Shown in pieces: positions 1 through 27,493 of a stretch of 27,493 nucleotides of DNA. Positions within the stretch are counted from its first letter, which is position 1; each line of letters begins with the position of its first letter. Under the pieces are notes generated by a model. The model did not search any database. It saw nothing but the letters and a program-made list of their open reading frames with translations, and had not been told where the DNA came from. Where the stretch lies: the IMG/VR virus record IMGVR_UViG_3300042291_000623, positions 1 to 27,493 of that record. One strand, given 5' to 3'. This DNA is from a virus. The position numbers and the translations under genes were made by a program.

Positions 1-146
1 GTGTAACAGAAGCACTGGACACATCAGACGATGCTGGAGTTTGGATCAGAGACTTCATTGACAGCAAAAATCCAATGTTTGACGGCAAGAGCAAAAAAGA
101 ACGCATCCGCATGGCATTGGGCGCATGGTACGGCGCACAAAAGTAA
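1..146 (+). CDS. C-terminal end of an unidentified phage protein (5' truncated)
   Basis: An open frame enters from the window edge (first full codon at base 3) and stops at TAA 144-146, giving 47 residues of a C-terminus. The visible part contains VWIRDFIDS, then NPMFDGKSKKERIRMALGA. This charged segment resembles a short motif I recall from several marine T4-like phage proteins, where it precedes or follows unrelated domains; I cannot tie it to one function. An 11-bp intrinsic terminator follows 22 bases after the stop, so this is the last gene of its transcription unit. The start lies outside the window, so length and role are unknown. Confidence 0.6.
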   Translation, partial: VTEALDTSDDAGVWIRDFIDSKNPMFDGKSKKERIRMALGAWYGAQK

Positions 147-167
147 ATATTACATTCTATAAAATGC

Positions 168-204
168 AAAAGTCTGCAGATGTTTATACTTTGCAGACTT
201 TTTG
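168..204 (+). terminator. Intrinsic terminator after the truncated first gene
   Basis: A perfect 11-bp stem (168-178 with 192-202), a 13-nt loop, and a T run at the end of the right arm. It sits 22 nt after the stop codon at 146. Confidence 0.7.
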
Positions 205-208
205 TGTA

Positions 209-239
209 TATATAAATTTGATGGACGCAGTTGTCCATC
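209..239 (+). promoter_or_regulatory. Late-promoter-like TATAAATT followed by a 5' hairpin
   Basis: TATAAATT at 209-216 differs by one base from the T4 late -10 box TATAAATA. It is followed at once by a 7-bp hairpin (GATGGAC 220-226 with GTCCATC 233-239, 6-nt loop). A transcript from this box would begin near 222, inside the left arm. The small gene at 271 lies downstream. The promoter reading is tentative; the inverted repeat itself is exact. Confidence 0.35.
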
Positions 240-270
240 GGAACAAAAACAACACAGACACAGAAAAAAC

Positions 271-489
271 ATGAACAAAAACGCATACGAAATACGACTG
301 GAATTACTAGGACTCGCACACGGTGATATTATGACTCGCTATCATGAGTCACTGCAATCACACCGAGAGTCAATTCCATGTGACGAAAACGGCAATCGAG
401 ATATTTCAAAAATTGATCTTACATTGCCAGATCCGCAAGAAATTATTGTTAGAGCAAATGCGCTCTATGCATTTATTGAAGGTCGATAA
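271..489 (+). CDS. Small conserved-type phage protein, function unknown (72 aa)
   Basis: The frame is open further upstream to a TTG at 202, but that codon lies inside the preceding terminator. The ATG at 271, giving MNKNAYEIRLELLGLAHGD, is the sensible start. The 72-aa product looks mostly helical, with an N-terminal NAYEIRLELLGLA segment and a C-terminal segment ending in NALYAFIEG. I recall the same head-and-tail pattern (NAYEIR... and ...LY.F) in small hypothetical proteins of T4-like cyanophages, but I know no function. No Shine-Dalgarno sequence is visible; upstream is only an A-rich stretch. A strong terminator closes the unit 21 nt after the stop. Confidence 0.65.
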   Translation: MNKNAYEIRLELLGLAHGDIMTRYHESLQSHRESIPCDENGNRDISKIDLTLPDPQEIIVRANALYAFIEGR

Positions 490-510
490 AGATCGGGACT
501 AAAACAGCTC

Positions 511-543
511 AAAAGCCAGAGGAGTTTTTCTCTGGCTTTTTTT
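511..543 (+). terminator. Strong intrinsic terminator
   Basis: A perfect 11-bp stem (AAAAGCCAGAG 511-521 with CTCTGGCTTTT 530-540), an 8-nt loop, and a run of seven T. The -35 box of the next promoter starts at 545, directly after it. Confidence 0.85.
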
Positions 544-544
544 A

Positions 545-573
545 TTTACAAAGTGACATTTATAGTATATAAT
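545..573 (+). promoter_or_regulatory. Sigma-70-type promoter for uvsE
   Basis: TTTACA (545-550), a 17-nt spacer, TATAAT (568-573). The -10 box ends only 5 nt before the uvsE ATG at 579, so the transcript would start at or next to the start codon (leaderless). The same TTTACA-N17 architecture recurs at 1597, 2829, 3788 and 6214. Confidence 0.8.
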
Positions 574-578
574 TAATT

Positions 579-1499
579 ATGAAGATACCTCGACTAGGAT
601 TGGTTTGTATTAGCGCACGGTTGGCAAAACAAAAAGTTGCTGCCAAAACAATGACTCGCAAAAGCTTTTTAAGCAACTCTAGAGAAAAGAGTATTGAAGT
701 ACTATCGGAGCGCATCCTACACAATTCACGGCATGTCCTACAAACATTGCGTGCAGCACATGCGGCAGGAGCACGGCACTATCGTGTTAGCAGTTCTCTA
801 TTCCCGTTGGTCACTGACTCTACACTGGAATTATCATACACGGACCTGCATAACTTTGACACTATCTCCGCAAACCTAAGTGCCGCCGGCGACTATGCAC
901 GTGCGAATGATATTACCTTAAGTTCTCATCCTGACCAATTTAATGTACTTGTAAGCTATAATCCTGATGTTGTACGCCGTACCATACTAGAACTAAATCA
1001 TCAGAGCGCAGTACTCGACATGATGGGTGCTGCACACGACTACAGTTCTCCAATGTGTTTGCATTTAAACAAGACTCCTGAAGAACGTCGCGAAACGCTA
1101 GATGAATATGTCTCGCGCTTTTGCGCCAACCTAGGTCAATGCAACGAAGGTGTACGCAATCGGCTGGTCCTAGAAAACGAGGATAAGGCATATTGGAATT
1201 GTGATGCACTATACGAAAACTTTGGAGATAAGATACCACTCGTATATGATAACCTGCATGATGTTTGTAATTCATCATCCGATCCTGTGGAAAATGCTGC
1301 ACGCTTTAGAAAGACATGGCGTGGACATACACCCGTCTTCCATTGGAGTGAAGGTATTGGCAGTACTCGTAGTCATGCAGACTATGCAACTCATCTGCCA
1401 CATGTGGTCGCGCAGCACTCCGATGTTACTTGGGAAGTGGAACTCAAAGCCAAAGATGACGCTATTGCTCATATCCTAGAGTCATTTTTCCGCTCATAA
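579..1499 (+). CDS. uvsE: UV-damage endonuclease, UvsE/UVDE family
   Basis: A TIM-barrel nuclease that nicks DNA 5' of UV photoproducts and other lesions, starting alternative excision repair. At 306 aa it is the length expected for bacterial UvsE. Family signatures in order: RLGLVCIS at residue 5, SSHPDQFNVL (His117), CLHLN (His162), LENEDK (Glu199), VYDNLHD (Asp224, His227), FHWSEG (His255), and WEVELKAKDDA (Glu288). These match the metal ligands of the family. The lysine that is carboxylated in the Thermus enzyme lies two residues before the last His; here that position appears to be Val253 (from memory of the family). The ATG at 579 is only 5 nt after a -10 box, but a later start would remove the first barrel strand. 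It is a single-gene unit with its own promoter and terminator, probably expressed early to repair the phage or host DNA. Confidence 0.9.
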   Translation: MKIPRLGLVCISARLAKQKVAAKTMTRKSFLSNSREKSIEVLSERILHNSRHVLQTLRAAHAAGARHYRVSSSLFPLVTDSTLELSYTDLHNFDTISANLSAAGDYARANDITLSSHPDQFNVLVSYNPDVVRRTILELNHQSAVLDMMGAAHDYSSPMCLHLNKTPEERRETLDEYVSRFCANLGQCNEGVRNRLVLENEDKAYWNCDALYENFGDKIPLVYDNLHDVCNSSSDPVENAARFRKTWRGHTPVFHWSEGIGSTRSHADYATHLPHVVAQHSDVTWEVELKAKDDAIAHILESFFRS

Positions 1500-1539
1500 A
1501 TGCGGTTTTTCGTAAAAAATATGATTTTTGGAGAAAAAT

Positions 1540-1576
1540 AAAACCTATACGTATCTATAGGTTTTTCATTTTTTTC
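1540..1576 (+). terminator. Intrinsic terminator after uvsE
   Basis: A 10-bp A/T-rich stem (1540-1549 with 1556-1565) with a 6-nt loop, followed by two T-rich runs ending near 1576. It lies 41 nt after the uvsE stop codon. Confidence 0.7.
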
Positions 1577-1596
1577 ACAGTTTCATCATTTTTTTA

Positions 1597-1625
1597 TTTA
1601 CATTTGGCTACAAATAGTGTATAAT
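1597..1625 (+). promoter_or_regulatory. Sigma-70-type promoter
   Basis: TTTACA (1597-1602), a 17-nt spacer, TATAAT (1620-1625). The predicted start near 1632 leaves a leader of about 18 nt before the ATG at 1650. Read-through past the weak hairpin at 1838-1861 would carry this transcript into the amidase gene. Confidence 0.75.
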
Positions 1626-1649
1626 AATCTTGTAACCAAAACAAAATAT

Positions 1650-1850
1650 ATGACCACATTAGAAAAACAACTTGCCGATCGTAAAGCCCTTATTATTACT
1701 CTTGCACAACGTCATGCAGCAGATCGCAGCCTTTGTAAGTCCGTAGAATCTGCGAAATATGACGAAAGTAAAAATCAATATGAAGATGCAGTAGCTGAAG
1801 AATATCAGCGTGCTCTAAAGTCTTCAACATTCAATCCACTCTCTGCTTAA
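1650..1850 (+). CDS. Small hypothetical phage protein (66 aa)
   Basis: The ATG at 1650 (MTTLEKQLADRK) is preferred to an upstream in-frame GTG at 1617, because that GTG precedes the expected transcript start. The product is charged and alanine-rich, with a likely helical run from LEKQLADRKALIITLAQRH to a second stretch YEDAVAEEYQRALKS. No domain is recognised, and no signal or membrane segment is present. It lies between an early-type promoter and the late-promoter-driven amidase. Its stop codon is in the loop of a hairpin (1838-1861). I do not recognise a family. Confidence 0.6.
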   Translation: MTTLEKQLADRKALIITLAQRHAADRSLCKSVESAKYDESKNQYEDAVAEEYQRALKSSTFNPLSA

Positions 1851-1863
1851 CCGCAGAGAGTTT
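1838..1863 (+). terminator. Weak or leaky hairpin terminator overlapping the stop codon
   Basis: ACTCTCTGC (1838-1846) pairs exactly with GCAGAGAGT (1853-1861). The 6-nt loop holds the TAA stop. Only three T follow, so termination is probably partial; it may instead be an mRNA-stabilising hairpin. Confidence 0.45.
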
Positions 1864-1908
1864 CTCGTATAAATAACAGTAGAAAAATACTGTTATGTCA
1901 TACGAGAA
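1862..1908 (+). promoter_or_regulatory. Hairpin trapping the amidase start codon (T4 gene e-like translational block)
   Basis: Outer stem: TTCTCGTAT (1862-1870) pairs with ATACGAGAA (1900-1908). Inner stem: AACAGTA (1875-1881) pairs with TACTGTT (1888-1894) with a 6-nt loop. The ATG (1895-1897) lies in the internal loop between the stems. The late promoter box 1868-1875 is embedded in the left side, and a late transcript would begin near 1881. Only transcripts coming from upstream can therefore fold the full structure; the late mRNA lacks the left arms. Confidence 0.7.
1868..1875 (+). promoter_or_regulatory. T4-type late promoter for the amidase
   Basis: Exact TATAAATA, 19 nt before the amidase ATG. 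The expected transcript start is about 6 nt downstream, near 1881. Confidence 0.8.
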
Positions 1909-2647
1909 TGTAGGTAAAGTTTGGAGTGTAGATTCATTTAAGGAATATCTTAGCGGCTTAAAACAGCCAACCTTTGCTAAGAGTGTAACAATCCATCACA
2001 CTGGAGCGCCGTCATTAGCACAGCGTCCAAACGGATTTACAGTACAGCATATTCATAACATCAAAGGTTTTTACCAATCTCTAGGTTGGAGTAAAGGTCC
2101 ACATCTTTTCATTGATGATGATCAAATCTTTGGTATGACTCCGCTGTGTATGACAGGCATACATGCTGTTTCATTTAACCGCACTTCAATCGGCATTGAA
2201 ATCCTTGGCGATTATGATTGTGAAGATCCACTAAATGGACGTGGCGCAGCCGCACTACGCACTGCTGCAGCGGCAACTAAAGCTCTTTTTGAATGGTTGG
2301 ATATACCATTAAATGAAGATACTCTAAAGTTTCATCGTGATGATCCTAAGACATCAAAAACATGCCCTGGGCGCAAGGTCACTAAAGAACATTTTATCGC
2401 ATTAGCTCAAGGTTCGAGCAACTCTAAAGCTCAGACTCCGCCACAAACAGATGAAGTCTCTGTTGTAGAATATGCAACTCAACATAAAGGATATACTGCA
2501 GCAGAAGCAGCAAAGGCACTTAAAGTTAAAAACGGTATGACCTTCTTTGCAAATGTATGGATTGAGAGTGCACGCTATGATAAGAGCAATGCAACCACCG
2601 TCGCAAGTGCAGCCGAACTGCAATCTGATATAGTGAAAAAAAATTAA
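1895..2647 (+). CDS. N-acetylmuramoyl-L-alanine amidase (Amidase_2/PGRP fold), probable endolysin
   Basis: A zinc amidase that cuts the amide bond between N-acetylmuramic acid and the stem peptide. Of 250 aa, residues about 25-170 form the catalytic domain. His34 (in VTIHHTG), His147 (in FHRDDPK) and Cys157 (in KTCPG) match the three zinc ligands of T7 lysozyme (His17, His122, Cys130), and Lys155 matches its Lys128. GPHLFID and RTSIGIEILGDY are further family segments. The last ~75 residues (TPPQTDEVSVVEYATQHKGY onward) are an Ala/Lys-rich tail I do not recognise. There is no signal peptide, so a holin elsewhere would be needed. The late promoter at 1868 and the start-codon hairpin suggest expression only late, as for T4 lysozyme e. 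An internal cell-wall role cannot be excluded. Confidence 0.88.
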   Translation: MSYENVGKVWSVDSFKEYLSGLKQPTFAKSVTIHHTGAPSLAQRPNGFTVQHIHNIKGFYQSLGWSKGPHLFIDDDQIFGMTPLCMTGIHAVSFNRTSIGIEILGDYDCEDPLNGRGAAALRTAAAATKALFEWLDIPLNEDTLKFHRDDPKTSKTCPGRKVTKEHFIALAQGSSNSKAQTPPQTDEVSVVEYATQHKGYTAAEAAKALKVKNGMTFFANVWIESARYDKSNATTVASAAELQSDIVKKN

Positions 2648-2828
2648 TTATTTTCACATCACTGTGAATTTTCACGGAGTTTTTGTATAGATAAATCTAT
2701 AGTTTATAGAATAACCAATAAGGTATCTTCTATTCCAAGAAGGCATCAAAGTATGTGCTGAAAGCAGGCTTGCCGGTCATCAAGGATGATAAAGGATAGA
2801 AAAAATTATCATATATATCATTTTATCC
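2648..2828 (+). other. Intergenic region with palindrome and possible gene remnant
   Basis: No complete gene is seen. TTCACA (2653-2658) pairs with TGTGAA (2663-2668) just after the amidase stop, a weak hairpin followed by a T-rich stretch. A 7-bp palindrome, TATAGAT-aa-ATCTATA, lies at 2686-2701. From 2722 to 2798 a frame without a start codon reads GIFYSKKASKYVLKAGLPVI and then KDDKG-stop. It is richer in GC than its surroundings and looks protein-like, perhaps the remnant of a lost gene. Confidence 0.35.
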
Positions 2829-2832
2829 TTTA
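2790..2832 (+). repeat. Inverted repeat overlapping the -35 box of the next promoter
   Basis: TAAAGGATA (2790-2798) pairs with TATCCTTTA (2824-2832) across a 25-nt AT-rich loop. The right arm covers four bases of the -35 element TTTACA (2829-2834). It could act as a terminator-like stem for upstream transcripts or as an operator. Confidence 0.5.
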
Positions 2833-2857
2833 CAAGTATTCATAGTTTTGATATAAT
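2829..2857 (+). promoter_or_regulatory. Sigma-70-type promoter
   Basis: TTTACA (2829-2834), a 17-nt spacer, TATAAT (2852-2857). The ATG of the next ORF is at 2864, 6 nt after the -10 box, so the transcript would begin at or beside the A of the start codon. Confidence 0.78.
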
Positions 2858-2863
2858 AAATCT

Positions 2864-2953
2864 ATGGAAGAAAAGGTACAAGATGAGATATTTGATTTAA
2901 CCGATTACGATTGGATATTTGATTTAACCGATTACGATTGGACATTGGAATGA
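2864..2953 (+). CDS. 29-residue peptide with a duplicated acidic motif, translationally coupled to the lipoprotein gene
   Basis: The ATG at 2864 opens a 29-codon frame ending at TGA 2951-2953. It contains two back-to-back copies of IFDLTDYDW (residues 9-26). The stop overlaps the next gene's ATG as ATGA, a classic coupling arrangement. The promoter's predicted start coincides with this ATG. The peptide is very acidic. It could be a genuine small protein, a leader peptide that controls the downstream gene, or a chance frame; the in-frame duplication and the coupling favour translation. No family is known to me. Confidence 0.45.
   Translation: MEEKVQDEIFDLTDYDWIFDLTDYDWTLE
2888..2941 (+). repeat. 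Perfect tandem duplication of a 27-bp unit
   Basis: Bases 2888-2914 and 2915-2941 are identical. The unit length is nine codons, so the frame is kept. Identity at every third position suggests a recent duplication. Confidence 0.9.
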
Positions 2954-3171
2954 AACGATACCTATACATATTACTTGTGGCAGCGCTATCTTCATGTGAG
3001 CCGTCCGCCGTTCCCTATCGTCAAAGCTATAGCGCTGCAACATATCCACATCGGATGCCTTCTGCACAAGTGACACCATACGGTCATGGATTTGATCCGC
3101 GTCCTGCACTTCCGTATAATGGTCGTCTTGTCACTGGCGGAGATGGTATGCCTTACATTTTACATTATTAA
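2950..3171 (+). CDS. Small lipoprotein (73 aa), possible lysis-related or outer-membrane protein
   Basis: The ATG at 2950 gives MKRYLYILLVAALSSC: a Lys-Arg n-region, a hydrophobic core, and a lipobox (LSSC) with the lipidated Cys at residue 16. This start fits a signal peptide better than the in-frame position 2938. Residue +2 is Glu, not Asp, consistent with sorting to the outer membrane of a Gram-negative host. The mature part (~58 aa) is rich in Pro, Tyr and Ser and ends VTGGDGMPYILHY. Small proline-rich lipoproteins near an endolysin gene are sometimes outer-membrane spanins, but no partner inner-membrane spanin is seen here, so that role is only a guess. Superinfection exclusion is another possibility. 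It overlaps the 29-aa ORF by 4 nt. Confidence 0.7.
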   Translation: MKRYLYILLVAALSSCEPSAVPYRQSYSAATYPHRMPSAQVTPYGHGFDPRPALPYNGRLVTGGDGMPYILHY

Positions 3172-3176
3172 ATTTT

Positions 3177-3779
3177 ATGAGTACACTATATAATGGCTAT
3201 AAGAGCGTCTTCCTAGACGTTGAAACTACAGGTACAGACTTTGAAAATAATAACATTTTTCAAATTTGTGCAATTGTAACCGATGAGAAATATGAAGAAA
3301 TTGATCGTATTGACTTGAGGTTCACACCGCTCTCGATGGAGCATGTTGCGCCCGAAGCATTGCAAAAGACAGGCATGACCGCGGACACACTCGATAATCT
3401 ACAGCTTAAAGCGCCTGATGCATATCGTCAATTTGTTGGATTCTTATCGCGTCATTGTGACAAATATAATAAGGCCGACAAGTTGCATTTTGTTGCATAT
3501 AATGCTAAATTTGATGCAGACTTTATGCGTGAGTTTTTCAAAAAGAATGGCGACTCTTTCTTTGGGAGTTGGTTTTGGAATCCACCTATTTGCGTAATGC
3601 AGGCTGCAGCTTGGATGACAATGCGTGTACGTGGTGCGCTGCCTAACTTTAGACTAGAGACGCTATGCAAGTGCGCTGAACTAGGATGGGATGATTCACG
3701 TGCGCATGATGCAAGTTATGATATTGCGCAAACACTAGCTCTCTTTAAATACTTAAGAGCTGATATCCCACAATTGTAA
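3177..3779 (+). CDS. DnaQ-like 3'-5' exonuclease (DEDDh family)
   Basis: An RNase T/DNA polymerase III epsilon-type fold, 200 aa, that would remove nucleotides from DNA or RNA 3' ends with two metal ions. The motifs are all present: Exo I FLDVETTGTD (Asp14, Glu16), Exo II FVAYNAKFDADFM (Asp113), and Exo III AHDASYDIAQT (His177, Asp182), making it DEDDh. It stands alone, not fused to a polymerase. Position is 5 nt after the lipoprotein gene, so it is probably co-transcribed from the 2829 promoter. The substrate is unknown; roles in proofreading, host DNA turnover or recombination are all possible. Confidence 0.88.
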   Translation: MSTLYNGYKSVFLDVETTGTDFENNNIFQICAIVTDEKYEEIDRIDLRFTPLSMEHVAPEALQKTGMTADTLDNLQLKAPDAYRQFVGFLSRHCDKYNKADKLHFVAYNAKFDADFMREFFKKNGDSFFGSWFWNPPICVMQAAAWMTMRVRGALPNFRLETLCKCAELGWDDSRAHDASYDIAQTLALFKYLRADIPQL

Positions 3780-3787
3780 CTTTATTA

Positions 3788-3816
3788 TTTACAATGTAAG
3801 AGTTTCCTGATAAAAT
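3788..3816 (+). promoter_or_regulatory. Sigma-70-type promoter for the 3841-6158 operon
   Basis: TTTACA (3788-3793), a 17-nt spacer, TAAAAT (3811-3816). The leader would be about 18 nt to the ATG at 3841. It sits directly after the exonuclease gene and would drive four tightly packed genes ending with gene 59. Confidence 0.7.
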
Positions 3817-3840
3817 TAGAACGTAAAGAAAATATATATT

Positions 3841-4098
3841 ATGAATCACACTAGAGAAAATATACTCGAGGTCTTAAGAGCTGGAGCAGCCACCGTATGG
3901 TTTACAAAAACTAATGGCGAAAGCCGTGAACTTAAATGTACGCTGTATAAGGAACTTATGCCAGAGTATATTCCTTCGGCAACAGCAGCAATAAAACCTC
4001 GAATTGAAAATCCTGATATTGTCCGTGCTTATGACCTCGTGAATGAAGATTGGCGCAGTTTTAAAGTATCTAGTGTAACCAAATTATTAAGCGTATGA
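3841..4098 (+). CDS. SH3-like beta-barrel protein (DUF2693 family)
   Basis: An 85-aa protein matching the pattern of DUF2693, small proteins common in T4-like and other phages. An N-terminal helix (NILEVLRAGAATVWFTK) is followed by TNGESRELKCTLYKELMPEY, and the C-terminal half has VRAYDLVNEDWRSFKVSS, where the D-x-W-R-S-F motif is the family hallmark. The biochemical role is unknown; the SH3-like barrel suggests nucleic-acid or protein binding. The gene heads an operon with the 405-aa unknown, gene 33 and gene 59, and its stop overlaps the next start by 4 nt (ATGA), so translation is probably coupled. Confidence 0.72.
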   Translation: MNHTRENILEVLRAGAATVWFTKTNGESRELKCTLYKELMPEYIPSATAAIKPRIENPDIVRAYDLVNEDWRSFKVSSVTKLLSV

Positions 4099-5312
4099 AC
4101 AATGTATTTAAAGCAGGGCGAGTAATTACGCCAGATTCAAAATGGACAGGCGAAGAAATTGAATGGCACGGCTGGGAAACATGGGACGTTGAGCGTTTCT
4201 TCAAGATGCGTTCACGCGCATTAAATTTCTATAATTATTATTTAGATGCAAGCGACTTGCGCCCAGGTGTATTGGATTGGATGAAACGTCATGGTTATAC
4301 AAAAGACCAAACGGCTGCAATTAAAGATGCACCACCACATGCACTCCCTACAACTGTAGGCAAGTTAATCCGTTGCATGGATCGTGGCATGCCAAGTTTA
4401 CATCCAAGCGCACAAGATTATTTTAATGAACTACCATTTCATGAGACTCCACCAGTTGCAAAAGATGATGCTACACTAGTCCATCTAGAGATACGCAATG
4501 CATTACAAAATATTACTGACAGCAAATATGAAGCAGCAACTGCAACAGTCACGCCACTTAAAGCAAAGATTTGCCCATTGGATCGTATTCGTGAGCGTGT
4601 ACAAAAAGAAGTCTTACCACAACTTGAGGAGTGTTTGGAGAGCTGGGGTAATACCAAGACAGGAGCAGTTACAATTAACATGGCATCGCTACTGCGTGAT
4701 CTCAAGATTCCCGCGCAAGGTTGTAAACCTATTCTTGATTGGTGCGAGCGTCAACACTCAGAATTTGCAGGTGCATTAAATCGTGAAGATCCGCAATTGG
4801 TACAAGGGTATTCATGCTATTCACGCCCAGAACTTAAAAAGATTGTAAAGAATCTTGAGGTCATGGCAGCTGATATTGCAGCTCATGGTAAGATGCGCAA
4901 TGCAAGCCGCAAGCCGCGTACCAAAAAAGTTAAGGATGCAACAAAACAAGTATCGCGTCTTAAATATCAGATGAATTCTTCAGATTGGAATCTCGATAGT
5001 GTATCGCCAACACGCGTTCCAACTGCACAATGCGTCCTATTATTTAATACAAAGACACGTAACTTAGGCGTATACTTTGCCAACAGTACCAAGGGATTTG
5101 AGGTTAAAGGTACATCTCTTAAAGATTATGACGTGACACGCAGCTATGCTTGCACCTTACGTAAACCAAAAGAGACGCTTACACAACTATTAACTGCAAA
5201 GACCGCCGCAATTGAAAAGGTCTTGCAGACCATCAAATCTACACGTAAGAAAGTTAATGGACGCGTGAACGAACAAACAGTCATCCTTAAAGTAATTGAA
5301 ACAAAAATCTAA
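4095..5312 (+). CDS. Hypothetical phage protein, 405 aa
   Basis: No domain is recognised with confidence. The N-terminus is aromatic (WTGEEIEWHGWETWDVERFF, then a RALNFYNYYLDASDL stretch), resembling hypothetical proteins I recall next to gene 33 or 59 in marine T4-like phages. The middle is helical and charged (LDRIRERVQKEVLPQLEECL), followed by a Lys/Arg-rich linker (RNASRKPRTKKVKDATKQ, residues ~270-290). The C-terminal third looks like a beta-rich domain (PTAQCVLLFNTKTRNLGVYF) ending in a basic helix. The basic linker suggests nucleic-acid binding, which is inference only. It lies in an operon with transcription and replication factors. There is no signal peptide or membrane segment. Confidence 0.75.
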   Translation: MNNVFKAGRVITPDSKWTGEEIEWHGWETWDVERFFKMRSRALNFYNYYLDASDLRPGVLDWMKRHGYTKDQTAAIKDAPPHALPTTVGKLIRCMDRGMPSLHPSAQDYFNELPFHETPPVAKDDATLVHLEIRNALQNITDSKYEAATATVTPLKAKICPLDRIRERVQKEVLPQLEECLESWGNTKTGAVTINMASLLRDLKIPAQGCKPILDWCERQHSEFAGALNREDPQLVQGYSCYSRPELKKIVKNLEVMAADIAAHGKMRNASRKPRTKKVKDATKQVSRLKYQMNSSDWNLDSVSPTRVPTAQCVLLFNTKTRNLGVYFANSTKGFEVKGTSLKDYDVTRSYACTLRKPKETLTQLLTAKTAAIEKVLQTIKSTRKKVNGRVNEQTVILKVIETKI

Positions 5313-5313
5313 T

Positions 5314-5553
5314 ATGTCAGAAAAAGAAATACCAATTAAGATCCTCACCAAACAAGAATTTGCGCTTGAGGTTGAAAGCCGTGTTAACCGTTATGATATG
5401 GGTTATCTAGAAGCTATTGTACACTATTGTGACGGTAAAGGAATTGAAGTTGATGAGGTTGCAAAACTCGTAACTGGAAGTCTAAAAGAAAAGTTGGAAG
5501 CTGAATCACAACGCGTTAACCTATTACCAAAATCGTCAGCTTCCTTATTTTAA
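5314..5553 (+). CDS. 33: Late-transcription co-activator gp33
   Basis: In T4, gp33 binds the flap of host RNA polymerase and the sliding clamp gp45, and together with the late sigma gp55 activates TATAAATA promoters. This 79-aa protein matches the small phage co-activator family (PF16805-type) by pattern: EFALEVESRVNRYDMGYLEAIVHYCDGKGIEVDEVAKLV, followed by LEAESQRVNLLPK. The C-terminus SSASLF is short and hydrophobic, as expected for a clamp-binding tail. The ATG at 5314 is chosen over an in-frame codon at 5296, which lies inside the upstream gene. Order 33-59-32 is the T4 order, strongly supporting the call, as do the many TATAAATA boxes in the window. Its stop overlaps the start of gene 59 by 1 nt. 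Confidence 0.85.
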   Translation: MSEKEIPIKILTKQEFALEVESRVNRYDMGYLEAIVHYCDGKGIEVDEVAKLVTGSLKEKLEAESQRVNLLPKSSASLF

Positions 5554-6158
5554 TGATTGCCGCAGACAATAAAGTATCACCATTTGATGCATGGAGTATA
5601 GGTACAGCATGCCGCCTACATTTTTCCGCTGGCAGTTATGATGCCTTTAAGTTTAACTTTAAAGGACCACGCTTAAAGCAATCTTCATTCCTCGCGCGTA
5701 AAGATCGTTTCTTTTATGAAAAGATTGCACGCAATTATTCAAAGCGAGGTGATTGCATCGGCTTCTTTACTGCAAATATATTGGCTGGTAAGGGTTGGAT
5801 TGGAGATATGTCGCCTGAAGTATATTTGCTATGGCAGAGTAAACTACAAGCATTGCAATATAACTTTAAGAATGAATTGGGTGCTTGCGCGACAACTCCG
5901 TTTGACTCTCTATTTGAGAGCGGCGACGGGTTTCCGCAAATATATACACGCTATGCCAATGGTACACTATCCTTTGAGAGCGTAACAATATTAGACTTGC
6001 TCTGTGATTACAGCTCACGTCTAGGTAAGACATCTTCTGATCCATTGGGTATCTTAAGTGAATTCCTTCATAAAGTAAAACGATACCGCCCTTTCGTTGC
6101 ACCTAAAATAAACATCCAAAGCGCACGAGACGCTGTCATTAAAATATACACATCTTAA
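5553..6158 (+). CDS. 59: gp59, loader of the replicative helicase
   Basis: T4 gp59 binds branched DNA and gp32 and loads the gp41 helicase at forks and recombination intermediates. This 201-aa protein is close to the T4 length of 217. It shares a recognisable pattern: YDAFKFNFKGPRLKQSSFLARKDRFFYEKIARNY near residues 28-65, FFTANILAGKGWIGDMS near 70-90 (T4 has IFISNLVANQDAWIGDIS), then LLWQSKLQALQYNFKNEL, and a C-terminal helical domain with TLSFESVTILDLL. The start overlaps the stop of gene 33 (TAATG). Gene 32 follows after a 142-nt promoter region, as in T4. Confidence 0.88.
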   Translation: MIAADNKVSPFDAWSIGTACRLHFSAGSYDAFKFNFKGPRLKQSSFLARKDRFFYEKIARNYSKRGDCIGFFTANILAGKGWIGDMSPEVYLLWQSKLQALQYNFKNELGACATTPFDSLFESGDGFPQIYTRYANGTLSFESVTILDLLCDYSSRLGKTSSDPLGILSEFLHKVKRYRPFVAPKINIQSARDAVIKIYTS

Positions 6159-6164
6159 TGAGTA

Positions 6165-6172
6165 TATAAATA
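6165..6172 (+). promoter_or_regulatory. T4-type late promoter upstream of gene 32
   Basis: Exact TATAAATA, 7 nt after the gene 59 stop and about 130 nt before the gene 32 start. It would allow late expression of gp32 in addition to the early-type promoter at 6214. Confidence 0.65.
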
Positions 6173-6213
6173 ATTTCTATCAGCAACTAATATTAAATTT
6201 TTAAAGAATACTA

Positions 6214-6242
6214 TTTACATAGCATACTCTTTATGATATAAT
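6214..6242 (+). promoter_or_regulatory. Sigma-70-type promoter for gene 32
   Basis: TTTACA (6214-6219), a 17-nt spacer, TATAAT (6237-6242). A second TATAAT at 6255-6260 lies in the leader. The predicted leader is ~50 nt, A/C-rich near the ATG. Confidence 0.78.
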
Positions 6243-6300
6243 AAATCTTGTTGATATAATACAACGCAAAACAAAAACAATACACTGTAATACTAAACAT

Positions 6301-7215
6301 ATGTCGTTTGATAAACTAAAACAAAATCGTACAGCCTCAATTAATAAACTCGTTGAAGCTGCAGAAAAAATCGGATCACCAAAAACTTATGGTGATGATC
6401 GCCTTTGGGCACCCGCTGTTGATAAAGCAGGTAATGGTTACGCAATTATTCGTTTCCTTTCTGCTAAAGAAGGCGAGGATCTCCCATGGGTTCGCTTTTG
6501 GGACCACGGTTTCAAAGGTCCAACAGGCCGTTGGTATATTGAAAACTCGCTTACGAGTATCGGTCAACCAGACCCTGTTGCTGAAATTAATAGCATTCTC
6601 TGGAACAGCGGAAATGAAAAGGATAAAGAAATTGCGCGTGAGCGTAAACGTCGCCTGCACTATGTAAGCAACATTCTTGTAGTCTCTGATCCTGCAAATC
6701 CAGATAATGAAGGTAAGGTATTCTTATACAAATTTGGTAAGAAAATCTTTGATAAGATTATGGATATTATGCAGCCACAATTTCAGGATGAAACACCAGT
6801 GAATCCGTTTGACTTCTGGGGCGGCGCAAACTTTAAGTTGAAGATTCGCAACTTTGAAGGATATCGTAATTATGATAAGAGCGAATTTGAAAATACATCT
6901 GAACTCTTTGGCGGAGATGAAGCTAAATTAGAACGTGTATATAATCAACTGTTTTCGCTCAAGGATTTTATTGATCCTGCAAATTACAAGAGCTATGGTG
7001 ACCTTAAACGCAAGCTCGTTGAGGTACTTGGTGCTGATGCAATTGGTGGTTCGCTTACTGAGGAACACAGCATCAATGAGCGTGCAGCATCAGTTGGTAA
7101 GACCGCTGAAGCAACACCCGCTTATACTGAAGCGCCCGCTCCGGCTCTAAGCACCAGTGATGACGATGACAATGATGACTCGTTGAGTTACTTTGCAAAA
7201 CTAGCACAAGGCTAA
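6301..7215 (+). CDS. 32: gp32, single-stranded DNA-binding protein
   Basis: Coats ssDNA at the replication fork and in recombination and organises gp59, gp41 and the polymerase. The protein is 304 aa (T4: 301). It has the N-terminal cooperativity segment MSFDKLKQNRTASINKL; an OB-fold core with DRLWAPAVDKAGNGYAIIRF, DLPWVRFWDHGFKGPTGRWY, LHYVSNILVVSDP and NPFDFWGGANFKLKIRN; and the acidic tail (DDDDNDDSLSYFAKLAQG) that recruits partners. The CxxC-type zinc module of T4 gp32 is absent: the T4 CPVC region reads DPVAEIN here. I recall the same loss in cyanophage gp32 proteins. The gene is monocistronic, with its own promoters and a strong terminator. Confidence 0.95.
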   Translation: MSFDKLKQNRTASINKLVEAAEKIGSPKTYGDDRLWAPAVDKAGNGYAIIRFLSAKEGEDLPWVRFWDHGFKGPTGRWYIENSLTSIGQPDPVAEINSILWNSGNEKDKEIARERKRRLHYVSNILVVSDPANPDNEGKVFLYKFGKKIFDKIMDIMQPQFQDETPVNPFDFWGGANFKLKIRNFEGYRNYDKSEFENTSELFGGDEAKLERVYNQLFSLKDFIDPANYKSYGDLKRKLVEVLGADAIGGSLTEEHSINERAASVGKTAEATPAYTEAPAPALSTSDDDDNDDSLSYFAKLAQG

Positions 7216-7237
7216 ACACCTTAAAACTATAACGCAC

Positions 7238-7272
7238 AAGGGAGATGGTTTATATGCCATCTCCCTTTTTTT
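7238..7272 (+). terminator. Strong intrinsic terminator after gene 32
   Basis: A perfect 11-bp stem (7238-7248 with 7257-7267), an 8-nt loop, and a run of seven T at 7266-7272. It lies 23 nt after the gp32 stop. Confidence 0.9.
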
Positions 7273-7284
7273 GATATATATTTT

Positions 7285-7560
7285 ATGATATTCTTAATAC
7301 GAGTATTTACATATTTAAATTGCATTGACTGTAGGCGGCATCTTGATACACTAGAAGAGTATTGTATGCGCACACCAGCACAACTTGAAGTCATTGACGT
7401 TGATCGTGAAGAGAATTTACCGTTAGCATTTCAACATAAGATAGAGGGTATACCACATACGCTTTGTTATGGCATACGCGGCAACATCTTACACAGCTTC
7501 TTTGGAGTAAAGAGCGTTGACCAATTTGCTGATATAATCTATGGTGCAGTTAGTAACTAA
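7285..7560 (+). CDS. Thioredoxin/glutaredoxin-fold protein
   Basis: A 91-aa protein with the thioredoxin-fold layout: a beta strand FLIRVFTYLN, the redox motif Cys13-Ile-Asp-Cys16 at the start of helix 1, a second strand LEVIDVDRE, and the cis-proline loop GIPHT (Pro57), followed by ILHSFFGVKSVDQF. CxxC plus cis-Pro supports a dithiol-disulfide reductase. T4 carries a comparable protein (NrdC) for its ribonucleotide reductase, but no such partner gene lies in the window. The start at 7285 comes 13 nt after the gp32 terminator. No clear sigma-70 promoter is visible, only an AT-rich stretch. The 3' end overlaps the convergent tape-measure gene by 11 bp. Confidence 0.8.
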   Translation: MIFLIRVFTYLNCIDCRRHLDTLEEYCMRTPAQLEVIDVDREENLPLAFQHKIEGIPHTLCYGIRGNILHSFFGVKSVDQFADIIYGAVSN

Positions 7561-9232
7561 ATGCCATACCACTCGCGCTCATAATTGGACTCATTGCAGG
7601 CGCATTATTATTTACATTACTGCTGCGCACGTTACTAACATTTCCACCGTTATTATTATTCACAACCACTGTAGAATTGCCTGATACACTTGCACCGGCA
7701 GCTTTTAGCGCTGCTCCAGTTGTACTTGGAATGCTCTGCATGTTTTCTTTAAATTGGTAACCAGAATCTTTATATTCTTGGAAAGAATTGTATCCTGCGG
7801 CTTTTCCCTTTTCATCATTGCTTAAAGCTGAAAAATCGCCTGAGGCCTTAGCAGTTTCCATTTTATCAACTGAAATTTCTGCTGGTGCTGAGCCAAATGC
7901 ATATTTGTATACCGCATCTGGTATCACACCTTGGATCATACCAATCGGATCATACCACGCACGCTTAACATTTGGATCTGGTAGTATAGCGCGTAATATT
8001 TTCTTATGAAACTCAGATATAGTATCACCCACGCTGCTAAACAATTCAATTGCGCCATCCATTGCGTCAATAAAAAATTGTCCAATTTTAAGTGGTAGCG
8101 TTGAAAAGAAATCTATAATGTTACTAAATACTGATCCAATAAATTCACCAATAGTTTCAGCAATGCCAAAGGTAAAATCTAAAAATTGTTTAAATAAGCC
8201 AGTGAACGAAAAACTATCAAGCGCCTTTTCAACATTTTCAAAACCAAGTGCGCCAGCAACCCATGATATGCCGTCCTTTATTAAATCGAGAAGACCGCCA
8301 ATGATTGAATCAAACACCCCAACCAGTGCTCCTTTAATACCACCAATGATACCGCCTTCTTTAAAGCCACTTATAAATCCAGTGATTGCTCCATAGATAC
8401 CTAAAATAATTGTAAGCGGTAACCCAAATATTTTACCTAGTCCTACAAGTAATCGACCAACTCCTTTAAGTAACTTTCCAAGTGTACCTCCTAATTTTGC
8501 ACCAGTGCTAAAGCCAGACTTGATACCATTAAATACATTTCCAAATACACCAAATAATTTTTTGGCAACATCAAAGACACCGCCTACAACTTTAACAATT
8601 GGAGAATTTGAAAATATGTTAAAGAAAGATTTGATCTTACCTAGGAATGTAGATAAGCCTTTAAATAAACTACTGCCTTTAAATTTTGTTACAAGATCGC
8701 CAATTGCATCGAAGACTCCTGTAATTTTTCGCACTATACTGTTATTCTTAAAGCGTGTTATTATATCATCAAAGAAACTTCCAATGCGTGTAAATAAATT
8801 TTTGACAGCTTGGCCAGTCTTTGACTCACGCAGTAGTTTTAGTGGTTTGGTTAATATACCTTTAAATTCTTTTAGGAAGCCAGCTACAAATCCAACCATA
8901 CCAGCACCAATTGCTGCTATGGTGCCAAATATTCCAAGGTTACCACCGCCACTTCGTGGGCTTGATGCTGGAACTGTTCGTTCTTCGCCACCGCCTCGTC
9001 CGCGTAATGCAGCAAGTAATTCGGCACGATCTTCTCGTTCTTGCAGCCGATTCCCTTGTAGGATTTCTCCAAGATTAACATTTGACTCTATAAGCATGTC
9101 AAACCGCCCAATCATATCAATCGTCAATAGCCGTAGATTGTTAAGCGTATCAACATTATCCAGCATCAAATCAGCTGAAGTGTTTGCGGTGCGTAATTCT
9201 TCTATGACAGTTTCAAGTGATCCGTTGTTCAT
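7550..9232 (-). CDS. Tape-measure-like tail protein (gp29-position)
   Basis: A 560-aa protein with the composition of a tape-measure protein. The N-terminal 75 residues are helical and acidic and include an Arg/Glu segment (RLQEREDRAELLAALRGRG). A hydrophobic segment lies at residues 99-120, followed by a long series of Phe/Gly/Lys-rich amphipathic stretches and a second strongly hydrophobic part near 265-300. The tail is Asn-rich (VVVNNNNGGNVSNV). T4 gp29, the tail-length ruler, is 590 aa. Its place directly after gp26 and the 51-like ORF matches the usual place of tape-measure genes after the tail chaperones. Its ATG overlaps the preceding stop (ATGA). The identification rests on composition and context, not on a specific motif. 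Confidence 0.65.
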   Translation of the reverse strand: MNNGSLETVIEELRTANTSADLMLDNVDTLNNLRLLTIDMIGRFDMLIESNVNLGEILQGNRLQEREDRAELLAALRGRGGGEERTVPASSPRSGGGNLGIFGTIAAIGAGMVGFVAGFLKEFKGILTKPLKLLRESKTGQAVKNLFTRIGSFFDDIITRFKNNSIVRKITGVFDAIGDLVTKFKGSSLFKGLSTFLGKIKSFFNIFSNSPIVKVVGGVFDVAKKLFGVFGNVFNGIKSGFSTGAKLGGTLGKLLKGVGRLLVGLGKIFGLPLTIILGIYGAITGFISGFKEGGIIGGIKGALVGVFDSIIGGLLDLIKDGISWVAGALGFENVEKALDSFSFTGLFKQFLDFTFGIAETIGEFIGSVFSNIIDFFSTLPLKIGQFFIDAMDGAIELFSSVGDTISEFHKKILRAILPDPNVKRAWYDPIGMIQGVIPDAVYKYAFGSAPAEISVDKMETAKASGDFSALSNDEKGKAAGYNSFQEYKDSGYQFKENMQSIPSTTGAALKAAGASVSGNSTVVVNNNNGGNVSNVRSSNVNNNAPAMSPIMSASGMAFSY

Positions 9233-9348
9233 TTCTTATTGCGTTGTTCTTCTTCTTTAATGTAATTTAATAACATCGATATATAAATTTCCCTCTCCCA
9301 CGGTAACATGGTTTCTAGCTCTGACAAACTATACTTGTGATGTTGCAT
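9229..9348 (-). CDS. 51-like ORF (39 aa), C-terminal part of a probable gp26 frameshift fusion
   Basis: On the minus strand an ATG at 9348 opens 39 codons: MQHHKYSLSELETMLPWERE, then IYISMLLNYIKEEEQ and a basic end. The YSLSELE-x-MLPWERE-IY pattern is one I recall from the short gp51-like hub-assembly or tail-chaperone proteins of marine T4-like phages. The same frame is open upstream without a stop and joins gene 26 by a -1 shift at 9405-9411, adding RLALSHDSLTNYYQTNFSL before the Met. In the fused form the product would be 293 aa. The stop overlaps the tape-measure ATG by 4 nt. Whether it is made alone, as a fusion, or both cannot be settled from the sequence. Confidence 0.7.
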   Translation of the reverse strand: MQHHKYSLSELETMLPWEREIYISMLLNYIKEEEQRNKK

Positions 9349-9383
9349 TAGTGAAAAGTTTGTTTGATAATAGTTTGTCAGAG
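9319..9383 (-). repeat. 14-bp perfect inverted repeat between gene 26 and the tape-measure gene
   Basis: CTCTGACAAACTAT (9319-9332) is the exact reverse complement of 9370-9383, with a 37-nt loop. On the minus-strand mRNA the stem begins 21 nt after the slippery heptamer, and its loop contains the ATG (9346-9348) of the 39-aa ORF. It could stimulate frameshifting or control internal initiation. Confidence 0.85.
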
Positions 9384-9398
9384 AATCATGCGAGAGGG

Positions 9399-10109
9399 CT
9401 AGGCGAAAAAAGATTGTGTTCCAGTTAAGACCTGAGAGTTATCTGTTTTGCATTGCGCACATACAAAGCGTATTTCATGTTGCAACTTTGGAGCGTTTTC
9501 GATATATGCCTCAATCTTAGATACTTGAGAGCGACTCAGTGAATTTACAAATTCTTTTAATTCAGCTTGTGAACTTTGAGCTGCAGGATATACAGCGCTA
9601 TCATCAAAGATTGATTCAATAGATGCAATAATCATGTTGGTAACTGTTTCAACATGTACGTTTTCGCCCAAGCCAATTTTATTTAGGTCATCAACTGATA
9701 TATGGCGTAGGACAATTCCAACCTTATCGGTTAACATAATCTTGTTATCCACCTTTGTGCTCGGCCATGTGACTTCAACCGTGTCTAGGTTAACTTCTAC
9801 TGGATTATATGTTTCACATGATGCGCATTTACATTTAATATTTACAATTTCACCTACGCTCTTTGCGCGCAGCTTTAAGAAAATATATTCAAGGTCAAAT
9901 GATGTTAAAAGGTTTGCTTTAACTGTTCCGTATGTACACGTCTCAACAACATCACGTATTGCGCTCATAATTTCCTTTTGGTCGTTTGACTCTTGTGCAA
10001 GCAAAAGAATCTTTTCTTCCTTGACAAGGAATGGACGATATTCAATTGTCTGCTGAGTTGACGGAACGGTCAACGTGTATTTTGGTGCTGTTAGTACTGG
10101 TAATGCCAT
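9399..10109 (-). CDS. 26: gp26-type baseplate hub / tail assembly protein (T4_baseplate family)
   Basis: A 236-aa protein of the T4 gp26 family (PF12322). The family opening is clear: MALPVLTAPKYTLTVPSTQQ, then TIEYRPFLVKEEKILLLAQE and MSAIRDVVETCTYG. T4 gp26 (208 aa) is needed for baseplate hub assembly. Two cysteine pairs, Cys95/Cys98 (CASC) and Cys217/Cys220 (CAQC), could bind zinc. The last codons form a slippery sequence (see 9405-9411), so a longer 293-aa form is likely. The start is the ATG at 10109, 25 nt after the late box at 10135-10142 (minus strand). The gene precedes the tape-measure gene, as tail chaperones do in other phages. Confidence 0.88.
   Translation of the reverse strand: MALPVLTAPKYTLTVPSTQQTIEYRPFLVKEEKILLLAQESNDQKEIMSAIRDVVETCTYGTVKANLLTSFDLEYIFLKLRAKSVGEIVNIKCKCASCETYNPVEVNLDTVEVTWPSTKVDNKIMLTDKVGIVLRHISVDDLNKIGLGENVHVETVTNMIIASIESIFDDSAVYPAAQSSQAELKEFVNSLSRSQVSKIEAYIENAPKLQHEIRFVCAQCKTDNSQVLTGTQSFFA
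9405..9411 (-). promoter_or_regulatory. Candidate programmed -1 frameshift site T_TTT_TTC
   Basis: Gene 26 ends TCT TTT TTC GCC TAG on the minus strand. The heptamer T TTT TTC is in the correct phase for a -1 slip. After the slip the frame is open for 58 further codons and reads straight through the 51-like ORF to its TGA at 9229-9231. Confidence 0.7.
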
Positions 10110-10134
10110 AATGTTAGTATAATATAGTTTTAGT

Positions 10135-10142
10135 TATTTATC
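10135..10142 (-). promoter_or_regulatory. Late promoter for gene 26
   Basis: The minus strand reads GATAAATA (10142 to 10135), one base from TATAAATA, in the gap between the tube gene and gene 26. The expected start near 10129 leaves a ~20-nt leader. Confidence 0.6.
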
Positions 10143-10145
10143 CCA

Positions 10146-10727
10146 TTAGATTGATGTAAGAGGTCCAACAATTACAATACCATCTGGAATATTATCTTTA
10201 AAGCGTGGTATCACGCGATCACATGTTAGAGTCACACTCACTTTTTGAATGCTTGATTCATTTTCATGACTTAATTCCACACTCTGTATTTGATATGGGT
10301 ATGCACGTTGCAGTAAGACACTATATGTTTCTCTGTCCTGGTCATCGAGCTGTTTAATAACTATATTGCGTGTGTATTCATCATGATAACGTGTTAGGTA
10401 ACTATTTACTCCTATAATATAATTTGTCCATGCGTCAAACGCTCGCTTTGCAATGTAATTATTTGTCAGGTTAAATGTTAGAGTAACGTCATCGTCGACA
10501 AATCCAGTTGGTATCTTTAGTGCACGACGTGTTGATATTTCGTAATCAAGAGTAGTGATTTGCTTACCTGGGATTGTTACACTATCACACATAAATGATA
10601 GGTCACGTAAAGATTCAATATTTTCATTAAAACCTGGGATGTCAGTAATTGAAACCTCAAAACGATTTGGGCGCGCAAACCCACCGTTTATTGCAATTGC
10701 GTTTTTAAAGTCGTTTATTGATGACAT
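10146..10727 (-). CDS. gp19-family tail tube-like protein
   Basis: A 193-aa protein with the T4 gp19 tail-tube pattern. Near the N-terminus is NGGFARPNRFEVSITDIPGF (T4 gp19 has DFARPNLFQVEIS). It continues with LSFMCDSVTIPGKQI, VDDDVTLTFNLTNNY, a helix AFDAWTNYI, then NIVIKQLDDQDRETYSVLLQ, PYQIQSVELSHENES and IQKVSVTLTCDRV, which match the tube-fold strands that pair to form the inner barrel. It could be the main tube protein or a tube-like baseplate component such as the gp54-type initiator; position among hub genes rather than beside a sheath gene favours the latter. It lies 3 nt after the preceding gene, so it is co-transcribed with it. Confidence 0.7.
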   Translation of the reverse strand: MSSINDFKNAIAINGGFARPNRFEVSITDIPGFNENIESLRDLSFMCDSVTIPGKQITTLDYEISTRRALKIPTGFVDDDVTLTFNLTNNYIAKRAFDAWTNYIIGVNSYLTRYHDEYTRNIVIKQLDDQDRETYSVLLQRAYPYQIQSVELSHENESSIQKVSVTLTCDRVIPRFKDNIPDGIVIVGPLTSI

Positions 10728-10730
10728 ATG

Positions 10731-11315
10731 TTATACTAATTTACGTGTTGTCTTCCAGATGGATGTATTTGATTCTTTAACAAAACTATCAGTTGGCAAG
10801 AATAATGCAATCTCCCATTCGCTAGGTGCAACTTCCACAGTCTTTGATGTAACATGCTCAAACAAGTAGTGTTTAAAACATGGTGCAAAGGCGCGTAGGT
10901 TTGATATGCCGTTAAGCATATCATATGTTAGTCTAAACCGTGTTGTTTCATTATACTTTTTATTGTTTGTATAATCCATCAGACGGTCAAAGAATATCGC
11001 ACGCTGACGCGGAGGAAGGTAATGAAGGTTAAGTCCATAAAAACCCTTCTTTGCTGGACCAACCATAAGTATAAGAGGAAAGCGATCATAATGCGGAAGC
11101 GTATCTTTACCTTTAGGATCGTACAAGAACATAAACATTCGCCCTATGAGCGGGCGCTTACGTGTCTCAAGGGCAGTATCCGTCAATACACGTCGTGGTG
11201 TCACGGTTGTCATTGATTGTATCTTGCGTAAAAACCAATTACGTGACTCTACAGTGCGTAACTTTATTCCTGCACGTTCTGCTTGTGCGTGTATTTTAGA
11301 AAAAAGAGATGCCAT
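10731..11315 (-). CDS. Conserved phage morphogenesis protein, possible DNA end protector (gp2-like)
   Basis: A 194-aa protein. The distinctive segments are GRMFMFLYDPKGKDTLPHYD, RFPLILMVGPAKKGFYGLNL, HYLPPRQRAIFFDRLMDYTN, and a C-terminal SEWEIALFLPTDSF. I recall this layout in Kyanoviridae-type phages, where it is annotated as a DNA end protector (gp2); the assignment is from memory and not firm. In T4, gp2 binds DNA ends after packaging and protects them from RecBCD, and its gene neighbours gene 4, as here. The ATG at 11315 is only 6 nt after a perfect late box, suggesting a leaderless late mRNA. The N-terminus is basic. Confidence 0.5.
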   Translation of the reverse strand: MASLFSKIHAQAERAGIKLRTVESRNWFLRKIQSMTTVTPRRVLTDTALETRKRPLIGRMFMFLYDPKGKDTLPHYDRFPLILMVGPAKKGFYGLNLHYLPPRQRAIFFDRLMDYTNNKKYNETTRFRLTYDMLNGISNLRAFAPCFKHYLFEHVTSKTVEVAPSEWEIALFLPTDSFVKESNTSIWKTTRKLV

Positions 11316-11321
11316 ACAAAC

Positions 11322-11329
11322 TATTTATA
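11322..11329 (-). promoter_or_regulatory. T4-type late promoter (minus strand)
   Basis: Exact TATAAATA read from 11329 to 11322, with a 6-nt gap to the ATG at 11315. It sits between gene 4 and the 194-aa gene. Confidence 0.78.
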
Positions 11330-11334
11330 TTGCG

Positions 11335-11790
11335 TCACGTTAGTAGTTTAATACCCAGTCCTTTAATAATATCTTCCGTCCATATTTGAAAGCGCCATCC
11401 ACGATCTGTACAAAATTCAGTTGCTGCCTCCCATTTTGATATGTTTTTCGCATATGTCATTACCTCTGTAATGTATGAGCGTGACTTTATAAGACGCGGC
11501 TTAGGTTCTTGTGTCTGTTTTTTTGGTTTAATCTCAATAAGATATGTATCTCCATTTTTAAATTGTATCTTAAGGTCAACAAAGTAGCGATGAAGTTTAC
11601 CATCAGTTTTGCAGCGGTATGCGATCACTGTCTCTTCACTGCTCCAGCGTACCACATCGGCGGTATCATCACACCATCTAAAAACCTGACGCTCCCACAG
11701 GCTGCGGTATGAAACTGCATTATAGTCGCCTTCATATTTGTTCTTGTGCACAACTCTGTATTTACCTTTATAATATTGACCCTTCTTCAT
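11335..11790 (-). CDS. 4: gp4 head completion protein
   Basis: T4 gp4 is added to the filled head before the tail joins; its fold resembles TnsA-type nucleases. This 151-aa protein matches T4 gp4 in length (150) and pattern: YNAVSYRSLWERQVFRWCDD, VVRWSSEETVIAYRC, HRYFVDLKIQF, and TYLIEIKPKKQT. Glu33, Asp72 and the Glu86-x-Lys88 pair form a PD-(D/E)xK-like active site. It is divergent from gene 48, with 12 nt between the two start codons. The promoter is probably the near-consensus TATAATTA on the minus strand at 11803-11796, which would give a leaderless transcript. Confidence 0.9.
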   Translation of the reverse strand: MKKGQYYKGKYRVVHKNKYEGDYNAVSYRSLWERQVFRWCDDTADVVRWSSEETVIAYRCKTDGKLHRYFVDLKIQFKNGDTYLIEIKPKKQTQEPKPRLIKSRSYITEVMTYAKNISKWEAATEFCTDRGWRFQIWTEDIIKGLGIKLLT

Positions 11791-11797
11791 ATAAATA
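11790..11797 (+). promoter_or_regulatory. T4-type late promoter for the gene 48 baseplate operon
   Basis: Exact TATAAATA, ending 5 nt before the gene 48 ATG at 11803. It is overlapped by a mirror-image box on the minus strand (TATAATTA, 11803-11796) 5 nt from the gene 4 ATG at 11790. Confidence 0.78.
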
Positions 11798-11802
11798 ATT
11801 AT

Positions 11803-12555
11803 ATGTTAACTTTTCCGTCCGATGTTGCAAATTTAACAGTGCGACCGTTTGTAGTGTTTGAATGTGAAGGCAGTCAATCACGTGCAACGAGCAAGCTTAT
11901 TGCTTTGCCTATTCCAAGCTCATTGACATTTGGTGACGAGTCTACTTATAATAATACGGAACTTGGTATTATCGGTGGTGCAATAAGTTCACTATCTGGT
12001 CGAATTGCTGAAGGTGCAGGATTATCCGGTGTCATGGGGCAAGCAGCTGCTGCAGTATCAAAGGCAGAAGGCAATGCACGTATAGGATCAATCATTCAAG
12101 GTATAACTGCACTATCTGGTGCAAGTGAAGGATTGCAGAGTGCAGTTAGTATTGGTACAGGTACAACACTCAATAAGAATATTCAAACCGAATTTACATC
12201 AACAAATACTCGCACATTTAGTTTTGCATTTCAGCTTATTGCACGTAACTCTAAGGAAAGAAATACAATTAAAAGTATTGTAAATGAATTTCGTCTTGGC
12301 TTATATCCTGAAGGTGACTTCTTTCAATTGCGATATCCTCCAAAATGGAAGATAAGTTTTCGTAAGTCAGATGGTGTTTCAGCGCCTGAGATTGAGGATA
12401 TTCCAAAGATTGGGTCTTGCTTCTTAACAGGTGTACAAACTGCATATAACAGTACAAGCAATATGTGGCATACCGACGGTTCTCCACTTGAAACCACTGT
12501 AACAGTTACATTCATGGAGACACAAGCGCATACACTAGATTCACTTCCAAAATAA
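11803..12555 (+). CDS. 48: gp48 baseplate tail-tube cap protein
   Basis: A 250-aa protein. The ATG at 11803 (MLTFPSDVANLTVRPFVVFE) is used, since the frame upstream runs through the promoter and the divergent gene 4. The middle has a Gly/Ala-rich low-complexity part (residues ~55-125). The C-terminal half has the tube-like core TRTFSFAFQLIARNSKERNT, IKSIVNEFRLGLYPE, LRYPPKWKISFRK and a final beta strand TTVTVTFMETQAHT, as in gp48, which caps the baseplate and starts tube growth. It is shorter than T4 gp48 (364 aa), as in related marine phages. Gene 53 follows after 3 nt, so an operon 48-53-27-5 is likely. Confidence 0.8.
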   Translation: MLTFPSDVANLTVRPFVVFECEGSQSRATSKLIALPIPSSLTFGDESTYNNTELGIIGGAISSLSGRIAEGAGLSGVMGQAAAAVSKAEGNARIGSIIQGITALSGASEGLQSAVSIGTGTTLNKNIQTEFTSTNTRTFSFAFQLIARNSKERNTIKSIVNEFRLGLYPEGDFFQLRYPPKWKISFRKSDGVSAPEIEDIPKIGSCFLTGVQTAYNSTSNMWHTDGSPLETTVTVTFMETQAHTLDSLPK

Positions 12556-12558
12556 TAT

Positions 12559-13548
12559 ATGTTTAAACCTTACCCAAAAGTAAACTATGACTTGTATTCC
12601 GACGGCTCATCTCTTGAGCTTACGGATATTACTCGTGCTGTGGCATTATCAAAAAACAGCCTGCCAGATGATGCATTATTATATACTCTGTATAGCCTTG
12701 ATAATGCAGAACGTCCAGATATCGTATCATATAAGTTATATAACGATACTCAATATTATTGGACGTTTTTTATCATAAATGATTTCTTGCATGATGGTTA
12801 TAACGCATGGCAACTATCGTCTCATCAGTTTGAGCGACTGATGGAAAAAGAATACTCGCGTTATTCTGCTATGACACCAGAGATATTATATCCAAATGAT
12901 TTAAATGGCACTAACCTTATTGACTTTTCATGTATACCGTTTGACTCTAAATACCTGCCATACTTAAAATTAACAGATGCAGCCTTTGGAGTTGCAAATA
13001 TTGTAAGATATGACACTGAGCGACATACTCTTATCATTGATGATATACATCGCATGATAGGCACTACACGAATTGAAATTAGTCGCAACTCTTTTATAAA
13101 CGGTTCTGACTTGTTTAAGATACAGTGGGTGAACGAAACGCAAACGCCTGCACTGTTGGCACTTAAGAATGAATGGTTAAATACAATATTTGAAAACATT
13201 AAGATTTATGATGCAATTGGGTTATCTGAAAAGAATAGATATAACACTACAGTTGATTCATATATCTTGGGTAAAAATGTAAAGTTTAACACAAAGACAA
13301 ACGGTTTAAATAACAAGACATATCGTTGGGACTATTATCAGAACGCACCATACCAATACTTAGACCTAAATGGCGGAGTGCTTACCGCATATGATGTGTT
13401 AACATCAACAACAATAACAACTCCAACCTATAAGTCATATCTCCAATACGAAGAAGAGATTAACGAATCAAAAAGACAATTGCGTGTCATACGTCCAGAC
13501 TATATACGCCAATTTTCAGAACAGTATTACGATACACTCTTAGCATAA
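12559..13548 (+). CDS. 53: gp53 baseplate wedge protein
   Basis: gp53 joins the wedges around the hub during baseplate assembly. The protein is 329 aa, longer than T4 gp53 (196). The N-terminal third carries the family pattern: YPKVNYDLYSDGSSLELTDI, then PDIVSYKLYNDTQYYWTFFI and NDFLHDGYNAWQLSSHQFER, resembling the LysM-like region of the family. The C-terminus EEEINESKRQLRVIRPDYI followed by RQFSEQY is the typical end of gp53. The extra length lies between residues ~120 and 290 and includes a beta-rich insertion. It follows gp48 by 3 nt and the hub gene starts 1 nt after its stop. Confidence 0.85.
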   Translation: MFKPYPKVNYDLYSDGSSLELTDITRAVALSKNSLPDDALLYTLYSLDNAERPDIVSYKLYNDTQYYWTFFIINDFLHDGYNAWQLSSHQFERLMEKEYSRYSAMTPEILYPNDLNGTNLIDFSCIPFDSKYLPYLKLTDAAFGVANIVRYDTERHTLIIDDIHRMIGTTRIEISRNSFINGSDLFKIQWVNETQTPALLALKNEWLNTIFENIKIYDAIGLSEKNRYNTTVDSYILGKNVKFNTKTNGLNNKTYRWDYYQNAPYQYLDLNGGVLTAYDVLTSTTITTPTYKSYLQYEEEINESKRQLRVIRPDYIRQFSEQYYDTLLA

Positions 13549-13549
13549 T

Positions 13550-15124
13550 ATGAGCACTACGCATATAAATGCTGCAAAGACAGCAACACGAGATAGCGAA
13601 CTTATCTCTGGTAATTTTCGTGTTGAGAGCATGATTATGACCAATGCCGATGGCGCTGAAATGTCTATTGTGCAATATGTAACATCATTTAATATTACCG
13701 CAGAAATATTTTCGCCTGTCTTAACTCTCAGTGCAACCATACGTGATAATGATGATATCTTTGGCAGCGGAGTTATTGGTAAACTAACAGGACAGGAAAT
13801 TATTAAGTTAAAGATTATTGGTGATTATGATAAAGAAAATGTTATTGAACATACATTTTCTGTCAAGGAATATAGTAACTATACCAAGACACTTGATTAC
13901 CCAAACACACAAATATTTAACTTGATTGCAATATCAGACTTTGCATATACGAGTAAATTAAAAACAATATGTCGCTCAGTATCAAACATTGAAGCGGCAT
14001 TGCGCGAAATATTTGTAACAGATCTTGAATTGGCAGATTTAATAATTGATACAGAACCGCCAGTGAGCAATTTCACTGGCATTATTAATATACAAACTCC
14101 ATTATCCGCAGCTGAATGGTTGCGTTCACGTTCTTTTGATAGTGTACGCTCTCCTTTCTTCTTATATAATAAAGTTTCATCAACATCGCGAAATGTTGTA
14201 TATTTTGGGTCATTTAATTCACTTGCGAGTAAAAGTGTAGGCGAACGATACAAGTATGAGTATGGCCAATCATTAGATGATAGCAAACCAAATAAAGAGA
14301 AATATGAAAAAGATGTTAAGCGTATACTCTCTATGCGCTCCAATTTAAAAATGGATCGTCTTGCAACTGCGGCTGAAGGCGGATATGCAAATCGTATTAA
14401 CGTAACCGACATTGCATCAAAAAGCTATTACACCTTAAATCTTACAACAACAGAGTCGGCAAACAAATGGACTTCACGTGAATACCGTGTTGGCCTTGGG
14501 CCAAATGGAAATACGCCACAAAAGATGCATGACATATCTCATGCAAACATAAGCAACATACAAATCAATAACGCAGGTGGTTCTAGTTTTGATTATCCTA
14601 AAAATTCAGTTACAGAATCATTACTACCAAATATACAAACTGCCAAATCTTTCGCGGCACGCGTAAATGAATTTGATCATGAGATTGTTGTATATGGTAA
14701 CCCAGGCCTAAACCCTGGAACAGTAATAAATCTTAAAGTTCCAAAAACATTGAGAGAGCGTAAGGCGACAAGTGGTGAAATTGATCCAGTCGTATCGGGC
14801 AATTATTTAATCACGGTTGCAGCTCATATATTTACGGATGGTGTCTATACATGCCGCTTGAAACTATTTGGTGTTAATGACTTGCCAATTATAAAGACAA
14901 GCGAACCAGTGCCAAATCACGAACCAATTTTAGCTATACCAGCTGAAGGAGAAACTCCACCAGCAGATACAACAACACCAGCAGTAGATATAAACAGCGA
15001 TGTTCCGCTAAATGCTACGCCATTACCGGACCCGAGCGAAGCTATTTTTCCTGACGCTGAATCAACTGGCGACGGGACCACTGCTGATGGCAGTCCTGGT
15101 GTTTTGCCATTGCCACCTGCATAA
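13550..15124 (+). CDS. gp27-like baseplate hub protein
   Basis: A 524-aa structural protein. The N-terminal ~120 residues, with VTSFNITAEIFSPVLTLSAT, the TGQEIIKLKIIGDY segment and TQIFNLIAISDFAY, look like the first beta-barrel domain of the gp27/gpD/VgrG-N hub fold. A helical part with PLSAAEWLRSRSFDSVRSPF and FFLYNKVSSTSRNVVYFGSF follows, and then a second barrel ending SGNYLITVAAHIFTDGVYTC, RLKLFGVND. The last 70 residues are Pro/Thr/Ala-rich and probably disordered. T4 gp27 (391 aa) forms the trimeric torus that holds gp5; placement directly before gene 5 fits. Based on pattern and position rather than strong identity. Confidence 0.68.
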   Translation: MSTTHINAAKTATRDSELISGNFRVESMIMTNADGAEMSIVQYVTSFNITAEIFSPVLTLSATIRDNDDIFGSGVIGKLTGQEIIKLKIIGDYDKENVIEHTFSVKEYSNYTKTLDYPNTQIFNLIAISDFAYTSKLKTICRSVSNIEAALREIFVTDLELADLIIDTEPPVSNFTGIINIQTPLSAAEWLRSRSFDSVRSPFFLYNKVSSTSRNVVYFGSFNSLASKSVGERYKYEYGQSLDDSKPNKEKYEKDVKRILSMRSNLKMDRLATAAEGGYANRINVTDIASKSYYTLNLTTTESANKWTSREYRVGLGPNGNTPQKMHDISHANISNIQINNAGGSSFDYPKNSVTESLLPNIQTAKSFAARVNEFDHEIVVYGNPGLNPGTVINLKVPKTLRERKATSGEIDPVVSGNYLITVAAHIFTDGVYTCRLKLFGVNDLPIIKTSEPVPNHEPILAIPAEGETPPADTTTPAVDINSDVPLNATPLPDPSEAIFPDAESTGDGTTADGSPGVLPLPPA

Positions 15125-15145
15125 AGTTAACACAAATATAATTTA

Positions 15146-16093
15146 ATGAAAATCGAAAATTGGTTTAACGCAACTGTAACAAATATTATAGATCCATTAA
15201 ATAGTGGACGTGTACAAGTGCGTGTCTTTGGCTATCATGATTTTGATGACATCCATCTTCGTGATGTGGATTTACCATGGGCAACGGTATTAATGCCAGT
15301 GACAAGCGCAAATGCAAACGGCGTCGGATCTAGTCCAACGGGACTGGCTGTAGACTCTTGGGTTTTTGGATTCTTTCGTGATCCTGATGCGCAAGATCCT
15401 GTCATCATTGGAGTAATCCCAGGTGTAAACGGAGCAGCAGACAGGTTTGTTATACCTAGAGATGCAACTAGTTATTCACGCGGTATCAGTGCAGCATCTA
15501 CATACAACACTTCAGGATATTCTACAGGTGCTCCAATAAGTAGTCCTGCAGCCACATCATCATTTGGAGATACGGCGCCACAGGTTGACCCTGCTACCAA
15601 TAGTGCAGTTGTGCGCGGCATGATTGCTGCGGCTCGAAAAGAAATTAATAACACAAATGGCGCAAAATATGGTGCGCCTCCTACATTATGGTGCGCAGGA
15701 TTTGTTACATGGTCTATCAAGCAAACAGGCTTAATACCAGATTCAGATTTACCTAAAAATCCAAATAGCGCTCTAGCGTGGCGGGATTGGGCAAACACTC
15801 CTACTGGTAGAAAGTATGTACATCTTGTAGACGATAACACATTGAGAGCAGGCGATATTGTAGTACGACACAGAGCAGAAGGTGGACATATTGGAATTGT
15901 TACAGTTGGATGCAATGATCGTAGGCGTGAACGTCATACTACCATTGAAGGCAATACTGGAAGTCAACGGCCAAGACGCGTCTTGGAGAGATCAACTCTC
16001 GCACAGTGGAAATATGTATTGCGTTGGAAAGATTCTGAAACATCACAAAGCGCAATAACTCAAATATTGTCGCCTTCCATATTTAACATATAA
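15146..16093 (+). CDS. 5: gp5-type hub protein: OB-fold plus CHAP/NlpC-type cysteine peptidase domain
   Basis: A 315-aa protein. Residues 1-95 are the gp5/VgrG OB-fold that sits on gp27: NWFNATVTNIIDPLNSGRVQ, VRVFGYHD, LPWATVLMPV, VFGFFRDPDAQDPVIIGVIP. After a Ser/Thr-rich linker (~100-150), residues ~155-300 form a cell-wall hydrolase of CHAP type: LWCAGFVTWSIKQTG with Cys183, GDIVVRHRAEGGHIGIVTVG with His248, and TTIEGNTGS with Glu268/Asn270 as likely third residue. T4 gp5 instead carries a lysozyme domain between the OB-fold and the needle. The needle beta-helix is encoded by the next gene. The enzyme would open the peptidoglycan during injection. Confidence 0.85.
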   Translation: MKIENWFNATVTNIIDPLNSGRVQVRVFGYHDFDDIHLRDVDLPWATVLMPVTSANANGVGSSPTGLAVDSWVFGFFRDPDAQDPVIIGVIPGVNGAADRFVIPRDATSYSRGISAASTYNTSGYSTGAPISSPAATSSFGDTAPQVDPATNSAVVRGMIAAARKEINNTNGAKYGAPPTLWCAGFVTWSIKQTGLIPDSDLPKNPNSALAWRDWANTPTGRKYVHLVDDNTLRAGDIVVRHRAEGGHIGIVTVGCNDRRRERHTTIEGNTGSQRPRRVLERSTLAQWKYVLRWKDSETSQSAITQILSPSIFNI

Positions 16094-16096
16094 ATA
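16089..16096 (+). promoter_or_regulatory. T4-type late promoter between the two halves of gene 5
   Basis: Exact TATAAATA overlapping the stop codon of the OB-CHAP gene, 13 nt before the ATG of the needle gene. Confidence 0.72.
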
Positions 16097-16109
16097 TTTC
16101 AAATACATT

Positions 16110-16949
16110 ATGAATAACAATTCTTTTAGCGCGCCGTCCACATCAGATCAGGGAGTATATCCGTTTAATCATGTGCGGCAAACTCGCAGCGGGCACGTTT
16201 TTGAAGTTGATGATACTCTTGGCGAAGAGCGTATCCATGAGCGCCATAAAAGCGGCACTGAACGCACAATACTTGCAGACGGTACACGTCGCGTTATTGT
16301 TGTATCCGATAATCATCATGTGGTGATTGGCGATGATTATGTTAGTATCAACGGAAATGCAAATGTATATGTTAATGGCAATGTTAATATGTCAGTGAAT
16401 GGAGACTATAATCTTGAAGTTAACGGCAGTATGAGCCAAACAGTAAAAGGTGAATATCGTCTTAAAGTTGGTGCCGCACATAAGACTGAAGTTGGTGCTG
16501 ACAGCGCGATAAACATTATTGGTAAACAGGATGTGATTGTAGGTAACGGCATAAATAATACGGTGCGTGCTGGCGGAATAAACACGATGGTTATTGGACC
16601 AATTAATGAAACAAATATAGGCGAGCGAACTGCAGTTTGTACAGGGTCAATATCGTTCGCTGGCTCAACAGGATTTAGCGCTCATGCGCCTGGCGGTGCA
16701 GCAATAATTGGTGGATTATCAGTTGGGGTTGACAGCGCAAGTATATTATCATTAACTTCGACGTCAACAACAAACATGACTTCTTCGATTACAAACATAA
16801 CAACATCACGCGTAAACGTAATTGGCGGAGCACTTGTTGCCACAGGTGATGTTGGAGCATTAGGCGGAATGTTTACACTCGCTACCCATAAACACTTAGG
16901 AGATGGTGCTGGCGGTACTCCTGCGGCAACAAGTCCACCAATCCCATAA
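16110..16949 (+). CDS. gp5 C-terminal beta-helix (puncturing needle) encoded as a separate gene
   Basis: A 279-aa protein. The start region HVRQTRSGHVFEVDDTLGEE, RIHERHKSG is the typical entry to the gp5/VgrG needle. A long run of short beta repeats follows, with regular Val/Asn/Gly spacing: NANVYVNGNVNMSVNGDYNL, EVNGSMSQTVKGEYRLKVGA, as in the trimeric beta-helix of T4 gp5. The C-terminus has GMFTLATHKHLGDGAGGTP, a common ending of gp5-type needles. The protein must dock onto the OB-CHAP protein to rebuild a full spike. No PAAR tip gene is recognised in the window. It has its own late promoter. Confidence 0.8.
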   Translation: MNNNSFSAPSTSDQGVYPFNHVRQTRSGHVFEVDDTLGEERIHERHKSGTERTILADGTRRVIVVSDNHHVVIGDDYVSINGNANVYVNGNVNMSVNGDYNLEVNGSMSQTVKGEYRLKVGAAHKTEVGADSAINIIGKQDVIVGNGINNTVRAGGINTMVIGPINETNIGERTAVCTGSISFAGSTGFSAHAPGGAAIIGGLSVGVDSASILSLTSTSTTNMTSSITNITTSRVNVIGGALVATGDVGALGGMFTLATHKHLGDGAGGTPAATSPPIP

Positions 16950-16950
16950 T

Positions 16951-18945
16951 ATGCCACTATCAAAATTTTTATACATTACACTAGCAGATTCCAACGGTGA
17001 TGCCTTTGGAGTACCATTGACATATAACGGAGCAGCGCGAAATATAGAGAGTCTTTTAAAGATCTATCGCATTACACAAGAGCGTGTATCATCAACTCCA
17101 TGGCAGGTGACTGAAGTGCCGCAGGCTGACGTTAACATAAGTGTAACATATGGCAGCACCTTAGACACATTAACAGGCGCGCCAAAAAATGTAGGGCGCT
17201 ATGACTATACAATAAACATTACATTAAAGAGCGATGCTACATATCGTGGTTATTTTTCAACTGTATATGGCAGTACACCTCCTGCTGGAGTGCCTGCATA
17301 CGATGACATTGTAAAAAACAATGTATTCATAACTGATATAAGAACACAACACCCAGGAGTATTTCCAATACGTTCACCAGATGCAGTTTTTGAAACACTA
17401 GTTGATACAATAAAGTATTTGACCGTTGCACCACTATCTGTGGCCATAACATTTCCAAGTCTTGAAACAAAAGACAACAAAAAACCGCAAGCATGCGCGT
17501 ATAGTACCTCTATAAAAATACTAGATACAGCAGCACCAAATTTTGGATCTGATATACCTGCACGTGTAACATATTCAGGTCAAGACTCTCCACTTGCTGC
17601 TCCTAAGAATGCTGGGACATACGCTGTAACTGTTACACTAACAGATTTTAATTATGTCGGAAGCGCAAATGCGCAATACGTCATAACGCCTCGCACCGTT
17701 GCTGATGGCATTGCAGATGAGCAACTCTATAATAGTAATCTGCAAGCATTGCCAAGTAAGACTCGTATTTGGATTGATGAAACTGGTTTTTCTGATGATA
17801 ATGCTAAACGAGACTTTATACAAAACGGTATATTGTCAGTAGTAGATAATGCAAATAGTGAAATCTTAAATCTTGATAATGGGTTATATCAACAAGCAGC
17901 AACTATTGCAGATTGCGCGCGTAACCTCCCACAAAAACTTGCAATCATAGCTGCCGCAAAGCTTGTGCAATTGGCTGCAAGTTATGTGCCTGGGCTTGGT
18001 ATTGTTAATATGTTAACCGAGGTGCAATCAAGAATTGCACAAGTACAAAAGCTCATGGAACTTATACAATTTGTTAAAGATAATCCATGGGCATTTGCAA
18101 ATGCAGTCCTAGAGTCTTCAGGTGCTTATGCAAAGACTGGAGCGTTTGTTGGAGATCAACTTGAAAAGTTGCAAGCGGCATTTCCTGAAGCAAATAATAT
18201 CGGTCAAACAATAAAAGATGTTGCAGCTGGAGTAGTAAATGTATGTAACTTAGTTGATACAAACAGCGGACCTGTAGCACGTCTTATTAAAGCAGATACA
18301 CGGCTCGCACCAGAACTTATACCTGGGTTTAATCCACCAGTCTATCGTCAGCCTACGGTACAAAAGACAGAGTATGATTATATGTTGTTTCGTTTAAGTG
18401 AGCCATTATTTAAGGACAATGAAAAGATACAATCTTTAAAGGCAGCTGGAGATGAAGCTGGTTTGCGTGACTATATAACTATGTTGGGTGCAGTGCATGA
18501 ACTTGCATACAACTATCATGATGATATTGCATCAACCGCAGCTCCTGTCGGATTACTAAGCAGCTCCGCAGCAACATCATTGGACGAAACGTATAATAAC
18601 ATCAATAATGTAAACGGTATCTTACAAGGTATTTATGGAGCACCAAGTGGCGATGTTCTTCAGTCAACAACAACATCCACTGCAGGAACTGTAACAAATG
18701 CAGTCCTTTCAGGATTTGATCGCGGCGTAAACATTGCAAGTGCTGCTCTAACTGGAAATGTGAAAGAAGCGTTACTCGCATTTAGCAGTAAGTATGATTA
18801 TAGTGTAAAAGCAACACTGGAGAACCATCCATATTGGAGACCTGAAACAATAAAAGAATTTACTGATAGGACAAACAGTATTAGGAATGAACTTAAATCT
18901 GGCACACAAGCAATACGTTCCAATCCAGCATTTGCGCGTTCTTAA
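16951..18945 (+). CDS. Virion structural protein with two MBG-like beta-sandwich domains
   Basis: A 664-aa protein; the ATG at 16951 is used because the frame further upstream lies in the needle gene. Two segments resemble MBG-type domains known from bacterial adhesins: SVTYGSTLDTLTGAPKNVGR with YDYTINITL (residues ~60-100) and ARVTYSGQDSPLAAPKNAG followed by TYAVTVTLTDFNYVG (residues ~200-240). The region after residue 250 is mostly helical (IVNMLTEVQSRIAQVQKLME; LQAAFPEANNIGQTI), with no recognised domain. Position between the needle gene and gene 25 suggests a baseplate or tail-tip component. It may bind a host surface structure via the MBG-like domains, which is inference. No catalytic motif was found. 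Confidence 0.65.
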   Translation: MPLSKFLYITLADSNGDAFGVPLTYNGAARNIESLLKIYRITQERVSSTPWQVTEVPQADVNISVTYGSTLDTLTGAPKNVGRYDYTINITLKSDATYRGYFSTVYGSTPPAGVPAYDDIVKNNVFITDIRTQHPGVFPIRSPDAVFETLVDTIKYLTVAPLSVAITFPSLETKDNKKPQACAYSTSIKILDTAAPNFGSDIPARVTYSGQDSPLAAPKNAGTYAVTVTLTDFNYVGSANAQYVITPRTVADGIADEQLYNSNLQALPSKTRIWIDETGFSDDNAKRDFIQNGILSVVDNANSEILNLDNGLYQQAATIADCARNLPQKLAIIAAAKLVQLAASYVPGLGIVNMLTEVQSRIAQVQKLMELIQFVKDNPWAFANAVLESSGAYAKTGAFVGDQLEKLQAAFPEANNIGQTIKDVAAGVVNVCNLVDTNSGPVARLIKADTRLAPELIPGFNPPVYRQPTVQKTEYDYMLFRLSEPLFKDNEKIQSLKAAGDEAGLRDYITMLGAVHELAYNYHDDIASTAAPVGLLSSSAATSLDETYNNINNVNGILQGIYGAPSGDVLQSTTTSTAGTVTNAVLSGFDRGVNIASAALTGNVKEALLAFSSKYDYSVKATLENHPYWRPETIKEFTDRTNSIRNELKSGTQAIRSNPAFARS

Positions 18946-18953
18946 AATTATTT

Positions 18954-18961
18954 TATAAATA
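18954..18961 (+). promoter_or_regulatory. T4-type late promoter for the 25-6 operon
   Basis: Exact TATAAATA with a 7-nt gap to the gene 25 ATG at 18969, so the leader would be absent or 1-2 nt. Confidence 0.78.
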
Positions 18962-18968
18962 GTAACAT

Positions 18969-19406
18969 ATGGCATCCTCTTTCTCACTGTCAGACTATAA
19001 TCAGACGCAGTCAACAAATGTGGCGCGCACTGGAGTTTATGCTGACATTGATAACGCCTTTACAGTACACCCAATCTATAATGACATACGTCCAATCAGT
19101 GACCTTGATGCAGTACGTCAAAGCATTAAAAATTTGCTATTAACCGAAACATACGACCGCCCCTTTCAACCAGAACTTAGTTCTGGCATACGCGAATTAC
19201 TATTTGAAAACGCAAATGTTCTTACACAATATGAGCTGCAAAGAAAGATTGAGGACACGATTAAATCTTATGAGCCTAGGCTTAAAGACTTTACAGTTAG
19301 CGTAACCGATGACTCTGACAATAATGCATATCGTATAAGTGTATCATTTGAGGTATCATATAATCAAACAACAGAAATCGTAATCTACTTAACACGCATA
19401 AGATAA
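18969..19406 (+). CDS. 25: gp25 baseplate wedge protein
   Basis: A 145-aa member of the gp25/GpW-gp25 family, a lysozyme-like-fold wedge core piece also found in type VI secretion baseplates (TssE). It has DLDAVRQSIKNLLLTETYDR, PFQPELSSGIRELLFE, and the signature EPR at residues 102-104 (SYEPRLKDFTV). T4 gp25 is 132 aa. It clamps the gp6 dimer and gp53 in the wedge, and gene 6 follows with a 1-nt overlap (TAATG), so the two are coupled. Confidence 0.93.
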   Translation: MASSFSLSDYNQTQSTNVARTGVYADIDNAFTVHPIYNDIRPISDLDAVRQSIKNLLLTETYDRPFQPELSSGIRELLFENANVLTQYELQRKIEDTIKSYEPRLKDFTVSVTDDSDNNAYRISVSFEVSYNQTTEIVIYLTRIR

Positions 19407-21307
19407 TGGCTAATAATAACATACTTCCTGCACAATCCGTAAATGTTACAAACCTTGACTTTGCTGACATCAAGGATAGTTTGATTAGCTACTTTAAAGC
19501 TAATGATGGCGTGTTTAAAGATTGGGACTATACAGGCTCTGGCTTGAATATTCTCATGGATGTCTTAGCGCATAACACACACTATAATGCAGTGATTGCG
19601 CATATGGCAGTAAACGAAAGTTTTATTGATAGCGCTCAATTGCGACAAAATGTAGTATCTGCTGCAAAGCTTATTGGCTATACTCCGCACAGCACAAGCG
19701 CGCCTAAGGCAGTTGTTAATATTTTAATAACATCAAGCGACAATGGTCTTAATGAATATGTAATACCTGCAAATACTGCATTTAGCAGTAACTTTGCAAT
19801 ACCACGTCAAGCACAAAATTATACATTTGTAAATCTAACTGACATAATTTGTCGCCGCAATAATACGACTGGATTGCTTGAAGCAAAAAATGTTGAATTA
19901 TATCAGGGATCAATACAAACACGACGCTCGCAAATTAATTCTAATCTTAGCAATAATGAATATATTATTGCAGACAAGAATATTGATACGAGCACGCTAA
20001 AGGTAAATGAGCAGCAAGCTGGGCGCACTGATATTTCTGAAGTTTATACTATTTTTTCCGATATCAATGATATTAACGGTCTTACTCCAATCTATTTCCT
20101 TTATGAAAACTTTAATGGCAATTATGTAATAACATTTGGTAATGGTGTATTTGGCAAGAAGCCAGATAATCTAAACATCTTGGAATTGCAATATCTTATA
20201 AGCGATGGTGAGGCCGCAAACGGTGCAAACATATTTAAATATAGCGGCGTAAACTCTAATAACTCAATTTCCGCAATTACATTACAAACAGTGTCGGCCG
20301 CTGTTGGTGGCACAAGCAGTGAATCATTAAGCAGCATAAAGTATAATGCGCCATTACAATATGTTGCACAAAATCGAGCAGTAACTGCAGATGACTATAA
20401 GACACTATTGCGTAGCGCATTTGGCTTTAGAGCTGTTAGCGTATGGGGCGGCGAAGAAAACGATCCTCCGCAATATGGTAAAGTGTTTGTATCTGTTAAG
20501 AAAAGCGCTGCAGATGATGATAGTGATTTATCCGCACTTGAGCGCGCAGAAGTATTGCAATATTTAAGTGGTAAAAAAGTACTTGCTATTATGCCTGAAC
20601 TTGTCAATCCTGAATATATTGAGCTGGTGCTGGATGTCTTATTTAAATATAATCCAAATCTTACCACATTAACCAAGACACAATTGGAAGGCATTGTTAC
20701 AAATGGCATTATAACTTTTAGTGATACTGAATTGGAATCATTTGATGGTGTCTTTAGGCATTCACAATTGACACGCGCTGTTGATGGTATTAGCCCTGCA
20801 ATATTAAATTCGCTTATACGCGTATATGTCTCTAAATCATTCGCATTAAGCGCAACACAAACACTTATACCACAGCCGCAATCAATTATTGTGCGTTATG
20901 GTACAGCTCTTACAATTGATGATGGCTTTAGTATAGTAAATTCTACGAGTTGGGTGGCTGGCGGTGTAACATACTATATGGGCGACCGTGCGCACCCAAC
21001 AGACTCAAATTTAAGAATCCTTTATAGTTACACCTTTGACAGCAATAACATTCAAAGATTAGGAGACGCTGATATTGGTACACTATCATTAAGTGATGGA
21101 GTGCTAACGGTTAAACCTTTGACGGTTGACGCTGATACGACAGTTACAATTGACCTTATACCACGTTCAAACGATATTGCACCCAAGCGTAATCAAGTTA
21201 TACGCATCGGTACATCTCGTTTGAATGTATATGGAGAAGCTGATACAATTGCAACAGGCGGATCAAACCGAGCGATTGACTATAACACATTTAATAGAGA
21301 CCGTTAA
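19406..21307 (+). CDS. 6: gp6 baseplate wedge protein (baseplate J-like)
   Basis: gp6 dimers form the iris ring that drives baseplate change during contraction. The protein is 633 aa (T4: 660). Characteristic segments: LDFADIKDSLISYFKANDGV, DYTGSGLNILMDVLAHNTHY, ESFIDSAQLRQNVVSAAKLI near the N-terminus; FGNGVFGKKPDNLNILELQY and DYKTLLRSAFGFRAVSVWGG in the middle, as in baseplate J proteins; and a beta-rich C-terminal domain. It is coupled to gene 25 and followed 2 nt later by the gp7/VrlC-like gene. Confidence 0.93.
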   Translation: MANNNILPAQSVNVTNLDFADIKDSLISYFKANDGVFKDWDYTGSGLNILMDVLAHNTHYNAVIAHMAVNESFIDSAQLRQNVVSAAKLIGYTPHSTSAPKAVVNILITSSDNGLNEYVIPANTAFSSNFAIPRQAQNYTFVNLTDIICRRNNTTGLLEAKNVELYQGSIQTRRSQINSNLSNNEYIIADKNIDTSTLKVNEQQAGRTDISEVYTIFSDINDINGLTPIYFLYENFNGNYVITFGNGVFGKKPDNLNILELQYLISDGEAANGANIFKYSGVNSNNSISAITLQTVSAAVGGTSSESLSSIKYNAPLQYVAQNRAVTADDYKTLLRSAFGFRAVSVWGGEENDPPQYGKVFVSVKKSAADDDSDLSALERAEVLQYLSGKKVLAIMPELVNPEYIELVLDVLFKYNPNLTTLTKTQLEGIVTNGIITFSDTELESFDGVFRHSQLTRAVDGISPAILNSLIRVYVSKSFALSATQTLIPQPQSIIVRYGTALTIDDGFSIVNSTSWVAGGVTYYMGDRAHPTDSNLRILYSYTFDSNNIQRLGDADIGTLSLSDGVLTVKPLTVDADTTVTIDLIPRSNDIAPKRNQVIRIGTSRLNVYGEADTIATGGSNRAIDYNTFNRDR

Positions 21308-21309
21308 AT

Positions 21310-23184
21310 ATGGCACTAAGTATTGTAGATTCACGACCGCATAACCTTGAGAGTGTACGTGCACCCTCGCTATTTCCATCTGCAATCGAAGAGAGCGCAA
21401 AGACTCTCATGGATTTTATTCAGGTTTATTATGATCATATTAACAGTGTTGGTCTGCCTTCATATGAAATAGCAAACATTACACGTGAAAAGGATATTGA
21501 CCTTGTATCGGACAAATACCTATCGGAAATACAAGGTCTTATTGCGCGTAACATTCCAAATTCACGCGTCCTAGATAAAGTATCGCTATACAAAATCATA
21601 TTGCAATATTATCGCACTCGTGGCAGTGAAGATAGTATACATACATTCTTTAAGATATTTTTTGATGAAGCGGTAAATATATTTTATCCAAAAGATTACC
21701 TATTTGACCTTTCTAGTGGAGGTGGAAGTTGGATTGATTTGGAAGAAAGATTGTCTACATTAAATGTGGTAAACACAAATCCAAATAAATCGCGTATAAG
21801 TATTACCTCAGACGTAGCAATTGCACCACCACACCCTGGCACGGTTGCACCATATACATTTATCTTTAGGAGCTACTCAAATACTGCATGGACACTTGAC
21901 GGTCTTGCACCAGCTTCTCAACCACGCGTAGTACGCAACGGCACAAATGATCGTTGGGTTTATCTTTATGAAGCATATAGTATTGAAAGTGTGAATGACG
22001 CTGTATGGCCAGATGGCGCAGATTGGAGATCGTCATTTATAAGTAACCTTACATATAACGAGACTGCTGTTGCTGATCGTAATATACAGTATGATACTTT
22101 AACAATTACACCAATCGCATCTGGTACCGTTGATTTACCAACTCATGGTATTACAACAGAAGTTGGCGGCACGGCTTATATTACAAGTGAGGCGGGCACC
22201 GCAGATGCCTTTGCTATTGTAACCGAAGCGGCATTCCCAGCAACTAGAGTGATTGTAGAGCAGAATGTAGAATACCTTCATACCTTTATAGTAACCGCAA
22301 TACCGGAATTTGCGTCGAGGATTAATGATGTGTTAAATCGCGTCCCATCAACGCTAGCAAATAACGCGATCGAAATTTATCGCGCATCTCGTTTAGATCC
22401 TACGGTTTGGGAACTCTTGCAAAGCTCAGCCGATGGGAAATATCTCATTTGGCAATACACAGATGCACGATCATTTCCATCAGATCGTTATAAGTTACAT
22501 GACGGCGTATTTTGGCAAAAATATTCATATCAAATTAAGAGTTCTTTATCGCTTGATACATGGTCATATGATTACTTACGATTTGTACATCCATCAGGAT
22601 TAAAACTATTTGCAGCTATATTAATTCAACTTGTTGCTCGCACGGGATGGCCTGAGCCCATTGACTATAGTGCGCCACGCCCACAACAAGATATATCATG
22701 GTTAAATTCATATCGCCCACCAGTTGCAGGCGCGCATACTCCTACATCTCAACCTGGGTGGTTATCAGCTGCATTACGTATTTTCAATATACTTTCCGTA
22801 GCATCGCAAACAGATGAAGAACGAGCTGCACTGCAACGATTAGTTTATATATTTAAAAAATCATTCTATCAGGCGACAGCTGCATATGTTATTGAGGGTC
22901 AAAATGCATTTGCATCTAATGACAGCTCGCTTTCTTTATATTACACATATTTAAATTGGGCATACAGCGAATTGTTTCATGATGAAAATGTACAGGATGA
23001 AAATTATGGCGATGCCTCGTTAACGCTAAGATTTGATGGCCAAACATTAGCAGGCTATGAATATAGTGCAGTTGCTCCAAGAACAAATCCAAATGGTGCA
23101 ACGCTCTACATTGAAAATGGAGTTAATGTTTTAGTAAACGAGAGTGGAGACTATACATTTGTAATAGAATCACTTGGTAATTAA
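21310..23184 (+). CDS. Baseplate wedge protein, gp7/VrlC-like
   Basis: A 624-aa protein. The N-terminal ~130 residues are helical and match a segment I recall from wedge proteins of marine T4-like phages: SLFPSAIEESAKTLMDFIQV, SRVLDKVSLYKIILQYYRTR, EDSIHTFFKIFFDEAVNIFY followed by PKDYL. A long beta-rich middle follows (residues ~150-400), then YDYLRFVHPSGLKLFAAILI and a helical C-terminal part. T4 gp7 (1032 aa) sits in the same place beside gp6 and gp25 and joins them in the wedge, so a gp7-equivalent is the best guess. The exact equivalence is unproven because the middle and the end are not recognised. Confidence 0.6.
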   Translation: MALSIVDSRPHNLESVRAPSLFPSAIEESAKTLMDFIQVYYDHINSVGLPSYEIANITREKDIDLVSDKYLSEIQGLIARNIPNSRVLDKVSLYKIILQYYRTRGSEDSIHTFFKIFFDEAVNIFYPKDYLFDLSSGGGSWIDLEERLSTLNVVNTNPNKSRISITSDVAIAPPHPGTVAPYTFIFRSYSNTAWTLDGLAPASQPRVVRNGTNDRWVYLYEAYSIESVNDAVWPDGADWRSSFISNLTYNETAVADRNIQYDTLTITPIASGTVDLPTHGITTEVGGTAYITSEAGTADAFAIVTEAAFPATRVIVEQNVEYLHTFIVTAIPEFASRINDVLNRVPSTLANNAIEIYRASRLDPTVWELLQSSADGKYLIWQYTDARSFPSDRYKLHDGVFWQKYSYQIKSSLSLDTWSYDYLRFVHPSGLKLFAAILIQLVARTGWPEPIDYSAPRPQQDISWLNSYRPPVAGAHTPTSQPGWLSAALRIFNILSVASQTDEERAALQRLVYIFKKSFYQATAAYVIEGQNAFASNDSSLSLYYTYLNWAYSELFHDENVQDENYGDASLTLRFDGQTLAGYEYSAVAPRTNPNGATLYIENGVNVLVNESGDYTFVIESLGN

Positions 23185-23192
23185 TATAAATA
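23185..23192 (+). promoter_or_regulatory. T4-type late promoter for the first fibre-like gene
   Basis: Exact TATAAATA immediately after the upstream stop codon, 13 nt before the ATG at 23206. Confidence 0.75.
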
Positions 23193-23205
23193 CATACAAT
23201 AATAT

Positions 23206-24912
23206 ATGTCAGATATACGCTTTTCACAATTAGCTACACTAACACAACCCGCAGTTGCAGATGATTACATTCCAATTGTTGACTTTAGTGATAAGGAAAT
23301 GAGTGGTGCTGGTTCAAACAAAAGAATCTTGTTTGGAAACTTAGCTTCTAGCATTGTTGATGTATATGGCAAAAGCGGAACTGGTTCGATCGTTTTATCA
23401 AATAATCCAACACTAAGTGGCACCACACTGGCTGGCACTACAACAATAAACAGCACAACTTATACCTACGGAACAGGCGCGGCGGCAGCGTTTAAATACG
23501 GACTGGCGATTGAAGCGGGGGACATCACAGACCTCGGGTCTAATGTCGCTACGTTCTTAATTTCCCCCAGTGCCGGGAGCTTCCAAAACATGATGTTGGA
23601 TTACACAGGGACAGGGAACGTGGTCATGGATTATGGCCCGGCGATTACGAACATCAACATTGATACTGCCGCTACCTTCAACGCGACGAGCTACACTTAC
23701 GGCACAGGCGCGGCGACAGCGCATCGCACGGCGCTGGGGCTGACAACGCTCGCAACAACGACACCAGCAGCAAACGTAGCGACATTTCTTGCCACGCCAA
23801 GCAGCGCGAATCTTGCCGCAGCGGTCACAGGCGTGGCTGGAACAGGCGCATTGGTTTTTGGCACATCGCCATCGTTGACAACGCCGTCAATCGCAGGATT
23901 AACTCTTTCGGGACTTGTTACGCATTCAGGAGGTTACAGTCAGACAGGCGGGGCAAACTTTAACGTCGCAGTCACAACGGCGGCAAATCTGACCGCAAGT
24001 GGATCCGGAACTGTCACGGTAGGAGGAGCTGGCGGCAGCACGATCAACGGTGGCACTTTAACTCTGTCACCGTCTGGATTCGCTTATGGCGCAGGCGCGG
24101 CGGCAACGCATCGTACGGCGCTGGGGCTGACAACGCTCGCAACAACGACACCAGCGGCAAACGTAGCGACATTTTTAACAACTCCAAGCAGCGCCAACCT
24201 ACGCGCAGCAGTCACCGATGAGACAGGAACAGGCTCACTTGTTTTTGCAACATCACCAACGATCACATCACCAACGATCAACTCACCAACGTTCAACTCA
24301 GCGACGACTTTTAACGCCACGTCCTACACCTACAGCGCAGAGGCAGCTAGTGCAATGAGAACGGCACTCGACGTGCTACCTTTAACATCAGTTATCACAG
24401 TCACTGGCACAACACCAGCATTTACGGATGATCTAATTGAACAAGCATCATTAACTAACGGTAAGCGTTGTTGGGCTGGGGGTAATGGGTCGGTGGAGTA
24501 TGATGGGACTGATTGGGTTGTGCATACTTTTGACGGTGTCGATAATTATGACGCTTACTTTACAAGCACAACCGACAAACCATGGAACATCAATCCAGCG
24601 TCATGGAATGTCACGAACGGCATCGATGAACCAACATTAACGATTGATCTGCAAACTCTCCAGCCTATCAGTGGAGCTAGTGGCACCATTGCTATTGTGG
24701 GCGACCAAGAAGGGCGAGTTGCTCCATCGGACATGACGGGACTCGGCACAAACGTAGCGACTGCGCTTGCAATTGCGGCAAACGGTAGCGCGGGATTTGC
24801 ACTTGCTCCAGTAGGCCCTTATGTAAACGATGCAGCGGCTGCAGCAGGTGGCGTAGCCATTGGACAACTCTACTATATCCCAGAAGGCCAAGTTCGCCGC
24901 CGCATGGCTTAA
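23206..24912 (+). CDS. Fibre-like structural protein with repeats and a GC-rich inserted block
   Basis: A 568-aa protein. Residues ~1-50 form a short N-terminal domain containing DDYIPIVDFSDKEMSGAGSN, shared in pattern with the protein at 25118, so it is probably the part that attaches to the particle. Residues ~85-385 are low-complexity repeats rich in Ala, Thr and Gly, with the unit ALGLTTLATTTPAANVATFL present twice and degenerate relatives (SYTYGTGAA, TYGTGAAAA). The C-terminal region has an RCWAGGNGSVEYDGTDWVV segment and ends in AAAAAGGVAIGQLYYIPEG, an ending seen in various phage tail proteins. The repeat block differs strongly in base composition from its neighbours. The likely role is a side or tip fibre for receptor contact; no enzyme motif is seen. 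Confidence 0.7.
   Translation: MSDIRFSQLATLTQPAVADDYIPIVDFSDKEMSGAGSNKRILFGNLASSIVDVYGKSGTGSIVLSNNPTLSGTTLAGTTTINSTTYTYGTGAAAAFKYGLAIEAGDITDLGSNVATFLISPSAGSFQNMMLDYTGTGNVVMDYGPAITNINIDTAATFNATSYTYGTGAATAHRTALGLTTLATTTPAANVATFLATPSSANLAAAVTGVAGTGALVFGTSPSLTTPSIAGLTLSGLVTHSGGYSQTGGANFNVAVTTAANLTASGSGTVTVGGAGGSTINGGTLTLSPSGFAYGAGAAATHRTALGLTTLATTTPAANVATFLTTPSSANLRAAVTDETGTGSLVFATSPTITSPTINSPTFNSATTFNATSYTYSAEAASAMRTALDVLPLTSVITVTGTTPAFTDDLIEQASLTNGKRCWAGGNGSVEYDGTDWVVHTFDGVDNYDAYFTSTTDKPWNINPASWNVTNGIDEPTLTIDLQTLQPISGASGTIAIVGDQEGRVAPSDMTGLGTNVATALAIAANGSAGFALAPVGPYVNDAAAAAGGVAIGQLYYIPEGQVRRRMA
23692..24247 (+). repeat. Two direct repeats, 387 bp apart, in the fibre gene
   Basis: Copy 1 runs from about 23692 to 23860 and copy 2 from about 24079 to 24247. 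The core (about 54 nt starting near 23734 and 24121) has a single mismatch that I can see. The spacing is exactly 129 codons. The repeats are GC-rich with codons such as GCG and CTG-GGG that are rare nearby. Confidence 0.8.
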
Positions 24913-24930
24913 CATCAACCACCAACCTCA

Positions 24931-25098
24931 ATGACTATGGCACAACTCATCAAGCAAGCATTTTGCGCCGTCTCACAAACCATTACCAATTACAAAGTAG
25001 TGCCGCATAGCATGAGCGTAATCGAGCTGCGAGCATTACTTGTAGCATATGGATCAAATTACAAAACACTTTGGCTTGCAGCAAATGCGCCATCATAA
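24931..25098 (+). CDS. Small hypothetical protein (55 aa) after the fibre gene
   Basis: The ATG at 24931 opens 55 codons (MTMAQLIKQAFCAVSQTITN ... ending LWLAANAPS). It lies 18 nt after the fibre stop, and its stop sits next to a late-promoter-like box. A second in-frame Met is at codon 3. The peptide has a mixed helical pattern with VIELRALLVAYGSN; there is no signal peptide or recognised family. Small genes after fibre genes sometimes encode fibre assembly chaperones, but nothing in the sequence shows that here. Confidence 0.5.
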   Translation: MTMAQLIKQAFCAVSQTITNYKVVPHSMSVIELRALLVAYGSNYKTLWLAANAPS

Positions 25099-25101
25099 AT
25101 A
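25094..25101 (+). promoter_or_regulatory. Late-promoter-like box (CATAAATA)
   Basis: CATAAATA at 25094-25101, one base from consensus, 16 nt before the ATG at 25118. A TATAAT also lies at 25109-25114 but has no good -35 partner at the usual distance. Confidence 0.5.
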
Positions 25102-25117
25102 ATACAATTATAATACC

Positions 25118-26506
25118 ATGCCAAAAATTACAACTTTTGCTGACTTAACAGCCGCAACAATATTATCTGGTGATATTGTACCACTTATTGACATTAGTGA
25201 TACTGACATGTCAGGTGGCGGAACAAATAAAAAAATAACAGCTTTAGAGTTGGCAAACGGCTTAGCTAGTTTTGTAACTACCATACCAAGCGGTATTACA
25301 ACTGCATTAAACCTTAAAGCTAACATTGCTAGTCCAACATTTACAGGCACGGTTACTGCGCCTGCATTCACTGGTGTTGCTACATTGGCAGCTGCATGGC
25401 AAACATCACGCACATTAACATTATCTGGTGATGTAGCTGGAGTTGTGTCTGGTATAAACGGTGCAGGTAATATAAGCCTGAGTACCGCATTGAGCGATAG
25501 CGCGGTAACAGCAGCTAAGCTTGCATCTAATGCAGTAACAACTATTAAAATTACCGATCTTAATGTGACAACTGGCAAAATTGCAGATAGTGCAGTGACT
25601 ACAGCAAAGGTTGCTGCCAGCGCAATCACTAACGCCAAAGTAGCAGATAATGCAATCACTGCCAATAATATCAGCGCTAGCGCCGTGACGGTTGATAAAG
25701 TAGGTGATAGTGCAATCACAAGTATTAAGATTGCAAACGCTGCAGTAATTGAAGATAAACTTGCTGATTCTGCAGTAACAACTGCAAAGATTGCAAACAG
25801 CGCAGTCACAACAGATAAAATTAATAATCTCGGTGTGACAACAGGCAAGATTGCAAACGCTGCCGTCACTGCTGAAAAATTAAGTGGAGCGCAAACAGGA
25901 AGCGCACCAGTGTATGGCATTCGTGCTTGGGCAAATTTTAATGGAACATCTACAGACGAACTCGTTGGATCTTACAGCAGAACCAGTTCAACAACAGTTT
26001 CAATAGGTACAGTGACAGCGCACGGGTATCTTGCGGGGCAGGTTGTATTTTTAGATTTTACTGTCACTAGCGGTACTGCCCCGTTTGATGGTAATTATGT
26101 GGTTGCCAGTGTTGTTAGCCCAACGGTGTTTACAGTAATAAGTCATGCTAGCACATCATCAGCTGGGACTGTTATTGTAAAGAGTATTGTTATACGTGCA
26201 GCTGGAAATGTTCATTCAATTATACCAAGCTATATAACTTCTGATCCATCTGTTGCACCACCAAGCGCGAATAAGGCGCTTGCGACTGGATATTATATTA
26301 TGAACTTTTTAACTGCTATGCCAAATACCAATTACATAATTACTGGCGGCGGAAATGTTAGCACAACATCTGCATTAACTGCGGCTGAGCATGAAATTGT
26401 TGTAAACGGCCGCGCAAAGACTACACAATTTGCCTTTCTTGGTGCTAGCTTAGTCAGTGGCACCGACTCCAATCCTAGTATTGGCAGCGTTATAGTTATT
26501 GGTTAA
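25118..26506 (+). CDS. Fibre-like structural protein with decapeptide repeats
   Basis: A 462-aa protein. The N-terminal ~50 residues include GDIVPLIDISDTDMSGGGTN, similar to the protein at 23206. Residues ~65-125 hold ASPTFTGTVTAPAFTGVATL, a segment common in tail fibres. Residues 127-256 are 13 tandem decapeptides of the type SAVTTAKIAD, a beta-structured shaft repeat found in many trimeric phage fibres. The C-terminal ~200 residues form a different domain (FNGTSTDELVGSYSRTSSTT; AHGYLAGQVVFLDFTVTSGT), probably the tip. No enzyme motif is seen. It has its own late-like promoter. Confidence 0.78.
   Translation: MPKITTFADLTAATILSGDIVPLIDISDTDMSGGGTNKKITALELANGLASFVTTIPSGITTALNLKANIASPTFTGTVTAPAFTGVATLAAAWQTSRTLTLSGDVAGVVSGINGAGNISLSTALSDSAVTAAKLASNAVTTIKITDLNVTTGKIADSAVTTAKVAASAITNAKVADNAITANNISASAVTVDKVGDSAITSIKIANAAVIEDKLADSAVTTAKIANSAVTTDKINNLGVTTGKIANAAVTAEKLSGAQTGSAPVYGIRAWANFNGTSTDELVGSYSRTSSTTVSIGTVTAHGYLAGQVVFLDFTVTSGTAPFDGNYVVASVVSPTVFTVISHASTSSAGTVIVKSIVIRAAGNVHSIIPSYITSDPSVAPPSANKALATGYYIMNFLTAMPNTNYIITGGGNVSTTSALTAAEHEIVVNGRAKTTQFAFLGASLVSGTDSNPSIGSVIVIG
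25496..25885 (+). repeat. Coding decapeptide/30-nt repeat array, 13 units
   Basis: Each 30-nt unit encodes a variant of SAV-T-T-x-K-I-A-D. The units diverge at DNA level (GCA, GCT and GCC all used), so this is an old coding repeat under protein-level constraint. Confidence 0.85.
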
Positions 26507-26515
26507 GATTTTATA

Positions 26516-26523
26516 TATAAATA
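26516..26523 (+). promoter_or_regulatory. T4-type late promoter for gene 8
   Basis: Exact TATAAATA, 17 nt before the ATG at 26541. Confidence 0.75.
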
Positions 26524-26540
26524 CATTAAATAATTCAAAT

Positions 26541-27493
26541 ATGTCCGCTATTGTAACAGAACACTTTCGCCGTAATAATGCAGCAACATTCCTAGCTGAT
26601 ATTGCCAATGCCGCTAATAAATATTATCTTGGTATAGGTAAATCTGATAAGTGGGCAGCTGATGAAAGCATCCCTGCTGTGGTACCATCTATAAACGGTA
26701 CTAATGGCGAAGAACGAGATATTCTTTCAAATCTTATTACATGCATACAGATTACCACAGGAAATACACACATTGCAATTCCAAATATCATATTTGAAAC
26801 TGGCAGAAAATATAAAGCATATAAACCAAATGATAGTAGTTGCTTTTATCCTACAATCGGTGCTGATACTGTGTATCCATGTTATGCAACATTAAGTGGC
26901 CGCGTATATCTTTGTTTAAGTAATAATGCTGGCGCAGCAGCAACCGTATTGCCAACAGCTGCACTAGACTACCGTGCAGTAACTGGTGCTGACAATTATA
27001 TTTGGGTATTAATTGACACTGATGTAACAAATTTTAATACCGATCAATTTATAAGCATACGCTCTACGCCAAACAACACAAATTCAACACAAATTCTAAA
27101 TGATGGCGGTGGATTACTATATGGCTTTACAATATTAAACGGCGGTTCTGGATATTCAAATCAGACTGTAACATTTAATGCACGTCAGAGTGGATCAGCC
27201 ACTCCAGTTGTGGTATCAAATGTTGTAGTAACTACAACAGGTGGAGTAATTACAGGTGTGGCATTGCCTTCAGGTTATGATTATACAGGTAGCAATGCTA
27301 AAAATATATTAGGCGGAGTATTTATTGGCCTAACTGGTGGCACAGGCGCAGTGATCAGTCCTAATATTGCACCAGCTGAAGGCTTTGCATATAACCCATC
27401 ACGCACGTTACCTGCATTTTATGCTGCAATATCAATCAATGCAGTTGATAATATTTCAAGCGATGGATTATTCATACCGTTCAGTCAAATTTC
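26541..27493 (+). CDS. 8: gp8 baseplate wedge protein (3' truncated by window)
   Basis: The ATG at 26541 opens a frame that is still open at the window end (317 codons visible). The N-terminus SAIVTEHFRRNNAATFLADI, KYYLGIGKSDKWAADE corresponds to the T4 gp8 start (AIVTSKFRTEKMLNFYNSI and ITFGRSEPW). RVYLCLSNN, then DNYIWVLIDTDVTNFNTDQF, match YRCLD and DGYVWEYLFEI of T4 gp8. A beta-rich segment (YGFTILNGGSGYSNQTVTFN, residues ~194-280) looks like an insertion of a type seen in other phage structural proteins. gp8 dimers sit in the wedge near gp6, gp7 and gp10. Late promoter at 26516. Confidence 0.8.
   Translation, partial: MSAIVTEHFRRNNAATFLADIANAANKYYLGIGKSDKWAADESIPAVVPSINGTNGEERDILSNLITCIQITTGNTHIAIPNIIFETGRKYKAYKPNDSSCFYPTIGADTVYPCYATLSGRVYLCLSNNAGAAATVLPTAALDYRAVTGADNYIWVLIDTDVTNFNTDQFISIRSTPNNTNSTQILNDGGGLLYGFTILNGGSGYSNQTVTFNARQSGSATPVVVSNVVVTTTGGVITGVALPSGYDYTGSNAKNILGGVFIGLTGGTGAVISPNIAPAEGFAYNPSRTLPAFYAAISINAVDNISSDGLFIPFSQI

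Follow-up and report, generated by a model that had tools for sequence, protein, structure and literature searches.

A hairpin over the endolysin start of an environmental T4-like phage as a probable T4 gene e-like timing switch

What determines when a phage endolysin gene is translated, if transcripts running on from an early unit can reach it before lysis is due? A stretch of viral DNA of 27,493 nt (IMG/VR record IMGVR_UViG_3300042291_000623, hereafter the window) raises this question, as one of its inverted repeats straddles the start codon of an N-acetylmuramoyl-L-alanine amidase and also holds a T4-type late promoter box. The original prediction for this locus was a hairpin that hides the amidase start in early transcripts and is missing from the late one. 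The best reading of our data is a timing switch of this type, which probably works like that of T4 gene e.

The first 22,230 bases of the window match one end of a 100.8-kb IMG/VR contig (G1) at 99.996% identity. Among the T4-type genes that the window carries are those for a single-strand DNA-binding protein and a baseplate wedge protein. Searches of isolated phages for near-identical DNA and proteins returned no match, a scan of bacterial genomes returned distant amidases only, and an Rfam search of the window matched no family.

A hairpin straddling the amidase start

The inverted repeat spans 47 bp and forms a hairpin of 18 bp in total, with two 9-bp stems separated by an asymmetric 2x3 interruption (Table 1). 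The outer stem is as originally described, while the inner one had been given as 7 bp and is in fact 9 bp long. The ATG had likewise been placed in the internal loop, which holds for its G only, as the A and T are paired within the inner right arm. The hairpin is confirmed as real and far beyond chance, with a minimum free energy for positions 1862-1908 of -20.5 kcal/mol, compared with -4.1 +/- 2.0 in 200 dinucleotide shuffles (z = -8.1), none of which is as good. The paired region covers -33 to +14 relative to the AUG, approximately the width of an initiating ribosome, and the 101-nt region that includes the adjacent hairpin at 1838-1861 reaches -37.6 kcal/mol. The amidase itself has an N-terminal MSY that is kept in relatives, and the prediction that it lacks a Shine-Dalgarno sequence is borne out, with none present upstream of the ATG.

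Table 1. Positions of the features around the amidase start, in window coordinates
Feature	Position	Strand	Sequence or basis
Early sigma70-type promoter, drives the small upstream gene	1597-1625	+	TTTACA-N17-TATAAT, 11/12 matches
Small gene, 66 aa, early unit just 5' of the amidase	1650-1850	+	ORF
Terminator-like hairpin	1838-1861	+	ACTCTCTGC-TTAACC-GCAGAGAGT; 9-bp stem, weak U-tract TTCTC behind
Outer stem, left arm	1862-1870	+	TTCTCGTAT, 9 bp with ATACGAGAA
T4-type late promoter box, within the left arms	1868-1875	+	TATAAATA, motif match
Inner stem, left arm	1873-1881	+	ATAACAGTA, 9 bp with TACTGTTAT, loop GAAAAA
Predicted late transcription start	1881	+	sixth base past the box, +/-1-2, from T4 spacing
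Inner stem, right arm	1888-1896	+	TACTGTTAT, includes A and T of the start codon
Endolysin, N-acetylmuramoyl-L-alanine amidase (Amidase_2), 250 aa	1895-2647	+	Pfam PF01510, E 2e-15; PHROG endolysin
Outer stem, right arm	1900-1908	+	ATACGAGAA, inside codons 2-5

The early promoter that had been proposed at 1597 is present and belongs to a motif family. Specifically, TTTACA-N17-TATAAT has 15 exact copies on the coding strand of the 100.8-kb contig and none on the other strand (shuffle mean 0.03). Copies in the window lie at 545, 1597, 2829, and 6214, and are often followed by AAtCTGTAAC, a common downstream context. Because a member of this strong promoter family sits at 1597, read-through RNA into the amidase is plausible. 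The small gene that this promoter drives has a homologue in another contig of the clade (G14, E 6e-13) and no match in Pfam or PHROG, and its stop codon sits in the loop of the terminator-like hairpin. Given that stop codon and a tract of only TTCTC, this upstream hairpin may terminate poorly while the small gene is being translated; it could also stop most read-through already, with little left for the start hairpin to do. A nearby early-type unit is closed by a terminator (511-540) whose T-run is clear.

Late promoters and the cost of opening the start

The late box had been predicted to lie within the left side of the hairpin, and TATAAATA is indeed found there. We surveyed such boxes at no more than 20 nt before an ATG in 11 contigs (G1, G2, G3, G4, G5, G6, G8, G12, G14, G15, and G16). 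A box is present at 233 gene starts, with a gap of exactly 5 nt in 102 and of 6 nt in 44 (146 at 5-6 nt), and the reverse-complement control is flat, with at most 28 in all and none at 5-6 nt. A reversed box was dropped as a control since ATAAATA is palindromic when read backwards, and the reverse complement was used instead. Boxes of the window with this gap are found at 6165, 11322(-), 11790, 16089, 18954, and 23185. The box class is a T4-type late promoter, positioned at a constant distance from gene starts.

With the spacing of T4 late promoters, boxes 5-6 nt before the ATG place it at +1 or +2 across the clade, and so predict late mRNAs that look leaderless or nearly so. Only 1 of 208 late starts has a Shine-Dalgarno sequence, which is also rare elsewhere, and this makes access to the start codon a natural point of control. 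The gap at the window amidase is unusual for the clade, at 19 nt (a 14-nt leader). A degenerate late-box-like sequence, GAAAAATA, lies at 1882-1889, exactly 5 nt 5' of the amidase ATG, which is the usual place in relatives; it may be a second late promoter, or one that has decayed.

Opening bases -6 to +9 around the ATG costs 15.9-19.5 kcal/mol in long RNAs, among them the complete early RNA starting at 1632 (the RNA start expected for the promoter at 1597), and 1.8-3.8 kcal/mol in late RNAs. By 5' end, the cost is 10 at 1868, 5.8 at 1876, 2.5 at 1878, and 1.8 from 1880 onward, meaning that the switch falls between 5' ends 1864 and 1879 and that no occlusion is left for starts at or beyond 1878. 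No significant structure is seen in the late RNA that starts at 1881 (z = +0.8). Folding of the long and late transcripts, which had been put forward as a check, thus agrees with the prediction: the start is occluded in long RNA and open from the predicted late start. In the same calculation, the T4 e control (AF158101) goes from 15.2 in long RNA to 2.6 in late RNA. Shuffles of the upstream part give P = 0.003 for the window and T4 e alike, the minimum attainable with 300 shuffles, and shuffles with the late box held fixed give P = 0.033 (window) and 0.013 (T4 e). Ranked by opening cost, the amidase start comes second of 786 gene starts from 11 related contigs, behind only the amidase of locus L111, and no other start in the window phage is as strongly occluded.

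In the mechanism we propose, promoter identity would decide whether the endolysin is translated, by way of an RNA hairpin that occludes the start. Read-through RNA from the early unit would carry both arms, such that 1862-1908 would be locked and no early amidase made. The hairpin at 1838-1861 might act as a first, leaky barrier of the terminator kind, opened by ribosomes finishing the small gene, and the start hairpin would begin just past such a ribosome. A T4-type late polymerase would then start at approximately 1881 from the box at 1868-1875, and its RNA, lacking the left arms and unstructured at the start, would be translated from a 14-nt A-rich leader without a Shine-Dalgarno sequence. 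We infer the read-through and late transcripts, the late 5' end near 1881, and the translational effect from the sequence and its computed folds.

Lysis genes in related phages

The same nested repeat had been expected before the endolysins of related phages, and this expectation stands in part: the two nearest relatives (G1 and L002) are identical to the window across the hairpin, and the exact hairpin is known in identical copies only, with no compensatory change in its arms, while different hairpins recur at several other endolysins and some have none. Specifically, among the 19 distinct amidase loci that have a late box, 6 are occluded at P <= 0.03 (the window, L111, L084, L080, L096, and L095), and 13 show no significant start occlusion. 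Endolysins are thus occluded more often than other late genes (6/19 vs 14/219, P = 0.002; P = 0.008 without the window), the 14 of 219 non-lysis late genes at P = 0.05 being approximately the chance rate. A Fisher P of 4e-5 for lysis genes was set aside, as some contigs had been picked once their own hairpin had been noticed.

The L111 amidase has a perfect 21-bp stem (-26 kcal/mol), and its opening cost falls from 24.3 in long RNA to 2.8 in late RNA; here, the late box extends from the left arm over the loop, and the right arm contains the ATG. Hairpins over both late box and ATG are also found at the amidases of L084 (12.7 to 2.2), L080 (10.3 to 0.9), and L096 (10.1 to 1.0). The arm sequences of these relatives differ, so the hairpins are either independent or fully diverged. 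No early promoter was found within 2 kb upstream of the L080, L084, and L111 amidases, and for this reason read-through at these loci is assumed.

Other relatives have a terminator instead. Single-protein searches for near relatives of L111, L084, and L080 yielded L108/L109 as the only informative sister, and L108, whose amidase is 76% identical to that of L111, has an intrinsic terminator roughly 13 nt upstream of the ATG, where L111 has its hairpin. In 5 further phages (L067, L072, L078, L079, and L081), a strong terminator (GAGGCATATC..GATATGCCTTTTTG fused to TATAAATA in the L067 type) lies directly before the late box that heads the lysis cassette, approximately 600 nt upstream of the amidase. 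Behind this box come a small membrane protein, two spanin-like genes, and the amidase, which shows no start occlusion. In G2 (L080, 586 nt before the amidase) and at G12 16300(-), a small membrane-protein gene of the lysis cassette likewise has its start base-paired in long RNA, in a fold that also holds the late box (P = 0.01 each). The small membrane proteins of the lysis cassette are taken as holins from their size and place in the cassette only, and PHROGs assign them to a family of unknown function.

Some structures elsewhere in the clade deserve mention in their own right. In G1, a holin-like gene whose late box lies at 33215 of the reverse complement, with a box-ATG gap of 37 nt, has an 8-bp hairpin (TTTGAGAA/TTCTCAAA) that spans the predicted late start, and the late mRNA would begin with most of this hairpin. 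A perfect 36-bp palindrome, GTCCCGGGAGATCACACGCGTGTGATCTCCCGGGAC, at approximately 29375-29410 of the reverse complement and outside the window, is the strongest hairpin of the same contig. Homing-endonuclease genes with a late box show start occlusion in 2 of 8 cases (rank test P = 0.008); the genes of this kind that lean toward occlusion (HNH, and one GIY-YIG-like) are at G3 14888(-), G15 174(-), and G1 59578(-).

These patterns suggest that lysis genes repeatedly need to be shielded from early read-through and that different local structures serve this end. We tentatively propose, as a possibility somewhat short of an even chance, that in this T4-like clade with (near-)leaderless late mRNAs free of Shine-Dalgarno sequences, barriers around the late promoter (start hairpins or terminators) would have arisen repeatedly to shield lysis genes from early read-through. 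The window would be one such case, with transcription of the 5' arm as the only determinant of when its (near-)leaderless translation occurs.

Alternative readings and known systems

Three other readings of the locus were weighed against the timing switch. The main role of the two contiguous hairpins might be to halt or destabilise read-through RNA, whether through termination, pausing, or cleavage by RNase III, with start occlusion being secondary. The hairpin at 1838-1861 does abut the late box much as the real terminators of relatives do (GAGGCATATCATTTTTTGATATGCCTTTTTG-TATAAATA; L108, L092, and L095), and its 9-bp stem is followed by TTCTC. However, this tract is a broken one and no U-tract follows the hairpin at 1862-1908, an intrinsic-terminator scan lists neither hairpin, and a terminator would have no use for pairing that involves the start codon and codons 2-5, all of which makes this reading unlikely.

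It is very unlikely that the hairpin has no regulatory role, having arisen by chance or from an inverted repeat inserted between the late box and the ATG. At 19 nt instead of the usual 5-6, the gap between the two does look as if 13-14 nt had been added, the nearest amidase relatives carry no hairpin, and 27 stretches of similar folding energy occur in 100 kb of this phage, many of them terminators. Against this stand the rank of the structure as the strongest start occlusion of the phage, its exact relation to the late start and ATG, and the recurrence of similar structures at other endolysins. Less credible still is a DNA element (operator or cruciform) acting on the late promoter itself, which we regard as highly improbable: the late box does lie within the repeat, and a symmetrical DNA site and an RNA stem are indistinguishable by sequence alone, but the 47-bp repeat has an asymmetric interruption, and the other lysis hairpins share no common sequence or spacing, unlike a protein site. 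To our knowledge, T4-type late promoters do not use operators.

The T4 e-like timing switch, the reading we favor, has a well-described precedent. In T4, a hairpin over the initiation region of the lysozyme gene e blocks translation of early transcripts (McPheeters et al. 1986, reviewed in PMC3014915). The computed predictions support the same logic in the window: the long RNA is occluded, with a stable stem over the initiation region (z = -8.1, 19.5 kcal/mol), the late RNA would be open and without the 5' strand (late box at 1868-1875, predicted start at 1881), and an early promoter lies upstream. As in T4 e, the gene encodes a lysis enzyme and the late promoter sits in the 5' strand of the hairpin, and the effect is of the same size in the same calculation. 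By contrast, the window has an amidase instead of a lysozyme and no sequence kinship with T4 e, its occlusion involves the AUG and early codons as there is no Shine-Dalgarno sequence, its hairpin has two stacked 9-bp stems and one late box where T4 e has two, and a terminator-like hairpin lies directly upstream. A homologue of the T4 e leader is ruled out by the missing Shine-Dalgarno sequence, the PF01510 amidase, the different arms, and the lack of an Rfam match. The classic lysozyme timing switch would thus be carried to an unrelated endolysin, in environmental phages that do without Shine-Dalgarno sequences.

Hairpins also hide the initiation region in longer transcripts of T4 soc, gene 49, I-TevI, and Aeh1 mobE, and the late promoter of I-TevI lies close to the 5' strand of its hairpin (PMC3014915). 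The window hairpin resembles these in what it hides in longer RNA and differs in the function of the gene, while the homing-endonuclease genes of the clade lean toward start occlusion as I-TevI and mobE do. Within the clade, the terminators that precede late promoters in L108 and before the lysis cassettes of the L067-type phages have the same position and the same presumed job of keeping early transcription out. These terminators would act on transcription, whereas the window hairpin would act on translation.

Follow-up and report, generated by a model that had tools for sequence, protein, structure and literature searches.

A predicted -1 ribosomal frameshift joining gene 26 to a gp51-like frame in tail assembly chaperone genes of T4-type phages

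The tail assembly chaperones of phages lambda (gpG/gpGT) and P2 comprise a short product and a long product made by a -1 frameshift, which serve the tape measure and tube proteins (PMC5009743). A 2016 review of recoding described this tail frameshift as widely conserved "except T4", and T4 has long been quoted as the exception among long-tailed phages (PMC5009743). A 2010 review of the T4 tail listed gp26 and gp51 as hub assembly chaperones, gp51 being essential and of unknown function. The chaperone genes of T4-like phages were the subject of Vladimirov, Gautam and Davidson (2022, Virology 566:9-15), whose work identified them, judging by its title and by the papers citing it (PMC10885494, PMC12846349). 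The citing passages credit that work with T4-like phages in which a short gene and a fused long gene take the place of the frameshift (PMC10885494), and with poly-T -1 frameshift signals in the T4-like short gene (PMC12846349). The relevant passages of the phage Adele paper also describe, in the Vandenendeviridae and Andersonviridae, a short/long chaperone whose slip motif is poly-T and whose -1 frame is unbroken in every genome (PMC12846349).

Gene 26 and the overlapping 51-like frame of the window

The window, meaning the whole stretch of 27,493 nucleotides analysed here, is a 27.5-kb fragment of an uncultured T4-like phage represented by an IMG/VR contig. On its minus strand, gene 26 (9399-10,109) encodes 236 aa in the zero frame, the putative short chaperone form (TAC-N), with matches to phrog_150 (E 2.2e-62) and PF12322 T4_baseplate (E 5.2e-60). 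The locus sits between a tail tube (gp19-like) gene directly upstream (minus strand, 10,146-10,727; phrog_45, E 4.5e-40) and a tape-measure-like gene of 560 aa (minus strand, 7550-9232), the latter assigned by position and by weak profile matches of a low-complexity protein (phrog_58 tape measure, E 1.8e-10). Caulobacter phage Cr30, where the gene two places downstream is annotated as tape measure, lends positional support to this assignment.

A first-pass annotation of the window had placed a slippery heptamer at the end of gene 26 and predicted a fusion across it, and direct reading of the minus strand bears out both to the base. The 3' end of gene 26 is CAA TCT TTT TTC GCC TAG, in which T TTT TTC (9411-9405) stands in the X XXY YYZ phase and the zero-frame stop TAG (9399-9401) falls within the 6-nt spacer between the heptamer and the RNA stem described below. 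From about 9438 the -1 frame runs without a stop to a TGA at 9231-9229. Its 51-like extension (TAC-C; minus strand, 9229-9405) joins gene 26 after FF and runs for 58 codons (RLALSHD...NKK) plus the TGA; after the slip it would read FF-RLALSHDSLTNYYQTNFSLMQHHKYSLSELETMLPWEREIYISMLLNYIKEEEQRNKK, giving a predicted fusion of 235 + 58 = 293 aa. The proposed ATGA overlap is also present, with the tape-measure-like gene starting at 9232. The extension (57 residues) matches phrog_634, "baseplate hub assembly catalyst" (E 5.3e-27), and also positions 236-276 of phrog_150; since these lie at the end of that family, some phrog_150 members evidently hold both parts in one chain. The 39-aa "51" ORF that gene callers would report starts at an internal ATG of the domain (minus strand, 9346-9348), which no Shine-Dalgarno sequence precedes.

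Several other features of the window were recorded. The gp5-type hub protein is divided between two plus-strand ORFs: one (15,146-16,093) with an OB domain and a CHAP domain where T4 has lysozyme (phrog_430 positions 18-187), the other (16,110-16,949) holding the separate C-terminal trimerisation/needle part (phrog_430 positions 321-568). T4 makes the same cut in its hub protein by proteolysis. Between these ORFs and a gp25-like gene lies a 680-aa protein with MBG domains (16,903-18,945, plus strand), which has no phrog match and whose content is unusual for a baseplate region. An intact homologue of the UV-endonuclease UvdE, a phage-borne DNA repair gene, is found at 579-1499 (plus strand; E 7e-39). 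Finally, an open frame of 251 codons on the strand opposite the tape measure gene (8505-9260, plus strand) is probably an effect of composition.

Conservation of the slip site and competing readings

We compiled 95 loci, comprising the window, 80 IMG/VR relatives with 36-68% identity in gene 26 (search table) and 14 phage isolates. The isolates were Stenotrophomonas Menderavirus, Vibrio D482, QD01 and KVP40, Pseudomonas Otagovirus, Rhizobium Pootjesviridae, Sinorhizobium phiN3, Caulobacter Cr30, Aeromonas phiAS5, Pelagibacter Mosig and the cyanophages S-PM2, S-WAM1, P-RSM6 and P-SSM5. Because loci were picked by gene 26 similarity to the window, the sample leans towards its relatives.

The expectation that both the heptamer and the open -1 frame would be conserved across T4-like phages was borne out. 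An in-phase T TTT TTN is present in 94/95 loci (N is C in 64, T in 27, A in 2 and G in 1), within a run of 6-7 T. In 81/81 loci (the window and the 80 IMG/VR loci) the 51 domain is encoded in the -1 frame, which stays open across the overlap, and the same arrangement recurs in Menderavirus, Schizotequatrovirus, Otagovirus, Pootjesviridae, Emdodecavirus, Chrysonvirus, Kyanoviridae and Cr30. No related phage examined has a -1 stop between the heptamer and the 51 domain. The zero-frame stop follows 7-31 nt past the heptamer start in 94/94 loci, mostly at 10 nt. The single exception, L068, reads AGT GTT TTC with GTA next, a T-to-G change at the second heptamer base; its site resembles that of the Ackermannviridae and may be a sequencing error or a real variant.

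In the Ackermannviridae and their relatives (L090, L105-L110), the gene 26 homologue likewise ends with an open -1 extension past the stop, which in the Kuttervirus group is clearly 51-like (YSIFEISESMPWHLD). Here the slip site is N NTT TTY (ATT, GTT or CTT, then TTC or TTT) rather than T TTT TTN, and folding of the region past it gave no consistently strong structure.

A conserved Phe-Phe end could by itself place T's here, with the ORF overlap arising by chance, and FF is indeed kept in T4 gp26 (KEFFELL), where a frameshift is unneeded. T4, however, encodes this FF as TTC TTT after GAG, which shows that FF can be kept without the heptamer. The codon ahead of the slip is AGT in 32 loci, TCT in 23, GAT in 21, AAT in 12 and GCT in 6 (Ser, Asp, Asn, Ala), always with T as its third base; against the codon use of these genes, the log10 probability of this choice is -12.9 over 32 loci that share less than 50% identity and were counted as independent. 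An in-phase T6 occurs at 18 of the 21,868 other codon positions in these genes. A preceding codon that varies yet always ends in T, this low probability and the rarity of T6 elsewhere therefore point to selection on the nucleotides themselves. On the T4 codons and the codon-choice probability we reject an accidental heptamer, which we regard as practically inconceivable.

Public records annotate the ORF as a gene of its own, "baseplate hub assembly catalyst", and a stop lies near it, as would be expected were the 51-like ORF translated on its own through re-initiation or coupling at the overlapping stop, with no fusion. Against this, our start survey found no well-defined independent start: a start codon near the 51 domain boundary exists in 10/94 loci, with a Shine-Dalgarno sequence in 1, and the ATG commonly chosen by annotators lies ~20 codons inside the domain. 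For the segment ahead of that ATG, the -1 frame has a dN/dS of 0.17 and each of the remaining frames a value >1, and the segment is contiguous in T4 gp51; the 51 frame is under purifying selection, without a conserved start codon. Separate translation also leaves the heptamer unexplained. On this survey we reject an independent start for the ORF, and we consider separate translation highly improbable. Slippage of RNA polymerase on the 6-7 T run, which would put part of the mRNA into the -1 frame, would yield the same proteins, and nature does use such slippage at longer runs. Six T's are short for it, though, and both the exact X XXY YYZ phase that is kept and an RNA structure 5-8 nt downstream, the spacing of ribosomal frameshifting, speak against polymerase slippage, which we judge very improbable.

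We conclude with high confidence that gene 26 forms a single gene with the 51-like ORF, from which programmed -1 ribosomal frameshifting, with a downstream RNA structure stalling the ribosome, gives a short 236-aa and a long 293-aa chaperone. Read from its sequence, the phage almost certainly makes two versions of a tail-building helper protein from one gene by a -1 slip. The sequences show the arrangement and its conservation, constraint at the codon level, selection on the -1 frame, homology to T4 gp26/gp51 and a predicted RNA structure with covariation; from these we infer the slippage itself, how often it happens and the action of the products as chaperones.

RNA structure downstream of the heptamer

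A slip site with a downstream fold at such a spacing forms the usual equipment of a bacterial -1 frameshift site. Relative to shuffles, the 120 nt past the heptamer had a mean z of -2.87, with 71% of loci below -2, compared with a mean of -0.72 and 12% below -2 for control windows inside gene 26 of the same loci (Mann-Whitney p 7e-22). The homologous place in 13 T4-type one-ORF gp51 genes gave a mean z of -0.56; T4-type one-ORF gp51 lacks the conserved RNA structure. The first helix starts 5-8 nt past the heptamer in 69% of loci, against 20% of gene 26 controls and 13% of shuffles.

A single consensus fold for all loci was rejected, as RNAalifold returned no structure on the whole alignment. 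Averaged pair probabilities nevertheless revealed a shared outer stem, supported by covariation: its 5' arm (alignment columns 14-25; minus strand, 9387-9398 in the window) starts 6 nt past the heptamer and its 3' arm lies at columns 110-121 (minus strand, 9291-9302). This conserved 12-bp stem closes ~84 nt. The window pairs 11 of the 12 positions, with one G-G mismatch, and its arms encode ALSHD and PWERE in the -1 frame. Nested within it is a perfect 14-bp inner stem found mainly in the window's own lineage, with arms CUCUGACAAACUAU (9370-9383, minus strand) and AUAGUUUGUCAGAG (9319-9332, minus strand); 0/200 shuffles were as stable (z -4.2), and the window's own fold ranged from z -4.2 to -4.6. 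The cyanophages S-PM2 and S-WAM1 and the locus L051 use local hairpins, and some lineages pair with a different 3' partner.

Across 68 distinct sequences, 77.9% of stem cells pair, against 73.1 ± 0.8 in shuffled alignments, and changes on both sides of the stem occupy 58 cells against 31.4 ± 4.3, a level reached in 0/500 shuffles. Slid registers of the stem pair at most 69%. Permuting synonymous codons within columns left an excess of z 5.3 for all pairs and 7.0 for Watson-Crick pairs, and no other 6-bp helix in the region scored above the conserved stem in this test. On the gene 26 tree, the two wobble-wobble pairs 15-120 and 18-117 had 4 and 3 compensatory events; of the other third-position pairs, 1.7% and 5.3%, respectively, did as well. 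Phylogeny-aware covariation is modest, supportive rather than overwhelming. The conserved fold probably drives the slip. No Rfam family matches the stem region, and we found no description of the stem in the open-access literature searched, which does not prove its absence.

Relation to T4 gp26/gp51 and to other known systems

In T4, gp26 (208 aa) and gp51 (249 aa) are encoded on opposite strands. Both belong to PF12322/phrog_150, and gp51 alone carries the phrog_634 extension. T4 gp51 is colinear through the junction with the predicted fusion of the window (SFFRLALSHDSLTNYYQTNFSLMQHHKYSLSELETMLPWERE), and this unbroken sequence marks it as a one-ORF version of that fusion. T4 gp26 and gp51 are paralogs matching the short form and the fused long form. 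The first-pass annotation had named no accepted frameshift in T4-type gp26/gp51 and held that T4 gp51, described as a catalyst of hub assembly not retained in the virion, would fit a chaperone. The homology as short and long forms stands; T4 itself has no frameshift here and uses two paralogous genes instead. The in-phase heptamer is absent from the short-gene ends of T4, Aeromonas 31, Proteus phiP4-3, Acinetobacter KARL-1 and RB43.

In a tree rooted with the Ackermannviridae and their relatives, a single clade (UFBoot 99) unites the T4-type gp26 and gp51 proteins and branches from within the frameshift users, with several other nodes weaker (58-79). On this tree the two-gene T4 state appears derived, and one duplication replacing frameshifting would be the simplest history. 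A search of 624 phage records returned one matching place per record, and no separate paralogous long-form gene was seen on the 27.5-kb contig, itself a fragment. By these data the frameshift is the common state in T4-type phages, and probably the ancestral one there, with T4 gp26 and gp51 being the two frameshift products split into two genes. We lean slightly towards a broader proposal, that most chaperone genes of the T4 superfamily carry a conserved, previously undescribed stimulator, a long-range 12-bp stem 6 nt past T TTT TTN that closes ~84 nt with the stop in the spacer, and that this element was lost when the ancestor of T4 swapped frameshifting for duplication.

These results also touch on annotation. 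Many cyanophage and vibriophage records list a separate "hub assembly catalyst" gene that probably does not exist, often truncated, or list none. The public records compared (e.g., S-WAM1, ACG-2014h, S-CAM1, Mosig) either give the 51 frame as a gene of its own, in some cases with a start within the domain, or omit it, and none annotates the gene 26-51 join. The KVP40 record notes a small protein resembling the C-terminus of T4 gp51.

The heptamer, the -1 frame, the missing start, the selection and the T4 homology together identify the locus as a short/long tail assembly chaperone pair of the lambda G/GT type, as first proposed; the homology of gp26 with the short form and the colinearity of gp51 with the fusion uphold this reading. 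An AlphaFold2 model of gene 26 (pLDDT 90.5) strongly matched predicted viral hub chaperones. Its matches to solved chaperones were weak: HK97 gp13 (2OB9; probability 0.41, E 0.87) and 3FGX (probability 0.28) had the top Foldseek probabilities among the 50 matches listed and were not significant. Sequence searches of solved structures with gene 26 and T4 gp51 gave no match, nor did a fold search with a model of a T4-type gp51.

Under the proposed mechanism, most ribosomes would read gene 26 to the TAG and release the 236-aa short chaperone, while some, held by the RNA stem 6 nt downstream, would slip back one base at T TTT TTC and go on for 58 codons to yield the 293-aa long form (TAC-NC). If lambda gpG/gpGT is taken as the model, the product of the next gene, the tape measure protein, may be coated by many copies of the short form and few of the long one, the extension of the long form may recruit the tail tube subunits encoded upstream, and both forms would leave before the virion is complete.

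The likeness to lambda and P2 lies in a short product accompanied by a long -1 product, with the chaperone role of the window's proteins suggested by analogy. The lambda heptamer is G GGA AAG, and we know of no long-range stem of the window's sort in lambda or P2. T4 shares with the window the PF12322/phrog_150 and phrog_634 families, a short and a long form, and the same C-terminal extension; T4, Aeromonas 31, Proteus phiP4-3, Acinetobacter KARL-1 and RB43 use two paralogous genes, whereas the window uses one gene and a -1 slip. The motif of the Vandenendeviridae and Andersonviridae, families other than the window's, is GTTTTT, and the passages describing it do not mention RNA structure (PMC12846349). 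The first-pass annotation had named the frameshift as no accepted feature of T4-type gp26/gp51; the idea has precedent, and since the citing passages already give both the two-gene solution and the poly-T signals (PMC10885494, PMC12846349), the principle is known and the window locus is a new member.
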